Part shown: positions 1 through 64,000 of the stretch, in pieces | How the letters are laid out: every line of letters begins with the position of its first letter | How positions within the stretch are numbered: the stretch's first letter is position 1 | From: Aequorivita xiaoshiensis | Lineage (GTDB): Bacteria; Bacteroidota; Bacteroidia; Flavobacteriales; Flavobacteriaceae | NCBI RefSeq assembly: GCF_022008395.1 | Contig: NZ_JAIRBB010000003.1 | Span: 1-64,000 of the forward strand | Direction: 5' to 3' | DNA length: 64,000 bases | Position numbers and translations under genes: made by a program | The notes under the pieces: generated by a model | The model's input: only the letters and a program-made list of their open reading frames with translations | What the model was told of the DNA's origin: nothing | Database searches by the model: none

Positions 1-126
1 CTTTCAAGGTTTTACATTGGCTACACTTCAAACTTTGATTTACGTATAGTTTTTCACGAAAACCCTGAAACTCGAAAATTCACTTATAATGCTAAAGATC
101 GCTGTGCTTTGGCGAGTTTTTTATAA
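1..126 (+). pseudogene. GIY-YIG nuclease remnant, cut by window edge and truncated at its C-terminus
   Basis: Frame 1 from base 1 reads FYIGYTSNFDLR followed by a short stretch with His19 and an RKFT segment, which is the start of a small GIY-YIG endonuclease domain (F/Y-YIG, Arg15, His19). In this family the segment ending in AKD is normally followed by W-E-L and about 40 more residues. Here AKD is followed by RCALASFL and a stop at 124-126, so the second half is missing. The 5' end lies outside the window. The tail overlaps the end of the next gene on the minus strand, which suggests a recombination joint near base 100. The nuclease assignment rests on motif reading only and the remnant is probably inactive. 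Confidence 0.55.
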
Positions 127-442
127 TAGCAATACAGAAATTCTTAGATGTTTCATCTGGGTTATATCCATTTTCAGTAAGCGGACTAACACCTAATGAC
201 GTTCTTTTTTTATTCATTTTATCGGTGTATTCTTGTCTCATTGGATTTTTTCCATTGGCTCTATCCGATTTGTCCCAACTTGAATCGTAAATCCAATCGG
301 TCTCTTCGTGAAACAACAAACTTTGAAGCTTTTCTGGATCTGTATTTCCACTTATATAAAAATCAAAAACTTTTACGTAAGTAGAGTCTTTTAAAAGGTG
401 TTTGTGCTCGTTAAGCAATTCATTAAATGTAATGTTGGTCAT
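92..442 (-). CDS. Hypothetical protein, 116 aa
   Basis: This is an uninterrupted reading frame with an ATG start at 442-440, encoding a soluble protein with no signal peptide or membrane segment. It is polar and rich in Lys, Asp and Asn, with a central WIYDSSWDKSDRANG segment. I do not recognise a family. Its last codons overlap the truncated GIY-YIG remnant on the opposite strand, so the C-terminus may be chimeric. It has no clear operon partner, as the next gene on this strand begins more than 1 kb upstream. Composition looks like that of its neighbours, so it is probably a real gene, but no function can be offered. Confidence 0.5.
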   Translation of the reverse strand: MTNITFNELLNEHKHLLKDSTYVKVFDFYISGNTDPEKLQSLLFHEETDWIYDSSWDKSDRANGKNPMRQEYTDKMNKKRTSLGVSPLTENGYNPDETSKNFCIAIIKNSPKHSDL

Positions 443-811
443 ATAAATATATTTAGGTTAATAATTATTCATTTCTAAAACTTATCTCACAGATCAAATT
501 TTGCGTAGGTTATATTTCGCAAACTTTTAACCTAATCTTCGGTCAGAGCTAGTATGTTTTGAACTCGAAGTTCGTTGCGTTTTTAGGAGTCTAAAAACAC
601 TAAATATTTAAAATTGTAATAAATGGATTGAAAACATTTTTTTCCTGGAAGTAGGCACATTTCTTTAGCACCTTCGCCTGTTTTGGCAGGTTGCTATCAC
701 TTAGTGTGATTCTTAATGAGAGTTATAAATATAAGAATTTTAAATTATTTCTCCAATGAAAACTTAAGGTTTTTTCGGTTGGAAGCAGGGGTAATAACCA
801 AACAAAAGCAA
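443..811. other. Non-coding stretch between unknown gene and crotonase terminator
   Basis: No convincing gene is seen here; a short minus-strand frame at 723-962 mostly lies over the crotonase gene and is a shadow. The stretch holds small imperfect palindromes near 555-570 (GAACTCGAAGTTC) and 680-710 (CCTG..CAGG, then ATCAC..GTGAT) without a T-tract, so I do not call them terminators. It may contain the promoter of the 92-442 gene. Confidence 0.4.
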
Positions 812-837
812 AAAGCCTAGCATTTCTGCTAGGCTTT
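812..837 (-). terminator. Rho-independent terminator of the crotonase gene
   Basis: A perfect 11-bp stem, AAAGCCTAGCA at 812-822 and its complement at 827-837, closes a 4-base loop. Read on the minus strand it is followed by a T-rich run. It lies about 20 bases past the crotonase stop. Confidence 0.85.
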
Positions 838-858
838 AAATTAAATATTTTGATAATA

Positions 859-1641
859 CTATTTCCCAGGAAAATTTGCTTTTCTCTTATTAAGAAATGC
901 CTGCGTACCCTCTTTAAAATCTTCGGTTCCAAAGCAGTTTCCGAATTCTTCAATTTCAACATTAAATCCGTTAACGCCGTCTTCGTAATTAGCGTTTATC
1001 GCTTTTATAGCCGATTTAATTGCAACAGATGAGTTTCTCATAATTTTTCCAGCAATCTTTTCGGTAGTTTCAATTAACGCGTCAGGAGTGGTTACTTGGT
1101 TTACTAATCCGTACTGCAAGGCTTGGTTTGCATCAATCATTCCTGCTGTCATAATCATTTCCATAGCACGACCTTTACCAACCAGCTGTGGGAGGCGTTG
1201 TGTACCTCCATATCCTGGAATTACTCCCAATGAAACTTCTGGTAATCCCATTTTAGCATTGTCTGAAGCTATACGGAAGTGAGCTGCCATAGCCAATTCC
1301 AATCCACCACCAAGAGCAAAGCCATTTACTGCTGCTATTACAGGAGTAGTCAGGTTTGCAACGAAGTCGAAAAGTAATTCTTGTCCCTTAGCGGCAAGAT
1401 TTCCTCCTTTAGCTACCGAAAAATCTGCAAACTCACTAATATCTGCACCAGCTACGAAGGCTTTTTCACCGCTTCCAGTAACAATAATCACTTTTGTCTC
1501 TAAAGATTCATCTGCTTCTTTAAAAGCAGTGTGAAGTTCTTGTATAGTTTCACGGTTTAAAGCGTTTAACTTGGATGGACGATTAATTGTGATTGTAGTA
1601 ATCCCATTATCAGTTTCGGAAAGTATGTTTTGATAACTCAT
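859..1641 (-). CDS. Enoyl-CoA hydratase/isomerase family protein (crotonase)
   Basis: This is a 260-residue protein of the crotonase superfamily, the usual length for short-chain enoyl-CoA hydratases, which add water across the double bond of 2-enoyl-CoA in beta-oxidation or related pathways. The oxyanion-hole segments are visible at AFVAGADISEF (61-71) and GFALGGGLELA (107-117). Both catalytic glutamates of true hydratases are present, E115 in GGGLELA and E135 in GLPEVSLGVIPGYGGTQRL. The ATG start lies at 1641-1639. The gene stands alone with its own terminator, so nothing in the context fixes the substrate. Hydratase activity is well supported by the residues; the pathway (fatty acid, branched-chain or phenylacetate) is not. 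Confidence 0.9.
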   Translation of the reverse strand: MSYQNILSETDNGITTITINRPSKLNALNRETIQELHTAFKEADESLETKVIIVTGSGEKAFVAGADISEFADFSVAKGGNLAAKGQELLFDFVANLTTPVIAAVNGFALGGGLELAMAAHFRIASDNAKMGLPEVSLGVIPGYGGTQRLPQLVGKGRAMEMIMTAGMIDANQALQYGLVNQVTTPDALIETTEKIAGKIMRNSSVAIKSAIKAINANYEDGVNGFNVEIEEFGNCFGTEDFKEGTQAFLNKRKANFPGK

Positions 1642-1799
1642 ATTCTATTTTTTTAGATATTTTTTTCTTTTGTTCACTAACTTTTTCGGTTTAAGACCTT
1701 GATACTAATAGTTTCGGATGCCAATTGGTAATAAGTTGAATATGTGCGGCCGCTAGACCTTATGTTTAAAAAAGTTGTTACCACAAAGCTACTAAAATC

Positions 1800-3257
1800 C
1801 TATAGTATTGCGGGGAATGAAACTTCGAAAGTGGTCTTTTCTGAAGTCGAAGTTAGCGATATTGTTCCGCCGTATCTCTCAACTATATTTTTCACCATTC
1901 CCAAGCCAAGTCCCATCCCGCTAGATTTAGTGGTAAATTGCGGTTCAAAAATTCTTTCTTTGTTTTCGTTAGGGACTCCAATTCCATTGTCTGTAACGCG
2001 TATATTTACTAAAGTTTCTTTAGCTATTACTTCCACGTCAATTCGTGGTTCTTCAGGGTTTTTCTGCTCAATAGATTGAATGCTATTTTTAACCAAATTG
2101 GTAACCACCCTAATTAGTTGAGTTCTGTCGAATAGTACGCGGACTTCCTCTTCTTCTGAAAAGAAATATATATAATCTTCGGTAAAAATTTCTAAGGCTA
2201 ATTTTGTGATTTTTACAACGTTTAGAGTTTCATCTTGCTGCGCTGGCATTTTTGCATAGGTTGAAAAAGCCGAAGAAATAGAGCTTAAAGTGTCTATTTG
2301 CTGAAGCATAGTGTTGGTGTGTTCAGCAATTTTTTGTTCAATATCTGGGTCGTTGCGATCAAATTTTCGTTCAAAACTCTGAACGGTAAGTCGCATAGGG
2401 GTAAGCGGATTTTTAATTTCGTGTGCCACTTGCTTTGCCATTTCACGCCAAGCAGTTTCACGTTCGCTAGCTGCGAGCTGTGCAGCACTTTTTTCCAATT
2501 CGTCAATCATTCTATTGTAAGCATTGATAAGTGTAGAGATTTCGGAAGGCGTGTCGCTAAGGTGTATTTTTTTGTTTCGAGTATCAAAACGGGTTTCTGC
2601 TAACTTTTCACTTATTTCCTTTAAAGATCGAGTAATATATTTTGAAAGAAAATATGCCATTGCAATCGCCACTAGCAACATTAGTAAATAGGCGATTCCA
2701 AGCCTGTAGAGGTAATCTATGAGTTCTTTGTTGATTAAATCGTCGTCTTCTATATACGGCAGGTTAAGTATTGCTAAGGGTTTAAAATAACTATCTGTAA
2801 TATAAGTGTAAGACGATTGGTATTTTTGACCTCCTTCTTCAAAGGCTTTTATATAGTTTTTATTTGATGAATTTTGAAGCTTATCCAGAACTAAGTCTGG
2901 GATCTTTTGTGAGACTGTATCTCTGAAAAAAGAAGGTCTTGAAGATTTTAGAAGATTCCCATCGAGGTCGTAAAGGAAAATTTCGAGTCCGTGTATATCT
3001 TTTATTTCGTAAATCTTATCCTTAAAAATTAGCGGAATTTGGTCTGTTTCCTCGGGATAGGTAGTATTGTCTAATACGTATTTAATATTAGCACGAATAG
3101 CCGATTCTTTACGCAACAATCGATCACGATGATAGTCTTCGGCTTCTGTTTTGTACTGATTAACGGTAACAATAACAATGAGAACTGAAGCTCCAATGAC
3201 TAAAAAAATCATGGAGAGAAAGATTCTAGTACGTAGCGATTTTTTATAAAAGTACAC
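1800..3257 (-). CDS. Sensor histidine kinase, NtrY-like
   Basis: This is a 485-residue membrane kinase. A first transmembrane helix (about 12-32) is followed by a periplasmic sensor domain of roughly 150 residues. A second helix (about 187-208), a HAMP linker, and the dimerisation domain with phospho-acceptor His279 in VAHEIKNPLTPMRL come next. The ATPase domain carries DNGIGVP and the glycine box GMGLGLGMVKN. The layout resembles NtrY-type kinases of Bacteroidota. The start codon is GTG (3257-3255), chosen because it precedes the first membrane helix and no ATG is available. No response regulator is adjacent, so the signal and partner are unknown. It follows hemJ on the same strand after about 70 bases and may share its transcript. 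Confidence 0.88.
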   Translation of the reverse strand: MYFYKKSLRTRIFLSMIFLVIGASVLIVIVTVNQYKTEAEDYHRDRLLRKESAIRANIKYVLDNTTYPEETDQIPLIFKDKIYEIKDIHGLEIFLYDLDGNLLKSSRPSFFRDTVSQKIPDLVLDKLQNSSNKNYIKAFEEGGQKYQSSYTYITDSYFKPLAILNLPYIEDDDLINKELIDYLYRLGIAYLLMLLVAIAMAYFLSKYITRSLKEISEKLAETRFDTRNKKIHLSDTPSEISTLINAYNRMIDELEKSAAQLAASERETAWREMAKQVAHEIKNPLTPMRLTVQSFERKFDRNDPDIEQKIAEHTNTMLQQIDTLSSISSAFSTYAKMPAQQDETLNVVKITKLALEIFTEDYIYFFSEEEEVRVLFDRTQLIRVVTNLVKNSIQSIEQKNPEEPRIDVEVIAKETLVNIRVTDNGIGVPNENKERIFEPQFTTKSSGMGLGLGMVKNIVERYGGTISLTSTSEKTTFEVSFPAIL

Positions 3258-3328
3258 TTATATTATTTTGAAGAAGAAAGATAGCAATAATTAATCCGCT
3301 TTAAATCTGAATATAAATTTCATAAATC

Positions 3329-3877
3329 TCAATTGTTCTTTTCTTCTCTTATTCTTTTATACATTTTATATCCCATCATCAATAACATCGAAAAAGCGAT
3401 GATTCCTACAGTTCCGTAAATCCAGTTTACTGCACTTTTTAGAATTACTAGAAATACAACAGCAAAGAGAATTATGGTCGGCACTTCATTAAAGAGTCGC
3501 ATTGAATTTGAAGTGTATTTAATTACCCCTTTTTGAAGTTGTTTAAAAATTTGATGGCACTTAATGTGATAAATGATAAGCGCGACTACAAACACCAATT
3601 TCACTTGCATCCAAGCATCCGTAAGCCAAAACATGCGCATTCCCAAAAGCCAAAAGCCAAAAATTAAGGCTAGAATCATACTTGGCCAAGTAATGATATT
3701 CCATAGTCGAGAGGCCATTATGTTGAGTTGTTTTCCTAAAATTTCTTTTTCAGGAGAAGGTTTTTGTGAAGCTTCAATTTGATAAACAAATAAACGGACT
3801 ATATAAAAAAGACCAGCAAACCATGTAACTATAAATATAAGGTGTAGGGATTTTATGTATAAGTAATATTGTTCCAT
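3329..3877 (-). CDS. hemJ: Protoporphyrinogen IX oxidase HemJ (UPF0093 family)
   Basis: This 182-residue, four-helix membrane protein begins with the HemJ signature: a conserved His in KSLHLIFIVTWFAGLFY followed by VRLFVYQ. Further marks are a Met-Arg-Trp region and a Trp plus Lys in the second half (AWMQVKL). HemJ oxidises protoporphyrinogen IX to protoporphyrin IX, the penultimate step of heme synthesis, and is the usual enzyme of bacteria lacking HemG and HemY. The ATG at 3877 is preferred because the longer frame from 3898 needs TTG and adds residues before the conserved start. The ferrochelatase gene lies upstream on the same strand with one gene between. The product would hand its porphyrin directly to that enzyme. 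The family assignment is by motif reading. Confidence 0.85.
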   Translation of the reverse strand: MEQYYLYIKSLHLIFIVTWFAGLFYIVRLFVYQIEASQKPSPEKEILGKQLNIMASRLWNIITWPSMILALIFGFWLLGMRMFWLTDAWMQVKLVFVVALIIYHIKCHQIFKQLQKGVIKYTSNSMRLFNEVPTIILFAVVFLVILKSAVNWIYGTVGIIAFSMLLMMGYKMYKRIREEKNN

Positions 3878-3920
3878 TATAATAGTGTAGAAAAACAATT
3901 TAAAAATAACCTTTTAATAC

Positions 3921-5264
3921 TTATTCTTTTAAGGTTTTACGAATTTCTCTGTTTAAAAAATATCCGGTTACTATAGTTGATAAGATATCTGCCACTGGAA
4001 AAGAAATCCAAACCCCTAATTCGCCTAAGTAATACGGAAGAATTATTATTAATGGTATAAAGAAAAATCCTTGTCGTGTTAAGGTAAGCAGCAAAGCGGG
4101 AACTGCTTTTCCAATCGCTTGAAAGTAAGCCGAACCTATTAGTTGTATTGCAATAATAGGAGTAGCGGCAAAAACCCAGCGCATGTAATGCGGGGTTTCT
4201 GAAAGAATGTCGGGGTCATTCGTAAATACCGAAGTTATAGCTGCAGGAAACGACATTATTAATATGAAAATTAGAATCCCTAATCCTCCTGCGTATAATA
4301 TGGCTTTGTTAATGCTTTCTCTTACGCGTTTGTATTTATTTGCGCCATAATTATAACCTGCGATGGGTAGAAATCCTTGGGTTACTCCAAGAACTGGGAA
4401 GAGGGCAAACATCAACATCCTCCCAATAATTCCATAGGCTGCAACTGAAGCTTCGCCGCCAAAATTAAAGAGAATATTATTCATTAACAGGTAGGTTACA
4501 CTAACTACTGCCTGTCTTGCTAAGGTTACAAATCCCAAAGCCGAAATTTCCTTTAATATAGAAAGGTCAAGTCCAAAATGTGACCAGTTTATTTTTAACT
4601 CGGCTTTATCGCTTAAGAAGTAATAAAGTATGTAAAAGAAAGATAAAGAGTATGAAATAGTGGTCGCCCACGCTGCACCTGCCATCCCCATATCGAAGAT
4701 GTAAATCAAAATATAATCTAAAAGGAGGTTTCCAATGGAAGGAATAATCATCGCAATCATTGCGAATTTTGGTTTCCCTTCAGCACGGATTACATTGTTT
4801 CCCATCATGCTAAGGGCGAGAAGGGGCACTCCGTATAATACTATGCGATAATAAATCTTTGCAGGCTCAAATATGTCGCCTTTACCTCCGAAAGCTGGAA
4901 TTAAATCGTTAATAAAAATTAATCCAAAAATCACCATTGCTACAGTAAGCAATAGGGTTAAAGTGATTTGATTTCCAAAGGTTTTAAGAGCTCTTGCTCT
5001 GTTGCTAGAACCTAATGCCCTGGATATAATAGAAGATCCTCCAATACCAATTGCCATACCCAGAGCGGCAATAAAAAATGATACAGGAAGAACAACATTT
5101 ATTGCTGCAATGGCAATAGAACCTATCCAATTTCCAACAAAAATAGTATCTACCACTACATTAAGTGACATTACTAAAATTCCAATGGAAGCGGGTAAAG
5201 CTTGTTTAACTAATAAACTACCAATGGCATCGGTGCCAAGAGCATCAGATTGATTAGGTTTCAT
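3921..5264 (-). CDS. MATE family multidrug/cation exporter
   Basis: This is a 447-residue integral membrane protein with about twelve hydrophobic segments arranged as two MatE repeats. The start reads SLLVKQALPASIGILVMSLN, and the conserved DTIFVGNWIG and IGGSSIISRALG segments are typical of the family. These transporters expel drugs or toxic compounds in exchange for Na+ or H+. The ATG start is at 5264-5262. It sits between hemJ and hemH on the same strand with gaps of about 45 and 65 bases, so all three may be cotranscribed. Whether it moves a porphyrin-related compound is speculation from position alone. Confidence 0.92.
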   Translation of the reverse strand: MKPNQSDALGTDAIGSLLVKQALPASIGILVMSLNVVVDTIFVGNWIGSIAIAAINVVLPVSFFIAALGMAIGIGGSSIISRALGSSNRARALKTFGNQITLTLLLTVAMVIFGLIFINDLIPAFGGKGDIFEPAKIYYRIVLYGVPLLALSMMGNNVIRAEGKPKFAMIAMIIPSIGNLLLDYILIYIFDMGMAGAAWATTISYSLSFFYILYYFLSDKAELKINWSHFGLDLSILKEISALGFVTLARQAVVSVTYLLMNNILFNFGGEASVAAYGIIGRMLMFALFPVLGVTQGFLPIAGYNYGANKYKRVRESINKAILYAGGLGILIFILIMSFPAAITSVFTNDPDILSETPHYMRWVFAATPIIAIQLIGSAYFQAIGKAVPALLLTLTRQGFFFIPLIIILPYYLGELGVWISFPVADILSTIVTGYFLNREIRKTLKE

Positions 5265-5330
5265 ATAGTTTTTGAAAAATTATTACCCTTGAAAATTGTA
5301 TTCCCTTAAGAGGAAGTGCAAATGTTTCAA

Positions 5331-6368
5331 TTAGGCTATTGCCGTTTTTACATCTGCAATTCGCCATTGGTCAATCCAGCCTGTTAAAACATCAACCCAA
5401 TCGTCACGATCGTTTAGACAAGGTATAGTTGTGAATTCTTTTCCGCCAGCTTCGTGAAAAATTTCTTCACCTTCCATAGCGATTTCTTCTAGCGTTTCTA
5501 GACAATCACTTACAAAAGCAGGGGTTACAACAGCTATTTTTTTAGTCCCTTCCAATCCAAATCTTTCAATTGTTCTGTCTGTAGGTGGCTTTAACCATGG
5601 ATCAAAACCTAATCGTGATTGAAAAGCATTAGAATATGTTCCTGGTTTTAAGTTTAGTTTTTCGGCAACTAATTCGGTAGTTTTAAAACATTGATGTCGA
5701 TAGCAAAATTCATGGGCTGGCGAATCTGTTACACAACAGCTGCCGTCTATTTTACAATGGTTTTTAGTTATATCTCTTTTGTAAATATGTCGTTCAGGAA
5801 CACCGTGATAACTAAATAACAAATGCTCATAATCTACACCTTCCAAACTTTCGGCAATACTTCTTGAAAGCACTTCAATATATTCTGGCTTATTGTAAAA
5901 AGCCGGAAGTGATGTTATCTCAAGTTGCGGAAAAAACTCCTTCTTTAGTTCTTCCACTTTCACATCAATGGTTTCGGTTGTAGCCATTGCAAATTGTGGG
6001 TATAATGGAATCGTTAAAACTTCATCCACTCCTTGGTCAACCAATTCTTGTAATCCTTTTTTTAAGGTCATACTTCCATAACGCATGGCCAAAGCAACAG
6101 GAATTGTAGTTTTTTTCTGAATTTTTTCTTGAAGTCGTTCTGAAATTACAATTAAAGGAGACCCCTCTTCCCACCAAATCTTTTTGTAAGCTTCGGCTGA
6201 TTTCTTAGGTCGTGTGTTTAATATAATCCCTCTTACTATAAAAGAGCGAAGCCAAAAGGGAACGTCAATAACCCGTGGATCCATCAAAAATTCGTCAAGA
6301 TATTTTTTTAAGTCTTTCGGGTCGGTGCTATCAGGTGAACCGAGATTTACTAGGAGAACTCCTTTCAT
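5331..6368 (-). CDS. hemH: Ferrochelatase HemH
   Basis: This 345-residue enzyme inserts Fe2+ into protoporphyrin IX to complete protoheme. It has the N-terminal GVLLVNLGSPDS segment, the active-site His188 in SYHGVPERH, and the acidic ETLEEIAMEGEEIF region near 291-304 that lines the metal-entry side. Between them is a cysteine-rich stretch with Cys205, 211, 212, 222 and 227. In some ferrochelatases cysteines in this part bind a [2Fe-2S] cluster, but cluster binding here is only a possibility. The ATG start is at 6368. A TAATTTTG element lies 23 bases upstream. HemJ is two genes downstream, so the last two heme steps are encoded together, separate from the hemACDE block. Confidence 0.96.
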   Translation of the reverse strand: MKGVLLVNLGSPDSTDPKDLKKYLDEFLMDPRVIDVPFWLRSFIVRGIILNTRPKKSAEAYKKIWWEEGSPLIVISERLQEKIQKKTTIPVALAMRYGSMTLKKGLQELVDQGVDEVLTIPLYPQFAMATTETIDVKVEELKKEFFPQLEITSLPAFYNKPEYIEVLSRSIAESLEGVDYEHLLFSYHGVPERHIYKRDITKNHCKIDGSCCVTDSPAHEFCYRHQCFKTTELVAEKLNLKPGTYSNAFQSRLGFDPWLKPPTDRTIERFGLEGTKKIAVVTPAFVSDCLETLEEIAMEGEEIFHEAGGKEFTTIPCLNDRDDWVDVLTGWIDQWRIADVKTAIA

Positions 6369-6390
6369 TTGTGATTTAAATTTAAAAAAA

Positions 6391-6398
6391 CAAAATTA
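6391..6398 (-). promoter_or_regulatory. Candidate -7 element of hemH
   Basis: TAATTTTG on the minus strand fits the Bacteroidota -7 consensus TAnnTTTG and lies 23 bases before the hemH ATG. I see no convincing -33 TTG at the right distance. Confidence 0.4.
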
Positions 6399-6514
6399 CT
6401 CTTTTAAAGTTGAACCTTCAAGAGTGATATTAGTAATTAATCCTATGAAGATATTAGAAAAGCTTATGTATTATTTAAGCCTCAATTGCTCAAGTGTAAA
6501 ATATAAAAACAAAA

Positions 6515-6554
6515 AAACCCCGAAAATTCAATTTTTTATAGAATATCGGGGTTT
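6515..6554 (-). terminator. Rho-independent terminator of the nitroreductase gene
   Basis: AAACCCCGA (6515-6523) pairs with TCGGGGTTT (6546-6554). On the minus strand the stem is followed by a long T run (complement of 6503-6517). It lies just past the nitroreductase stop and before hemH. Confidence 0.85.
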
Positions 6555-6577
6555 GCAAACTAACAATTAATCAAACT

Positions 6578-7210
6578 CTAACTTATCTCAGTTATAAATT
6601 CTTCTTTTGGAGTACGTACTTTTTTCATATTTACCAACCAGTCTTCCGATTCATCGCGGTAACCTAGTGTTAGAATAAGTGTACTCTTTAGTCCTTGTTT
6701 CTTTAAATCTAGAAGCTCATCTACAGTTTCAGGAGTAAATCCTTCCATAGGTGTAGCGTCAATTTTTTGTTCTGCTGCAGCGGCAATAGCCAAACCAAAT
6801 GATATATAAGCTTGTTTAGCAGCGTGATGTGCATGCCACTCTTGGCTTAGTGGTTCGTACATGCTCCAAAGATTATTTTTATATGCGTCCATAGTGTCAA
6901 GCGGTAATCCACGCTCATTCATTGTGTAATTAAAAACAGATTCTATTCTGTCTAAACTATACCCATCCCAAGAAGCAAAAACTAAAACGTGTGAAGCATC
7001 CAAAATCTGATTTTGATCCCAAGCTGCTGGCTTTAATTTAAGTAATAACTCTTTATTGGTGATTACAAATATTTTATAAGGTTGAAGCCCAGAAGACGAA
7101 GGAGCTAATCGCGCTGCTTCTAATATATAATCAAGTTTTTCTTGTGGAATGGTTTCTCCGTTCATTTTTTTAGTAGCATATCGCCACTTCAAATCTTCAA
7201 TTAATTTCAT
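6578..7210 (-). CDS. NAD(P)H-dependent nitroreductase family oxidoreductase
   Basis: This is a 210-residue flavoprotein of the nitroreductase superfamily, the NfsB/YdgI-like branch. The N-terminal RYATKKMNGETIP and AARLAPSSSGLQPYKI segments form the FMN phosphate-binding region. The later IDATPMEGF motif is characteristic of NfsB-like dihydropteridine/nitro reductases. Such enzymes reduce quinones, nitroaromatics or flavins with NAD(P)H in the cytoplasm. It lies 22 bases downstream of the DJ-1-type gene on the same strand, so the two are probably cotranscribed, which points loosely to electrophile or redox stress. The physiological substrate cannot be read from the sequence. Confidence 0.92.
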   Translation of the reverse strand: MKLIEDLKWRYATKKMNGETIPQEKLDYILEAARLAPSSSGLQPYKIFVITNKELLLKLKPAAWDQNQILDASHVLVFASWDGYSLDRIESVFNYTMNERGLPLDTMDAYKNNLWSMYEPLSQEWHAHHAAKQAYISFGLAIAAAAEQKIDATPMEGFTPETVDELLDLKKQGLKSTLILTLGYRDESEDWLVNMKKVRTPKEEFITEIS

Positions 7211-7232
7211 ATATCTATAGTTTTCTTAACTT

Positions 7233-8045
7233 TTACTTATTTAATTTTTCTAATAATTTCTCAGCAACTAATTCTGAAGAGGCGGGGTTTTGACCTGTAA
7301 TTAATAGTCCATCTTCAACTGCGTAAACAGCCCAATCTTCACCTTTAGAATATTCTCCTCCATTTTCTTTCAACATGTCTTCAACTAAAAATGGAACTAC
7401 ATTGGTTAATTGTACTGCATCTTCTTCACTATTAGTAAAACCTGTAACCTTTTTTCCTTTAACCAAAGGTGATCCATCCGCTTTTTTAGTATTCTTGAAT
7501 ACTGCCGGGGCGTGACATACAGCTGCAATGGTTTTGTTACTATTATAAAATGATTCAATAAGTGCAATAGAATTTTTGTCTTCAGCTAAATCCCATAACG
7601 GTCCGTGTCCGCCAGGATAGAAAACAGCGTCGAAGTTTGCCTGATCTACTGTCTCTAATTTTACTGTGTTGGCAAGTATGGCTTGCGTTTCTTTATCTTT
7701 ATAAAACCTAACCGTAGCTGGGGTTTGTGAGTCGGGGGATTCACTTTTTGGGTCTATTGGTGGCTGACCACCTTTAGGAGAAGCTATTGTAATTTCAAAA
7801 CCTTTATCTTTAAGTAAATAATATGGAGCAGCAAATTCTTCTACCCAAAATCCCGTTTTCTGTCCTGTATCTCCTAAATCGGAGTGACTTGTTAAAACAA
7901 ATAATACCTTTTTCATCTTTTCTTGTGTTAGTGGCTTTAATTCTTCATTTGTTGTCTCGTCTTTTTGTGAGTTTCCACAAGAAGTAGTTAACGCGGCGAT
8001 TATAACCGTAAAAAGAATTAAATGCTGTTTAATAAATAGTTTCAT
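7233..8045 (-). CDS. DJ-1/PfpI family lipoprotein (type 1 glutamine amidotransferase-like)
   Basis: This 270-residue protein has a lipoprotein signal ending in LTTSC (Cys23), so it is probably anchored in the envelope. The mature part is a DJ-1/PfpI domain of the Hsp31 type. It contains KVLFVLTSHS near the start, the YPGGHGPLWDL loop, and the nucleophilic elbow AAVCHAPAVF with Cys177 followed by His178. Relatives include glyoxalase III/deglycase-like enzymes and chaperones; cytoplasmic location is more usual, so a lipid anchor is notable though known in Bacteroidota. A TACCTTTG promoter element lies upstream at 8078-8085. The nitroreductase follows at 22 bases. Detoxification of reactive carbonyls is a reasonable inference, not shown. 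Confidence 0.88.
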   Translation of the reverse strand: MKLFIKQHLILFTVIIAALTTSCGNSQKDETTNEELKPLTQEKMKKVLFVLTSHSDLGDTGQKTGFWVEEFAAPYYLLKDKGFEITIASPKGGQPPIDPKSESPDSQTPATVRFYKDKETQAILANTVKLETVDQANFDAVFYPGGHGPLWDLAEDKNSIALIESFYNSNKTIAAVCHAPAVFKNTKKADGSPLVKGKKVTGFTNSEEDAVQLTNVVPFLVEDMLKENGGEYSKGEDWAVYAVEDGLLITGQNPASSELVAEKLLEKLNK

Positions 8046-8077
8046 AGGCCTTATATTCTATTGAAATATTTACAAGG

Positions 8078-8085
8078 CAAAGGTA
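8078..8085 (-). promoter_or_regulatory. Candidate -7 element for the DJ-1/nitroreductase pair
   Basis: The minus strand reads TACCTTTG, an exact match to TAnnTTTG, 32 bases before the ATG at 8045. A TTTG lies 14 bases further upstream, shorter than the usual 17-23 spacing. Confidence 0.45.
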
Positions 8086-8125
8086 GCGGGTAGAAGTGTC
8101 AAAAAAATTGACCTATGGTAATAAA

Positions 8126-8710
8126 TCAAGCTTTCACTAGGTCTTTGCGAATTCGGCTGAGGCTTTGGGTGGTAATTCCTAGATAAGAAGCAATATGATA
8201 GTTTTTTACGTTTTGCTCTATATTGGGATAGGAATTTACAAAATTTAAATAACGCTCGGAGGCAGATTGGGCGAGATTAGAAATTATTCTTTTTTGAAAA
8301 GAGGCAAAGGCGCGCTCCATTTTTTTGCGAAAGAATGATTCTAGCTTTGGAATCTTTAAATAAAGCAATTCCATGTCTTTCTTAGATATTTTAAAAAGTG
8401 TAGCATCCTGAATACATTCAATATTCATTACTGCATTGCTGCTGCTAAAAAATGCGGTGTAATCGCTAATCCACCAGTCTTCGATTGCAAATTGAACCGT
8501 GTGTTCTTTCCCGTCTGGGTCTATATAATATGTGCGTAAACATCCGTCTGCAACAAAGTATTGGTCGTAAACCTGCTGTCCAGCTTCTAGCAATAAACTG
8601 TGTTTTGGAAGATTTAGTTTTTTAAAATTTTGCGCTAATAATTGTTTCTCTTTAAAAGTTAAAGTGAGATCTTTAAAGATGATTTCTACTAGTTCAGTTG
8701 CAATAGACAT
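8126..8710 (-). CDS. Crp/Fnr family transcriptional regulator
   Basis: This is a 194-residue protein with a cyclic-nucleotide-binding-like beta-barrel at about 25-120 (LPKHSLLLEAGQQVYDQYFVADGCLRTYY). The C-terminal helix-turn-helix at about 150-192 contains YHIASYLGITTQSLSRIRKDL. The length and sequence match the large Bacteroidota group of Crp-like regulators that lack the cAMP-contact residues of E. coli Crp, so the ligand is unknown. It starts 25 bases after the AraC-type gene and could be cotranscribed with it. The following DJ-1 and nitroreductase genes have their own promoter element and are plausible targets. Confidence 0.9.
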   Translation of the reverse strand: MSIATELVEIIFKDLTLTFKEKQLLAQNFKKLNLPKHSLLLEAGQQVYDQYFVADGCLRTYYIDPDGKEHTVQFAIEDWWISDYTAFFSSSNAVMNIECIQDATLFKISKKDMELLYLKIPKLESFFRKKMERAFASFQKRIISNLAQSASERYLNFVNSYPNIEQNVKNYHIASYLGITTQSLSRIRKDLVKA

Positions 8711-8735
8711 TTAAAAGCTTTAGTAATTAGGATGT

Positions 8736-9647
8736 TTAAACATTAAGACCCATTAAAAATTTCTTTGGAGTAGTGCCGAATTTCTTTTTAAATGCCGATA
8801 TAAAATGACTTGAAGTACTATATCCTACTTTAAGTCCAACTTCGTTTACGTTATGTGATCCTGTCGCTAATAATTGACGTGCAACTTCCATTTTATAGTC
8901 GAATAAAAAACTAAAAACCGAATCGCCGTAAATTTGCTTAAACCCTTCTTTTAACCTGTTAATTGGTAGATTAATTTCATCGGCTAGCTGCTGTAATGTA
9001 GGCGGTTCAGCCATTCTAGAAATAATAATTTGCTTAGCCTGTTTAATTTTTGATATATTCACTTCATCTGCTAAAAACGGGCATTGCTCTATATCGGCAT
9101 CGGCAGGACGATTAAAATATAAACTTAGCAATTCATAAGCCTTCCCTTTAAAATACAGAGGTTTTATAGTTGGGTGTAGGTTGTAATTCATCAATTGATT
9201 CAGCACAATTGCCATAGATGGTGAAATTGGACTGTCTTTGTAATATTTCCGATCTTTATTTTCTTCATTTAAGAAGGTGATATAATCGGCTTCCGTTGAA
9301 AAAAAACTGTGAAACTTATTTATAGGAAGCAATACTGAAAGCACCCAGGTGTTAGGGGTTACGTGCAAATCTAACGGTAAATCTTTTTGAGGGTTATATA
9401 GTAGAAGTGAATTATTCTCTTTTATAGGCAGAACGTAGGTACCATTGTTGAATGAAAATGATGCAGCACCTTTTATGCAAAAATGAAATTGTATAAAGTT
9501 AGAACTTACTTCTCGCTTAAATATTTGATTATCATTAGTTTCGTTGTCGAATTTTAAAATGAAAAATCCAGTTTCAATAGCTATTTCTTCATAAAAACCT
9601 ACCCCGTTTTCATGTAAACTTTGAGCGGTATTTTTTTGATTATTCAT
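8736..9647 (-). CDS. AraC family transcriptional regulator
   Basis: This is a 303-residue regulator. An N-terminal sensor part (about 1-195) looks like a cupin-type fold (QFHFCIKGAASFSFNNGTY). The C-terminal AraC double helix-turn-helix is at about 212-300, with QQLADEINLPINRLKEGFKQI and the second-helix signature VGLKVGYSTSSHFISAFKKKFG. The C-terminal half resembles PchR-like siderophore regulators, but that is only an impression. A perfect 11-bp inverted repeat lies 17 bases upstream of the ATG and may be its own operator. The divergently placed hemA gene shares this upstream region, so cross-regulation is possible but not shown. Confidence 0.9.
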   Translation of the reverse strand: MNNQKNTAQSLHENGVGFYEEIAIETGFFILKFDNETNDNQIFKREVSSNFIQFHFCIKGAASFSFNNGTYVLPIKENNSLLLYNPQKDLPLDLHVTPNTWVLSVLLPINKFHSFFSTEADYITFLNEENKDRKYYKDSPISPSMAIVLNQLMNYNLHPTIKPLYFKGKAYELLSLYFNRPADADIEQCPFLADEVNISKIKQAKQIIISRMAEPPTLQQLADEINLPINRLKEGFKQIYGDSVFSFLFDYKMEVARQLLATGSHNVNEVGLKVGYSTSSHFISAFKKKFGTTPKKFLMGLNV

Positions 9648-9663
9648 TTAAATATTGAATTGA

Positions 9664-9688
9664 TTTATTTAGAATAGTTCTAAATAAA
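9664..9688. promoter_or_regulatory. Perfect 11-bp inverted repeat in the araC-hemA intergenic region
   Basis: TTTATTTAGAA (9664-9674) and its exact complement TTCTAAATAAA (9678-9688) are separated by TAG. There is no T-tract following that would make it a terminator, and it sits just upstream of the AraC start. Its size and symmetry suit binding of a dimeric regulator. The core TTAGAA-N3-TTCTAA does not let me name the factor. Confidence 0.5.
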
Positions 9689-9818
9689 AATATGTTATAT
9701 TTGTTGGGAAACCGCTAAATTAGGGCATTTTATATGATAAAAGTCATATTTTGATTAAATTTAACACGTAGCGATACAAAAGATACCGCAAGCGTTACTT
9801 TTTGAAAAAGTATGACTG

Positions 9819-9826
9819 TACATTTG
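9819..9826 (+). promoter_or_regulatory. Candidate -7 element of the hem operon
   Basis: TACATTTG matches TAnnTTTG exactly and lies about 97 bases before the hemA ATG. The predicted transcript would begin close to an inverted repeat TGCCTAG (9825-9831) / CTAGGCA (9882-9888). A second match, TATATTTG at 9696-9703, is an alternative start. The -33 element is weak for both. Confidence 0.4.
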
Positions 9827-9922
9827 CCTAGTTTTAAATATTATGCCTAAAAATCTTTTACATACTACAGAAATGCATAAGCTAGGCATCCTTAATTTCT
9901 ATTTCTCAAATATACTTTGTGG

Positions 9923-11185
9923 ATGAAAAATAACTTAAAGTCATATTCTGGTGAAACCCTTGAGGGTCATTTTTACGCGATTGGACTAAACTATAAAAAA
10001 GCAGATGCCGAAATACGCGGTCATTTTAGTATTGATGATGATACAAAAAAGCAAATCTTAAAGAAAGCGAAAGAAAACGGAATACCATCACTTACCGTTA
10101 TTTCTACTTGTAATCGTACAGAGCTTTATGGTTTTGCACAACATCCTTACCAGCTTATAAAGTTACTATGTGAATATACAAATGGTACTGTAGAAGAGTT
10201 TGAAAAGGTAGCCTATATCTATAAAAACCACGATGCCGTTTCGCATATTTTTACTGTTGGAACTGGATTAGATAGTCAGATTTTAGGAGATTTCGAGATT
10301 ATTAGTCAGTTGCGTAATTCGTTTCGCGAATCTAAAAAGCACGATATTTTCAATCCATTTATGGAGCGTCTTGCAAATGCAGTTATTCAAGCAAGTAAAC
10401 GTATAAAAAATGAAACTAAAATTTCATCAGGAGCTACATCTGTTAGTTTTGCTGCGGTGCAATATATCATGAAAATGGTTCCTGAGGTTTCAGAGAAGAA
10501 TATTTTACTGTTCGGAACAGGAAAAATTGGTAGAAATACTTGTGAGAACTTAATAAAACACACAAAAAACGATCATATAACCCTTATAAATCGCACCAAA
10601 GAAACTGCTGAAAAAGTTGCAGGTAAATTTAATTTGGTGGTTAAGGATTATGCCGATATACAAAGTGAAATAGCGCAAACCGATATTCTAATTGTTGCAA
10701 CAGGCGCACAACAGCCAACTATTTCAAAGGAACTTTTATATTTAAAAAGACCACTTTTAATCTTAGATCTTTCAATTCCTAAGAACGTTTCTGAAAATGT
10801 TTTAGAAAATGAATTGGTAACGCTAGTTCATTTGGATGAACTTTCAGCTTTAACCGATGAAACGTTAGAACAACGTGCATCACAATTGCCAAAAGCGAGA
10901 AAGATTATCTCTGAAATTGAAAAAGATTTCAATAAATGGGCGGACAACAGAAAATTTGCTCCTACCATTAGAGCTTTAAAACTTAAGCTTGCTGAGATTA
11001 AAGAAGGAGAAATAGACTATCAAAGTAAAAAGATAGAAGGCTTTAATCAAGAACAAGCCGATATTATCAGCGATAGGCTAATTCAAAAAATTACTACACA
11101 TTTTGTCAATCACTTAAAAGGCGAAGAAGGCTCTGCCGAAAGTATTGAACTAATTAGAAGAGTTTTCCAACTTGAAACTGCTTAG
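9923..11185 (+). CDS. hemA: Glutamyl-tRNA reductase HemA
   Basis: This 420-residue enzyme reduces glutamyl-tRNA(Glu) with NADPH to glutamate-1-semialdehyde, the first committed step of C5 heme synthesis. The nucleophilic Cys63 is in the invariant STCNRTELYG. The tRNA-binding TGLDSQILGDFEI and the nucleotide-binding LLFGTGKIGRN follow, and a C-terminal dimerisation helix closes the protein. The ATG at 9923 is preferred over an upstream in-frame TTG at 9917, which adds only two residues. It is the first gene of the heme operon: hemC begins two bases after its stop. A leader of about 100 bases with an inverted repeat precedes it, so post-transcriptional control is possible. Confidence 0.97.
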   Translation: MKNNLKSYSGETLEGHFYAIGLNYKKADAEIRGHFSIDDDTKKQILKKAKENGIPSLTVISTCNRTELYGFAQHPYQLIKLLCEYTNGTVEEFEKVAYIYKNHDAVSHIFTVGTGLDSQILGDFEIISQLRNSFRESKKHDIFNPFMERLANAVIQASKRIKNETKISSGATSVSFAAVQYIMKMVPEVSEKNILLFGTGKIGRNTCENLIKHTKNDHITLINRTKETAEKVAGKFNLVVKDYADIQSEIAQTDILIVATGAQQPTISKELLYLKRPLLILDLSIPKNVSENVLENELVTLVHLDELSALTDETLEQRASQLPKARKIISEIEKDFNKWADNRKFAPTIRALKLKLAEIKEGEIDYQSKKIEGFNQEQADIISDRLIQKITTHFVNHLKGEEGSAESIELIRRVFQLETA

Positions 11186-11187
11186 TC

Positions 11188-12099
11188 TTGAAAAAAACCA
11201 TTCGAATTGGTACCCGCGATAGTGAATTAGCACTTTGGCAAGCCAATACTGTAAAATCTAAACTAGAAAATCTAGGTTATAAAACCCAACTAGTGCCCGT
11301 AAAATCAGAGGGAGACTTAGTCTTAGACAAGCCGCTTTACGAGATGGGTATTACTGGTATATTTACAAAAACGCTAGATGTAGCTATGATTAACGGTATT
11401 GTTGATATAGCTGTGCACAGTATGAAAGATGTACCTACTCTTTTACCTAAAGGAATAGTGCAAACTGCAGTATTAGAAAGAGCTACATCACAGGATATTC
11501 TAGTAGTTGAAACTGAGGTGGATTTTGAAAAACCTTGTACAATCGCAACTGGAAGTCTTCGCAGACAAGCACAATGGTTACACAGATATCCTAATCATAA
11601 CTTGGTTGATTTACGCGGAAATGTAAATACCCGTTTACAGAAATTGAAAGACAATAAATGGGAAGGAGCAATTTTTGCTAAGGCAGGATTGGAAAGAATT
11701 AATGTGTTGCCAAAAAAATTCATCGACTTAAATTGGATGATTCCCGCACCGGCACAAGGCGCGATGGTGATAGTTGCAATGGAGAACGATCCGTTTTCAT
11801 TAGAAGCCACTTCTAAATTGAATCACTCCGCTTCCGAAATTTGTACACATATAGAAAGAGAATTTTTAAACACTTTAGAAGGTGGGTGTACTGCGCCAAT
11901 TGGTGCTTATGCTCAAATTGTAGACGATGAGGTGATGTTTAAAGGATGCTTATTTTCTTTAGATGGAAAAGATATGCTTGAAATTGAAAAAAGTGTAAAG
12001 CCATCAGAATATAAAGGATTTGGAAAAGAATGTGCTTTAAGTATACTGTCTAATGGAGGAAAAGAATTAATGGCCGAAATTAAAAAGCATACCAATTAA
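11188..12099 (+). CDS. hemC: Hydroxymethylbilane synthase HemC (porphobilinogen deaminase)
   Basis: This 303-residue enzyme joins four porphobilinogen units into hydroxymethylbilane. It begins with the conserved IRIGTRDSELALWQAN. Asp81 in HSMKDVP is the catalytic aspartate, and Arg residues in GSLRRQAQ and DLRGNVNTRL bind substrate carboxylates. Cys234 in LEGGCTAPIGA carries the dipyrromethane cofactor. The start codon is TTG (11188), two bases after the hemA stop. This is accepted because the conserved N-terminus begins at once and no ATG is available, and it suggests translational coupling to hemA. Second gene of the heme operon. Confidence 0.97.
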   Translation: MKKTIRIGTRDSELALWQANTVKSKLENLGYKTQLVPVKSEGDLVLDKPLYEMGITGIFTKTLDVAMINGIVDIAVHSMKDVPTLLPKGIVQTAVLERATSQDILVVETEVDFEKPCTIATGSLRRQAQWLHRYPNHNLVDLRGNVNTRLQKLKDNKWEGAIFAKAGLERINVLPKKFIDLNWMIPAPAQGAMVIVAMENDPFSLEATSKLNHSASEICTHIEREFLNTLEGGCTAPIGAYAQIVDDEVMFKGCLFSLDGKDMLEIEKSVKPSEYKGFGKECALSILSNGGKELMAEIKKHTN

Positions 12100-12120
12100 T
12101 AGGCTGCCAATAATGTTGAA

Positions 12121-12765
12121 ATGAAGAGCGTTCTATCTACCAAAAAACTGAGCTTTTCCCAAAGGGAATTGTTGCTTAACGCTGGGATGTCCTTGGTAGA
12201 ATACAACGCGATAAAAATCGACTTTATAGATTTTAAAGCGCCTTCTGAAATTGATAAGGCTATAATTACAAGTCAAAACTCTGTAAATGCAATTCAAAAT
12301 GCGAATATTAAAATTCAGAATTGCTATTGTGTGGGTGAAAAGACTAAAGCTCTTTTAGAGAAAAATGGTCAAAATGTGGTCAAAATGACTGAATATGCTT
12401 CGGAATTAGCACCGTATTTGGTTGAAAATCATAGAAACGATCATTTTTATTTTTTCTGTGGAAATTTAAGAAGTGACGTTATTCCTTCAGCTTTAAATGA
12501 AAATAATGTCTCTTTCGAAGAAATAAAAGTATATAACACAAGCTTACAACCTAAAACGATTAAAAGACAATTTGATGCAATCATGTTTTTTAGTCCGAGT
12601 GGTGTAAGAAGTTATTTTAAAGAAAATAAAACTGAAGCCTTAGCTGTTTGCATTGGCATAACAACTGCTTCAGAAGCTAAAAATTACACAGATCATGTAG
12701 TTGTTTCAAACGCTACAATTATTGAAAGTGTAATAGCGAAGACTGTAAAAATGTTACAAACTTAA
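12121..12765 (+). CDS. hemD: Uroporphyrinogen-III synthase HemD
   Basis: This 214-residue protein between hemC and hemE is assigned mainly by position and by weak but typical HemD features: a bilobed alpha/beta layout, ITSQNSVNAI near residue 50, CVGEKTKALLEKNGQNV, and MFFSPSGVRSYF near 160. HemD inverts ring D and closes the macrocycle to uroporphyrinogen III. The family is poorly conserved in sequence, so the low motif density is expected. The ATG start is 21 bases after the hemC stop. Given the flanking genes there is little doubt. Confidence 0.92.
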   Translation: MKSVLSTKKLSFSQRELLLNAGMSLVEYNAIKIDFIDFKAPSEIDKAIITSQNSVNAIQNANIKIQNCYCVGEKTKALLEKNGQNVVKMTEYASELAPYLVENHRNDHFYFFCGNLRSDVIPSALNENNVSFEEIKVYNTSLQPKTIKRQFDAIMFFSPSGVRSYFKENKTEALAVCIGITTASEAKNYTDHVVVSNATIIESVIAKTVKMLQT

Positions 12766-12815
12766 TATCTATAAGCCTATGCAGTAAAGGCTACTAGGTT
12801 TATAATAATAATGCT

Positions 12816-13844
12816 ATGATAAAAAACGATTTATTCTTAAAAGCACTTCGCGGAGAAACCGTGGAGCGTCCACCTGTATGGATGATGCGTCAAGCAGGTA
12901 GATATCTTCCGGAGTTTATGGAGATTAAAGAGAAGTACGATTTCTTCACTCGTTGCCAAACTCCTGAACTTGCTAGTGAAATTACAGTTCAACCTATCCG
13001 TCGCTACGGAATGGATGCTGCTATTTTATTTAGTGATATTTTGGTAATTCCTCAGGCTATGAATATTCACGTAGAAATGAAACCTGGAATCGGCCCATGG
13101 GTTCCAGAGCCAATCCGTACTCAAAAAGATTTGGAGCGCGTTATTGTTCCAGATATTAATGACACACTTGGCTATGTGATGGAAGCTATTAAAATGACCA
13201 AGGAAAAACTAAACGATGAAATTCCGTTAATTGGTTTTGCTGGAAGTCCGTGGACCATCTTATGCTACTGTGTACAAGGCCAAGGAAGTAAAAATTTTGA
13301 TAAAGCAAAAGAGTTTTGTTTTACGCAACCAGTTGCTGCACACGAATTACTTCAGAAGATTACTGATACTACAATTTTATACTTAAAAGAAAAGGTGAAA
13401 GCAGGTGTTAATGCTGTTCAGGTTTTTGATAGTTGGGGTGGAATGCTATCACCAACCGATTATCAAGAGTTTAGTTGGAAATATATTCAACAGATTATAG
13501 ACGCATTAAAAGATGAATCTCCAGTTATTGTATTTGGAAAAGGATGCTGGTTTGCCTTAGATGTAATGGCTAAAAGTGGTGCTTCTGCATTAGGTGTAGA
13601 TTGGACTTGTTCTCCTAAAAATGCTAGGTACCTAACAGGAGGAAACATTACCCTACAAGGTAACTTTGATCCTACTAGACTATTCAGTCCGCCATCTGAA
13701 ATTAAAAAGATGGTGAAACAGATGATTGATGAGTTTGGAAAAGACCGTTATATAGTAAATTTAGGACACGGTATTTTACCTAATATTCCGATTGAGAATG
13801 CAGGTGCTTTTATAGAAGCTGTAAAAGAATACAAACAAGATTAA
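12816..13844 (+). CDS. hemE: Uroporphyrinogen decarboxylase HemE
   Basis: This 342-residue enzyme removes four carboxylates from uroporphyrinogen III to give coproporphyrinogen III. The N-terminal [17 protein letters not shown] contains the arginines that hold the substrate. Asp at [13 protein letters not shown] is the central catalytic aspartate, and [11 protein letters not shown] and [12 protein letters not shown] are family signatures. The ATG start is 50 bases after hemD. Its TAA stop is directly followed by the ATG of the next gene, so the two are translated in tandem. Confidence 0.97.
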
Positions 13845-14327
13845 ATGCTTTGGCGGATTTTTAATAGATTAGATTTCAAGCAACTCTTCGGGTTGCTTGG
13901 TCTTTTTATTAGAAATCCGATTTACGGAATTCCAACCATTTTTGCCACCAAAAATTGTATGCTTATTGCGCAGAAAGAATACGGCAATACGCATCATTTA
14001 AATAATCCGGCAAATGCATTTAGACACGCCCTTTGGGTAATATTGATAATCCGAAGATGCTTAAAGTGGAGGAGAGATGAAGAAAAAGCGAAAGCATGGG
14101 CTAAAAAGTTCACCGATTGGCACGAGGATTTCTCGCCTAACGAACCTTTAGACAGAGCCATGGATATACATAATAATGCAATGGGAATTATTTTTTATGA
14201 AATTATAAAGAATAAAAGCGAGGAAGAAACTGTAACTTTTTTGAAACAAAAAGCAGAGGAAGCGGTAAGGATTGAAACTGTTGATGCTGTAGAGAGGTTT
14301 AATGATAAATTAGTCTATATAGCCTAA
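13845..14327 (+). CDS. DUF6973-like conserved protein in the heme operon
   Basis: This is a 160-residue protein whose start codon abuts the hemE stop (TAAATG). It is mostly helical with one hydrophobic N-terminal segment. The clearest features are a NAFRHALWV motif near residue 60 and a WHEDF..NEPLDRAMDIHNNAMG region near 92-118. These His, Asp and Asn residues look like a metal or hydrolase site. I recognise the pattern as DUF6973-like, a family without known activity. Its place between hemE and hemF suggests a link to heme or the envelope, but flavobacterial heme operons often carry bystanders. Confidence 0.7.
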   Translation: MLWRIFNRLDFKQLFGLLGLFIRNPIYGIPTIFATKNCMLIAQKEYGNTHHLNNPANAFRHALWVILIIRRCLKWRRDEEKAKAWAKKFTDWHEDFSPNEPLDRAMDIHNNAMGIIFYEIIKNKSEEETVTFLKQKAEEAVRIETVDAVERFNDKLVYIA

Positions 14328-14369
14328 TTTGTCATTATAGTTATTCTGCAATGTTTGAAACTCAGAACT

Positions 14370-15143
14370 ATGATTAAAAACATTCTAAGAGGTATAAGAG
14401 CATATGTTGGAACTTTCAAGCTTATAAGTAAACTTGGGCTTTGGAAGTATTTTGGGGTGCCGATGGCAATTAGTTTTTTAACGGCAATCCTAATTGGGGT
14501 TTCAGCTTGGGGTTTAAGTGATAATCTTGGTGCTTTTATTTCAAAAGTTTGGTTTTGGGAATGGGGAGCAGAGACTTTTAAAACGATTAGCGAATTTATA
14601 GGAGCCCTAATTATCATTGCACTTGGGCTTATTCTTTACAGGCATATTGTTATGGCACTTAGTGCACCTTTTATGAGTCCTGTTTCAGAAAAAATTGAAA
14701 AGCACTTATACGGGGTGGACAACATAGACCACTCGCATAGAAACACAACCAATGCGGGACAATTATGGCGAGGAATTCGACTAAATGTCCGAAACCTATT
14801 GATGGAGTTAATGATTACCATACCTATAATTCTAATCGGATTTATCCCTGTAATTGGAATAGCATCATCAATTTTGTTGTTTTTAGTGCAGAGCTATTAC
14901 GCAGGTTTTGGAAATATGGACTATACGCTAGAGCGACATTTTAAATATGCTGAAAGTATTCAATTTGTTAAGAGAAACCGAGGTTTGGCAATAGGAAACG
15001 GTATGGTATTTATGCTTGTACTACTAATTCCTGTGGTTGGAATTATCTTGGTTTTACCGCTTTCAGTTACCGCAGCAAGCACAGAAACTTTAAGAGTTTT
15101 GGAAAACCATAAAACAACTCAAAGGGTGTCTAATATACTGTAA
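14370..15143 (+). CDS. EI24/CysZ-like membrane protein
   Basis: This is a 257-residue protein with four to six hydrophobic segments and the pattern of the EI24 (CysZ/DUF540) family: a long N-terminal helix, LSAPFMSPVSEKIEK after the second membrane segment, and GFGNMDYTLERHFKY before the last pair. CysZ members import sulfate; other members have no assigned function. The ATG at 14370 is preferred to an in-frame TTG at 14355. It follows the DUF6973-like gene by 42 bases and is therefore probably part of the heme transcript. Transport of a heme-related or sulfur compound is only conjecture. Confidence 0.75.
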   Translation: MIKNILRGIRAYVGTFKLISKLGLWKYFGVPMAISFLTAILIGVSAWGLSDNLGAFISKVWFWEWGAETFKTISEFIGALIIIALGLILYRHIVMALSAPFMSPVSEKIEKHLYGVDNIDHSHRNTTNAGQLWRGIRLNVRNLLMELMITIPIILIGFIPVIGIASSILLFLVQSYYAGFGNMDYTLERHFKYAESIQFVKRNRGLAIGNGMVFMLVLLIPVVGIILVLPLSVTAASTETLRVLENHKTTQRVSNIL

Positions 15144-15157
15144 CTCGTCTGTGTTCT

Positions 15158-15203
15158 GGCAAGGTCTCTAAGACATCCTGCAAGGTCTCTAAGACCTTGT
15201 AGG
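15158..15203. repeat. REP-like palindromes upstream of the transposase-hemF gene
   Basis: Two related units lie in tandem. The first runs from GGCAAGGTCTCTAAGACAT (15158-15176). The second spans 15177-15203 and forms a 12-bp stem (CCTGCAAGGTCT against AGACCTTGTAGG, one G-T pair) with a CTA loop. The tetranucleotide-led palindromic form next to a RAYT transposase is typical of REP/BIME elements. Confidence 0.7.
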
Positions 15204-15221
15204 TATTAAAAACGAAAGATT

Positions 15222-16799
15222 ATGAAACTAGAAACAATTGAACAATCACATTACTACCACATTTACAATCGAGGTATTAATGGGGAGAATATTTTTAAGA
15301 CTGAAGAAAACAAACGCTATTTTCTTCAATTATTTGGAAAATATGTTGCTCAGAATGTTGAAGTTTTTGGTTATTGTTTAATGGATAATCATTTCCATTT
15401 TCTTATTCAAGTTAATTCGAAACCGGAAGAATTTACTAAGAGTATTTCCGATTTTTTCAATGCTTATGCAAAGGCATTCAATAAATTTGCAGGACGTACG
15501 GGAAGCTTATTTGATAAGCATTTTAAAAGAATAAAGGTTAAGGATGAAAACTATATAAAGTCTCTTTTAATTTATATTCATAATAATCCTAAAGAAACAC
15601 AGGATATTACAAAGTATAAGTTTTCCTCTTTTCATCATTATTTAAATCTAAGTCAACCAGAATATTTTAAAATTTCAAAAGATTATACAGTTAACACTCT
15701 TTTTGAAACTATAGAAAATATGGCGTATTCACATAATAAAGAAATACTTGCAGGAGAAGACCTACAAGGAGCCCCCGCAGAAAAGGCGGGGGAACACCTT
15801 GCAGGAAATAGTCAGATTCAAAATAATTTTGACTTGCCCGGCGATGACAACAAAAGCGACTTTTTTGTGGACCCAAACTCCCAAACTAAAAAGAACATGA
15901 AAGAACAATTTGTAGCCTACATCAAAAATTTACAAAACGAAATAACTTCAGCCTTAGAGTCAATAGACGGTAAGGCGAAGTTTCAAGAAGATAAATGGAT
16001 TCGCAAAGAAGGTGGTGGCGGCCGAACGCGCGTGATTGAAAACGGAAATGTTTTTGAAAAAGGGGGCGTTAATATTAGTGAAGTACACGGAAAGTTACCT
16101 GAAAGTATGCAGGCGTATTTCGGAGTACAAGACGCAGATTTTTTTGCTTGTGGCTTGAGCTTGGTGCTACACCCAAAAAACCCAATGGTACCAACAGTAC
16201 ATGCAAACTGGCGCTATTTTGAAATGTACGACGCTACAGGAAATATTGTAGATAGTTGGTTTGGTGGGGGACAAGATCTAACACCTTACTACTTATTTGA
16301 AGAAGACGCAGTACATTTTCATAAGGTGTGCAAAACAGCTTGCGACAAACATAATGGTGAGTTTTATTCGAGGTACAAAAAGCGTTGCGACGAATATTTT
16401 TGGAATTCTCATCGCGATGAAGCTCGTGGAGTTGGAGGCTTGTTTTTTGATTATTTAAAGAAGACCGATGAGATGAACATGAAAGACTGGTACAATTTTG
16501 TAACCGAAGTTGGTAATAGTTTCTTAGATTGTTATCTGCCGATTGTTGAAAGGAGAAAAGACCTTTCATATTCTGAAGAAAATAGAACTTGGCAAGAAAT
16601 TCGTCGTGGGCGTTATGTTGAGTTCAACTTAGTTCACGATAAAGGAACTTTGTTTGGATTAAAAACCAACGGTCGTATAGAGAGTATTTTAATGAGTTTA
16701 CCACCACATGTTCAATGGAAATACGATCATCATCCAGAGGTGGGGAGTGAAGAAGAAAAGCTTGTTGAGGTATTAAGAAGCCCTAAAGAGTGGGTTTAA
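15222..16799 (+). CDS. hemF: REP-associated tyrosine transposase fused in frame to coproporphyrinogen III oxidase HemF
   Basis: One uninterrupted 525-codon frame holds two proteins. Residues 1-165 are a RAYT (Y1 transposase) domain: HYYHIYNRG, HUH motif HFH at 57-59, and Tyr118 in LIYIHNNP. Residues 176-194 are encoded by a REP-like hairpin. From Met226 a complete oxygen-dependent HemF follows, which decarboxylates coproporphyrinogen III to protoporphyrinogen IX. It has HANWRYFEM (327-335), GGGQDLTPYY (348-357), HRDEARGVGG (397-406) and a normal C-terminus. Free HemF is about 300 residues, exactly the length from Met226. The likely history is insertion of the mobile gene upstream of hemF with loss of its stop. 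HemF may be made alone from Met226 or as the fusion. HemF function is near certain; transposase activity is not. Confidence 0.93.
   Translation: MKLETIEQSHYYHIYNRGINGENIFKTEENKRYFLQLFGKYVAQNVEVFGYCLMDNHFHFLIQVNSKPEEFTKSISDFFNAYAKAFNKFAGRTGSLFDKHFKRIKVKDENYIKSLLIYIHNNPKETQDITKYKFSSFHHYLNLSQPEYFKISKDYTVNTLFETIENMAYSHNKEILAGEDLQGAPAEKAGEHLAGNSQIQNNFDLPGDDNKSDFFVDPNSQTKKNMKEQFVAYIKNLQNEITSALESIDGKAKFQEDKWIRKEGGGGRTRVIENGNVFEKGGVNISEVHGKLPESMQAYFGVQDADFFACGLSLVLHPKNPMVPTVHANWRYFEMYDATGNIVDSWFGGGQDLTPYYLFEEDAVHFHKVCKTACDKHNGEFYSRYKKRCDEYFWNSHRDEARGVGGLFFDYLKKTDEMNMKDWYNFVTEVGNSFLDCYLPIVERRKDLSYSEENRTWQEIRRGRYVEFNLVHDKGTLFGLKTNGRIESILMSLPPHVQWKYDHHPEVGSEEEKLVEVLRSPKEWV
15747..15805. repeat. REP-like hairpin inside the reading frame, encoding the fusion linker
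   Basis: CTTGCAGG (15747-15754) pairs with CCTACAAG (15761-15768). CCTACAAGG (15761-15769) also pairs across CCCCCGC/GCGGGGG (15772-15778/15786-15792) with CCTTGCAGG (15797-15805). The words match those of the upstream palindromes. Translated, this gives the LAGEDLQGAPAEKAGEHLAG linker. Confidence 0.65.
15799..15831 (+). promoter_or_regulatory. Candidate internal promoter for hemF
   Basis: TTG at 15799-15801, then 22 bases, then TAATTTTG at 15824-15831, fits the Bacteroidota -33/-7 pattern. It would start a transcript some 60 bases before the hemF ATG at 15897. The -33 lies in the REP-like hairpin, so the mobile element may have supplied part of it. Pattern match only. Confidence 0.35.
15897..16799 (+). 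other. hemF: Internal start: stand-alone HemF translation unit
   Basis: ATG 15897 is in frame with the fusion and begins MKEQFVAYIKNLQ, the expected N-terminus of HemF, giving a 300-residue protein of normal length. It is preceded by an A-rich stretch (AAACTAAAAAGAAC), which suits Bacteroidota initiation where Shine-Dalgarno pairing is weak. This is my preferred start for functional HemF. Confidence 0.7.
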
Positions 16800-16880
16800 T
16801 TTGCACAGCCTTTTTCTTGTTTGTCCAGTAACTTTCTTTTATAGACGAGTTTTCTTCACAGCAATACAAATATCACTGTT

Positions 16881-16930
16881 CCTGCAAGGGAGTCCTAGAC
16901 CATAAATGAGTTAACTTCGCCTTTGCAGGG
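16881..16930. repeat. Degenerate REP-like inverted repeat downstream of hemF
   Basis: CCTGCAAGG (16881-16889) and CCTTTGCAGG (16920-16929, one extra T) form an inverted pair using the same words as the two upstream REP copies. It lies between hemF and the convergent helicase gene and ends nine bases before the helicase stop codon at 16939. Confidence 0.45.
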
Positions 16931-16938
16931 AATTACCA

Positions 16939-19593
16939 TCACTTCCATATCAAAGACTTTTTTGATTTTAGGTTGTTCTCATGCTGAAAATAATGAAAAC
17001 GGGCTTTTAACAATAGTTTTCTGCCTTCAGGATTTCTAGTAAAAGTGAGTTCTGCCTTTCCATTGTGTTTTTTCCAATGTCTGAAGAATAAATCTGCATC
17101 CTTTTTCCTTTCGGCAAATAGCTTTGGAACACTGTAATAATTGGCAAGCCCCAATTTATTTCTAAACCAACCAGATTGACTAATAATATAGCGCGGATTT
17201 TCAACAGGAGAAATAATTTCTTCAAGGTAATCTGTAAAAAGCCAACCTTCTTTAACTGTGGCACCTTTTAAGAAACAGCTTATTTCGGTTTGATTAATAT
17301 TTTCAATTACAACTTCAATATCGGTTGCGGCAGATTTTATAATTTGTTTTTCAATCATAGCTCCTTTTAAGGCATTTGCCATTTTTTTCAACTGTTTATC
17401 TCTTCTGCCATATTTAAGATATAATTTGAGTGCTTTAAAAGTTTTTGGGACAAATATTAAAACAATTCCGCTTCCTACGGCATAGAAGAAATAAAGAAAC
17501 CCACGTGAAACTAAGGTGAAAAAGTTTTTTAGAAAAAGTTCAGGAATAGTAATTACCATTAATACTAAAAGTTCGACAAAGGCGTATTTCACTAAATCTC
17601 TATAATAATACTTTTTTGCTTTTGTAGAAGTTGTTTTGGATTCAAAATCTAGCTTCAACTCCCGAATCAATATGTTTCCCTTTTCTAGCGCTTTATCCCA
17701 TCTTTTCTTTACGTTGGGGCGATTCAATGCCAAAGCGCACATTTTTGCATTTAAAATTTCTATTTCTGAGAGAGACCTGGTTATTTTAAAACGGGAAATA
17801 CCGTTTTCTATATATGGCTGTCCTTCAAGAGAAAGCCCGCAGAAGGCATTAAACCTTCGGGTTAACGTTTCTAAATCGGCACCGCCAATATTACTTGTGG
17901 GATCCACGCAAGCAAGATGCCAGATGTTTGCAACTTTTTCGGGTTTTAAAGGGTTTATCCGAAGTGCCCGACCACGCATTTGGTTGGAGGTTACAAAGGA
18001 GCCAACATATGAGGCTAGAACGAGTGTATTAATTGCTGGTGCATCCCAACCCTCACCCAATAACGATTTCGTGCCAACAACGACTTGAATAAATCCATCT
18101 TCAAATAGTTGCGTTATAGCGCCTATTATTTGCTTTTTTCCGTATAAAGTTGGCTTGATAATAATGTACTCTGTGTCCCATAAAATGGATTCGGTGAAAG
18201 CATTTTTAGATATTTTAGAGGTTAGTTCATTCAACACTGAATTGTGAATTAAAATCAACGAGCCAGTAAGTACGGCCAATTTACTTTTATGAAGCTTTAT
18301 AGAGTCGTCATTCTTTATGTTGTTTCGAAGATGTTGAAAGATAGGAACTACTCCCATTTTGTTGATGTCTGAAAGTGTCTCACCATATTTAAAATCGAGA
18401 TACTCTTTTCTAATATAGTCTGAAAGAACTACCATTCTCAGTGAACTCCCTAAGTTTTCACTCTCTATCCTCGTGATTTCAACAATACTCCTAAGCTTTG
18501 ATGGACTTTGGGAGAGGGATCGATACAGATTGCCTTCGCCAACAAGATTAACCCGTTGTCTATTGAAAGCACCTATTTTTCGTAGCTTCTTTTCAAGGGT
18601 ATTTAGCAGAGTTTCATTATCAAGATAAACCTCTCTATTATCAACTAAAAGGGGCTGCAATAAAGCTTCAACCCACTCATAAGAAAATGAAGGGAAGGTG
18701 ATGTTTTTTGGGTTCGCCCCTAATACTTCAATTTTTTCTGAAGGAATTTCAAAACCAATCGAATTTAAGTATATAAGCATCGCCGAATAGAAATCTGGAT
18801 GTTCGTAAATGGCTTCTAGTGAATTTTCAGTATTCTCATAAAATGGATGCTTAAGAATAAAGCTTTTAAAATCTTCATCTGCTTTTAGCCATAAAACAAA
18901 GGCTAGTATCTGCTCGCGATATTTGATTATATATCGAATTTGTTCTTCATCAGGTTGCGAAAAATAAATATAATCTTGATGTGGGCATATGTTCCCTTCC
19001 TTTACCAATTCCGGCAAGCCGATTTCCATATCTATAGGGCCACACAATTTAAAATAGTTGGCTATTTCATTTGCATCACTATCATATGGTGGGGTTGCGG
19101 TCAGAGAAATTACAGTGCAATCTGGCAGTTGTTTTAAACTAACTAGTGGTTTCCACCATTCCTTTTTTAGATGGTGCGCCTCGTCTAAAAGAAGATTTTC
19201 GATTCCACATTTCTGAAAAAAATGAAGCAATTTAGTATCAGAACTTTCCATTTCATTCTTATAAAAAGAATGTAAAGATTGATACGTAGAAAAGGTAAGT
19301 GTTTCTGGTGTTTTTAAGTTAAAAGAAACTTGTATTGAATGTTCACCATTTACAAAACATTCTAACATTCGCTCGTACCATTGATTACGAATGGTTAAAG
19401 TAGGAGATAAAATGAGTGTCTTTTTGTTTATTCTGCGTACCATTTCTAACCCCAAAACAGTTTTTCCAGCACCAGGAGGTGCTACTATATGCAAATGTTT
19501 ATCTTCTATATGCTTTTCAAAATCTTCCAAAAAACGCGCTTGATAGCTTCGCCAGGTAAATTTGAAAAGTAGGGTTGTGGATAGCGTGTTCAA
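16939..19593 (-). CDS. Large SF2 DEAD/DEAH-box helicase-family protein with C-terminal membrane segments
   Basis: This 884-residue protein has a complete superfamily-2 motor. Walker A is APPGAGKT (38-45), followed by DEAH (137-140) and LTATPP (164-169). The second RecA lobe has GEGWDAPAINTLVLAS and the arginine-finger motif QMRGRALRINP near 540-550. Residues from about 620 are unlike ordinary helicases: two hydrophobic stretches lie near 665-715, then a basic region. The motor resembles ResIII/SSL2-type translocases. The start is TTG (19593), since a stop lies just upstream and the conserved WRSYQARF begins at residue 14. It stands alone, opposite to the heme genes and between hemF and hemB. 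I do not know its function; a DNA-uptake, repair or anti-phage role is possible. Confidence 0.8.
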   Translation of the reverse strand: MNTLSTTLLFKFTWRSYQARFLEDFEKHIEDKHLHIVAPPGAGKTVLGLEMVRRINKKTLILSPTLTIRNQWYERMLECFVNGEHSIQVSFNLKTPETLTFSTYQSLHSFYKNEMESSDTKLLHFFQKCGIENLLLDEAHHLKKEWWKPLVSLKQLPDCTVISLTATPPYDSDANEIANYFKLCGPIDMEIGLPELVKEGNICPHQDYIYFSQPDEEQIRYIIKYREQILAFVLWLKADEDFKSFILKHPFYENTENSLEAIYEHPDFYSAMLIYLNSIGFEIPSEKIEVLGANPKNITFPSFSYEWVEALLQPLLVDNREVYLDNETLLNTLEKKLRKIGAFNRQRVNLVGEGNLYRSLSQSPSKLRSIVEITRIESENLGSSLRMVVLSDYIRKEYLDFKYGETLSDINKMGVVPIFQHLRNNIKNDDSIKLHKSKLAVLTGSLILIHNSVLNELTSKISKNAFTESILWDTEYIIIKPTLYGKKQIIGAITQLFEDGFIQVVVGTKSLLGEGWDAPAINTLVLASYVGSFVTSNQMRGRALRINPLKPEKVANIWHLACVDPTSNIGGADLETLTRRFNAFCGLSLEGQPYIENGISRFKITRSLSEIEILNAKMCALALNRPNVKKRWDKALEKGNILIRELKLDFESKTTSTKAKKYYYRDLVKYAFVELLVLMVITIPELFLKNFFTLVSRGFLYFFYAVGSGIVLIFVPKTFKALKLYLKYGRRDKQLKKMANALKGAMIEKQIIKSAATDIEVVIENINQTEISCFLKGATVKEGWLFTDYLEEIISPVENPRYIISQSGWFRNKLGLANYYSVPKLFAERKKDADLFFRHWKKHNGKAELTFTRNPEGRKLLLKARFHYFQHENNLKSKKSLIWK

Positions 19594-19692
19594 TATATGG
19601 ATGGCTCAGATTATAGTAGTAAATTTGCAACGCTAAAAATAAAGTATTTTAACGAGTTTAAAATATCATATAAAATATGCTTTTTGGTAGAA

Positions 19693-19700
19693 TAATTTTG
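19693..19700 (+). promoter_or_regulatory. Candidate -7 element of hemB
   Basis: TAATTTTG matches TAnnTTTG and lies 83 bases before the hemB ATG. The leader holds a short inverted repeat AAATCTG/CAGATTT (19715-19734). No good -33 TTG is visible, so confidence is modest. Confidence 0.35.
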
Positions 19701-19782
19701 CGGATTTGATTTTTAAATCTGCGATTTCAGATTTATCAAACAATCTAAAAATTCAAGTCTAAAATTTAAAATCTAAATAGAT

Positions 19783-20772
19783 ATGTATCCATTAAGAAGA
19801 AACAGAAGATTGCGAACTAGTGAAAGTATGAGAAGTTTAGTTCGCGAAACAATTTTAAGTCCGAATGATTTTATCGTTCCGCTTTTTGTTGTAGAAGGGA
19901 AAGGTGTTAAAGAGGAAATTGCTTCAATGCCAAATTACTATAGGTTGAGCTTAGATTTGCTTGAAAAAGAAGCAAAAGAGCTATGGAAGCTTGGGTTAAA
20001 GTCGGTTTTACTTTTTGTAAAAGTTGATGATAAACTGAAAGATAACACCGGAAAAGAAGCTTTAAACCCTGATGGTCTGATGCAACGTGCAATTAAAACA
20101 GTAAAAAATGCTGTACCTGAAATGCTTGTAATGACCGATGTGGCGTTAGATCCATTTTCAGCTTATGGCCACGATGGAATTGTATCTGAAGGTTTAATTC
20201 TTAACGATGATAGTAGTGCCGTTTTAGCCGAAATGTCACTTAGTCACGCTCAAGCAGGTGCCGATGTTATTGCACCTAGCGATATGATGGACGGACGTAT
20301 TTTTGAGATTAGAACCTTATTGGAAGATGAAGGTTTCCACAATACTGGAATTATGGCTTATAGCGCTAAATATGCATCTGCATTCTATGGTCCATTCAGA
20401 GACGCACTAGATTCTGCTCCAGTAGATCTAAAAAATATTCCAAAGGATAAAAAAACGTATCAAATGGATTTTGCGAACCGCGAAGAAGCTATTCGTGAAA
20501 CCATTATGGATATAGAAGAAGGAGCTGATATTGTTATGGTAAAACCAGGGCTTTGCTATTTAGATATCGTTCGTGAAATTAAGAATGAAGTAAATATTCC
20601 TGTGGCAGTTTATCAAGTTAGCGGAGAATATTCTATGTTAAAAGCCGCAGCCGAAAAAGGTTGGTTAGATCACGATGCAGTTATGTTGGAGCAAATTACA
20701 GCTATTAAAAGAGCTGGAGCTTCTATGATTGCAAGTTACTTTGCTAAAGACGTAGTGAAGATTATTTCATAA
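19783..20772 (+). CDS. hemB: Porphobilinogen synthase HemB (5-aminolevulinate dehydratase)
   Basis: This 329-residue enzyme condenses two 5-aminolevulinates to porphobilinogen. The two Schiff-base lysines are K196 in YSAKYAS and K254 in VMVKPGLCYLD. The metal loop reads TDVALDPFSAYGHDG (118-132), with Asp in place of the zinc-binding cysteines of E. coli and human enzymes. This makes it the zinc-independent, Mg2+-type like that of Pseudomonas. The ATG start is at 19783. It is separated from hemF by the helicase gene on the other strand, so it must have its own promoter. A possible terminator follows at 20794. Confidence 0.97.
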   Translation: MYPLRRNRRLRTSESMRSLVRETILSPNDFIVPLFVVEGKGVKEEIASMPNYYRLSLDLLEKEAKELWKLGLKSVLLFVKVDDKLKDNTGKEALNPDGLMQRAIKTVKNAVPEMLVMTDVALDPFSAYGHDGIVSEGLILNDDSSAVLAEMSLSHAQAGADVIAPSDMMDGRIFEIRTLLEDEGFHNTGIMAYSAKYASAFYGPFRDALDSAPVDLKNIPKDKKTYQMDFANREEAIRETIMDIEEGADIVMVKPGLCYLDIVREIKNEVNIPVAVYQVSGEYSMLKAAAEKGWLDHDAVMLEQITAIKRAGASMIASYFAKDVVKIIS

Positions 20773-20793
20773 CTCGAATAGTACAAATTAATA

Positions 20794-20818
20794 ACCACAA
20801 TCTAGAGTGGTATTTTTT
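20794..20818 (+). terminator. Possible terminator of hemB
   Basis: ACCAC (20794-20798) pairs with GTGGT (20807-20811), with TCTAGA in the loop and a run of six T after ATT. The stem is short, so this is only a candidate. Confidence 0.45.
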
Positions 20819-20921
20819 GGATAAATATTAGTCTAAAGAAAATCGCTCTGGGTGTTTTGGTAGATTTAACAATTAGCAAAAATTTAAATTTTTCAATTCA
20901 ATTTTAGATTACATTTGTTTA

Positions 20922-21281
20922 GTGAAACTTGCTAAAAAACATATAAATACATTCTTAATCACGTTTGCCGCTTTTTTGGTATTCGGGAGTGTTGCTCTTG
21001 CAAGTGAAGCACTTTCTACTATAGATAGAGCTGTTGTTGTTTCTCAGTTTCAACAAGATGATAATAGCAAGCCTTTTGAAATTAATAAGGCATCAATTGG
21101 AGAGGCTTCTCAAACAATCACGCAAAATGAATCTTCGAATGCAGGATTAACCGGGCTTTTTTATTCTAATAAAGAGTTTCCAAATACCTGTAATTCTTCA
21201 GTTATTAAATGTTCTTTTTCTGTAAAGGACAAACGTGAACTGATTTTTCAATATCTCTTTCCATTTCATTTCTTCTGGTAA
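20922..21281 (+). CDS. Small exported protein of unknown function, 119 aa
   Basis: The frame begins with GTG and encodes a clear signal peptide, with lysines, a hydrophobic core (FLITFAAFLVFGSVA) and a probable cleavage after ALAS near residue 28. The mature part is short, Ser/Asn/Gln-rich, with two cysteines (CNSSVIKC) and an aromatic C-terminus. A TACATTTG element (20910-20917) ends four bases before the start, so the transcript would have almost no leader. I do not recognise the family. The signal peptide and promoter match support a real gene. Confidence 0.55.
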   Translation: MKLAKKHINTFLITFAAFLVFGSVALASEALSTIDRAVVVSQFQQDDNSKPFEINKASIGEASQTITQNESSNAGLTGLFYSNKEFPNTCNSSVIKCSFSVKDKRELIFQYLFPFHFFW

Positions 21282-21363
21282 TTTTTGGATAATTATTTCG
21301 TCTGGTTTGAATTGATTTTCAAGCCATTATTTATTCAATTTATTCATCTAAAAATTATTTATT

Positions 21364-21834
21364 ATGGAAATAAGTGCATCCCTAATTGGGCTAATAATAT
21401 TATTGTTGATAGCTGTACCTGTAGGCTATATGATTGTAAACGCATCAGGCCTTGATAGAAAAGTAAAAAAAACTATCGATTCCCTTTCTGAAAAAAATGG
21501 AATTAGGTTAGACAATGTAGAAATCCTTGGAAATGTAGTGATTGGTGTTGATCCAAACACTAAAAAAATGGTTTATTCTACTAAGAAAAATCCAGTAGCC
21601 GATTTTACTATTGTAAATATGGAGGAGGTAAAAGCTTGTCAAGTAAAGAGTGTAAAGCAAACCGAAAAAACATTAGATTGGGTTGGGCTTGAAATTATTA
21701 ATAATACCGGCAATAAAGAAATAACATTCTACAACGAGTATGATGATGAGGAACTTAGTACAGACCCATATATTAGTTTGCAAAACGCTAAACGATGGGA
21801 AAATACATTAAGACAACTATTGAAAGCCTCCTAA
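21364..21834 (+). CDS. Small membrane-anchored protein of unknown function, 156 aa
   Basis: A single N-terminal membrane helix (about 7-27, LIGLIILLLIAVPVGYMIV) is followed by a cytoplasmic or periplasmic domain of about 125 residues. The domain looks like a small beta-rich fold: GIRLDNVEILGNVVIGVDPNTKKMVYS, then VADFTIVNMEEVKACQV. It suggests a PH-like or sensor domain but no family is certain. The ATG start is 82 bases after the preceding small gene. A strong terminator follows within 20 bases, so it ends its transcript. Confidence 0.65.
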   Translation: MEISASLIGLIILLLIAVPVGYMIVNASGLDRKVKKTIDSLSEKNGIRLDNVEILGNVVIGVDPNTKKMVYSTKKNPVADFTIVNMEEVKACQVKSVKQTEKTLDWVGLEIINNTGNKEITFYNEYDDEELSTDPYISLQNAKRWENTLRQLLKAS

Positions 21835-21848
21835 ACATACTTCATATA

Positions 21849-21874
21849 AAACCGCCCAATGAGGCGGTTTTTTT
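21849..21874 (+). terminator. Rho-independent terminator after the 21364-21834 gene
   Basis: AAACCGCC (21849-21856) and GGCGGTTT (21863-21870) form an 8-bp stem with a six-base loop, followed directly by T residues. Confidence 0.85.
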
Positions 21875-21949
21875 AAGTAATTAACAAGACCTTATCGTTA
21901 ATAACGTTTATAAATCTTTATTTTTATCAAAAAATTAATTCAACTATAT

Positions 21950-23050
21950 ATGACGTTATTAATAGTTTATGCGGTTTTATCGATTTTATTTTCATTCTTA
22001 TGCTCTATTTTAGAAGCAGCATTGTTAAGTTTCACTCCTACCTTTTTGCGAATGAAAACCAAAGAAGGAAAGGGCTATGCAAAAACACTTACTAATTTTA
22101 AGAAGGATATAGATAAGCCTTTAATCGCAATTCTTACTATCAACACAATTGCTCATACTGTTGGTGCAATCTTGGTGGGAGTACAAGCCGAAAAACTACC
22201 CTATAAAGTGGAGATTTTTGGAATGAATATCGTTGGAATTGTTTCAGCTATAATGACAATTTTAATTCTTATAGTTTCAGAAATAATCCCAAAGACAATT
22301 GGAGCTACATATTGGAAGAGTTTAGGCTCTTTTACAGCTTTGTTTCTGAAGATAATAATCTTCCCTTTAAAGTATACGGGAATACTTTGGCTATTGATGA
22401 TTGTAACCAAAATGGTTGGAAAATCAGCCCATGTAAGTACCATGAGTCGTGAAGAATTTATGGCGATTACCGATGCTGCCGAAGAAGAAGGTGTTTTTGA
22501 AGAAAATGAGACTACGGTAATTAAAAATCTTTTGGTTTTTAAAAGTGTACAGGCAAGAGATGTAATGACACCCTTTCCTGTTGTAACTTTAGAAGATGAA
22601 AAAATGACTCTTCAAAAATTTCATGAATCAAATAAAAATCTTAGGTTTTCAAGAATTCCTGTTTATAAAGATAAAACGCATAACATTACCGGTTTCGTGC
22701 TAAGAGATGATATTTTAGAGGAAATTGTTGAAGAACGTGGAGACAAGTTATTAAGCGATATTAGAAGAGACATATTTATGGTTTCGGCAGAAAAACCAAT
22801 TCCAGATTTGTTTGAGACGTTTATTAAACAACGTGTTCATATCGCAGCGGTAGTGGACGATTTTGGTAACACTATTGGGGTGGTTACTATGGAAGACATT
22901 ATAGAAACGCTTTTAGGTCTCGAAATCATGGACGAGAGTGATAATATTGAAGATTTGCAACTTCAAGCCCGAAAGAACTGGGAAAAACGAGCTAAGCGAA
23001 TAGGAATTCAAATTAGTGATATTGATAAGCCTCAAGATAAATCGGAGTAA
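21950..23050 (+). CDS. CNNM/DUF21 and CBS-domain membrane protein (CorC/HlyC-like family)
   Basis: This is a 366-residue protein with a DUF21/CNNM membrane domain (about 1-170, three to four helices, opening LLIVYAVLSILFSFLCSILEAALLSF). A pair of CBS domains follows at about 200-315 (ARDVMTPFPVVTLEDE; HIAAVVDDFGNTIGVVTMEDIIETLLG). CNNM proteins are linked to Mg2+ export or homeostasis, and CBS pairs bind adenine nucleotides. It lacks the C-terminal CorC_HlyC domain found in longer relatives. The stop codon overlaps the ogt start (TAATG), so the two are translationally coupled. Confidence 0.9.
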   Translation: MTLLIVYAVLSILFSFLCSILEAALLSFTPTFLRMKTKEGKGYAKTLTNFKKDIDKPLIAILTINTIAHTVGAILVGVQAEKLPYKVEIFGMNIVGIVSAIMTILILIVSEIIPKTIGATYWKSLGSFTALFLKIIIFPLKYTGILWLLMIVTKMVGKSAHVSTMSREEFMAITDAAEEEGVFEENETTVIKNLLVFKSVQARDVMTPFPVVTLEDEKMTLQKFHESNKNLRFSRIPVYKDKTHNITGFVLRDDILEEIVEERGDKLLSDIRRDIFMVSAEKPIPDLFETFIKQRVHIAAVVDDFGNTIGVVTMEDIIETLLGLEIMDESDNIEDLQLQARKNWEKRAKRIGIQISDIDKPQDKSE

Positions 23051-23526
23051 TGCACACAGTCTTTTTGCAATCTCCAATTGGAATGATAGAAATTGTAGGG
23101 AATATTGAAGGAGTATCGTCCATACTTTTTAAAGATGACGACTCTTTAGTAATTTCAGAAAATATTCCAAAGGAATTAATTGATGTGGTTACGCAACTTC
23201 AAGAATATTTTGATGGTAAACGTTCAACCTTCAATGTAAAAATTTCTCCAAAGGGTACAAATTTTCAAAAACGGGTTTGGAACGAACTTTTAAATATACC
23301 TTTTGGACAAACACTTAATTATAAGCAAATAGCAAATAACCTTGGCGATCCCAAAGTTATAAGAGCTGCAGCTTCGGCAAATGGGAAAAATCCAATTTCA
23401 ATTATTATTCCCTGTCATCGAGTAATTGGGAGTGATGGATCCTTAACGGGTTATGCTGGTGGACTACATCGTAAGAAATGGTTGTTAGAACATGAAAACC
23501 CTTCGCAACAGCAATCTTTGTTTTAG
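23050..23526 (+). CDS. Methylated-DNA--[protein]-cysteine S-methyltransferase, Ogt type
   Basis: This is a 158-residue suicide repair protein that takes methyl groups from O6-methylguanine onto Cys122 in the invariant IIPCHRVIG. Other family marks are the helix-turn-helix region FGQTLNYKQIANNLGDP, the Asn of ASANGKNP and the C-terminal GYAGGLHRKKWLL. Length matches the Ogt/AGT core without the Ada regulatory half. The ATG overlaps the stop of the CNNM/CBS gene by one base. A bidirectional terminator follows. Confidence 0.95.
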   Translation: MHTVFLQSPIGMIEIVGNIEGVSSILFKDDDSLVISENIPKELIDVVTQLQEYFDGKRSTFNVKISPKGTNFQKRVWNELLNIPFGQTLNYKQIANNLGDPKVIRAAASANGKNPISIIIPCHRVIGSDGSLTGYAGGLHRKKWLLEHENPSQQQSLF

Positions 23527-23560
23527 TTAAAAACTGTATAAATTAAGTAGGTGATAAAAA

Positions 23561-23602
23561 AAATCCCTCAGTAATAACAGAAAGTTTTACTGAGGGATTT
23601 TT
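23561..23602. terminator. Bidirectional terminator between ogt and the PiT gene
   Basis: A 14-bp perfect stem, AAATCCCTCAGTAA (23561-23574) with its complement at 23587-23600, is flanked by A-runs on the left and T residues on the right. It can stop transcription from both convergent genes. Confidence 0.85.
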
Positions 23603-23618
23603 ATGTTAAAGCGATGAT

Positions 23619-25862
23619 TTACGTTTTTTTATAACTTGAGTGATACTCCTCCATCAAGTTCATCAAGGCTTTCACTAAGTCTTTTGTTTCTAGCAATAAG
23701 CTGAAATACAAAGTAGTGTTTTTCGGGCTAGATTCCTCAGTTCTAGTTCGCGCAATTTGCTTTTCAATTTTATTTGAAAGACTAGCATAAATCTCCTCTT
23801 TTCTATTTAAAACCTGACCAATACGTTCGAATTCTTTCTTGTCGAATATATCTTCAATTTCATTTAATAAGCGTTCAAGATGTCTATCAACTTCTTGTAG
23901 ATCTTTAATTTGGTTGAAACGAAGTGCTTTGTGGTTGTTGTTAACGTGCTTATAACTTGCTTTAGAAATGAATTCTAACGACTGAGCAATATCCGTTAAA
24001 TAACCAAGGATAATGATATAGAAATTACTTCCACGAACACTTGTATCGTCAAGATTTTTAATGAAATAGAATAAGTTATCTCGTAATTCTTCTACCTCAG
24101 CATTTAATTTTGAAACACCTTTTTTACTCTTTTTTAGTTTCTTCGTATCTTGTTTTGCAAGGCCTCGCAACATATCGGTATAAATCTTGTTTGAGCGAGA
24201 AACAACATTACTGATGTTTTCTGCACTTTCCTGAATAATACCTTGAACAGTTTTACTTTCGGTTTTCTTTAAACCTGTTTTATTCATCTTAAGTTTAGCC
24301 TTGTTTTTGTGAGAAATGTAGTTTCTAACCAACAATAAAATAGCTAATAGAAGAAGTACAGCAATCATAGGCCCTCTTCCTATAAAGATTAAGTAAGTTA
24401 AGGTTCCTGCTGCAGTAAATGCAACGAAGGCAGTAAAGAACCATCCTCCAATAACATTCAGTACTCCTGCAACGCGGTAAACAGCACTTTCACGACCCCA
24501 TGCTCTGTCTGCTAAGGATGTACCCATGGCAACCATAAAAGTTACGTAAGTTGTGGATAGAGGAAGCTTCATTGAAGTAGCAGTAGCAATTAATATACCT
24601 GCAACAACAAGGTTGATAGAAGCACGAATCATATCAAAAGCAGGCATTTCGTATGCTTTGTGTTTTGGTAATTCAATAACTGGTTTCTCAAATCGCTTAT
24701 CAATTTTCTCCTGTATTGATTTTGGAAGAATATGTTCAAAATATGTAGCTAAATAAGTGCTAGATTTAACTAAAAACCTTGATAACATATTTGGGCTAAA
24801 TTTCTCATGACCATCACCTTGACGTGCTAAATCGATCTCTGTATCAGATACCGTTCTTGCTTTTTTAGAGAACCATAATGTTAAAACCATAATTGCTCCT
24901 GCTGCAAACAATAAAAATGGTTCTGCAGGTACTGCTGTTTCAAGACTGGTCATTGCATATGCAGAAGCATCAACCCCAGAGGTAGACCAATCCATATAAC
25001 TGTGGTAAGCGGCCATTGGAACCCCAATAAAGTTAACCAAATCGTTTCCAGCAAATGCTAGAGCAAGACTAAAACTCCCTACTGCAATTACTATAATTAG
25101 AATACTCTTTTTGGTAACCATCATAAATAGTTGCGAGAATACAGTCCAAATAATAAAGCTTATACCTATAATTAATGCTGTATTATTTTCTACTACTTCT
25201 TTAAAACTACTGTAAAAAGGTGTACTTTTTAGTCCTTTCATAAAGATGAAGTAGCTAATTGCAGTTAAAGCAATCCCTCCAAAAATAGCTCCGAAATATT
25301 TCATTTTTTGCTCTATGTGGAAGGTGAAAATTAAACGAGATAGATATTGTACTATTGCTCCGACCGTAAAGGCGATGACGACGGAGAGGAGAATTCCCAC
25401 AATAATTGCAACTGCTTTTTCAGTGTTTATATACTTTGAAAGAGAAGAGATTGTTTCAGCATCGTTATGGCCAATTTTTATAAGCGCCATAATTACTGCA
25501 GCTCCTAATAATTCAAATACAATTGATACCGTTGTAGAGGTAGGTAAACCAATAGTGTTGAAAAAGTCTAACAGTAAGATATCGGTAATCATTACGGCCA
25601 TAAAGATGATCATAATTTCATCAAAATAGAATTCCCCGGGGACGAAGATTCCTTTTCGGGCGACCTCCATCATTCCGCTTGAAAACACAGCTCCAATAAA
25701 GATTCCCATGCTGGCAATAATTAAAATTCCTTTAAACGGAATAGCTTTTGAGCCAATTGCAGAGTTTAAAAAGTTTACAGCGTCATTACTTACACCCACA
25801 ACTAAATCTGCTATGGCTAAAGCAACAAGTGCAACTATCATTAATAAATAAATATTGTCCAT
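23619..25862 (-). CDS. PiT-family inorganic phosphate transporter with C-terminal PhoU-like domain
   Basis: This is a 747-residue protein. Residues 1 to about 520 form a PiT permease with around ten membrane segments. It carries the two PiT signatures, GVSNDAVNFLNSAIGSKAI near the N-terminus and the later FAGNDLVNFIGVP and TSLADRAWGRESAVYRVAGV. Residues from about 535 form a charged, helical PhoU/DUF47-like tail (NISNVVSRSNKIYTDMLRG; RFNQIKDLQEVDRHLERLLNE). In other bacteria this regulator is often a separate gene next to pit. The transporter imports phosphate with H+ or metal ions. Upstream lie 7-bp repeats at 11-bp period. The phosphate porin gene precedes it on the same strand. Confidence 0.93.
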   Translation of the reverse strand: MDNIYLLMIVALVALAIADLVVGVSNDAVNFLNSAIGSKAIPFKGILIIASMGIFIGAVFSSGMMEVARKGIFVPGEFYFDEIMIIFMAVMITDILLLDFFNTIGLPTSTTVSIVFELLGAAVIMALIKIGHNDAETISSLSKYINTEKAVAIIVGILLSVVIAFTVGAIVQYLSRLIFTFHIEQKMKYFGAIFGGIALTAISYFIFMKGLKSTPFYSSFKEVVENNTALIIGISFIIWTVFSQLFMMVTKKSILIIVIAVGSFSLALAFAGNDLVNFIGVPMAAYHSYMDWSTSGVDASAYAMTSLETAVPAEPFLLFAAGAIMVLTLWFSKKARTVSDTEIDLARQGDGHEKFSPNMLSRFLVKSSTYLATYFEHILPKSIQEKIDKRFEKPVIELPKHKAYEMPAFDMIRASINLVVAGILIATATSMKLPLSTTYVTFMVAMGTSLADRAWGRESAVYRVAGVLNVIGGWFFTAFVAFTAAGTLTYLIFIGRGPMIAVLLLLAILLLVRNYISHKNKAKLKMNKTGLKKTESKTVQGIIQESAENISNVVSRSNKIYTDMLRGLAKQDTKKLKKSKKGVSKLNAEVEELRDNLFYFIKNLDDTSVRGSNFYIIILGYLTDIAQSLEFISKASYKHVNNNHKALRFNQIKDLQEVDRHLERLLNEIEDIFDKKEFERIGQVLNRKEEIYASLSNKIEKQIARTRTEESSPKNTTLYFSLLLETKDLVKALMNLMEEYHSSYKKT

Positions 25863-25885
25863 TTTTGTCGATTATTAAATTGGTG

Positions 25886-25930
25886 CAAATTTCCTATATA
25901 AAAAAGGAGTGTTTGTTACCAAATTGTTAA
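25886..25930 (-). promoter_or_regulatory. Candidate Pho box and -7 region of the PiT gene
   Basis: On the minus strand TTAACAA (25924-25930) and GTAACAA (25913-25919) are direct repeats separated by four bases, an 11-bp period as in Pho boxes. A GAAATTTG element (25886-25893) followed by CACC could be the -7 region, 19 bases beyond. Confidence 0.5.
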
Positions 25931-25939
25931 CTATGCAAT

Positions 25940-27154
25940 TTAAAATTCAATTTGTAATCTTCCCTGTAAATAATTTCCTTGGCCTTTACCTTCAACATCC
26001 GCCCAAACATAATTTAGCATCAATCGCGTAACTGGATTTGGATACCAATTAAGTGCTAAGGCGATATCTTTTTGATTTCCACCAAGAACTGATTTATCGG
26101 TTAAATCTGTTTCGGAATATCGTAATGCTACTTCCCAAGCTCCTGTGCCTTTGCCATTTCCACCGAAATTTTTATTAGGTGTTACCCCGTCAAAACCGGA
26201 ATAAGACCCTTTGAATTTCTTGCTTTCTCCTGTTAAAAAATAACTGAATTCTCCGTAATAATTTGAAAATTTATAGGTGTTGGAGTAGGTGTTTACCGAC
26301 GCTGATAAGTACTCTCCTTGGAATGAAAAAGCTCCATATAAATATGCGGATTCAAAATTTGTAAGTCCCACATAATCTAAGTTTTCAATAGAACCTGTAG
26401 CGAGGTATTTAGGAGCTAGGTGTACCCCTGGTCTTGCAGCAACACTATATTCCTTACTTTCAGGGTTTCTATAGCTATAAGCCGCTCCTAAATGCAAAAG
26501 GTGGTTTTTCTCTTCTTCATTAATTACCAATCCAGTAACTCTTCCCCCAATTACATAACCGTCATCTGCCAGAATATCTTTGCTGTTATTGTCGGCATTT
26601 CTAAAAACGCCAAATTGTGCAGATAAACGTCGGTTTAAAAAATTGTTGGATAGAAGAATACCGTTGTTGCGAACTTGTGCAAAATCTATATTCTGAGCAG
26701 GCTCTAAAAATGTTGTGTATTTACTACTGTTTATTGCAGAAAGTCGAAAAGGTTCTTTAAAATGTCCGACAGTTACTTTTCCTACAATTGGAATGTTTTT
26801 GAATCCGATGTAAACATCTTTTAACGATACATGATCTCCAGCAAAACCTACTTGAAACTTAAAAAAGGTGTTCTTATAAATATCTCCTGAAAAATAAAGT
26901 CTAGCACGACGAATTTCAGTTCCACTTTTTGAGATTAATGGTCCAAAACTATCATTTAGTTCGTCGTTCTGAAACAAATAAGCGTGGTCGACCATTATTC
27001 GACCACCAAATTTTAAGGCAATTTGATTGTCTTGGCTGGTGAGTTTAAAGCCGTTTTTCCATTTAAAAGTAAATGGATTTCCTGAATCTTCTTGAGCAGA
27101 CACAACTGAACAGAAAAGTATCAAGATGCTAATTAACAAGCGCTTGTGTGGCAT
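25940..27154 (-). CDS. Phosphate-selective porin, OprO/OprP family
   Basis: This is a 404-residue outer-membrane barrel with a signal peptide (about 1-20, ending VSAQE). It contains the family pattern NPFTFKWKNGFKLTSQDN, IALKFGGRIMVDHAY, TEIRRARLYFSGDIY and VTVGHFKEPFRLS. The barrel closes with a C-terminal GRLQIEF ending in Phe. OprP-type porins pass phosphate or pyrophosphate across the outer membrane. The gene precedes the PiT permease with a gap of about 77 bases. It has a Pho-box-like repeat 9 bases upstream of its putative -7 element, all of which supports a phosphate role. Confidence 0.9.
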   Translation of the reverse strand: MPHKRLLISILILFCSVVSAQEDSGNPFTFKWKNGFKLTSQDNQIALKFGGRIMVDHAYLFQNDELNDSFGPLISKSGTEIRRARLYFSGDIYKNTFFKFQVGFAGDHVSLKDVYIGFKNIPIVGKVTVGHFKEPFRLSAINSSKYTTFLEPAQNIDFAQVRNNGILLSNNFLNRRLSAQFGVFRNADNNSKDILADDGYVIGGRVTGLVINEEEKNHLLHLGAAYSYRNPESKEYSVAARPGVHLAPKYLATGSIENLDYVGLTNFESAYLYGAFSFQGEYLSASVNTYSNTYKFSNYYGEFSYFLTGESKKFKGSYSGFDGVTPNKNFGGNGKGTGAWEVALRYSETDLTDKSVLGGNQKDIALALNWYPNPVTRLMLNYVWADVEGKGQGNYLQGRLQIEF

Positions 27155-27184
27155 TAAAAAATCAGTTTTTTAGTTTTTGTCGCT

Positions 27185-27219
27185 GTAAAGAACCGAATTT
27201 AATGTTACCTGAATGTTAA
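27185..27219 (-). promoter_or_regulatory. Candidate Pho box and -7 element of the porin gene
   Basis: The minus strand carries TTAACAT (27213-27219), four bases, then GTAACAT (27202-27208), almost identical repeats at 11-bp period. Nine bases further is TTCTTTAC (27185-27192), a possible -7 element. This is the best Pho-box match in the window. Confidence 0.6.
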
Positions 27220-27249
27220 GGATGAGAATTAAATAACTAATACCAAGCA

Positions 27250-27278
27250 AAAAAGGGCTTCACGATAAGGTGAAGCCC
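27250..27278 (-). terminator. Minus-strand terminator with no gene directly before it
   Basis: GGGCTTCAC (27255-27263) pairs perfectly with GTGAAGCCC (27270-27278), followed on the minus strand by six T. The nearest upstream minus-strand gene already ends in its own terminator at 27451-27481. This second one therefore closes either read-through or a separate short transcript from 27279-27450. Confidence 0.8.
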
Positions 27279-27450
27279 GGTTTAAAATCTAGTCGACAAA
27301 AACTAAAACGATTTTAAATTTGCTCTTAAAGCTGAACCAAAGAAACAAACTCAATGTTTATTTGTGGTAAACATAATATTACCAAATGGTTAAATTGAGA
27401 TAATTATTATTTTTTGGTTTTATGTTATTCGTAAATTCTTAGAAAAAAAG
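27279..27450 (-). ncRNA. Possible small RNA between two minus-strand terminators
   Basis: This stretch of about 170 bases has no reading frame of note and lies between two strong minus-strand terminators, upstream of the porin gene. Its minus-strand sequence includes a palindromic GGTAA/TTACC pair near 27366-27395. I cannot identify a good promoter and I recognise no RNA family, so this is a weak candidate. Confidence 0.2.
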
Positions 27451-27481
27451 AAAGCCCAGTTTTCAACTGAAACTGGGCTTT
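27451..27481 (-). terminator. Rho-independent terminator of the lipoprotein gene
   Basis: AAAGCCCAGTTT (27451-27462) and its exact complement (27470-27481) form a 12-bp stem with a seven-base loop, followed on the minus strand by a T-rich run. It begins about 20 bases past the lipoprotein stop. Confidence 0.85.
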
Positions 27482-27502
27482 GGATTTTGCTAATTCAAGT
27501 AC

Positions 27503-28777
27503 TTATTCAAAATCGTATGCAGTCCAATTGAAAAGGTCTCTACTTACAGTTGGAGTAGTCCCGTCTGTCACTTCAATTACAGCATTTTCTGTTGATTTTA
27601 CGTCTGAAATATCAAGTCCTGTTGAAGAATTTCCAACAATTGATATATTTACTAGTGAGCCATTTGCATTACCCTTACCATCTTGTAAGTCGATAAAGTC
27701 TGAAGCTTTAGCATCTTCATTTGCAAAGGCTACATAAGCATTAGTTAGTGTAAGTCCGCTTCCACGTCGTACTTTAATCATGTCTGCCATTTCAATGATA
27801 GACCCGTTTATTAAAACTAATCCATCAATTGTAGGGTTAGACTGTCCAGTATCACCAGGAGAGTTACCATCTAGGTTACCATCGCCTTCTAATCCTCGAG
27901 GATCCTCAGTAATTGCTGTAAAGTGAGATTCACGTAATCCATAAAGATTTTTTGCCGTTCCAGTCCAACCTTGAGTCCAGTCGAACATATCGTCCTTAAT
28001 GTTTACTGCGATTAGGTTTTTCACATTTACAGTTCCGCCAAACCACTCGTAGGCATCGTCATCACAGTAAAAAACTGCTAAGTTTTCAATTACCGTTTCA
28101 TTTCCAACACCGTAGAAAGTAATACCGTTAAATTCTTTATCACCGTTTATTCTAGCACCAGTATACGATGCTTCAACATATTTCATTACTCCAGAGTTGT
28201 CGTTTTCAACTGTGCCACCGTAAGTAAGGTCAACAACTTCAGTTGTAGCAGTTCCACCCCCACTAAGTGGTGCCTTCCCAATTATAATGATTCCTCCCCA
28301 GTCACCAGAACGAGGGTTAGCTGCATTTGAAGTAAATCTAATTGGCGCATCTGCAGTCCCTACTGCGTTAATTTTTGCACCTTGCTCAATTACCACATAA
28401 ACGTTAGTTCCTCCGGCTACAGCTTTAATTGTTGTTCCAGCGTCTATGCTTAAAGTTGCCCCTTCTTTTACGCTTAATGGACCACTTAAAATCCAAACAG
28501 TATCATTTGTAAGGCGAACATCTGCAGTAACATTTCCTTTAAGATCTGACGCATCTAAATCTGGATCGTCTTGAGAGTTTATAATTCCGTCTTTTTGACC
28601 TTCCACAGCACATGGCTCGCAAGAACCTCCGCAGTCTACTCCAGTTTCATCTCCATTTTGAATTCCGTCATTACAGGTAACAGCAACTGGATCGCTACTA
28701 TCATCTTTACTACAGCTACTAATTGATAGGGCTGCTAATACAAAGGTTGATAAAAGTAATTTTTTCATTGTTTTCAT
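27503..28777 (-). CDS. Cysteine-motif surface lipoprotein with beta-helix-like repeats
   Basis: This is a 424-residue protein with a lipoprotein signal ending SISSC (Cys22) and an acidic SKDDSSD stretch after it, typical of surface-exposed Bacteroidota lipoproteins. A small motif CNDGIQNGDETGVDCGG with four cysteines (35, 49, 53, 56) follows. The remainder has repeated short beta-strands (TWILSGPLSVKEGATLSI; GDWGGIIIIGKAP; TVNVKNLIAVNIKDDMFDW) that look like a right-handed parallel beta-helix. Its function is unknown to me. It directly precedes the terminator, lies downstream of a TonB receptor gene on the same strand, and has Pho-box-like repeats, so it may be the receptor's ligand-binding partner. 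Confidence 0.75.
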   Translation of the reverse strand: MKTMKKLLLSTFVLAALSISSCSKDDSSDPVAVTCNDGIQNGDETGVDCGGSCEPCAVEGQKDGIINSQDDPDLDASDLKGNVTADVRLTNDTVWILSGPLSVKEGATLSIDAGTTIKAVAGGTNVYVVIEQGAKINAVGTADAPIRFTSNAANPRSGDWGGIIIIGKAPLSGGGTATTEVVDLTYGGTVENDNSGVMKYVEASYTGARINGDKEFNGITFYGVGNETVIENLAVFYCDDDAYEWFGGTVNVKNLIAVNIKDDMFDWTQGWTGTAKNLYGLRESHFTAITEDPRGLEGDGNLDGNSPGDTGQSNPTIDGLVLINGSIIEMADMIKVRRGSGLTLTNAYVAFANEDAKASDFIDLQDGKGNANGSLVNISIVGNSSTGLDISDVKSTENAVIEVTDGTTPTVSRDLFNWTAYDFE

Positions 28778-28798
28778 TTTTGATTTTTAAGTTTGATG

Positions 28799-28854
28799 CA
28801 AAGAAACCGTTGTAGTGTTTCCTATGGTTTAGGTTAATATTAAGTTTGGGTTAA
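28799..28854 (-). promoter_or_regulatory. Candidate Pho box (three repeats) and -7 element of the lipoprotein gene
   Basis: On the minus strand TTAACCC (28848-28854), TTAATAT (28837-28843) and CTAAACC (28826-28832) repeat every 11 bases. A degenerate fourth unit GAAACAC (28815-28821) would end 8 bases before TTTCTTTG (28799-28806), the putative -7 element, which is followed by CATC. Confidence 0.5.
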
Positions 28855-28861
28855 TAGTTTT

Positions 28862-31687
28862 TTAGAATGAATACGAAACGCCGGCGCTAAAAGAAACTCC
28901 TCTTTTATAACTTTCAACCGGAATCTCTTGGCCATTAGGTAATGCAGGATTAGCAACACCAATATTGTTTACCGCTTGTGTTAATTTATACTCGGGATCC
29001 AATATGTTTTTAATGTTAAGCTTGATTCCTAAGTTTTTATTAATGGCAATTTTGTTGATGAAATCTAAAGTAGGGACAGCAGCAAGCATAATATTGCTTT
29101 TTCCAGAACCAGGATTTGCATCGTCACCACCAGTTCCTAGAGAGTAAATACTTTTACTGTTGTAGTTGAAAACAACTGAACTTGTAATTCCACTATTGTT
29201 TTTATTTAGATTAAACGTTAAGTCGGTTCCTAAGATGAATGGAGAAGAACCCTCTAATTCGTCCTCTTTATTTGTAAATCTCACAGTTAGATTGTCTGTT
29301 GGAACATCCTCAAGTTTTTGATTTGAATACAAGTATGAAGCGTTTAACCCGAAAGTTAATTTCTTTTCGTAGTCTGAGTTATCAGTAATATTTAAGATGT
29401 CCTTTCTTAATTCAAGTTCTACTCCTGCAATATTTGCATCACCAGTATTTACATAGGAAAGTTCTCCGGCAGCCGAATTAACTTCAATTCGGTTAATAGC
29501 ATTTTGAATGTTTTTGTAAAAACCTGTTACCGCTATTATTTCACTTCTACTGAAATAATACTCGTATTTTAAATCTAGATTGTAGTTATCTGCAGTTAAT
29601 AGATGCGGGTTTCCAAAGCTGTTGAAACTTACATTTTCATACAAAAACGGAGCTACTTCTTTAAATTGTGGTAAGGTGTATGTTTTGCTTCCCGCCAAGC
29701 GCAATATGCTGTTTTCATTAAAGTTGTATTTGAAATTGAAACTTGGAAGGAAAAAGTTTTCATCAATTAGTGAAGGATCGGTATTTGGATCGTTTGTAGT
29801 GGCAAGGTTAGTATCGAAAAACACTTCTTGCTTTACTTTTTCATAACGCATCCCAATATTTGCAGAAAATTTTTCTGAAAAGTCATAACTAATTTCTCCT
29901 AAACCAGCGTGAATAGTTCGCTTACCGTCATACGAAAATGGAATGAATGGATCATTACCGTCACGACCATCCCCGCGATTGGTGGTAAGTCTGAAAATTC
30001 CATCGTTTAGAGACTGTTGGTTAAATAATGATGCGTCTGGATTATCTATATCCACTACAGTAGGACTGTCTAAAATATAGTTTATCTGAGTGTAATTGAA
30101 AGAGCGATCGGTGTTTCTATAATTGTACCCTAAGCGAATTTTACTATTATTACTATATTCGTTTTCTCCATTTAAAGCATAGTTTAAATAGAGTTTTCCT
30201 GCCAAATCATCTTCTTCTAGATTCGAGTAGAAACGATTGTTTAATGCACTTCCAGAAGCAGCTTTTGCCACGTCGCTATTTACATCAATTACATACGTAT
30301 TTGTTCTTCTGTCTGGCTCGTATCCGCGGATAGTATTAAAGGAAGCACCTGCATCTAAACTTAATTTCTCTGAAAGTGTAAGCGAAGTTAAAAGCTGGCT
30401 TACAAAGAGATTGTTTTCTTCCTCCTGTTGTCTTCTAATAAAAGCACGAACTGGATTTCCAGGTTCATCGTTTTCAGTTAATCCTGATTTTAAACCGTAA
30501 TAGTCTGAAATGCTTTGAGTATTACTCTTGATAAACATACTGTTTAAAGCAATGTAATCTCCTTCTTCAAAACGAAATTTTACATTTGCCATTGCAAGTT
30601 TTGACACATTATAATTGTATTCAGTTTTATCAAACTGCTGATTAAAACCACCTGCTGCATTTATTCTGTCTGAAGCACCTTCGCGATATTCATAATTGTT
30701 ATCGAAACTTCCAATAACGAAAAAACTTAATTGATTTTCTCCAAGTTCAAATCGTTTTCCACCAGAAAGTGAATAGCTGCTGTTTAGCTGCGCGTTCTGA
30801 GTTTCTGGTTTAAAATTATTGTCGAAAGAATGATTTTTTAAATTGGTAATTGGAACATTGGTATTGTGAATGTTACCAACATATTTAGCGTTATCCATTG
30901 TTAAGAAATCTTTTCCGATTGCGCGAGAGTTTATCCCTGGTGAAATTGAAAATTTTAAACTACCAGGACCCGTAAGTTCTTTGCTTACTATGTTAATGTT
31001 AGCACCCGCAACATCACCGTAAAGTGGCACAGAGAAAGTTTTGTTAATTCCAACGCTCTCAATTATATCTGAGCCGAAAAAGTCTAAAGAAATGTTTTTA
31101 TATTCAGGATCTTCGGAAGGTAGCGGTAAACCATTTAAGGATGTTGAATTGTAACGATCACCTAAACCGCGAACAAAAACGTTTTTGGTACCGGCTTGTT
31201 TTTTCACTCCAGTTACCTTAGTTACGGCGCCCTCCGCATCGCTTACCCCTTTCCTAGAAAGATCTTCGGCACCAATAGCTTGTGAAATTCCTACAGCTTT
31301 CTTTTGTTCTAGTAGTAATGCAACTGCACTTTCTCGGCGAGTTGTAGTTTTAATAACAACTTCATCTAGTGCGGCGGCACTTGCACCCATCGGCACATTA
31401 ATATTAGTTACTTTATTAGCAGTAACATTTACATTGGGGATTTCGACAGTTTTATAACCTACATAGCTATAAACAACGGTATAAGTACCCGGTTCAATAT
31501 TTTCTAAAGAATATAACCCGTCTATATCAGATGTTACTCCAATTGAAGTTCCCTTTAAAAATACATTTGCAAAAGGAAGAGGTTCGTTATTGTAATCGGT
31601 GTCGGTGAGTTGACCAACAATAGATCCGCTTTGAGCGAATGTAATTGACGTAATTAGTAAGAATAAAGTTTTAAATAGTGTTTTCAT
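28862..31687 (-). CDS. TonB-dependent outer-membrane receptor
   Basis: This is a 941-residue receptor. A signal peptide (MKTLFKTLFLLITSITFAQ) is followed by a carboxypeptidase-regulatory-like beta domain at about 22-105. The plug domain at about 130-240 contains GVKKQAGTKNVFVRGLGDRYN. The long barrel ends in SFSAGVSYSF with the terminal Phe needed for Bam insertion. The ATG at 31687 is chosen because the longer frame to 31738 adds 17 residues ahead of the signal peptide and covers the -7 element. It is not a SusC with a SusD neighbour; the partner is the Cys-motif lipoprotein. Pho-box-like repeats lie upstream, so the substrate may be a phosphorus compound, which is inference. Confidence 0.93.
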   Translation of the reverse strand: MKTLFKTLFLLITSITFAQSGSIVGQLTDTDYNNEPLPFANVFLKGTSIGVTSDIDGLYSLENIEPGTYTVVYSYVGYKTVEIPNVNVTANKVTNINVPMGASAAALDEVVIKTTTRRESAVALLLEQKKAVGISQAIGAEDLSRKGVSDAEGAVTKVTGVKKQAGTKNVFVRGLGDRYNSTSLNGLPLPSEDPEYKNISLDFFGSDIIESVGINKTFSVPLYGDVAGANINIVSKELTGPGSLKFSISPGINSRAIGKDFLTMDNAKYVGNIHNTNVPITNLKNHSFDNNFKPETQNAQLNSSYSLSGGKRFELGENQLSFFVIGSFDNNYEYREGASDRINAAGGFNQQFDKTEYNYNVSKLAMANVKFRFEEGDYIALNSMFIKSNTQSISDYYGLKSGLTENDEPGNPVRAFIRRQQEEENNLFVSQLLTSLTLSEKLSLDAGASFNTIRGYEPDRRTNTYVIDVNSDVAKAASGSALNNRFYSNLEEDDLAGKLYLNYALNGENEYSNNSKIRLGYNYRNTDRSFNYTQINYILDSPTVVDIDNPDASLFNQQSLNDGIFRLTTNRGDGRDGNDPFIPFSYDGKRTIHAGLGEISYDFSEKFSANIGMRYEKVKQEVFFDTNLATTNDPNTDPSLIDENFFLPSFNFKYNFNENSILRLAGSKTYTLPQFKEVAPFLYENVSFNSFGNPHLLTADNYNLDLKYEYYFSRSEIIAVTGFYKNIQNAINRIEVNSAAGELSYVNTGDANIAGVELELRKDILNITDNSDYEKKLTFGLNASYLYSNQKLEDVPTDNLTVRFTNKEDELEGSSPFILGTDLTFNLNKNNSGITSSVVFNYNSKSIYSLGTGGDDANPGSGKSNIMLAAVPTLDFINKIAINKNLGIKLNIKNILDPEYKLTQAVNNIGVANPALPNGQEIPVESYKRGVSFSAGVSYSF

Positions 31688-31710
31688 TTTTGCCGTTTGA
31701 TTTATTGGTG

Positions 31711-31744
31711 CAAAGAAACCTCTACCTTGTAAAGTCAACGTTAA
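31711..31744 (-). promoter_or_regulatory. Promoter and proximal Pho box of the TonB receptor gene
   Basis: The minus strand has TTAACGT (31738-31744), four bases, TTTACAA (31727-31733), then 8 bases to TTTCTTTG (31711-31718). A TTG lies 17 bases before the -7 element. The -7 and its CACC extension match those of the neighbouring lipoprotein and tetR promoters. Confidence 0.5.
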
Positions 31745-31770
31745 TTATGAATTATCAATAAGTAACCAAT

Positions 31771-31788
31771 GTGTTAGCTTAATGTTAA
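31771..31788 (-). promoter_or_regulatory. Distal Pho-box-like repeat of the TonB receptor gene
   Basis: TTAACAT (31782-31788) and CTAACAC (31771-31777) on the minus strand are spaced at 11 bases. The match to the porin box is close (TTAACAT-N4-xTAACAx). It also lies upstream of the divergent dGTPase gene. Confidence 0.5.
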
Positions 31789-31808
31789 GAGCGATTCAAA
31801 AAATAATA

Positions 31809-31838
31809 TTGACTTCCCTTTTGAAAATAGTATCTTGC
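31809..31838 (+). promoter_or_regulatory. Candidate promoter of the dGTPase gene
   Basis: TTG (31809-31811), 19 bases, then TATCTTGC (31831-31838), an imperfect -7 element, ends 20 bases before the ATG. Confidence 0.4.
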
Positions 31839-31857
31839 CTTCAAAATATTACTACTT

Positions 31858-33189
31858 ATGATGCAATGGGAACAGTTGCTCTCACTTAGAAAGCAAGGCG
31901 ATAAAAACAAACGACTTAGGATTGAAGAAAACGAAACTCGTATAGGTTTTGAAGTTGATTTCGACCGAATAATTTTTTCTTCTGCTTTCAGAAGTCTTCA
32001 AGACAAAACTCAAGTTATCCCGTTATCTAAAACTTCTTTTGTTCATACTCGTCTTACACATAGTTTAGAAGTTTCTGTTGTTGGACGTTCATTAGGAAGG
32101 ACCGTTGGAAAACAGATTTTAAAAAAACACCCACATCTTGAAAGTGTACACGGTTACCAAGCAAACGATTTTGGAGCAATAGTAGCCGCTGCTGCTTTGG
32201 CACACGATATAGGAAACCCTCCTTTTGGTCACAGTGGGGAAAAAGCCATTGGGGATTATTTCTTAAATGGGAATGGGAAGCGTTTTAAAGACAAACTTAC
32301 TGATAAAGAGTATCAGGATTTAGTTGATTTTGAAGGAAACGCAAACGGCTTCAAAATTTTGACAGAATCTAAAAATGGAGTTTCTGGTGGATTGCGTTTA
32401 ACCTATGCAAGTTTGGGAGCTTTTATGAAATACCCTAAACAATCCCTTCCTAAGAAACCTACATCACACGTGGCAGATAAAAAATTTGGTGTATTTCAAA
32501 GTGATGTTGAATTTTTTGATGAAGTAGTCTCAGACCTTGGTTTGTTAAAAAGAGAAGGCGAGGGGTATGCACGTCATCCTTTAGCGTATTTAGTAGAAGC
32601 TGCCGATGATATTTGCTATACAATCATCGATTTCGAAGATGGGATAAATCTTGGGTTGATTGAAGAAGAAGTGGCGCTAGAGTATCTTATAAATTTAGTT
32701 AGAAACAATCTCAAAAGTGATGTGTACTATAAACTTTCAACTTCCTCAGATAGATTAGCCTATTTGCGTTCGCTTGCAATTAATACTTTAATTGCAGAAG
32801 CCGCCTCTATCTTTCTTGAAAATGAAGAGGAAATACTTAAAGGTACATTCTTTGTCTCACTATTGGACAAAAGTCAATACAAAGCTCAAATCGCCGATAT
32901 AATCGATGTGAGCGTAAACAGAATTTACCAAAGTAATGAGGTGATGGAAAAAGAAATTGCAGGGTATACTATTCTTACTACTTTACTAGATGCTTATACA
33001 ACTGCTTTTGAAAACACCTATAATGGTCAAGCACGTCAAAAAGACAAGGTGTTATTAAAGTTGGCTGCTCTTGATAAGATAAATTCTAAGAGTGTATATG
33101 AGTATTTAATGGAAAGTTGCAACCATATTTCAAGAATGCCAGATGGCAATGCACTTCAAATTTTTCAAAAGCTAAACGGTAATCTTTAA
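31858..33189 (+). CDS. Deoxyguanosinetriphosphate triphosphohydrolase (dGTPase family)
   Basis: This 443-residue HD-domain enzyme splits dNTPs, classically dGTP, into nucleoside and tripolyphosphate, helping to set dNTP pools. The metal ligands are visible: His68 in HTRLTHSLEV, His116-Asp117 in ALAHDIGNPPFGH, and a later Asp in VEAADDICYTIIDFEDG. The N-terminal FDRIIFSSAFRSLQDKTQV is a family signature. Two ATGs begin the frame; either is possible. It diverges from the TonB receptor gene. Such enzymes also act in anti-phage defence in some bacteria, but nothing here suggests a defence island. Confidence 0.93.
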   Translation: MMQWEQLLSLRKQGDKNKRLRIEENETRIGFEVDFDRIIFSSAFRSLQDKTQVIPLSKTSFVHTRLTHSLEVSVVGRSLGRTVGKQILKKHPHLESVHGYQANDFGAIVAAAALAHDIGNPPFGHSGEKAIGDYFLNGNGKRFKDKLTDKEYQDLVDFEGNANGFKILTESKNGVSGGLRLTYASLGAFMKYPKQSLPKKPTSHVADKKFGVFQSDVEFFDEVVSDLGLLKREGEGYARHPLAYLVEAADDICYTIIDFEDGINLGLIEEEVALEYLINLVRNNLKSDVYYKLSTSSDRLAYLRSLAINTLIAEAASIFLENEEEILKGTFFVSLLDKSQYKAQIADIIDVSVNRIYQSNEVMEKEIAGYTILTTLLDAYTTAFENTYNGQARQKDKVLLKLAALDKINSKSVYEYLMESCNHISRMPDGNALQIFQKLNGNL

Positions 33190-33359
33190 ATGTTAAGGGT
33201 ATTCCATTGACACTGTAAATGTTAAAATGTATTGTTGTGTTAATAAATACCTTAATTAATGTTAAATTTAGCCGCTACATTGCTCTTTTAGGTTCACAAT
33301 TGTTTGTAGAATTGGAACACTAATCTCGGCAAACTCTTATAATATTAAATCAAATTTTC

Positions 33360-35975
33360 ATGAAAAAAATTCTTTACTCACTCATTTTATTAACCTTTAA
33401 TCTAAGCTTTGCGCAAGATTACACTAATTCTATCAAGTCTTATCTTCAGCAAAATAGATCGAACTTAAATCTTGAACAACAAGATTATTCAGACATAAAT
33501 ATTACATCACAAAGCCACTCGAAAAGCTTACAAGCAGATAATGTTTATGTAGAACAGCGTTACCGCGGAATTAAAATTCACAATGCTATTTCTTCGTTTG
33601 TATTAAGAGAAGGATCAGTAATCTCGGCTCAATTGGCATTTGCAAACAATATCGCACTTAAAGCGAACACTACTCAGCCTTCTATTTCTGCTCTAGCGGC
33701 AATTTCGAATGCTGCATCAGAATTGGAACTTCCAGCTCCTGTAGGTTTAAATCTTATTGAGACAGTGGGAAATAATTCTTATGTTTTTTCTGATGGAAAT
33801 ATTTCAATAAACAACATTCCTGTAACACTTGTTTATCAAGGATTAGACGACAACCAAACTTTGCGTTTGGCTTGGGATGTTAGTATTTATAAAAAAGATG
33901 CCCAAAACTACTATAGTGTACGTATTGATGCCTTAACAGGAAAACTGTTGGAAATAAATGACTGGGTTGCTAGTTGCAATTTTGACGCTCAGCCTCACTC
34001 ACATACCATGGAGTCAACTGAGAGTGTTTTATTTTCTAAAAAATCGTCAGCAGACTTTCATCAGCCGGTTGTAAATGGAGCGGCATATAGAGTATTCCCA
34101 ATTCCATTTGGCGCGCCTAATGATGGTGACGATGTTTTACTTTCTGACCCTTCAAACGTGGTAGCTTCACCATATGGATGGCACGATACAGACGGTGTTG
34201 CAGGTGCTGAATACACTACTACTCGTGGAAACAACGTATTGGCTAAAGAAGATATTGCAGGAAATAATGGTGCAGGTATGCAAGCTGAAGGAGGAGCAAC
34301 CCTACAGTTTGATTTTCCATTCGACTTACCGCAAAATCCATCAAATTATACTGAAGGAGCTATCACAAACCTATTTTATATGAACAACATCATGCACGAT
34401 GTGTTTTACCAATATGGTTTTGATGAAGAAAGTGGAAACTTTCAAGCAAATAACTATGGTAATGGAGGTGCAGAAGGTGACCACGTTGTAGCAGAGGCTC
34501 AAGATGGTGGTGGTTTTAACAACGCAAACTTTATGACTCCACCAGACGGATATTCAGGAAGGATGCAAATGTACCTATGGTCTGCACCTCAAAATGTGTT
34601 AGGTACTTTTATGACTGTAAACAATGGGGCATTAGCAGGTGATTATTACGCGCATAAATCAGCTTTTACCGGTGGTGGAACTCCACTTCCTACAACGCCA
34701 ATTACGGCTAATTTGGCATTAATTGAAGACGATAACTCTGGAAACTCTACAGATCCTCACGACGGTTGTGATAACGTAACAAATGCTTCTGAGCTTAGCG
34801 GTAAAATTGTTGTCGTTAGAAGAGGAGAGTGTGGTTTCGCACAAAAAGTACAAGCTGCAGAAGATGCAGGAGCTGTAGCTGTTGTAATGGTAAATAATGT
34901 ACCAGGTGACCCAATAAGAATGGGTGGTTCGGGAGCAGGAATTGGAATTCCTTCAATCATGATTTTCAAAAACGATGGGGATGCCATTATCGATGCATTA
35001 TTAAATGGTGAAACCATTAATACTACTTTAGTTGATGACGGGTCTGGAACAGATTTTAACCAACGAGATGGAGATTTAGATAATAGTATTGTAGCTCATG
35101 AATACGGACATGGAATTTCAAACAGATTAACTGGAGGTCCAGCTGCTGCAGGATGTTTACAAAACGAAGAGCAAATGGGTGAAGGTTGGAGTGATTATTT
35201 TGCACTTATGCTAACTATGTTACCTGGTGAATCTGGTGAAGATGTAAGAGGAATGGGAACTTATATTAGTGGACAAAGTAGAGCAGGTGGCGGAATTAGA
35301 ACTAAGCCTTATACTACCGACATGTCAATTAATAACTTTACTTATAACAGTATTAAATCTCAAGTTGCACCTCACGGAGTAGGATCGGTTTGGGCAACAA
35401 TGCTTTGGGATTTAACTTGGGCATTTATAGATGAGTACGGTTTTGATGAAGATATTTACCATGGTACTGGAGGAAATAATATGGCTTTACAGCTAGTTAT
35501 GGATGGTTTAAAACTACAAAGATGTAGTCCAGGATTTATTGATGGTAGAGATGCTATCCTTGAGGCAGACGAAATTATAAACGGTGGAGCTAACAAATGT
35601 TTAATTTGGAATGTTTTTGCTCGTAGAGGATTAGGGTTTAGTGCAAATCAAGGAAGTGTTGCAAGTAAGCAAGATGGTACTGAAGCTTTTGACGTACCTG
35701 CAGATTGTCCTCTTGGAACAGCAAACAATGAAATTGAAAATAATTTCATTATTTACCCTAACCCATCTAACGGACATATTAACATTAAATCTAGATTCGA
35801 CCTTGGTAATACTAAAGTTTCAATCTATGATATTAATGGAAGATTAGTATTCAACAAACAAGTTGAATTACACCATACTGCTTTAATTGACGCTAGTGAA
35901 TTGTCTACTGGTATGTATATGATTACAGTAGAAGGGGGTGATAAAACTCAAACTTCAAAACTGATAATTAAATAA
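33360..35975 (+). CDS. Secreted M36 (fungalysin) metalloprotease with PA insert and T9SS sorting domain
   Basis: This is an 871-residue preproprotein. A signal peptide (about 1-18, ending SFAQ) is followed by an FTP-type propeptide (about 50-180). The catalytic part begins near 220 and is interrupted by a PA domain (about 449-556, KIVVVRRGECGFAQKVQAA). The zinc motif HEYGH follows at 580-584, with the third ligand Glu608 in EQMGEGWSDYF. The last 75 residues are a type A T9SS sorting domain (FIIYPNPSNGHINI to the terminal SKLIIK), so the enzyme is exported through the outer membrane and probably degrades extracellular protein. It stands alone, with about 170 bases upstream and a strong terminator behind. 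Confidence 0.95.
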   Translation: MKKILYSLILLTFNLSFAQDYTNSIKSYLQQNRSNLNLEQQDYSDINITSQSHSKSLQADNVYVEQRYRGIKIHNAISSFVLREGSVISAQLAFANNIALKANTTQPSISALAAISNAASELELPAPVGLNLIETVGNNSYVFSDGNISINNIPVTLVYQGLDDNQTLRLAWDVSIYKKDAQNYYSVRIDALTGKLLEINDWVASCNFDAQPHSHTMESTESVLFSKKSSADFHQPVVNGAAYRVFPIPFGAPNDGDDVLLSDPSNVVASPYGWHDTDGVAGAEYTTTRGNNVLAKEDIAGNNGAGMQAEGGATLQFDFPFDLPQNPSNYTEGAITNLFYMNNIMHDVFYQYGFDEESGNFQANNYGNGGAEGDHVVAEAQDGGGFNNANFMTPPDGYSGRMQMYLWSAPQNVLGTFMTVNNGALAGDYYAHKSAFTGGGTPLPTTPITANLALIEDDNSGNSTDPHDGCDNVTNASELSGKIVVVRRGECGFAQKVQAAEDAGAVAVVMVNNVPGDPIRMGGSGAGIGIPSIMIFKNDGDAIIDALLNGETINTTLVDDGSGTDFNQRDGDLDNSIVAHEYGHGISNRLTGGPAAAGCLQNEEQMGEGWSDYFALMLTMLPGESGEDVRGMGTYISGQSRAGGGIRTKPYTTDMSINNFTYNSIKSQVAPHGVGSVWATMLWDLTWAFIDEYGFDEDIYHGTGGNNMALQLVMDGLKLQRCSPGFIDGRDAILEADEIINGGANKCLIWNVFARRGLGFSANQGSVASKQDGTEAFDVPADCPLGTANNEIENNFIIYPNPSNGHINIKSRFDLGNTKVSIYDINGRLVFNKQVELHHTALIDASELSTGMYMITVEGGDKTQTSKLIIK

Positions 35976-36002
35976 GAAAAGAAATTATCAGTTCAAAATT
36001 TA

Positions 36003-36030
36003 AAAGAGGCTCGAAAGAGCCTCTTTTTTT
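36003..36030 (+). terminator. Rho-independent terminator of the M36 protease gene
   Basis: AAAGAGGCTC (36003-36012), GAAA tetraloop, GAGCCTCTTT (36017-36026), then T residues. The T run overlaps the end of the convergent dxs gene. Confidence 0.9.
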
Positions 36031-37822
36031 ATATATATCGTTGAAGTGTAAGCTTAATTTTTTCTGGGGATATTCCGGCAATATCTTGTAATTCTGAAGT
36101 GGTTCCGTGTTCTAGGAATGAATCTTGAATGCCTAAAATTTCAATTTTGTTACTATAGCCCATCGAAGCAGCAAAAGTGGCAATGGTAGATCCTAAACCG
36201 CCAATAGTAGTTCCATCTTCAATAGTAATAATAGTATGGTGATTTTGGAATATATTATGAAGTAATGCCTCGTCTAAAGGTTTTAGAAATCTGATATCTA
36301 CGACACTTATTTTTTCTTTACCTGAAGGATTAAGCATTTCAATAGCTTGTAATGCATTGTTAACGATAGTGCCGATTGTTATAACCGCTATATCTAAACC
36401 TTTCTTTAAAACATTTGCTTTTCCAATCTCGATAGCTTGGAAAGGTTGTTTCCAATCGATAATATTTCCCCTACCTCGAGGATAACGAATAAAGATTGGT
36501 AACGGTAGTCCTTGCTGAGCGGTAAACATAATATTGCGAAGTTCAATCGCATTTCGCGGTGCAAAAATGATGAGGTTTGGAATACAGTTTAAGTATGCTA
36601 AATCGAAAATTCCATGGTGGGTTGCTCCATCTTCACCTACTATTCCAGCTCTATCTAAACAGAAAATTACAGGAATCTTTTGTAAGCATACATCGTGTAT
36701 CACTTGATCGTATGCCCTTTGAAGAAAGGTTGAATAAATATTACAAAATACAGTAAAACCTTGAGTCGCCAATCCAGCGGCAAAAGTTACAGCGTGTTGC
36801 TCTGCAATCCCAACATCAAAAGCTCTATCGGGAAAAGCGTCCATCATAAACTTTAAAGAGCTTCCAGTAGGCATTGCTGGCGTGATTCCAACTATTTTGT
36901 TATTTGTAGTTGCTATTTCTACTAACGTTTTCCCGAAGACATCCTGAAACTTAGGTGGTAAAATTTCGTTGCTTCTAGGTGCAAGATTTCCTGTTAAGGC
37001 ATCAAATTTCCCTGGAGCATGATATACCACTTGGTTTTCCTCTGCTTGACGTAATCCTTTTCCTTTTTTGGTGATTAAATGAAGAAGTTTTGGACCAGGA
37101 ATATTATTTAATCGCTCCAATTCTGAGATTACAAGATCTAAATTATGACCGTCTACAGGGCCGGAATAATTAAAGTTTAAAGCTTCGAATATGTTATCAG
37201 ATTCTTTTGCTCCGTTTAATTTTACTTTGGTGAAATACTCTTTTAAGGCACCTACGCTAGGGTCGATTCCAATGGCATTATCGTTTAAAATCACCAATAG
37301 GTTAGTGTCTGTAACTCCAGCATGATTTAGCGCTTCAAAAGCCATTCCGCTAGCTATGGAGGCATCTCCTACCACCGCTATATGTTGTTTGTTTGCTTCA
37401 CCTTTTAGTTTTGAAGCAATCGCCATTCCTAATGCTGCTGAAATTGCAGTACTGCTGTGGCCCACTCCAAAAGTGTCGTATTCACTTTCATCGCGTTTTG
37501 GAAAACCACTAATACCATTAAGCTGCCTATTGGTGTGGAAAATTTCTTTTCTACCCGTCAATATTTTATGGCCATACGCTTGATGACCCACATCCCAAAC
37601 TAAAATATCTTCGGGTGTATTAAACACGTAATGTAAGGCTATTGTAAGTTCTACTACGCCTAAACTAGCACCCAGGTGGCCTTCTTTAGTGGCAACAATA
37701 TTTATTATAAACTCACGAAGTTCCTGTGCCAGTTGTGGCAAATTTTCCTGAGGCAACGTACGTAAGTCCTCTGGAGATTTAATATTATTTAGAATGTTTA
37801 CTAACACGTGGTAAAGATACAT
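36029..37822 (-). CDS. dxs: 1-deoxy-D-xylulose-5-phosphate synthase Dxs
   Basis: This 597-residue thiamine-diphosphate enzyme condenses pyruvate and glyceraldehyde 3-phosphate in the first step of the MEP isoprenoid pathway. It shows GHLGASLGVVELTIALHYVF, the ThDP site VVGDASIASGMAFEALNHAG with NDNAIGIDPSVGAL, and the transketolase-like DVGIAEQHAVTFAAGLA with the catalytic Glu. HHGIFDLAYLNCIPN follows in the second half. The start could be a few codons inside the frame, since conserved sequence begins only near residue 10. It diverges from tadA. The polyprenyl synthase elsewhere in the window uses the downstream products. Confidence 0.96.
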   Translation of the reverse strand: MYLYHVLVNILNNIKSPEDLRTLPQENLPQLAQELREFIINIVATKEGHLGASLGVVELTIALHYVFNTPEDILVWDVGHQAYGHKILTGRKEIFHTNRQLNGISGFPKRDESEYDTFGVGHSSTAISAALGMAIASKLKGEANKQHIAVVGDASIASGMAFEALNHAGVTDTNLLVILNDNAIGIDPSVGALKEYFTKVKLNGAKESDNIFEALNFNYSGPVDGHNLDLVISELERLNNIPGPKLLHLITKKGKGLRQAEENQVVYHAPGKFDALTGNLAPRSNEILPPKFQDVFGKTLVEIATTNNKIVGITPAMPTGSSLKFMMDAFPDRAFDVGIAEQHAVTFAAGLATQGFTVFCNIYSTFLQRAYDQVIHDVCLQKIPVIFCLDRAGIVGEDGATHHGIFDLAYLNCIPNLIIFAPRNAIELRNIMFTAQQGLPLPIFIRYPRGRGNIIDWKQPFQAIEIGKANVLKKGLDIAVITIGTIVNNALQAIEMLNPSGKEKISVVDIRFLKPLDEALLHNIFQNHHTIITIEDGTTIGGLGSTIATFAASMGYSNKIEILGIQDSFLEHGTTSELQDIAGISPEKIKLTLQRYI

Positions 37823-37927
37823 TTATTGGGAATTTGTTAATTGGAGAATTCGTTAATTTGTCAATTAAGTAAATGCTAATTCAATTAATCGTAATTTTAA
37901 ACTGAATTTAGAATACAATTTATTAAA

Positions 37928-38377
37928 ATGATCAATCCTTACGACGATACCTATTTCATGAAACGCGCCTATCAAGAGGCAGAAGAAGCTTATCAAAAAG
38001 GTGAGATTCCAATTGGAGCTGTAGTGGTAATTAACAATCAAATAATAGCTCGAGCGCACAATCTAACAGAAACACTAAACGATGTTACTGCTCACGCCGA
38101 AATGCAGGCCATTACTTCTGCTGCCAATTATTTAGGCGGAAAATACCTTATCGATTGTACATTGTACGTAACAATAGAGCCATGCCAAATGTGTGCGGGA
38201 GCTTTGTTCTGGAGTCAGATTTCAAAAATAGTTTACGGTGCGAGAGATGAAGCTAGAGGTTGTATTTCATTAAACACAAAACTTCATCCGAAAACTGTAA
38301 TGACAGGAGGGGTTATGGAAAAAGAAGCTTCTACATTATTGAAGCGTTTTTTCATAGAAAAAAGAAATCTGAATTAG
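37928..38377 (+). CDS. tadA: tRNA-specific adenosine deaminase TadA
   Basis: This 149-residue zinc deaminase converts the wobble adenosine of tRNA-Arg(ACG) to inosine. The zinc site and catalytic Glu are exact: HAEMQA (His56, Glu58) and EPCQMCAGAL (Cys86, Cys89). Other marks are GEIPIGAVVV at the start and VYGARDE after the second motif. Length is right for TadA rather than guanine or cytosine deaminases. It diverges from dxs; its own promoter must lie in the 105-base gap. Confidence 0.9.
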   Translation: MINPYDDTYFMKRAYQEAEEAYQKGEIPIGAVVVINNQIIARAHNLTETLNDVTAHAEMQAITSAANYLGGKYLIDCTLYVTIEPCQMCAGALFWSQISKIVYGARDEARGCISLNTKLHPKTVMTGGVMEKEASTLLKRFFIEKRNLN

Positions 38378-38401
38378 ATTTGTACTAAGCCTAAAAAAAA
38401 A

Positions 38402-38650
38402 TTACTTTTTATCTTTTGAGTTTTGATACTCTTGCATTTTAAGGATATTCTCCTTGGTTAGCATATAGTCTTTTACATTTTTATCCTTCCATCGATGGTA
38501 TATAAACAGAGGCATCAAAATAAAAAAGCCAGCCGAAATACTTAAACCAATTAGTAAGTTGCCAGTAGCTTCATCTTCCGGTTTTATATAAAATCCGCTT
38601 CCTAGTCCTAAAAAAACGGCAAGTAATAAAATTATTAAAATGTACTTCAT
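38402..38650 (-). CDS. Small two-helix membrane protein of unknown function, 82 aa
   Basis: Two hydrophobic segments (about 3-21 and 29-51) are followed by a basic, charged tail (HRWKDKNVKDYMLTKENILK). It begins 21 bases after the stop of the ClC channel gene, on the same strand. It is probably the last gene of that operon. No family is recognised. Confidence 0.6.
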   Translation of the reverse strand: MKYILIILLLAVFLGLGSGFYIKPEDEATGNLLIGLSISAGFFILMPLFIYHRWKDKNVKDYMLTKENILKMQEYQNSKDKK

Positions 38651-38671
38651 AAATACTTATTCTTTACTGTA

Positions 38672-40468
38672 TTAATTTCTAGAAAAATCAATTAATTTTT
38701 TTCTGTAGGCTGTGAGTAACTTAGACTTTGATATAAATCCGTAATATTCGCCATTTCTGATTACTGGGAGATTCCACGCCCCGGTATCTTGAAATTTTTT
38801 CATTACTTCAGTCATTTTATCTTCATTGAGATTAATCACTTCAGGTGGATGATGCATTAACTCGCTAGCTTTCATTTCTTCGTATAAACTCTGATTAAAC
38901 ATCACAGGTCTTAAGTCGTCTAAAAGTATAATTCCTTCCAAAGCCTTTGTTTCTTTGTTTAAAACAGGATAAATATTTCTTTTAGATTTCACAACCGCTT
39001 GGTTTACTATTTCACCTAAATTCATTTGCGGATTAACACTTATGAAATCGCGTTCTATCACCGTTTTTATATCCATTAATGTGAGTACTGCGTGATCTTT
39101 ATTGTGGGTAATTAAATCTCCTTTTTTCCCTAATTCCATAGCATAAACCGAATGAGGAATAAAGTACTTTGTCATAGAGAATGATATGGTAGCTACAATC
39201 ATCAATGGTATAAAAAGCTCATAACCACCTGTTACTTCTGCAATCAAGAAAATTGCAGTTAATGGCGCATATAGTACTCCAGCCATCAACCCCGTCATGC
39301 CCACTAAAGTAAAATTACTTTCCGAAACTCCATTTGGAAACAATCCACAATTATTTATTATTTTGGCTACAACATTCCCCATTATACTTCCCATAAAAAG
39401 TACTGGTGCAAAAATACCTCCTACACCTCCTGCGCCAAATGTCAAAGCACTTGCTATAATTTTAAAAAAGACTAATCCAGATAATAATGCAATCACCATC
39501 CACACACTATTTAGGTCTAAATTGAATATATTATTCTGTAAAGCTAATTCTGGCCTTCCTTTTACTATATCGTTTATAATGTCAAAACCTTCTCCATAAA
39601 GGGGTGGAATAAAATATATAAGTACACCAATACTTAAACCACCTATAAAAAGTCTTTTAATTGGCGATTTTATCTTCTCGAACAAATCTTGAAAGAATGC
39701 ATAGGTTTTTGCAAAGTATATTGAAACTAATGAAGCTATTACTGCAAGAATTATATAGAAAGGAATATTACTAATATTAAAAGTGTCGGTTTCTTTAAAA
39801 GGTAAAAGCACATCATTGCCGAAGAAAAAATAAGAAGTTAATATTGCTGAAACCGAAGCTAACAGCAAAGGAACCATTGAAACCAAAGTGAGGTCCAAAC
39901 TAAATACTTCAATCGCAAAAATAATAGCAGCGATTGGAGCCTTAAACATAGACGACATAGCCCCTGCAGCAGCACATCCTATTAATAACGTACGGGTGGC
40001 TTGGTCTACGTGTAATACGCGTGAAAGATTCGAACTTATTGCAGCACCTGTAGCAACAGTAGGCCCCTCAAGTCCTACGGATCCACCAAAACCTACTGTA
40101 ATTGGGGCGGCAATCATGCTTCCAAACATTTGAAAACGCCTCATCAACCCCTTTTCTTTAGAAATAGCAAAAAGGGTAGAGGGGATGCCGTGGCTTACTT
40201 TATTTCGGATTAAGTACTTAATAACTAAATAAGTAATTCCGAGTCCAATAAGTGGGAAGATAAAATAAAAAGCAGAATAGTAGTCTGCAATTAATTTTCC
40301 TTCTAATAAAAGCTGAATAAAGTGAGTGCCGTTTTTGATAATTACAGCTACAACGCCTGATAAGAAACCTACAATTATACTTAAGATATATACAAATCGC
40401 TGATTTGATATATTCTTAATTCGCCAGATAAGCAGGCGTGCTAATATGCTTCTTTTTTGTGCGGGCAT
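38672..40468 (-). CDS. ClC-family chloride channel or Cl-/H+ antiporter with CBS domains
   Basis: This is a 598-residue membrane protein. The ClC core (about 1-450) has the ion-selectivity loops GFGGSVGLEGPTVATG, containing the gating glutamate, and FGAGGVGGIFAPVLFMGS. Two C-terminal CBS domains follow at about 470-595 (VIERDFISVNPQMNLGEIV; LMHHPPEVINLNEDKMTEV). The gating glutamate suggests it could be an antiporter, but the two types are hard to tell apart. The start codon lies inside the end of the upstream lipoprotein gene (28-base overlap), so the two are translationally coupled. Confidence 0.93.
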   Translation of the reverse strand: MPAQKRSILARLLIWRIKNISNQRFVYILSIIVGFLSGVVAVIIKNGTHFIQLLLEGKLIADYYSAFYFIFPLIGLGITYLVIKYLIRNKVSHGIPSTLFAISKEKGLMRRFQMFGSMIAAPITVGFGGSVGLEGPTVATGAAISSNLSRVLHVDQATRTLLIGCAAAGAMSSMFKAPIAAIIFAIEVFSLDLTLVSMVPLLLASVSAILTSYFFFGNDVLLPFKETDTFNISNIPFYIILAVIASLVSIYFAKTYAFFQDLFEKIKSPIKRLFIGGLSIGVLIYFIPPLYGEGFDIINDIVKGRPELALQNNIFNLDLNSVWMVIALLSGLVFFKIIASALTFGAGGVGGIFAPVLFMGSIMGNVVAKIINNCGLFPNGVSESNFTLVGMTGLMAGVLYAPLTAIFLIAEVTGGYELFIPLMIVATISFSMTKYFIPHSVYAMELGKKGDLITHNKDHAVLTLMDIKTVIERDFISVNPQMNLGEIVNQAVVKSKRNIYPVLNKETKALEGIILLDDLRPVMFNQSLYEEMKASELMHHPPEVINLNEDKMTEVMKKFQDTGAWNLPVIRNGEYYGFISKSKLLTAYRKKLIDFSRN

Positions 40469-41313
40469 TGGTTGCTAATCGCGTTTTCTAAATTATTTAA
40501 GTCCTGAATATAGATCTGTTTTAAAGCTTCGGTGTAAACGTGTTTGTTAAAATAACCATTTTTAAAATTATCCAAGGCCATATCTAATTCTTTCTTAGCG
40601 TCTTCACATTTATTTTGTTCAAATAAAATTAAAGCTTTATAATAACTTCCATCTGCCGTCTTGTTTTGATTATAGAAAATCATCTTGTCAAAGTCTATTA
40701 GGGCAGCTTCAGGGGTGTTATTTTCATAATGAGCAATTCCTCTATATAGAAATGCAGTAGGCTCAGCCCAATCTTCACCATTCTTTTCTGTTACATCATC
40801 TATATATCGGTTTAAATATTTAATTGAATTCTCGTAATCTTTTAGACCTAGATAAGCCATTCCACGCCAATAATCTACACTGTGGCCCTGTGGTGCATCG
40901 GTGAAGTTTGGGGTTAAAGTATCTGAAGCATCAAAATCTGCAATAGCCTTTTCATAATCTCTATAAAACTGTAGGTAAAGATACCCTCGCCATGGCACCC
41001 AAATTTTTGGATCGCATTTAGCTGCTTTGTCGAATTTGATTTTCCATTCATCAATCAATCCCCGCTTTAAATAGGCTACAGAAAGTTCTCGTAGCGCTTT
41101 ACAATTGTTAGGATCCATGGCAACTGCAGCTTCCAGCTTTGTCATCACCCTTGGATCGCCTTGTGCTGCGTGTAGGCCTACTGCTTCTTTGTATAATTCA
41201 ACCGAGTATTGCTTCTTTTCAGCATCAGACATTTGTGAAGTGTCTTTTTCACAAGAAGTAAACAAAGCTGCAATAAATAGTAGGCTAAGGCAATATTTCA
41301 GTAATTTCTCCAT
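40441..41313 (-). CDS. TPR-repeat lipoprotein
   Basis: This is a 290-residue protein with a lipoprotein signal ending FTSC (Cys21) and tandem tetratricopeptide-like helices from about 35 to 270. Recognisable repeats include CKALRELSVAYLKRGLIDEW, SVDYWRGMAYLGLKDYENSI and SYYKALILFEQNKCEDAKKE. Such proteins serve as periplasmic scaffolds. Both ends overlap neighbours: 29 bases with the upstream TonB-C-like gene and 28 bases with the ClC gene. The three probably form one coupled operon. A functional link to ion transport is suggested by this only. Confidence 0.85.
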   Translation of the reverse strand: MEKLLKYCLSLLFIAALFTSCEKDTSQMSDAEKKQYSVELYKEAVGLHAAQGDPRVMTKLEAAVAMDPNNCKALRELSVAYLKRGLIDEWKIKFDKAAKCDPKIWVPWRGYLYLQFYRDYEKAIADFDASDTLTPNFTDAPQGHSVDYWRGMAYLGLKDYENSIKYLNRYIDDVTEKNGEDWAEPTAFLYRGIAHYENNTPEAALIDFDKMIFYNQNKTADGSYYKALILFEQNKCEDAKKELDMALDNFKNGYFNKHVYTEALKQIYIQDLNNLENAISNQCPHKKEAY

Positions 41314-41830
41314 CTTTTAATTTATACGATACGTACATATAATAATCTACGGGTTGTTCATCAAAACGTATTATATTCCAATGTTTTGCTTGAGCTGTTA
41401 ATGCGAGTAATTGGGAGACTAATTCTTCTGAAAATTGTGTTTTTTGATAATTTGTGTCTACTTCAATAGTTTCAAACCATCCTGGTTTTCCTTCACAATT
41501 AACCAAAAATCTAAAGTTTAGATAGCCAGAATCTGTATAACTATTGTTTTTGTATTGCGCCAGTATATCATCCCTATACTGCTTTTTATTACCAGCATAT
41601 CCTTCTTCTGAAGCACCGTGATGTACGTGATATATTGCTTCAGGGTCACAAAGTTTGTAACTTCTATTTAAGGCTGATGTTTCTTGATTGATGTACCCCA
41701 CATAATTTGGATAGACCTCCTCGTTAACTGGGAATTTTTTGTGGTAATACAACCAACCGCCAAAAAAGACAAAGAGTGCTATAATGCAAAGACCTAGAAC
41801 TATAAATGTGATGATTTTTAGAGCTTTCAT
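41285..41830 (-). CDS. Membrane-anchored protein with TonB-C-terminal-like region, 181 aa
   Basis: One membrane helix (about 7-28) anchors a periplasmic domain. The last 70 residues (YLNFRFLVNCEGKPGWFETI, then a helix, then YYMYVSYKLKDGEIT) have the strand-helix-strand layout of a TonB C-terminal domain. There is no proline-rich linker and I do not claim energy transduction. It is the first gene of the overlapping operon with the TPR lipoprotein and the ClC channel. I do not recognise a named family. Confidence 0.6.
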   Translation of the reverse strand: MKALKIITFIVLGLCIIALFVFFGGWLYYHKKFPVNEEVYPNYVGYINQETSALNRSYKLCDPEAIYHVHHGASEEGYAGNKKQYRDDILAQYKNNSYTDSGYLNFRFLVNCEGKPGWFETIEVDTNYQKTQFSEELVSQLLALTAQAKHWNIIRFDEQPVDYYMYVSYKLKDGEITEILP

Positions 41831-41856
41831 TAATTATATTGATAATCTAAATCAAA

Positions 41857-41905
41857 AAACCTAACAGACATTGCCATGCAAAAGGCACTCTGACCTGTTA
41901 GGTTT
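41857..41905 (-). terminator. Terminator of aspS
   Basis: AAACCTAACAG (41857-41867) pairs perfectly with CTGTTAGGTTT (41895-41905) around a 27-base loop. The minus strand continues into six T. The long loop makes it less typical, but the 11-bp stem is exact. Confidence 0.7.
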
Positions 41906-41913
41906 AAGGTGTT

Positions 41914-43668
41914 TTATTTATTTAATTCAACCCTAAGATGAAGTTCTTCTAATTGCTTTTCATCAATTGGGGCAGGGGCGTCTATCATTACATCGCGTCC
42001 CGAATTGTTTTTAGGGAATGCAATAAAATCGCGTATTGTTTCTTGTCCGCCCAAAATAGAAACCAGTCTATCCAGTCCAAAAGCTAATCCACCGTGTGGA
42101 GGTGCACCGTACTGGAAGGCATCCATTAAAAAGCCGAACTGTGCTTTTGCTTCTTCAGGGGTAAATCCTAAATAATCAAACATCAATGACTGAGTTTTCT
42201 TATCGTGAATACGGATAGAGCCACCGCCAATTTCGTTTCCGTTTAAAACTAAGTCGTAGGCATTTGCTTTTACTTCTCCAGGATTAGTATCCAGAAGTTC
42301 TAGTTGTCCAGGTTTTGGAGATGTGAATGGGTGGTGCATTGCGTGGTAACGCTCCGTTTCTTCATCCCATTCTAAAAGTGGGAAGTCTATTACCCAAAGT
42401 GGCGCAAACTCGTCATTCTTTCTTAAACCAAGCTGCTCAGCTAAATGCATTCTTAAAGCACTTAGTTGTGCTCTTACTTTGTTTTTATCACCAGAAAGTA
42501 CACATACTAAATCGCCCGATTTTGCACCTGTAATTTCTGCCCATTTTGCTAAATCATCTTGATCGAAAAACTTATCTACAGAAGACTTAAAGGTTCCGTC
42601 GTCATTACAACGCGAATAAACCATTCCTAAAGCACCAACTTGAGGACGTTTAACCCAGTCTATTAATTTATCTATTTCTTTTCTTGTAAACGCATTTCCA
42701 CCAGGAACTGCAATTCCAACCACTAATTCAGCTTGGTTAAAAACGCCAAAGTCTTTGTGTTGAGCTACTTCATTTAACTCGCCAAACTCCATCCCAAATC
42801 GGATATCTGGTTTGTCGTTTCCGTATTTAGCCATTGCTTCGTCGTATGTCATTCTTGGGAATTCAGAAATCTCTACGCCGTTAATTTCTTTTAAAAGGTG
42901 TCTCGTTAAACCTTCAAAAGCATTTAAAATATCTTCTTGTTCTACGAAAGCCATTTCGCAGTCTATTTGGGTAAATTCTGGTTGGCGGTCTGCACGTAAA
43001 TCTTCGTCACGGAAACATTTTACTATCTGGAAATACTTATCCAAACCACCTACCATAAGCAATTGCTTGAAGGTTTGTGGCGATTGTGGAAGGGCATAAA
43101 ATTGTCCTTCATTCATTCTTGAAGGCACTACAAAATCGCGCGCTCCTTCAGGAGTTGATTTAATTAAATACGGAGTTTCTACTTCAATAAAACCTTGGTT
43201 TGATAAATAGTTACGCACTTCAATAGCAACTTTGTGACGGAAAATAAGATTTTCTCGCACTGGATTTCTACGAATGTCTAGGTATCGATATTTCATACGT
43301 AAATCCTCACCACCATCTGTTTCATCTTCAATGGTAAATGGAGGCGTAAGCGATTCGTTTAATATAGTTAATTTAGAAACCAATATTTCCACATCGCCAG
43401 TCGGCATATTTGGATTTTTTGAAACGCGTTCAATCACAGTTCCCGTTACTTGTATCACAAACTCTCGCCCTAGTTTTGAACATCTGTCCATTACGTCTTT
43501 TGGGGTACGTTCTTCATCAAAAATAAGTTGGGTAATGCCGTAGCGGTCACGAAGGTCCACCCAAACCATAAATCCTTTATCACGAGTTTTTTGTACCCAT
43601 CCTGAAAGGGTTACTTCTTTATTGATATCTGCGGCGTGTAGTTCGCCGTTATTATGCGTTCTGTACAT
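41914..43668 (-). CDS. aspS: Aspartate--tRNA ligase AspS
   Basis: This 584-residue class II synthetase is of the bacterial type. It has an N-terminal anticodon-binding OB fold ([26 protein letters not shown]), motif 2 ([19 protein letters not shown]), the inserted GAD domain in the middle, and motif 3 ([15 protein letters not shown]). It charges tRNA-Asp in the cytoplasm. Whether it is discriminating, or also charges tRNA-Asn, cannot be read reliably. The ATG start is at 43668, with a TAAATTTG element 25 bases upstream. Confidence 0.97.
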
Positions 43669-43693
43669 CTTATTCTGAAAAAAATTAGCAGGG

Positions 43694-43701
43694 CAAATTT
43701 A
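43694..43701 (-). promoter_or_regulatory. Candidate -7 element of aspS
   Basis: The minus strand reads TAAATTTG, an exact TAnnTTTG match, followed by CCC, 25 bases before the ATG. No clear -33 TTG. Confidence 0.4.
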
Positions 43702-43810
43702 ACAAGTATAAAGCGAATTGTTGTGGTTTTGTGCGGATTATTATTTCTGTGGCTGTTTTGCCACTCCCGAAGGCTTGGGACACGAATTATATAGAAATAC
43801 TCAGTAAAAA

Positions 43811-43842
43811 AACCTGCAAAGTTTTTTAAATCTTTGCAGGTT
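43811..43842 (-). terminator. Terminator of the T9SS-exported protein gene
   Basis: AACCTGCAAAG (43811-43821) and CTTTGCAGGTT (43832-43842) form an 11-bp stem followed on the minus strand by five T. It lies about 30 bases past the stop. Confidence 0.8.
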
Positions 43843-43873
43843 AAGAAAAATGCTGTTAGTTACATTGGATTAT

Positions 43874-44776
43874 TTATTCTTTTACAAACTTTTTGATAGT
43901 TGTATTTCCTCTTTCATCTTTAATGCTTAAAAAGTAAATACCGCTGGAAAGATTGGAAACATTAATTGTTGTTTGCTTATTAAAATCTATATGCTGCGTG
44001 TTTAAAAGTTTTCCTTCAGTTGAATAAATATGGGTTTTAAGTTTGTCTATGTTTTTTGTGCCATTTAAAACCAGAACTTCATTAACTGGGTTTGGATATA
44101 TAGAAAATAGTTTTTCATTAATATCATTTGTTCCTAAAGAGCAGTCTTCAGAATAGATAAAATTTGCAGCAAAATACCAGCGAGAATATGGTAATTCATT
44201 ATTATTTGCAGCCACCTCATCATCCACAGTAATACACTGTAATTCTGTAAGTTCACAAGGCTCACCTTCAAATTGGCAGGGCAGGCTTATTGTTAAAATT
44301 GAATTAGCTCCATTTTTTAAATTCAAATTTTCTAGAAAAATTACATTCGCCGCTTCAACAATTTCAAGATTTACGTTACTGGAAAAGTCCAATGAAGTCA
44401 TTAGCATTGAAAAGCCAGGACTTTGACTATTAAAATAAAGCTCTTTTAATAGAATGTTTTCACTCACATCTAGTAAATAAAGTATATTACCACTTACATC
44501 CAACAATTCTAAAGCTGAAAAATCTTCGAGACCTGTTAAATCTTCTATAAATCGATGATTCACATCGAGCGTTACTACATTTTCAATATCGCTAGTTAAA
44601 ACCTGTCCATTTATCATACCATCGCTATCAATGCCTAAGTCAATAAGTGCTTGTTCAAAATTAGGATCGGGTATATTTGTTACTTGTGCGTAAAGCCCTA
44701 ATGGCAATAAAAACAGCCATATACATTGCTTATATAGTGTAGCTGTTTTTCTGTGTATTTTGAAAAATAATTTCAT
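43874..44776 (-). CDS. T9SS-exported protein with short leucine-rich repeats
   Basis: This is a 300-residue protein. A signal-like N-terminus (hydrophobic IWLFLLPLGLYAQ) is followed by IPDPNFEQALIDLGIDSDG, the usual opening of bacterial leucine-rich repeat proteins. A few irregular repeats follow (LTGLEDFSALELLDVSGN). The final 70 residues are a T9SS type A sorting domain (FSIYPNPVNEVLVLNG to the terminal KKFVKE). Met at 44776 is preferred to the upstream Met because it brings the signal peptide nearer the start. The number of repeats is low for this family, so it may have been shortened. Likely a surface or secreted protein of unknown target. Confidence 0.8.
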   Translation of the reverse strand: MKLFFKIHRKTATLYKQCIWLFLLPLGLYAQVTNIPDPNFEQALIDLGIDSDGMINGQVLTSDIENVVTLDVNHRFIEDLTGLEDFSALELLDVSGNILYLLDVSENILLKELYFNSQSPGFSMLMTSLDFSSNVNLEIVEAANVIFLENLNLKNGANSILTISLPCQFEGEPCELTELQCITVDDEVAANNNELPYSRWYFAANFIYSEDCSLGTNDINEKLFSIYPNPVNEVLVLNGTKNIDKLKTHIYSTEGKLLNTQHIDFNKQTTINVSNLSSGIYFLSIKDERGNTTIKKFVKE

Positions 44777-44906
44777 AATTTGAGGACTATAGTTAATTAA
44801 TTTCTTAAAATTATACAAAAACCTTCAAAATTAAGATAGGTAGTTCCCTGTATTATGTTGGGGGAGTTCCCCCTTTTATTTTGCTAAGTTTAGGTATGCA
44901 CAATAA

Positions 44907-44943
44907 AAAACCCTTTTGGAAAATTACAAGCCAAAAGGGTTTT
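44907..44943 (-). terminator. Rho-independent terminator of the RND efflux operon
   Basis: AAAACCCTTTTGG (44907-44919) and its exact complement (44931-44943) give a 13-bp stem, followed by T on the minus strand. It begins about 20 bases after the permease stop. Confidence 0.88.
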
Positions 44944-44966
44944 GTGTTTTATTGAATATTAATAGT

Positions 44967-47900
44967 TTAGGCTATCCGCTCGTAATTATTAGCCTCTTTA
45001 GCTCTTTGCTTTTTTAACTGCTTTAATCGTTTTCTCTTTCTCAGTCTAATTTTAGCGCGATTCACCAAATAAAACATTACCGGAACCACAATTAAGGTTA
45101 AGAAAGTTGCGAAAATTAATCCGAAAATTACTGTCCAAGCCAATGGTCCCCAGAAAATTACGTTGTCCCCACCAATATAAATGTTTGGGCTGTAATCTGT
45201 AAATAACCCGAAGAAATCGATGTTAAATCCGATAGCAAGGGGGATAAGCCCTAAAACGGTTGTAATCGCTGTTAATAGCACTGGACGCAAACGGGATTTT
45301 CCACCCGCAACAATAATCTCAAAATACTGTTTTTTGGTAAGCATTTGCTCCTCGTCCATTTGCAACTCATACTTTTTACGATCTATAAGAATCTGGGTGT
45401 AATCGATAAGTACAATGGCGTTATTTACAACAATACCTGCAAGCGAGATAATTCCCATCATCGTCATAATAATTACGAAATCCATTTGGAAAACTACCAA
45501 TCCGAGGAATACACCTGCTAAGCTTAATACTACCGAAGTAAGAATTATAATAGGTTTTGAAAGTGAGTTAAACTGAGCAACCAATATTAATAATATTCCT
45601 CCTAAAGCATAAAATAGCGCCATCATTAGGAAGCCCATATTGTCTTCTTGTTCTTCTTGCTCTCCTGTAAAGGTTAAATTAACGCCATTAGGTAAATCGT
45701 AATTTTGAAGTTCGGTTTTTAAATCGTTTACAATTTCGGTTCCGTTGTATCCTCCAATTACGTTTGAATAAAGAGTAATGGTTCTTTTTAAATCTTTCCT
45801 TTTTATTGCACTAAACGAAGCTGTATTGTTTTTGGTAACCATAGCTGAAATGGGTACTTGAACAATTTGCCCTTGATTATTTCTAAAGGTAATTGGTTGA
45901 TTAAAAAGTGCACTTTCGTCATACCTTGATGCCTCTGAAAGACGTACGTTTATTTCGTAATCGTCATTTCCATCTTTGTAAGTAGATGCTTCTTCGCCAA
46001 AAATAGCACGACGTAACGTTTGCCCAATTTGGCCTGTACTTATACCTAACTGTCCCGCTTTTTCACGATCTACAGTTACATTCATCTCAGGTTTACTCTT
46101 GTTTACGTCTATTTTTAGCTCTTCAATCCCGCTAATACCTAATCCTTCAATATACGAACGAAGATTTTCGGCCTCGTGAAGCATTTCCTCATAATCATCC
46201 CCACTTAATTCAATATTAATTGGGTATCCAACAGGAGGTCCAGCAGCATCTTTTTCAACAATAATAGAAGCTCCTGGAAAACCTTTTACCGATTCTCGAA
46301 CTTCTTCTAAAACATCACTACTTTTTACACCACGTCGCAACTGATAATCTCGCATAGATAAAGTGATTTTACCTTTCTGCGGCATATCGTTACTTTGGCC
46401 CCCATCGGTTTGTGGGTTTCCCGCTCCTTGCCCTACTTGCGAAACTGCAGATTCAACCATATAGTTGTAGCCATTGTCTTCGTATTTTGAAATGGCTTTA
46501 TATATACGTTCCTCAACTTGTTTGGTAAGCTCGTTGGTTTTATCGATATCTGTTCCTTGTGGATATTCTATGTAAGTAATAATCTGATTCGGTTCATTTT
46601 CTGGAAAGAAAAGAACTTTGGGTTGTACTAAGCCTACCAAGACGAACGAAAGAATTAACAATACCACTGTACCGAAGAAAAACACATAGGCTTTTGGTCC
46701 TTTTAGTGCATATTTTAAAGTGCCTTCATAGAAATTTTCAAGTTTTTTTAAAGATTTATACTGAAAATACTCAACTGCACCGGCCAATACGTATTTGTAT
46801 AACCATAGCATTATAGCGCTTAGGATTGCTAAATTTCCAAATCCTCTAAAGGCAGCAATATCCATAATAAACCCTGCAACCAGAAGCAATGCTCCAACTC
46901 CAAACAATATTAAACTCCAGCGAATAAGCTTTCGTTTTGTAAGCGGCTCTTCTTCAATCTTCATAAATTTTGAAGTAAGCATGGAATTAATTACAAGGGC
47001 TACAAAAAGCGAAGAACTCAGTACTACAGACAGCGTAATTGGGAAATAAACCATAAACTTGCCTATCATCCCTGGCCAAAGTCCGAGTGGGAAAAAGGCT
47101 GCAAGTGTAGTAGCCGTAGAGGCAATAATAGGCCAAGCAATTTCACCCATACCTTGTTTTGCTGCTTTTTTAGGCGACATACCCTCACTCATCAAGGTGT
47201 ATACGTTTTCTACCACCACAATTCCATTGTCTACCAACATTCCGAGACCCATAACGAGTCCGAAAAGCACCATTGTATTAAGTGTAAAGCCTAATGACGA
47301 AAGTATAAACAACGACATAAGCATAGAGAGCGGGATGGCAAAACCAACAAAAAGCGCATTTCTAAACCCTAAAAAGAACATAAGTACCACAACCACCAAG
47401 ATAACCCCAAAAATGATGTTGTTTACCAAGTCGTTTACTTGGTTTTCAGTTTTGATTGATTGGTCATTAGAAAGACTTATATGCAGCGTTTCTGGCAGGT
47501 AATTATCTTGCTCGTCTTTGATAAGTTCTTTAATTAGCTCAACCGCCTCAATCATGTTTTTTCCTGCTCGTTTCTTAACATCGAGCATGACAACAGGTTC
47601 TCCGTATTCACGAGCAAAGGTTGTAGCATCTTTCTCGTGAAATTTAATGTCAGCAATGTCCTTTAAGAAAACAATCCCATCGTCTTTTTTAACTACAAGC
47701 CTTTCTAGCTCTTTAGGATTTTGAATTTCACCCGTAATACGAATATTTTTCTGAACGCCATTGGTTATAATATTACCTCCAGAAATTGTAGTGTTTTCAC
47801 CTTTAATGGCATTTATAATATTGTCGAAGCTAACCTGAGAAGCGGTCATTTTATAAATATCGACAGCTACTTCAATTTCTTTTTCTTCAGCTCCTCGAAT

Positions 47901-48464
47901 AGTAGCTTCCTTTATTTGAGGCAGCATTTCAATTTTATCTTGAAGGTATTCGGCGTAATCCTTTAATGTCTGAACGGTATAATCTCCTGTAAGGTTTATG
48001 TTTAGAATAGGAAATTCTTCCGAAAAATTTAAATCGAAAGCATTTGGTTCAACTTTAGCACCATTGGTGAGTACCGGCCAAGTAGCTTCCGCTTTTACAA
48101 GGTCTATTTTATCTTTAACAGATTGTTTTGCAACAGGAATTTCTACGCTTTCTTCAAATTCCACAATAATTATGGAGTAATCTTGAAGGGTAGTAGAAGT
48201 AATTTCTTTTACTCCTGCAATATCCTTAAACTCTTCTTCTAAGGGCTCGGTTATAAACTTTTCTACATCTTCGGCAGAGTTTCCTGGGTTAACCGAACTT
48301 ACATAAATCTTAGTTTCAATAATTTCTGGAAATGCCTCACGTGGCATACTATAGTAGGCAAAGGCACCTAAAAACAGGATAATAGCCATTACCACATAGA
48401 CCGTCATTTTGTTGTCGATAGCCCAAGATGATATACTAAATTCTTTATACGGGTTTTTGCTCAT
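44967..48464 (-). CDS. RND-family efflux permease (HAE1-like)
   Basis: This is a 1165-residue inner-membrane pump with twelve membrane segments in two halves and two large periplasmic loops. Conserved pieces include SSWAIDNKMTVYVVMAIILF at the start, GLVMGLGMLVDNGIVVVENVY in helix 4 with the proton-relay Asp, and SLAGIVVNNAIVLIDYTQIL in helix 10-11. It drives export of drugs, bile-like detergents or metals in exchange for protons, coupled to the adaptor and TolC-type channel encoded just upstream. The gap to the adaptor gene is 14 bases. The insertion near residue 700 (QVGQGAGNPQTDGGQSNDMP) is variable in this family. The substrate is unknown. Confidence 0.95.
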   Translation of the reverse strand: MSKNPYKEFSISSWAIDNKMTVYVVMAIILFLGAFAYYSMPREAFPEIIETKIYVSSVNPGNSAEDVEKFITEPLEEEFKDIAGVKEITSTTLQDYSIIIVEFEESVEIPVAKQSVKDKIDLVKAEATWPVLTNGAKVEPNAFDLNFSEEFPILNINLTGDYTVQTLKDYAEYLQDKIEMLPQIKEATIRGAEEKEIEVAVDIYKMTASQVSFDNIINAIKGENTTISGGNIITNGVQKNIRITGEIQNPKELERLVVKKDDGIVFLKDIADIKFHEKDATTFAREYGEPVVMLDVKKRAGKNMIEAVELIKELIKDEQDNYLPETLHISLSNDQSIKTENQVNDLVNNIIFGVILVVVVLMFFLGFRNALFVGFAIPLSMLMSLFILSSLGFTLNTMVLFGLVMGLGMLVDNGIVVVENVYTLMSEGMSPKKAAKQGMGEIAWPIIASTATTLAAFFPLGLWPGMIGKFMVYFPITLSVVLSSSLFVALVINSMLTSKFMKIEEEPLTKRKLIRWSLILFGVGALLLVAGFIMDIAAFRGFGNLAILSAIMLWLYKYVLAGAVEYFQYKSLKKLENFYEGTLKYALKGPKAYVFFFGTVVLLILSFVLVGLVQPKVLFFPENEPNQIITYIEYPQGTDIDKTNELTKQVEERIYKAISKYEDNGYNYMVESAVSQVGQGAGNPQTDGGQSNDMPQKGKITLSMRDYQLRRGVKSSDVLEEVRESVKGFPGASIIVEKDAAGPPVGYPINIELSGDDYEEMLHEAENLRSYIEGLGISGIEELKIDVNKSKPEMNVTVDREKAGQLGISTGQIGQTLRRAIFGEEASTYKDGNDDYEINVRLSEASRYDESALFNQPITFRNNQGQIVQVPISAMVTKNNTASFSAIKRKDLKRTITLYSNVIGGYNGTEIVNDLKTELQNYDLPNGVNLTFTGEQEEQEDNMGFLMMALFYALGGILLILVAQFNSLSKPIIILTSVVLSLAGVFLGLVVFQMDFVIIMTMMGIISLAGIVVNNAIVLIDYTQILIDRKKYELQMDEEQMLTKKQYFEIIVAGGKSRLRPVLLTAITTVLGLIPLAIGFNIDFFGLFTDYSPNIYIGGDNVIFWGPLAWTVIFGLIFATFLTLIVVPVMFYLVNRAKIRLRKRKRLKQLKKQRAKEANNYERIA

Positions 48465-48478
48465 TTTGCAAGAGTTTC

Positions 48479-49639
48479 TTATTGTTTGATAGTTACTTTT
48501 TGACCGTCACGAAGTGTTTTTGCACCTTCCATAATAATCGTATCACCTTTTTTGAGTCCCGACTTTACTTCGGTGTGGTTACCATATGAAAGCCCTGTTT
48601 CAATAATAATGCGTTTCGCTACACCGGTGCTGTCGTCTACAGGTTTGTATATGTAGGCAATAGTTTCACCAGCAGCATTCTCTTGAAGTATATTCTCAGG
48701 TATTGTAATTGCATTCTCTGCAGTGTAGTCGTTCACTTTTACTGTTGCAATTAGGTTTGGTTTTACATTCCCGTTCTTATTTGGAATTTCAACTTGAATC
48801 TCAAAACTTCTATTATTCGGATTTATATAGTTGCTTACTTGGCGAACAGTTCCTGTAAAGTTTTCGTTAATTGACGCTAAGTTTACTTCAACTCGTGTCC
48901 CTTTTTTAATGTTTGTTAAATAGGTTTCAGGTATTGACGCTTTAACGTACATATCACTTAAGTTTACTAGTCGAATAATTGGAGTTTGTCCCGGTACAAC
49001 TACTTGACCTGGATCCGAAATAATATCATCTATCACTCCGCTAAATGGCGCAGTAATGATTGTTTTTCCTAACTGAGAACGCAACTGATTGGTGGTGTTT
49101 TTTGCTGCCTCGTAATTGGTTTTTGCTTGGAGATATTGAATTTCTGAACCAATTTTTTGTTCCCAAAGTCTCTCTTGACGTTCGAAAGTTGTTTTTGCTA
49201 ATGCTAGTTGTGCTTCTTGTTGCGCTACTTGGCTAGATAAACCACCATCGTCTATTTTTGCAAGACGTTGCCCTTTTGACACGCGCTGACCTTCCTTTAC
49301 GTATATATTGGTAAGCACACCTGAATATTCGGCATTTAATACAACATTCTGATCTGTTTCCACATTTCCTTGTACTTCAACATAATGTTTGAATATGGTG
49401 TCGTTAATCTCTTGAGCAGTAATTAATGCTGGACGTTCCTTTTTTTCGTGAGAATCGATATATTCATTTAATTTGTCGATCTCAGCTTTAAGGTCTCTTT
49501 GTTGTTGATTAAGTTCAGTTCTTTTAGTCTTAATTGCAGAAAGATCTCCAGATTCTATGAGAGAATCCACAGATTTTTGGTCACCGCCGCAAGAAACCAA
49601 AGTGGCTATAAAGATTATAAGTAGGAATATTTTTTTCAT
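48479..49639 (-). CDS. RND efflux periplasmic adaptor (membrane fusion protein)
   Basis: This is a 386-residue lipoprotein (signal ending TLVSC, Cys17). A coiled-coil region sits near 25-60 and a second near 130-185, split by the biotinyl-lipoyl-like hairpin (LTNIYVKEGQRVSKGQRLAKID). A beta-barrel domain follows (VVPGQTPIIRLVNLSDMYVK). It bridges the permease and the outer-membrane channel. It lies 26 bases after tolC-like and 14 bases before the permease gene in one operon. Confidence 0.94.
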   Translation of the reverse strand: MKKIFLLIIFIATLVSCGGDQKSVDSLIESGDLSAIKTKRTELNQQQRDLKAEIDKLNEYIDSHEKKERPALITAQEINDTIFKHYVEVQGNVETDQNVVLNAEYSGVLTNIYVKEGQRVSKGQRLAKIDDGGLSSQVAQQEAQLALAKTTFERQERLWEQKIGSEIQYLQAKTNYEAAKNTTNQLRSQLGKTIITAPFSGVIDDIISDPGQVVVPGQTPIIRLVNLSDMYVKASIPETYLTNIKKGTRVEVNLASINENFTGTVRQVSNYINPNNRSFEIQVEIPNKNGNVKPNLIATVKVNDYTAENAITIPENILQENAAGETIAYIYKPVDDSTGVAKRIIIETGLSYGNHTEVKSGLKKGDTIIMEGAKTLRDGQKVTIKQ

Positions 49640-49665
49640 TTGTTGATTTATTTAAGTCGGTAGGG

Positions 49666-51045
49666 TTAATATTTTCCTTTTATTTCATCCGAATCAATAC
49701 GTAATTGCGGAATGTTTAAAACTGTTTCCAGGTTTGCTTTTTCGTTTATTACATCCAACATCGATTGAAAATATTGTTGTTGCGCTGTATATAATTGTGT
49801 TTGTGCTTGGCGTAAATCAAAACTCGTTGATAGGCCTTCAGTAAATTTCACCTGATTTTTATTTTCAATTCGCTCTGCTAATCTTAAGTTCTTTTTAGAA
49901 TTCTCATAATTCTCGATTGCGAATTGATAATTGCTTTGAGCTGTAGTTAAATCGAGTTTAATTTCTTGCTTGGTGTTTTCCAAATCTGTTTTAGCTTGAT
50001 CTAATGCAATTCTTGTGCGTTGTGTCGCAGCACTTCGCATACCACTACTGAAGATAGGAATGTTCAAACTCACACCTAGTACTGAGGATTGATACCATTT
50101 TTGGTCTCCATTGAAAAAGGTAAAATCCTCACTATTCGCCGATGTACCATAATTTATAAAGGCCGAAAGTGTAGGTAGAGCTTTACTCATCTCTAATCTA
50201 TTTTCAAAAAAACGTTGTTGAACAAGATTGTTTGCGATTTTAAAGTCTACATTCTCTTCAAAATTTATTGAATTGTCCAAAAGCTCAAGGCTAATATTTG
50301 CATTTGCTAATTTGTCTAAATCGTCTGTTAACTTAATTGGAGTGTCAACATCTATTCCCAAAGCAAGATTAAACATTTGCTTTGCTATTTTCCGACTTCT
50401 TTTGGCATTGCTTAACTGTGTTTCGATGTCTAAGAGTGTGATTTCTAGCTGCTCGACACTCTCTTCTTCGGCCAATCCGTTTTCAAATATTTTTCTGGTT
50501 TCAAAAAGATTGTTTTCTAGATTGGTTTTGTTTTTTTCAAAAATAGCAACCAACTCTTCAGAAAGTAGAACACTGCCGTAGGCGTTAATAACACCTTTAC
50601 GTACTTCTAAACGCACTTTCTCGTTGTAATTCTCGGAGTATTTTAAAAATGTTTTTGCTGCTTTTAAACCTACAAGATAACTGCCATCAAAAATAAGTTG
50701 GTTTAAAGTAGCTACTGCATTAGCATTTTGTTTTGTTCCAAAAGTTACGGGCATATATGTGCCTGGTTCTCCACCTGCAAGTTCCCCAGGAAGCAAGGTT
50801 ACTGGTTGTTTTAAGTTGTTTTGATAAGTTGCACTTCCACTAATTTGCGGTAGCCCTTGAGCTGTAGTTTCCCACTTTTGCTTTATGGCTTTAGCAATGT
50901 CACGTCTAGCATTTATAGAAGTGTAATTGCTATCTAAAGCAAATAGAATTGCTTCCTCAAGGCTAAAATTATATTCTTTTTGCTCTTGTGAAAATCCTGC
51001 AAAACTGAACAGTATGATACTGACTATTAAAATTCTTTTAATCAT
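49666..51045 (-). CDS. TolC-family outer-membrane efflux channel
   Basis: This is a 459-residue protein with a signal peptide (about 1-19, ending FAGFSQ) and the duplicated outer-membrane-efflux repeat. Long amphipathic helices are visible, for example GLAEEESVEQLEITLLDIETQ and GLSTSFDLRQAQTQLYTAQQQ. It forms the trimeric exit duct of the RND pump. Its ATG lies inside the last codons of tetR (8-base overlap), so it is translationally coupled to the regulator. Confidence 0.93.
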   Translation of the reverse strand: MIKRILIVSIILFSFAGFSQEQKEYNFSLEEAILFALDSNYTSINARRDIAKAIKQKWETTAQGLPQISGSATYQNNLKQPVTLLPGELAGGEPGTYMPVTFGTKQNANAVATLNQLIFDGSYLVGLKAAKTFLKYSENYNEKVRLEVRKGVINAYGSVLLSEELVAIFEKNKTNLENNLFETRKIFENGLAEEESVEQLEITLLDIETQLSNAKRSRKIAKQMFNLALGIDVDTPIKLTDDLDKLANANISLELLDNSINFEENVDFKIANNLVQQRFFENRLEMSKALPTLSAFINYGTSANSEDFTFFNGDQKWYQSSVLGVSLNIPIFSSGMRSAATQRTRIALDQAKTDLENTKQEIKLDLTTAQSNYQFAIENYENSKKNLRLAERIENKNQVKFTEGLSTSFDLRQAQTQLYTAQQQYFQSMLDVINEKANLETVLNIPQLRIDSDEIKGKY

Positions 51046-51649
51046 TAGTGTGATGTTCTTTAAGGTATTTATTTAGTGTCATTAATCCTTCAGGTGTTAC
51101 AATTCCTCGTAAATGATATTCCAAATATTCTTCAGCTCTATATTTTGATGAAAACTTCTCAATAGGAAATAATGCTTGGTCGTGAATGTTGGTTATTCCC
51201 ATAAAATAGAGACGACTTATAAAATCTGAATCAAGATTTTTTCGATATAAACCTTGTTCTATGCCCTTTTTGATATTCTTTTGGGTGCTTTCCAACATTT
51301 TTGCGAGTTGACTTTTATGAATACGTGCACTTATTTCGGGGTAATATTTGTTTAGCTGATATTGTGCAGATGTATGTTCATCTTTCAATTTCTGCATTAT
51401 AAATTTCTTAATCTGAAATAATTCTTCAATCGGATTTATATCTAATGCACATATTTCGTCTATCCCAGATGTGATATTGTCTAGCATAAACCAAGCACAT
51501 TCTTTTATAAGTTCAGTCTTATTTTTAAAATGTGTGTAAATCGTTTTTTTTGATATAGCTAACTCTTGAGCTATATCATCCATGGTAACACTCTTAACGC
51601 CAAGCCTTAAAAAGAGGTCTGTAGCTTTATGGATTATTCGTTCTTTCAT
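51038..51649 (-). CDS. TetR/AcrR family regulator of the efflux operon
   Basis: This is a 203-residue repressor-type protein. The N-terminal helix-turn-helix reads ATDLFLRLGVKSVTMDDIAQ then LAISKKTIYTHFKNKTELI. The C-terminal ligand domain is helical and variable. The ATG at 51649 is chosen over a TTG at 51661 because the -7 promoter element covers that TTG. It is the first gene of the operon tetR-tolC-adaptor-permease, and an inverted repeat overlaps its promoter, so it probably represses itself and the pump until an inducer binds. Confidence 0.92.
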   Translation of the reverse strand: MKERIIHKATDLFLRLGVKSVTMDDIAQELAISKKTIYTHFKNKTELIKECAWFMLDNITSGIDEICALDINPIEELFQIKKFIMQKLKDEHTSAQYQLNKYYPEISARIHKSQLAKMLESTQKNIKKGIEQGLYRKNLDSDFISRLYFMGITNIHDQALFPIEKFSSKYRAEEYLEYHLRGIVTPEGLMTLNKYLKEHHTND

Positions 51650-51658
51650 AATGGGGTG

Positions 51659-51689
51659 CAAAGATAGGTTGGGGAAACTTTTAAAACAA
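51659..51689 (-). promoter_or_regulatory. Promoter of the tetR-efflux operon
   Basis: On the minus strand TTG (51687-51689), 20 bases, then TATCTTTG (51659-51666) gives a full Bacteroidota -33/-7 promoter. The -7 ends nine bases before the tetR ATG, so the message has almost no leader. Confidence 0.65.
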
Positions 51690-51707
51690 TAGCAGTTTCC
51701 AAAGTTT
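51673..51707. promoter_or_regulatory. Probable TetR operator over the efflux promoter
   Basis: GGAAACT (51673-51679) pairs with AGTTTCC (51694-51700), and the overlapping AAACTTT (51675-51681) with AAAGTTT (51701-51707). The repeats straddle the -33 element, the expected place for repression. Confidence 0.5.
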
Positions 51708-51876
51708 TATTTTATTTAACATTTTGGATATGAGGTTGTAAAATCGGACGTGATGAATAAATTTTTTTGTTATTCTTCAACAGGAGAAATCTACTTTGTA
51801 TGTTTCCACTCTTTTTCGGTTATAAGTTGTGTGCATTTGCAATGCTTATTTTACCTTAGCCAAAATTTTTTATTCA

Positions 51877-52851
51877 ATGGAAATTTTATCGAAATACAAC
51901 ACACTTCTCAATCAAAATCTTGAACAAGCAGTTTCTCAAAACGAGCCAGCTCAACTTTATGATCCTATTAAGTATATCCTTTCATTAGGGGGCAAAAGAA
52001 TTAGACCAGCACTAACGCTGATGGTTTGTGATTTTTTTGGAAAAGATTATAAAGAGGCTTTATCTGCAGCAATGGCAGTAGAGTTGTTCCATAACTTTTC
52101 ACTTATTCACGATGATATTATGGATAATGCGCCTTTACGTAGAGGCAAGGCAACTGTTCACGAAAAGTGGGATGTAAATACAGGTATTCTTTCGGGCGAT
52201 GCTATGCTGATTTTGGCCTATAGATTTTTTGAAAATTACAATCCAAAAACATTTCAGGATTTAGCTAAACTTTTTAGTGAAACCGCTTTACAAGTTTGTG
52301 AAGGGCAACAACACGATATGGATTTTGAAACACGTGATGATGTATCGTTAGAAGAGTACATTAATATGATAGACCATAAAACCGCTGTCTTAGTTGGAGC
52401 GGCTATGAAAATGGGGGCTATAGTTGCGGATGCTTCTAAAAGTGATATGGATAAAATCTACCAGTTTGGGAGAAATCTTGGTATTGCTTTTCAGTTGCAA
52501 GACGATTACTTAGATGTTTTTGGCAATCCAGAAACATTCGGGAAGCAAGTTGGTGGCGATATAATTGCAAACAAAAAAACTTTCCTTTACCTAATAGCAA
52601 TAGAACAAAGTAGTAAAGGTCAAGCTGACGAATTGGAACATCTTTACAGTATTAATCCAAAAGATCCAGCTGATAAAATCACAACAGTTAAGGGTATTTT
52701 TGTTAATTCAGGTGCTGCGAAAGCTACTCAAGTTGAGATTGAAAAATACAGTAATTTTGCCTATTCTATGTTAGATGAGATAAACATTAGTGATGAGAAA
52801 AGAGAAATGCTTCGTCAGTTTGGAAATAGTTTGATGGAGCGAAATGTTTAA
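51877..52851 (+). CDS. Polyprenyl diphosphate synthase
   Basis: This 324-residue trans-prenyltransferase extends allylic diphosphates with isopentenyl diphosphate. The first aspartate-rich motif HDDIMDNAPLRRG and the second QDDYLDVFG are both intact, as is GGKRIRPALTLM at the substrate site. Bulky residues before the first motif hint at a medium chain, but chain length cannot be fixed by eye. The ATG at 51877 is preferred to a Met sixteen codons upstream, since conserved sequence begins with MEILSKYN. Products feed quinones or the undecaprenyl carrier. It converges with the barrel-protein gene (4-base overlap). Confidence 0.93.
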   Translation: MEILSKYNTLLNQNLEQAVSQNEPAQLYDPIKYILSLGGKRIRPALTLMVCDFFGKDYKEALSAAMAVELFHNFSLIHDDIMDNAPLRRGKATVHEKWDVNTGILSGDAMLILAYRFFENYNPKTFQDLAKLFSETALQVCEGQQHDMDFETRDDVSLEEYINMIDHKTAVLVGAAMKMGAIVADASKSDMDKIYQFGRNLGIAFQLQDDYLDVFGNPETFGKQVGGDIIANKKTFLYLIAIEQSSKGQADELEHLYSINPKDPADKITTVKGIFVNSGAAKATQVEIEKYSNFAYSMLDEINISDEKREMLRQFGNSLMERNV

Positions 52852-53378
52852 AAATATACTCTTACGAATGGAGCAAAGGCGCTTCCATAAATACTTTCAT
52901 CTTTATCAAAAAGCACATCGTATCGAACTCCCATAGTGAAATTATTACTTCGGAATCCAGCGCCGAGATATAAGGCCGGATACCAGTAGCTTTTTGTTAC
53001 ATCGGAGCTACCTATATATTTATAAGTTCGGCTTACATTTAATTCTTCAAACTCTGCTGAAAGTTGAATTTCAGGAATCACGTTATAAAGTGCTAGTACA
53101 CTTCCACCTAATATAGTTGCAGAATTGTTGTTTTTTAAACTTGCGTATGTTCCTGTAAGCGCTACTCCCGCAGAAAATTGATTGTTAAATTGATAAATAG
53201 CACTTGGAGCTAAAGTACCGCTAAAGTAACCATTTCCAAAATTTAAACCCACGCCCCCACCAAATCGCACATGGTCCCAAAAATTATACTGTTCTTCCTG
53301 AGCATTCCCATTATTTGAGTAGAATATTACTAAAATTAGTAATAATTTAGCAATTAGTCTATATACTGTCTTTTCCAT
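52848..53378 (-). CDS. Small outer-membrane beta-barrel protein
   Basis: This is a 176-residue protein with a signal peptide (about 1-27, ending NGNAQ) and alternating short strands rich in Gly, Tyr and Asn (FGGGVGLNFGNGYFSG; YLGAGFRSNNFTMGVRYD). It ends in FAPFVRVYF with a terminal Phe. This is the pattern of an eight-stranded OmpA/OmpX-like barrel. The function is unknown. The ATG at 53378 fits the signal peptide better than an upstream Met at 53405. It diverges from sucA. Confidence 0.8.
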   Translation of the reverse strand: MEKTVYRLIAKLLLILVIFYSNNGNAQEEQYNFWDHVRFGGGVGLNFGNGYFSGTLAPSAIYQFNNQFSAGVALTGTYASLKNNNSATILGGSVLALYNVIPEIQLSAEFEELNVSRTYKYIGSSDVTKSYWYPALYLGAGFRSNNFTMGVRYDVLFDKDESIYGSAFAPFVRVYF

Positions 53379-53446
53379 TATGAATACTTTATGAGTTTCA
53401 AACAATAAATATATGAAATCGAGCCGCCTATTGTGCTTAATTATTG

Positions 53447-53454
53447 TAAATTTG
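53447..53454 (+). promoter_or_regulatory. Candidate -7 element of sucA-sucB
   Basis: TAAATTTG matches TAnnTTTG exactly, 36 bases before the sucA ATG. The nearest TTG is only 13 bases upstream, so the -33 is uncertain. Confidence 0.45.
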
Positions 53455-53490
53455 TACCGTTTTATTTAAAAGACCATTTGTATATTTATC

Positions 53491-56268
53491 ATGGATAAAT
53501 TTTCATTCTTAAACGCGGTTCATCCATCTGTAATCGCAGAACAATACGAAAAATATTTAAAATACCCAGATAGCATTGAACCAAGTTGGAGAGCATTCTT
53601 CCAAGGGTTTGATTTTGGCTCCGAGCCAGGAAGTCAAGAATTCTTTGCGGATTCAGGAGTTGCTTCAGCAGATCCTCAGGATTATGATCTAGGTGCAATT
53701 TGTGCTGATGTAATTAAGGAATTCCGAGTAATAAAATTAATTGATGCCTATCGCACAAGAGGGCATTTCTTCACAAAAACAAACCCAGTTAGGGAGCGTA
53801 GAACTTACACCCCAACCTTAGATATTGAGAATTTCGGACTTTCTGAGCACGACTTAAAATCGAAATTCAGGGCAGGTGAAATTATCGGCATAGGCGAAAA
53901 TACGCTTGAGGAAATTATCATGCACCTCAAGAGAATTTATTGCGATTCCATCGGTATGGAGTACATGTTTCTACGTAAACCCGAAGAAATAGATTGGATT
54001 CAGCAAAGACTAAATGCCAATGATAATCAGCCTAACTTCACGGCAGAGGAAAAGAAACATATTCTTAAAAAACTTAATGAAGCTGTCTCTTTCGAGAATT
54101 TTCTTCACACTAAATATGTTGGACAAAAAAGATTTTCATTGGAAGGAGGTGAAAGCTTAATTCCAGCTTTAGACTCCTTGATAGAAAATGCTGCCGAAAA
54201 GGGCGTGGAAGAATTTGTTATGGGAATGGCTCATCGTGGCCGACTAAGTACCCTAACAAATATTTTCGGGAAAAGTGCAAAGAATATTTTCAGTGAATTT
54301 GATGGTAAAGACTATGCCCTGGATATTTTTGACGGGGATGTTAAGTACCACTTGGGTTGGACATCAAAACGCAAAACAGATTCAGGAAAAGAGATTAACC
54401 TAAATATTGCACCAAATCCATCACATTTAGAAACAGTTGGCGCAGTAGTGCAAGGTATTGCACGTTCTAAACAAGACGACCATCACAAAGACAACCCAAG
54501 TAAAGTATTGCCAATAGTTGTTCACGGTGATGCTGCAATTGCGGGTCAAGGTTTAGTCTATGAAATTGTGCAAATGGCTCAATTGGACGGCTACAAAACT
54601 GGCGGAACAATACATATAGTAGTAAATAATCAAATAGGTTTTACTACAAATTACCTAGATGCGCGTTCTTCTATCTATTGTACGGATGTAGCTAAGGTAA
54701 CACTATCACCAATACTTCACGTAAATGCAGATGATGTAGAAGCTGTAGTTCACGCTATAAATTTCGCTCTTGATTTCAGAATGGAATATGGTCGTGACGT
54801 TTTTATCGATTTATTAGGTTATAGAAAATACGGGCATAACGAAGGTGATGAACCTCGTTTTACACAACCTAAACTTTATAAAGCAATAGCTAAGCACCAA
54901 AATCCACGAGATATTTATGCTGAAAAACTGATTGAAGAAGGAGTAATCGATAGCGAATACGTTACTAAGCTAGAAAAGGAATACAAAAATAAGCTAGAGG
55001 AAAATTTAGAGGATTCAAGAAAAGAGGATAAAACATCTGTAACCCCTTTTATGCAAGATGAATGGGATGGTTACGATTATTCTGATGAGGGTCAAATGCT
55101 AGAACCTGTTGATACTACATATGATTTAAAAAAACTTGACGAAATTGCCGAAGTTATTACCCAACTTCCAAAGGACAAGAAATTTCTTAAAAAAATAGCT
55201 AAACTCATCGAGTCTAGAAAAGAAATGTACTTTGAAAAAAACAAACTTGACTGGGCAATGGGCGAACTATTGGCTTACGGAAGTTTGTTAAAAGAAGGTC
55301 ATGATGTAAGAATAAGTGGGCAGGATGTAGAACGTGGAACTTTTTCTCATCGTCACGCAGTAATAAAGGTTGAAGAGAGCGAAGAAGAAGTAGTTCTTTT
55401 AAACAACTTAAAAGGCGATCAAGCCAATTTCTATATATACAACTCATTGCTTTCTGAGTATGGAGTTGTAGGTTTCGATTATGGTTATGCTATGGCTAGC
55501 CCAAATACATTAACCATTTGGGAAGCACAGTTCGGAGATTTCAGTAATGGAGCTCAAATCATGATCGACCAATATATTTCAGCTGCTGAAGATAAATGGA
55601 AGCTGCAGAATGGTTTGGTAATGCTGTTGCCACACGGTTATGAAGGCCAAGGTGCAGAGCACTCATCGGCAAGAATGGAGCGTTACTTACAATTATGTGC
55701 TGTAGATAATATGTTTGTTGCAGACGTTACAACACCAGCAAACTTATTCCATTTATTGAGAAGACAAATTAAAACTAAATATCGCAAACCACTAATTGTA
55801 TTTACTCCTAAGAGTTTACTACGTCATCCAAAAGTAGTTTCTACTAAGGAGGAATTTGCCAATGGTACGTTCCAAATGGTTATTGATGATGCGGAGGTAA
55901 AAGCTGATAAAGTAAAATCATTGGTGTTTGTAACAGGTAAATTTTATTACGACCTTTTTGAAAAAAGAGAGGAATTAAAAAGAGATGATGTTGCATTAGT
56001 AAGAATTGAGCAATTATTTCCACTACCAACCGATGAGATTAACAAGATAATTAAGAAGTATAAAAATGCAGACGATATAGTTTGGGCACAAGAAGAACCT
56101 AAAAATATGGGGGCTTATTCATATTTAATGATGCATTTTGAAAAAGCTAAAAACTTTAGAGTTTGCAGTAGAAAAATGTATGCTGCTCCAGCTGCAGGAA
56201 GTACTGTTCGCTCAAAAGCAAGACACGCTAAAGTAATTGAAAACGTGTTTAATAAAGATATGAAGTAA
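53491..56268 (+). CDS. sucA: 2-oxoglutarate dehydrogenase E1 component SucA
   Basis: This 925-residue thiamine-diphosphate enzyme decarboxylates 2-oxoglutarate in the TCA cycle. Family marks are the N-terminal FLNAVHPSVIAEQYEKYLK for E2 binding, GMAHRGRLSTLTNIFGK, and the ThDP site HGDAAIAGQGLVYE. DVFIDLLGYRKYGHNEGDEP and the C-terminal VVWAQEEPKNMGAYSY follow. It is followed after 87 bases by the E2 gene. The E3 subunit is not in the window. Confidence 0.97.
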   Translation: MDKFSFLNAVHPSVIAEQYEKYLKYPDSIEPSWRAFFQGFDFGSEPGSQEFFADSGVASADPQDYDLGAICADVIKEFRVIKLIDAYRTRGHFFTKTNPVRERRTYTPTLDIENFGLSEHDLKSKFRAGEIIGIGENTLEEIIMHLKRIYCDSIGMEYMFLRKPEEIDWIQQRLNANDNQPNFTAEEKKHILKKLNEAVSFENFLHTKYVGQKRFSLEGGESLIPALDSLIENAAEKGVEEFVMGMAHRGRLSTLTNIFGKSAKNIFSEFDGKDYALDIFDGDVKYHLGWTSKRKTDSGKEINLNIAPNPSHLETVGAVVQGIARSKQDDHHKDNPSKVLPIVVHGDAAIAGQGLVYEIVQMAQLDGYKTGGTIHIVVNNQIGFTTNYLDARSSIYCTDVAKVTLSPILHVNADDVEAVVHAINFALDFRMEYGRDVFIDLLGYRKYGHNEGDEPRFTQPKLYKAIAKHQNPRDIYAEKLIEEGVIDSEYVTKLEKEYKNKLEENLEDSRKEDKTSVTPFMQDEWDGYDYSDEGQMLEPVDTTYDLKKLDEIAEVITQLPKDKKFLKKIAKLIESRKEMYFEKNKLDWAMGELLAYGSLLKEGHDVRISGQDVERGTFSHRHAVIKVEESEEEVVLLNNLKGDQANFYIYNSLLSEYGVVGFDYGYAMASPNTLTIWEAQFGDFSNGAQIMIDQYISAAEDKWKLQNGLVMLLPHGYEGQGAEHSSARMERYLQLCAVDNMFVADVTTPANLFHLLRRQIKTKYRKPLIVFTPKSLLRHPKVVSTKEEFANGTFQMVIDDAEVKADKVKSLVFVTGKFYYDLFEKREELKRDDVALVRIEQLFPLPTDEINKIIKKYKNADDIVWAQEEPKNMGAYSYLMMHFEKAKNFRVCSRKMYAAPAAGSTVRSKARHAKVIENVFNKDMK

Positions 56269-56355
56269 GAATTATGCTTACTTTGTAAATATTATAGTAA
56301 AAACATTTAAATTTATTAGATTAATAAACGAGGGTTTATATAAAACAGAAATAAT

Positions 56356-57576
56356 ATGGCATTAGAAATGAAAGTCCCGTCTCCGGGAGAATCCATCACA
56401 GAAGTTGAAATTGCCGAATGGTTAGTAAGCGATGGCGATTATGTTGAAAAAGATCAAGCAATCGCTGAGGTAGATAGTGACAAGGCAACTCTTGAACTTC
56501 CGGCAGAAGCTAGTGGAATCATTACTTTAAAAGCTGAAGAAGGTGATACAGTTGAAGTAGGACAGGTGGTTTGTATTATTGATACAGACGCTGCAAAGCC
56601 AAGTGGCGGAGATGCTCCTAAAGCTGATAAAAAAGAAGAAAAGAAAGAAGAGGCTCCTTCTAAACCAGCAGCTCCAAAAGAAGAAGAAAAGAAATCTTAC
56701 GCTACAGGTACTCCTTCTCCGGCGGCTAAGAAGATTCTTGACGAGAAAGGAATGTCTTCTAAAGATGTAAAAGGAAGTGGACGTGACGGTCGCGTAACTA
56801 AAGACGACGCTATTAAGGCAACTCCATCTATGGGTACTCCAGGAACAGGAAGCCGTGGAAGCGAGCGTAAAAAACTTTCTATGTTACGTAGAAAAGTTGC
56901 AGAGCGTTTGGTTTCAGCTAAAAATGAAACAGCGATGCTTACTACTTTTAACGAAGTAGATATGTCGCCAATTTTCGAATTAAGAAGTCAGTATAAAGAA
57001 CAGTTTAAAGCTAAACACGGAGTAGGATTAGGTTTTATGTCGTTCTTTACTTTAGCGGTAGTTCGAGCATTAGAGCTTTACCCAGATGTAAATTCGATGA
57101 TTGACGGAGATTATAAGATTTCATACGATTTTAAAGATATCTCAATTGCGGTTTCTGGACCTAAAGGATTAATGGTACCAGTTATTAGAAATGCTGAAAA
57201 CCTAAGTTTTAGAGGTGTTGAAGATGAGGTTAAGCGCCTTGCACTTAGAGCTAGAGACGGTCAAATAACTGTTGATGAAATGACAGGTGGTACGTTTACA
57301 ATTTCTAACGGAGGAGTTTTCGGAAGTATGCTTTCAACTCCAATTATCAACCCACCTCAATCTGCAATTTTAGGAATGCACAATATTGTTGAGCGTCCTA
57401 TTGTAAGAGATGGAGGGATAGTAGTAGCACCTATTATGTATGTAGCCCTTTCTTACGACCATAGAATTATTGATGGCCGTGAATCAGTTGGATTCTTAGT
57501 TGCAATTAAGGAAGCATTAGAAAATCCAGTTGAGTTATTAATGAATAACGATGTGAAAAAAGCGTTAGAATTATAG
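56356..57576 (+). CDS. sucB: Dihydrolipoyllysine-residue succinyltransferase SucB (E2)
   Basis: This 406-residue core subunit transfers succinyl groups to CoA. A single N-terminal lipoyl domain has Lys43 in DSDKATLELPA. A Lys/Glu/Pro-rich flexible linker follows, then the E1/E3-binding domain (about 117-155, SPAAKKILDEKGMSS, GSGRDGRVTKDD). The catalytic domain carries the His-Asp pair in LSYDHRIIDGRESVGF. It shares the sucA transcript and is closed by a strong terminator. Confidence 0.97.
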   Translation: MALEMKVPSPGESITEVEIAEWLVSDGDYVEKDQAIAEVDSDKATLELPAEASGIITLKAEEGDTVEVGQVVCIIDTDAAKPSGGDAPKADKKEEKKEEAPSKPAAPKEEEKKSYATGTPSPAAKKILDEKGMSSKDVKGSGRDGRVTKDDAIKATPSMGTPGTGSRGSERKKLSMLRRKVAERLVSAKNETAMLTTFNEVDMSPIFELRSQYKEQFKAKHGVGLGFMSFFTLAVVRALELYPDVNSMIDGDYKISYDFKDISIAVSGPKGLMVPVIRNAENLSFRGVEDEVKRLALRARDGQITVDEMTGGTFTISNGGVFGSMLSTPIINPPQSAILGMHNIVERPIVRDGGIVVAPIMYVALSYDHRIIDGRESVGFLVAIKEALENPVELLMNNDVKKALEL

Positions 57577-57597
57577 TTTAACGAATAGATATCCATT

Positions 57598-57625
57598 AAA
57601 AATCCGGCCAATGGCCGGATTTTTT
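57598..57625. terminator. Bidirectional terminator of sucB and the response-regulator gene
   Basis: AATCCGGCC (57601-57609) and GGCCGGATT (57613-57621) form a tight hairpin with a three-base loop. A-runs before and T-runs after extend the stem and serve both strands. Confidence 0.9.
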
Positions 57626-57662
57626 ATTTGTGATAATTCGTATACGATTGAAAAGAACTTGC

Positions 57663-58304
57663 TTATAGTAATCTATCGTGATTTTCTTTGGCCCAAATTA
57701 ACAAGCTATTGGTTTTCGCCTCCAAATTCAATTTGTTGATAATATTGCTTCTGTGTTTTTCCACCGTTCTGTAGGATATAAAAAGTAATGAAGCTATCTC
57801 CTTATTGGTTTTGTCATTTGCAATAAGCTTCAAAATCTTTTTTTCTGAGGGTGTGAGCTTTTTTAAGTCATTATTTTCAACAGGGTTAATGTCAATCAGC
57901 TCCATTATTCTATTACTGAAAAAAGGTTCTCCCTTAGACACGGTTTTAATACAATTTTCAATTTCATCTAAAGCGAATTCTTTTAAAATATATCCGAATA
58001 TATTCAGTTCTTGTGCTTTTTGGTAAAGCTCCTTCTCCTTATGAAGGGTGATAAGTACAATTTTTGTATCAATACCTTCTAGGCCTTTGCATTTTTGTGC
58101 GATTTCAATTCCAGACATATACGGCATTTGTATATCGATAATTGCTATGTCGGGGTTTTCTTTCACAATTAAGTTGTAAGCTTCCCTGCCGTCATTTCCA
58201 CTACCAATTAAATTATAATTTTTTTCAATCAAAAAATCACTTAACCCTTTTAATAATAAAGGGTGATCATCTGCTATAATAATTGAGTGTTTATGCTTTC
58301 TCAT
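57663..58304 (-). CDS. LuxR/NarL-type response regulator
   Basis: This is a 213-residue regulator with a receiver domain (about 6-125; phospho-acceptor Asp57 in IAIIDIQMP, acidic pocket ADDHP) and a LuxR helix-turn-helix (about 148-210, LTPSEKKILKLIANDKTNKE then ISYRTVEKHRSNIINKL). The start overlaps the end of the kinase gene by four bases, so kinase and regulator are translated together and are surely partners. Target genes are not known. Confidence 0.94.
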   Translation of the reverse strand: MRKHKHSIIIADDHPLLLKGLSDFLIEKNYNLIGSGNDGREAYNLIVKENPDIAIIDIQMPYMSGIEIAQKCKGLEGIDTKIVLITLHKEKELYQKAQELNIFGYILKEFALDEIENCIKTVSKGEPFFSNRIMELIDINPVENNDLKKLTPSEKKILKLIANDKTNKEIASLLFISYRTVEKHRSNIINKLNLEAKTNSLLIWAKENHDRLL

Positions 58305-60310
58305 AATGGTAATTGAAATTCTAATAATGTTCCAAAGTCTTTTTTAGAAGTTACCTTCATTTGCCCTTTTAGAAATTTAGTGCGTTCCAGCAAGGTTTTT
58401 AATCCAAGAGATTTTAGATCTTGAAATTTGTCGCTAAAGTCAAAACCCACACCATTGTCGCGAATAGAAATAAGTATATTGTTTGACAATATTTTAATAG
58501 AAACTTTACCCGCTTCAGCATTTGCGTGTTTTAGGATGTTGCTTAAGCTTTCCTGAACTATTCTATATATGTTAACCTCCTCTTCTTTAGTAAATAAGTT
58601 ATCTATATTATCTATTTCTGAAGAAATAAAAAGAGATGTGTTTTCATCTATTTGTCTAATGGTGTTTTCTATGGCTTTGGTAACCCCTAATTCTTGAAGA
58701 TGAAATGGGTGCAAGTCCCTTGATATGCTTCGTACTTCTTCAATTGTGTGATTCACCATTTCTTTTACTTCCGGGGTACCTTTTTTAAGCAGTTTGTTTT
58801 TTATGAGTAATAACTGTTGCCCTATTCCATCGTGTAAATCTTTCGATATTCTGCGACGTTCTTTTTCTTGAGAAATAAGTAATTCCTGACTGAATTTTTC
58901 TTGAAGATCTTTATTACTTCTTAAGTGTATTTGATTCCGATATAAAATAACAACTCCGAAAGCTAGGATTAAAGCTATTCCACCAAAAACCATTGCTTTC
59001 TTAAAAATTTCATTGTCCTTTTCTAGTAAACTAATGTTTGTGTTTTTTTCAATTAGTTCTTTTTCTTTTTTTTCAGTTTCATATAAAGAAAGATAGTAAG
59101 CTAATGCATTTGCGGTACTTCTATTGTAAATGGAATCTTTTATTAAAGAGGCGGCGCGGTTACTTTCGATGCTTTTTCTGTACTCTTTCATATCAAAGTA
59201 GATTTCTGATAGGAATTTGTAAGAATTCATTATATCGTCTTCAGAATTAATGCTTTGTGCGATTTCTAAACATTGAACGGCAAATTTTTCAGCTTCTTCG
59301 TAAAAACCTGTGGTTTGTAAAAATTTAGCCTTTGCACTTAAATAATTAATTTTTGTTACTTGGTCTTCAAGAATGTCAAGTTTTAAATTTTCCAATAGGT
59401 TTAAATGAATGTTTGCCACTTTAATCTGGAATCGCTCGCAGTAGTAGTTTACAAGACTTGAGTGAATGTTTATAAATACAGTTTTATTAGATTTTTCATT
59501 ATCAAAGTTTTCTACCGCTAAAAGCAACGATTTAAATTCAGCATTTTTATCGCCCATTTTGTGGTAATCAATTGCTTGATTATAGTACTCTTGAGATAAG
59601 AAGGAGTTTAATTTTAATTTTCTAATTTTCTCTATTAGGGCATTTCTTTCGGTTTTTGCTTTTTCATAAAAACCATTTCTACTAAACATATTAATGATTC
59701 CTTGCCGAGCAGTAATCATACAGTCGTACTTTTTTTGACTTTCAAAAATCGAATATGCCTTGTGTAGGTCTTCACCTGCAAGTATGAATTTTCCTAAACT
59801 TGAGTATGCTTGCCCGCGATAATAATGTGTTTCTGCAATGCTAAGTGAATCGCAATAAGAGAAATTTAAAAATGCTTTATTGTAATCGGAGATTGCTTTA
59901 TTAGCATCAACTTGTGAGTTTGCCATACCTCGTTTTAGATATAAACCTCCAAGTAATAAGCTGTCGTTTATTTTATACTTACGCGCGAGAACGCTGTTTA
60001 TAACGGTTATTGCGTTTAAAGGGTCGTTGCGAAAGTTTGTAAGTGGACGTTGTAGGTCGATCGCTTTTTTAGCAGCAGATTCTATAAAGTCTAGTTCTTG
60101 GGCTAATTTAACGTATTCGATACTGTATTCAATAAAAGCATCGATATTAGTCTTCTTATTTAGAGAAATAAGACTGTCTAAAGTTACTAATCTTTCAGTT
60201 CTAGATTGTTCAATTTGAGCAAATTCAGAATACTCAGTTTCATGCGCGTTGAATCCCAAGATGGGGGATAGCGCAATAATAATAAAAAATATAGCTATGT
60301 TCTTGAGCAC
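58301..60310 (-). CDS. TPR-containing sensor histidine kinase (HisKA_3 type)
   Basis: This is a 669-residue kinase. A signal-like N-terminus is followed by a periplasmic region of TPR-like helices (about 90-400, for example AETHYYRGQAYSSLGKFILA). One membrane helix lies near 440-460. The HisKA_3 dimerisation domain contains His493 in ERRRISKDLHDGIGQQ, and the ATPase domain carries RDNGVGFDF and SLGLKTLLERT. This is the common flavobacterial TPR-kinase layout paired with a NarL-type regulator. The start is GTG (60310). The stimulus is unknown. Confidence 0.92.
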   Translation of the reverse strand: MLKNIAIFFIIIALSPILGFNAHETEYSEFAQIEQSRTERLVTLDSLISLNKKTNIDAFIEYSIEYVKLAQELDFIESAAKKAIDLQRPLTNFRNDPLNAITVINSVLARKYKINDSLLLGGLYLKRGMANSQVDANKAISDYNKAFLNFSYCDSLSIAETHYYRGQAYSSLGKFILAGEDLHKAYSIFESQKKYDCMITARQGIINMFSRNGFYEKAKTERNALIEKIRKLKLNSFLSQEYYNQAIDYHKMGDKNAEFKSLLLAVENFDNEKSNKTVFINIHSSLVNYYCERFQIKVANIHLNLLENLKLDILEDQVTKINYLSAKAKFLQTTGFYEEAEKFAVQCLEIAQSINSEDDIMNSYKFLSEIYFDMKEYRKSIESNRAASLIKDSIYNRSTANALAYYLSLYETEKKEKELIEKNTNISLLEKDNEIFKKAMVFGGIALILAFGVVILYRNQIHLRSNKDLQEKFSQELLISQEKERRRISKDLHDGIGQQLLLIKNKLLKKGTPEVKEMVNHTIEEVRSISRDLHPFHLQELGVTKAIENTIRQIDENTSLFISSEIDNIDNLFTKEEEVNIYRIVQESLSNILKHANAEAGKVSIKILSNNILISIRDNGVGFDFSDKFQDLKSLGLKTLLERTKFLKGQMKVTSKKDFGTLLEFQLPL

Positions 60311-60369
60311 GTTTATATTATCATCTATTTACTATAAATGTACTTAAAAAAATACAATAAATCTTTTTG

Positions 60370-60816
60370 TTAAAGACTCGGTAGCTTTATATAAAAGCAA
60401 TTTCTTCCATAATCGATAACTGCGCGATTTTTTTTTAAAAAATCGGCTCCAATAATACCGTGAATAGGTCCTTCTTCAACTTGTGCTAATGCTGCGTTTA
60501 CATGAGTGAGATCAAATAGCACAAAATCCATATTAGAAATCTTCCATTTCTTAATTGCAAAAATGTTTTTTCTGGAAAGCATAGTTTCCATGTTTATAGC
60601 TCCGGCACCAGCAGCTTTAATCATGCTCTCTTCACTAATAAGTTTGAAGTGAGTACTGTTTTTAAAGCCTACACAACTTGTAGAAGCACCAGTGTCTAAA
60701 ATGAAATCGCCTGAAACACCATTTATTTTAGCCGAGAACAAATAATGTCCTGTTGCTAATTTTTTAAGTGGAATGCGATAAAAACCTTGGGTTTCAAGAA
60801 ATTCTCGTAAATGCAT
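60370..60816 (-). CDS. Retropepsin-like aspartic protease family protein
   Basis: This is a 148-residue protein with the single-domain aspartic protease motif GDFILDTGASTSCVG (Asp41) and a flap-like region, then HGIIGADFLKKNRAVIDY near the end. Such small clan AA proteins work as dimers. No signal peptide is evident, so it is probably cytoplasmic. The ATG at 60816 replaces a TTG at 60819. The gene diverges from tatD with starts 48 bases apart, and the two promoters must overlap. The role is unknown. Confidence 0.85.
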   Translation of the reverse strand: MHLREFLETQGFYRIPLKKLATGHYLFSAKINGVSGDFILDTGASTSCVGFKNSTHFKLISEESMIKAAGAGAINMETMLSRKNIFAIKKWKISNMDFVLFDLTHVNAALAQVEEGPIHGIIGADFLKKNRAVIDYGRNCFYIKLPSL

Positions 60817-60851
60817 CAATTTTTTTGCTCAAAGATAGTAAACAAAATAAG

Positions 60852-60859
60852 TAGCTTTG
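60852..60859 (+). promoter_or_regulatory. Candidate -7 element of tatD
   Basis: TAGCTTTG is an exact TAnnTTTG match and ends five bases before the tatD ATG. A transcript from it would be essentially leaderless. TTTG at 60824-60827 is 24 bases upstream. Confidence 0.45.
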
Positions 60860-60864
60860 TAGTT

Positions 60865-61629
60865 ATGATAACAGATACCCATACCCATTTATATAGTGAT
60901 GCCTTTTCTGATGATCGAGCAGATATGATGCAACGTGCAATTGATGCGGGAGTTACACGTTTTTTTATCCCCGCAATAGACTCGGGTTTTACCGAATCTA
61001 TGTATGATCTAGAGAAGGAATATCCTGAAAACGTTTTCTTAATGATGGGCCTACACCCAACTTCTGTAAAAGAAAACTATGAAGAAGAATTGGCTCACGT
61101 AGAAGAACAGTTCGAAAAACGAGATTTCTTTGCTGTTGGCGAAATAGGGATTGATCTTTATTGGGATACTTCTACATTAGAAATCCAAAAGATTGCTTTT
61201 AAACGCCAAATTCAATTAGCTAAAAAATACAAACTGCCCATAGTAATACACTGTCGTGATGCTTTTGATGAAATTTTTGAAGTTTTAGAAACCGAAAAAA
61301 GTGAAGACCTCTTTGGAATCTTTCATTGCTTTACTGGAGATTTTGAACAAGCACAAAGAGCTATTTCATTTAATATGAAATTGGGGATAGGTGGTGTAGT
61401 TACATTTAAGAATGGAAAGATTGATACATTTTTAAACCAAATTCCTTTAAAACATATCGTTTTGGAAACCGATTCGCCTTACCTTGCTCCGGTTCCTTAT
61501 CGAGGAAAACGTAATGAAAGTAGTTATTTGACCTTAATTTGTAAAAAACTCTCAGCGTTATACAATATAACTGAAGCAGAAGTAGCTCGAATAACGACAG
61601 AAAATTCCAAAGCGGTTTTTAAAGTTTAA
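60865..61629 (+). CDS. TatD family metal-dependent hydrolase (DNase-like)
   Basis: This is a 254-residue TIM-barrel amidohydrolase. The metal ligands are all visible: HTHLYSD at the start, the Glu of VGEIGID, VIHCRDAFDE, HCFTG, and LETDSPYLAPVPYRGKRNE. TatD proteins act as 3'-5' exonucleases or DNases, but substrates differ among paralogues. The ATG at 60865 gives the expected N-terminus MITDTHTHL and excludes an 18-residue extension read from 60811, which overlaps the divergent gene and the promoter. The downstream asparaginase gene is 72 bases away. Confidence 0.93.
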   Translation: MITDTHTHLYSDAFSDDRADMMQRAIDAGVTRFFIPAIDSGFTESMYDLEKEYPENVFLMMGLHPTSVKENYEEELAHVEEQFEKRDFFAVGEIGIDLYWDTSTLEIQKIAFKRQIQLAKKYKLPIVIHCRDAFDEIFEVLETEKSEDLFGIFHCFTGDFEQAQRAISFNMKLGIGGVVTFKNGKIDTFLNQIPLKHIVLETDSPYLAPVPYRGKRNESSYLTLICKKLSALYNITEAEVARITTENSKAVFKV

Positions 61630-61701
61630 TGATTAAGAGCATTATCGTAAAATTTTTTAATCGCAACATCTTATTTTTCATTTAAAAGCTTAGAGATTAA
61701 T

Positions 61702-62730
61702 ATGAAAACCCAACCTAACATACTCCTTATATATACAGGTGGAACTATCGGGATGATAAAAGACTTTGAAACTGGTGCTTTGCGCAATTTCAATTTTGAT
61801 GAATTATTAAATCATATTCCCGAACTTAAATTGTTAGACTGTAATATTACTACAACCTCCTTTCCTGAACCTATTGATAGTTCTAATATGAACCCTAAGT
61901 ATTGGGTAGATATAGCTACTATTATTGAAGAAAACTATGATGAAATAGATGGGTTTGTAGTATTACACGGTAGCGATACAATGTCATATACGGCATCGGC
62001 ATTAAGTTTTATGTTGGAGAATTTAGGGAAACCTGTGGTTTTTACTGGTTCCCAACTTCCAATTGGAGATTTACGTACCGATGCAAAAGAAAACTTAATT
62101 ACCTCTATTCAAATTGCATCCTTACGAGAAAAGGGTGTTCCGAAAATTGCGGAGGTTTGTCTTTATTTTGAATACAAACTATATAGAGGAAATAGAACAA
62201 CTAAGATAAATGCAGAACATTTTGAGGCTTTCGAGTCGCCAAACTATCCAGATTTGGTTCAAAGTGGGTTGCATTTAGTGGTTAATAACGAAGCGCTTTA
62301 CAAGCCAAACCGCAGAAAAAAGCTTAAAGTTCATAAAACGATGGAGAGTAATATACTGTTGGTTAAGATTTTTCCAGGTATAGATGAGTCGACGATAAGG
62401 TATTTATTTGATTATCCTGAAATGAAAGGTTTAGTTTTAGAAACCTATGGTGCAGGTAATGTAACTACTGAAGAGTGGTTTATCAATTCGCTTAAGAATG
62501 TTATAAAAAGAAGGGTTCCGGTAATAAATGTAACCCAATGCACTGGTGGGAGTGTAAACATGGGCCTTTACGAAACTAGTACAGCGCTTAAAAAAATGGG
62601 GGTAATTAGTGCAAAGGATAGCACTACAGAAGCTGCATTGGCTAAATTAATGTATTTATTAGGTGAAAATGTATCTCCAAATAGCTTTAAAACCATATTC
62701 GAAACCTCATTAAGAGGAGAAATGCAGTAA
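61702..62730 (+). CDS. L-asparaginase, type I (cytoplasmic)
   Basis: This is a 342-residue enzyme that hydrolyses asparagine to aspartate and ammonia. It shows both catalytic threonine motifs, IYTGGTIGM at the start and VVLHGSDTMSYTASALSF in the middle, plus FTGSQLPIGDLRTDAKEN and the C-terminal TQCTGGSVNMGLYETS. No signal peptide is present, so it acts in the cytoplasm, as AnsA-type enzymes do. Its frame ends with a T-rich stretch but no good hairpin. Confidence 0.94.
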   Translation: MKTQPNILLIYTGGTIGMIKDFETGALRNFNFDELLNHIPELKLLDCNITTTSFPEPIDSSNMNPKYWVDIATIIEENYDEIDGFVVLHGSDTMSYTASALSFMLENLGKPVVFTGSQLPIGDLRTDAKENLITSIQIASLREKGVPKIAEVCLYFEYKLYRGNRTTKINAEHFEAFESPNYPDLVQSGLHLVVNNEALYKPNRRKKLKVHKTMESNILLVKIFPGIDESTIRYLFDYPEMKGLVLETYGAGNVTTEEWFINSLKNVIKRRVPVINVTQCTGGSVNMGLYETSTALKKMGVISAKDSTTEAALAKLMYLLGENVSPNSFKTIFETSLRGEMQ

Positions 62731-62774
62731 ATTAATCTGTTATTTTTTTTTATGGCGTTGATTTTTTTTTGATA

Positions 62775-62808
62775 TTTGGCACTCGTTAAGCGGAAGCACC
62801 TATTTTTG
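62775..62808 (+). promoter_or_regulatory. Candidate promoter of tRNA-Ser
   Basis: TTTG (62775-62778), 22 bases, then TATTTTTG (62801-62808), an exact -7 match. It ends 82 bases before the tRNA, leaving room for a 5' leader. Confidence 0.45.
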
Positions 62809-62890
62809 TAACTAATTAGTAGGTGTTCGATTCGAATATTTTGAAATAGATTTTTGCTTCAGATTAGTTCTGAGCTAAAAAACATTTTTT

Positions 62891-62978
62891 AGAGAGGTGG
62901 CCGAGTGGTCGAAGGCGCACGCCTGGAAAGTGTGTATACGCCAAAAGCGTATCGAGGGTTCGAATCCCTTCCTCTCTG
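62891..62978 (+). tRNA. tRNA-Ser (anticodon GGA)
   Basis: This is an 88-base class II tRNA. The acceptor stem is AGAGAGG (62891-62897) with CCTCTCT (62971-62977), and the discriminator is G. The anticodon stem is CACGC/GTGTG with loop CTGGAAA, giving anticodon GGA at 62925-62927, which reads UCC and UCU codons. The long variable arm (TATACGC/GCGTATC) is typical of tRNA-Ser. The T-loop is TTCGAAT. CCA is not encoded. Confidence 0.97.
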
Positions 62979-63280
62979 CGAGTAAATTTTTGCATTATTA
63001 AGGTAATGAAAGCGCGTGCTCTAGCAACTAAATAAAGTAGAAATAAACGCAATAGTAGTAACGATAGACTTGATTAGTATAATTAACAGATTTCAATCAA
63101 GAAAAATTGATACTATATATAAGTGTAAAAGTTCATTAAAATTTAAAAAGGAAGCTGATATTAACCTATTTAGGGTGGATTGGAAATTCCTTTTTAGTCC
63201 AAATTAATATTCTTGTAGATTAACTAAATTATTTTATATCTTTAAACCTTTAACTAAAAACAAACTTTAAGTCGATAGCA
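62979..63280. other. Intergenic stretch between tRNA-Ser and the ExbB-like gene
   Basis: About 300 bases with no credible gene. The likely promoter of the next gene is TTG (63213-63215), 21 bases, then TATCTTTA (63237-63244), an imperfect -7 element, with a leader of about 30 bases. No tRNA, repeat or hairpin terminator is visible. Confidence 0.4.
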
Positions 63281-64000
63281 ATGAAAAAATTATTTTCTAT
63301 TATGGCGCTCGCCGCAATGGTATTTGTAGGCACGTTAAACGCAAACGCTTCAACAGCGCAAACATTACCAACAAGCTCACAAGCTTTGGTAGCAGCAGCA
63401 ACAGTATCTTTTATTCAGGACGAAACGGCTACTGCCGATGTTGCTGATAAAGGATTCCACCAAGAATTAAAAGAACGTTTCGTAGAGGGTGGTCCTGGAT
63501 TTATGGGGGTTGTACTTCTATGTTTAATTCTAGGATTGGCAATTGCTATTGAAAGAATTATCTATCTTAACCTTTCAACAACGAACACACAAAAATTAGC
63601 TCAGGATGTTCAAGACGCACTAAATAGTGGTGGTATAGACGCTGCAAAAGAAGTGTGCAGAAATACAAAAGGTCCTGTTGCATCAATTTACTATCAAGGT
63701 CTTGATAGAGCCGATGAAGGTATTGACTTAGCTGAAAAAGCTGTAGTTGCTTACGGAGGTGTTCAAATGGGACAACTTGAAAAAAACGTATCGTGGATCT
63801 CTCTATTTATCGCTATTGCACCGATGCTTGGTTTCATGGGTACTGTAATAGGTATGATTACTGCGTTTGATAAAATTCAAGCAGCTGGTGATATGAACCC
63901 TTCTCTTGTAGCTGGTGGTATTAAAGTTGCACTTTTAACAACTGTATTTGGTTTGATCGTTGCGATTATCCTTCAGATTTTTTACAACTACATTATCGCT
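63281..64000 (+). CDS. ExbB/TolQ/MotA-family proton channel protein, partial at right edge
   Basis: The frame runs from ATG 63281 to the end of the window, so 240 codons are seen and the C-terminus is missing. The N-terminus is a signal-like segment (LFSIMALAAMVFVGTLNANAS) and an Ala/Thr-rich stretch, then the first channel helix (about 74-94). A cytoplasmic loop follows. The paired helices WISLFIAIAPMLGFMGTVIGMI and KVALLTTVFGLIVAIILQIF form the proton path of ExbB/TolQ channels. ExbB energises TonB for outer-membrane receptors such as the one in this window. Flavobacterial ExbB genes are usually followed by exbD pairs, which would lie beyond the edge. Confidence 0.9.
   Translation, partial: MKKLFSIMALAAMVFVGTLNANASTAQTLPTSSQALVAAATVSFIQDETATADVADKGFHQELKERFVEGGPGFMGVVLLCLILGLAIAIERIIYLNLSTTNTQKLAQDVQDALNSGGIDAAKEVCRNTKGPVASIYYQGLDRADEGIDLAEKAVVAYGGVQMGQLEKNVSWISLFIAIAPMLGFMGTVIGMITAFDKIQAAGDMNPSLVAGGIKVALLTTVFGLIVAIILQIFYNYIIA

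Follow-up and report, generated by a model that had tools for sequence, protein, structure and literature searches.

RAYTs (REP-associated tyrosine transposases) are single, mostly non-IS genes, and the reason for their retention is an open question. In the account of TnpA_REP/RAYT proteins by Quentin et al. (2018, PMC6006769), subclass 2.4 includes REP insertions within the gene that leave the frame undisrupted, and family members of unusual length were set aside as being either fusions or errors of annotation; no partner is named in that connection, and the words "fused" and "oxidase" do not occur in the main text. Nor was an earlier RAYT-HemF fusion found in the titles and abstract openings of the open-licence PMC papers listed by literature searches. 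Here we describe such a fusion from the flavobacterium Aequorivita xiaoshiensis, located in a 64,000-nucleotide stretch of DNA that was analysed as a whole and is referred to below as the window (contig NZ_JAIRBB010000003.1, positions 1 to 64,000, assembly GCF_022008395.1). With subclasses 2.4 and 2.6, as characterized in PMC6006769, its RAYT shares the HUH and single-tyrosine core, a YIHxNP-type motif, an SS pair after the core, flanking REPs and a Bacteroidetes host, and it differs in the placing of the REP, which follows the core and forms a bridge to a second gene. By eye its motifs are mixed, with NHFH as in subclass 2.4 and YIHxNP, the SS tail and Bacteroidetes as in subclass 2.6. The novelty lies in the partner of the RAYT, a housekeeping gene to which it is fused. 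Our reading, to which we assign a probability of roughly 70%, is that a domesticated RAYT settled at the joint in front of hemF, became fused to it through its own 3' REP, and is now translationally locked onto a housekeeping gene.

The gene occupies window positions 15222-16799 (+) as a single stop-free frame of 525 aa, and the domains and motifs of the original prediction, namely a complete RAYT domain (HFH at residues 57-59, Tyr118) joined in frame to a complete HemF from Met226, were all recovered (Table 1). Pfam Y1_Tnp matches residues 9-122 with 24.0 bits, just above the cut-off of 23, and the NCBIfam model REP_Tyr_transpos (NF047646) scores the RAYT half at 39.9, under its cut-off of 80. 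The HemF half is matched far more strongly, by Pfam PF01218 over residues 230-524 (450.6 bits) and by the NCBIfam HemF model NF003727 (422.6 against a cut-off of 297), of which profile positions 2-294 of 294 are covered, that is, the full length. Many HemF residues are invariant when 32 fusions are aligned with 6 plain HemFs. In an AlphaFold2 model built from 38 aligned sequences (mean pLDDT 74.8, pTM 0.51), both domains are folded and the linker between them has low confidence; low-confidence stretches also occur in its HemF half (393-403, 466-491, 497-502 and 521-525), and for this reason we make no statement on domain contacts. Searched with Foldseek, the model matched HemF structures, among which Klebsiella HemF (8T7W) is 51% identical to the HemF half in the structural alignment, and its best transposase match was 4ER8 (E 1.1e-5), a RAYT bound to a REP hairpin. 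As judged from sequence, the RAYT half looks intact in its HUH motif and Tyr118, and the HemF half is complete.

Table 1. Features of the fusion gene and its immediate surroundings, in window coordinates
Feature	Position	Strand	Details
EI24/CysZ-like gene, next upstream	14355..15143	+	Pfam PF07264, 123 bits
5' REP palindrome, upstream of RAYT	15177..15203	.	fold -9.5 kcal/mol, z -6.8; exact match to the REP pattern, as expected, the pattern having been drawn from this element itself
RAYT (Y1 HUH) domain	15222..15746	+	residues 1-175; profile, and structure match to 4ER8
HUH motif HFH	15390..15398	+	residues 57-59; H57 in 40/41 fusions, H59 in 41/41
Catalytic tyrosine	15573..15575	+	residue 118; Y in 41/41 fusions
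Linker, predicted disordered	15747..15896	+	residues 176-225 (50 aa); pLDDT <50 at 177-180 and 183-223
3' REP-like element, in-frame part of linker	15761..15805	.	arms 15761-15769 and 15797-15805
HemF, oxygen-dependent coproporphyrinogen III oxidase	15897..16799	+	residues 226-525; own ATG (15897, Met226) present

On its 5' side the fusion is preceded by hemA, hemC, a hemD-like gene (which scores below the curated cut-offs) and hemE, followed by a DUF6973 gene and the EI24/CysZ-like gene; on its 3' side a helicase-like frame lies on the other strand, and then hemB. This frame (16939-19593, -) is a large one of the ResIII/DEAD type, situated between hemF and hemB, and no curated NCBIfam model matches it above its cut-off. 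Just past the hemF stop, at 16881-16935, REP-like half sites (CCTGCAAGG ... CCTTTGCAGG) can be seen by eye. HemF is required mainly for aerobic heme synthesis where the oxygen-independent HemN is present. Since HemN is encoded on another contig of the same genome (426 bits, cut-off 325), HemF may not be strictly essential there, which qualifies its earlier designation as an essential step.

A gene of this kind, found in a draft genome of 83 contigs, invites the suspicion of a sequencing, assembly or frameshift artefact, an explanation that relatives with the same fused frame reduce to a negligible probability. The congener G023 carries it at 97% identity, and 39 further distinct loci beyond these two have a fused frame, several of them in single-contig assemblies (such as G015, G174, G206 and G217), so that the frame can be taken as free of assembly or frameshift error. 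Furthermore, linkers of 21 different lengths occur among the 41 distinct fusions, each of them necessarily in frame given how fusions are defined, and the alternative linker frames are open in just 6 of 82 cases; together with the match in G023, this indicates that the in-frame join goes beyond chance.

The fusion is not confined to this genome, and it proved to be recurrent in the Flavobacteriaceae, to which all 41 distinct in-frame fusions belong (pooled loci, with frames of identical RAYT domains counted once, 67 being thereby reduced to 41; a different duplicate rule gave 39 fused loci). Among 397 genomes drawn evenly from the family, with up to 8 candidates scored per genome, at least 17 have a RAYT in one frame with HemF. 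Within the genus, 5 of 28 genomes have the fusion (G000, G023, G015, G026 and G009) and 21 a plain HemF; of the other two, one has its hemF truncated at the edge of a contig and the other, an incomplete assembly, yielded no match. Named genomes were scanned as well, in a survey biased by its ranking, since it retained those 80 of 574 confirmed loci that most resemble the fusion; it places fusions in Aequorivita, Winogradskyella, Luteirhabdus, Algibacter and Flavivirga, as well as in Hanstruepera, Polaribacter, Mariniflexile, Hyunsoonleella and several MAGs. In samples of the order (196 genomes) and the phylum (296 genomes), both of which include family members, the matches listed, a minority of which were examined with their genomic context, contain no hemF-type fusion beyond G000, G174 and G206, and none outside Flavobacteriaceae.

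The RAYTs concerned form one lineage. In a tree of 66 RAYTs, the 55 linked to hemF, whether fused or near, split from 11 others with support of 100/99.6, and a quick tree recovers the same division with support of 97. All RAYTs scoring at least 216 bits against the fused-RAYT profile lie upstream of hemF on the same strand, at the loci for which context was fetched, and are fused to it, 57-261 nt away or 1.1-2.7 kb away; in the 397 family genomes, 17 of 26 such RAYTs are fused to HemF. Two simpler accounts were rejected on these grounds: a general fusing habit of RAYTs, given that none of 40 other RAYTs above 100 bits in the same genomes has a frame of more than 240 aa (among the matches listed), and a recent one-off insertion, the hemF-linked RAYTs being a single lineage across many genera.

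The site that this lineage occupies is a tight one. We measured the junction in 79 of 81 RAYT-free loci (the other two have no upstream frame of 120 codons in range): hemF overlaps the upstream frame or starts within 10 nt of it in 57, the overlap being 1, 4 or 11 nt in 42, and lies 13-359 nt away in the remaining 22. Without a RAYT, then, hemF for the most part touches its upstream neighbour or overlaps with it, and this joint is where the element is found. In a RAYT-free congener (L006), the stop of the upstream EI24/CysZ-like gene overlaps the hemF ATG (TAATG), and where an occupied locus (L042) can be set against empty ones with near-identical HemFs (G093/L147), the element is placed exactly between the upstream stop and the hemF ATG. 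An unfused RAYT in G376 (L186) ends on the hemF start itself, in another frame, through a stop/start overlap (ATGA). Such coupled RAYT/hemF pairs are one or two bases away from fusion. At another locus (L187, in G211), an adjacent unfused RAYT ends shortly before the hemF ATG, again in another frame and likewise a small shift short of a fusion.

The history of the slot seems more complex than that of a single inherited insertion. Fusion state changes 7 times on the RAYT tree, at least 5 of them on supported branches. On a HemF tree (quick method, rows below 270 aa or identical left out), sequences group mostly by genus with the fused label scattered, giving 22 changes, 5 of which are forced by supported branches. 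RAYT and HemF distances are correlated (Mantel rho 0.45, none of 2000 permutations as high, 54 loci). In Winogradskyella, HemFs about 95-97% identical stand next to RAYTs merely about 51-55% identical, which points to exchange of the RAYT part at times; at the DNA level, one such comparison (L035/L045) gives 87-89% upstream, 66% in the RAYT and 90% in HemF, with conserved flanks, and no clear gradient of HemF identity near its start was seen in those pairs. A purely vertical history lacks clean support in view of near-identical HemFs with deeply different RAYTs. The slot itself looks old, with its RAYT occupant lost, regained or exchanged, and the patchy state (22 changes on the HemF tree, plain hemF in 21 of 28 congeners) suggests an element often lost or never gained, which limits the strength of any lock-in.

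In the window, the RAYT is flanked by REPs, one on the 5' side and a REP-like element within the linker on the 3' side, whose arms flank a G+C-rich hairpin; the stretch 15745-15806 folds at -13.7 kcal/mol (z -3.8 against shuffles). Across the 41 fusions, 30 linkers (counted with the last 15 RAYT codons) contain a stem of at least 10 pairs, against 13 of 820 dinucleotide-preserving shuffles; the other 11 have no such simple stem, and the window's linker, in which a simple palindrome scan confined to short loops finds just 7 pairs, is among them. In several genomes, from a listing of 33 loci, the palindrome 5' of the RAYT is of the same kind as that in the linker, as in L142, where AGACCTGTCAGGTTT..AAACCTGACAGGTCT occurs on both sides. 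Translated, the linker palindromes yield repeating peptides such as DLQGFENLAG, DLSGFENLTG and RPARFEKPAR, and 39 of 41 linkers fit a loose list of peptide motifs that was drawn up after the linkers had been seen. The REP pattern, one REP form being counted with up to 3 mismatches, occurs at 6 distinct places in the window's genome and at none in a reversed control; the high copy number expected of RAYT-associated REPs was not seen for this form. In most fusions the linker is the in-frame translation of the RAYT's 3' REP palindrome. A Polaribacter MAG (L056) has RAYT and HemF in the same frame with one stop between them, located within the REP (DLQGF*NLAG), and its hemF ATG is present.

Whether the fusion is translated whole or HemF arises only from the internal start was an apt question to raise, and the answer differs among fusions: 22 of 41 need an upstream start, while the window's clade keeps the ATG. 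The native hemF start codon is ATG in 16 of the 41, GTG in 2, TTG in 1 and a non-start codon in 22. Where the hemF-linked RAYT is unfused, hemF has its ATG in every case, 9 with an adjacent RAYT and 4 with one further off (0 of 13 start-less). RAYT-free hemF has a start codon in 79 of 81, and in the two exceptions a Met lies upstream, at a distance of 2 codons in one and of about 22 in the other. Fisher's exact test for start-less genes (22/41 against 2/94) gives 4e-12, a value that ignores relatedness. On the RAYT tree the start state changes 16 times, implying many losses; when fusion and start loss are compared in phylogenetic pairs, the test has little power, with 5 pairs on supported branches and p of 0.25-1 (on average 1.8 pairs in the expected direction, 0.0 against and 3.2 with no difference). 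Among the 22 start-less fusions, which include that of Winogradskyella litoriviva, ATG is absent between codons -60 and +25 in 16, and ATG, GTG and TTG are all absent between -20 and +25 in 17. Over the wider range of -60 to +25, none of the three occurs in just two, L043 (Hanstruepera flava) and L146; in the remainder, initiation may take place inside the RAYT tail. In most of these species HemF must therefore begin clearly upstream of the native start, most simply at the RAYT start and hence as the long fusion.

For the window's own clade, either the whole fusion or a short HemF from Met226 is possible, since the internal ATG is kept (in 5 of 5 species). One could go further and hold that HemF comes mainly from this internal start, the long protein being minor or absent and the fusion a mere by-product, for which the retained starts speak both here and in the 16 ATG-, 2 GTG- and 1 TTG-bearing fusions overall. 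We regard this as a serious but rather doubtful alternative: it is at odds with the 22 start-less fusions, 16 of them devoid of a nearby ATG, and with the preservation of the frame through Aequorivita-group linkers as different as 39, 40, 50, 50 and 104 aa. A Bacteroidota promoter consensus likewise has no + strand match in the fusion gene; its one match there is on the other strand, and the total for the window, 7 where 5.9 would be expected, is at chance level, so that an internal promoter was discarded as a candidate. A different possibility is that the fusion is made and then cleaved in the linker into RAYT and HemF. The linker is predicted to be disordered and is variable, as such a scheme would have it, but no common cleavage motif was evident by eye among the linkers viewed; we think this unlikely.

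The preferred reading, that of a translational lock, can be formulated as follows. A RAYT with its flanking REPs occupies the tight joint between hemF and the preceding gene, as one lineage across the Flavobacteriaceae, and its 3' REP, read in frame, joins it to HemF. Presumably hemF was once translated by coupling to the preceding gene and now supplies the C-terminal half of a protein that starts with the RAYT, two working domains being made at full length and held together by a flexible linker. Such a join would keep HemF supplied and also protect the RAYT frame, in which any nonsense or frameshift mutation would be expected to abolish HemF. It would amount to an "entanglement" arisen in nature, between a domesticated transposase and a housekeeping gene. 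A useful gene would thereby come to depend on the reading frame of a transposase relative. Physical linkage of a RAYT to a heme enzyme, seen in dozens of species and often accompanied by loss of the enzyme's start codon, offers a testable route of RAYT retention; REPs emerge as readable protein linkers, and the hemF product of these genomes is a predicted two-domain protein.

The RAYT half also appears to be maintained at the sequence level. In 25 pairs with the closest HemFs (Nei-Gojobori, own script), RAYT dN/dS is 0.11-0.25 in 17, some of which have large dS, 0.33 in the very close pair of the window and G023, where changes are few, and not computable through saturation in 7; HemF gives 0.03-0.11 in the same comparison. 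These values indicate purifying selection on the RAYT sequence. The lone exception to the HUH motif among the 41 fusions is in Mariniflexile maritimum, where its first His is replaced by Gln. That fused RAYTs are intact follows in part from the way fusions are defined. This applies also to the genus, where stops occur in 0 of 5 hemF-linked RAYTs and 6 of 17 others, a difference that would fit protection of the RAYT by the slot but is drawn from few cases. The second RAYT of the window's genome (C82:74336-74848; L002, L197) is interrupted by an in-frame TAG, and a G023 RAYT of similar match (C8:127993-128511) is open. Selection on the RAYT might alternatively reflect its recruitment as a regulatory or targeting domain of HemF, which would bind the REP hairpins of the gene itself, as DNA or as mRNA, and so tune heme synthesis; the REPs directly upstream of and within the gene and the match to 4ER8, a RAYT solved with a REP hairpin, fit this idea as well. 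Linker length is not conserved, however, different RAYT lineages precede near-identical HemFs, and most congeners have no RAYT at hemF at all, and we consider such a role improbable, more so than cleavage.

RAYT joins of this type may not be limited to hemF, as is suggested by a RAYT-PIF1-like helicase fusion in one genus (g243). In L209, positions 2606-5692 (+) (G273:C16) hold a 1029-aa frame in which the peptide THTVTQSHGVS lies between the RAYT's HUH and Tyr motifs and a second copy links to the helicase; two further genomes of that genus carry long RAYT-plus-helicase matches, G865 at 83% identity, where the contig ends within the stretch, and G866 at 79%. This fusion is one of three low-scoring long-frame matches, the others being a Y1-like domain inside a larger enzyme and a frame reading back upstream of a RAYT, the latter with no evident partner. 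A 1243-aa frame on the - strand of L210 (G276:C1) has a weak internal Y1/IS200-like match of 18-23 bits (GDHIHLL ... YIQTNRQKH), and its protein resembles by eye a type IIG restriction-modification enzyme. Tentatively, and with somewhat less than even confidence, we propose the more general view that REPs act as in-frame "adaptors" for the fusion of RAYTs to adjacent housekeeping genes, that once the start codon has decayed the transposase is hard to lose by nonsense or frameshift mutation, and that the hemF joint is a favoured slot re-occupied by RAYT cassette exchange, with the RAYT-helicase gene as a second case of natural gene entanglement.

Set beside known systems, the RAYT-helicase fusion shares with the RAYT-HemF gene an in-frame join to a downstream gene by a repeated peptide, and it differs in its partner, in its much less similar RAYT, which scores about 63 bits with the profile of fused RAYTs, and in its confinement to three genomes of one genus. 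With the HemF enzymes of yeast (1TXN/1TKL) and Klebsiella (8T7W) the window's protein has the full-length domain in common, and it is set apart by an N-terminal extension of 225 aa that bears the RAYT. Finally, engineered gene overlaps with an essential gene, as described in PMC10359631 and PMC8528312, follow the same principle, in which loss-of-function mutations are purged through the partner; those constructs are synthetic, whereas here the fusion is a natural, in-frame one and its protective effect is presumed.
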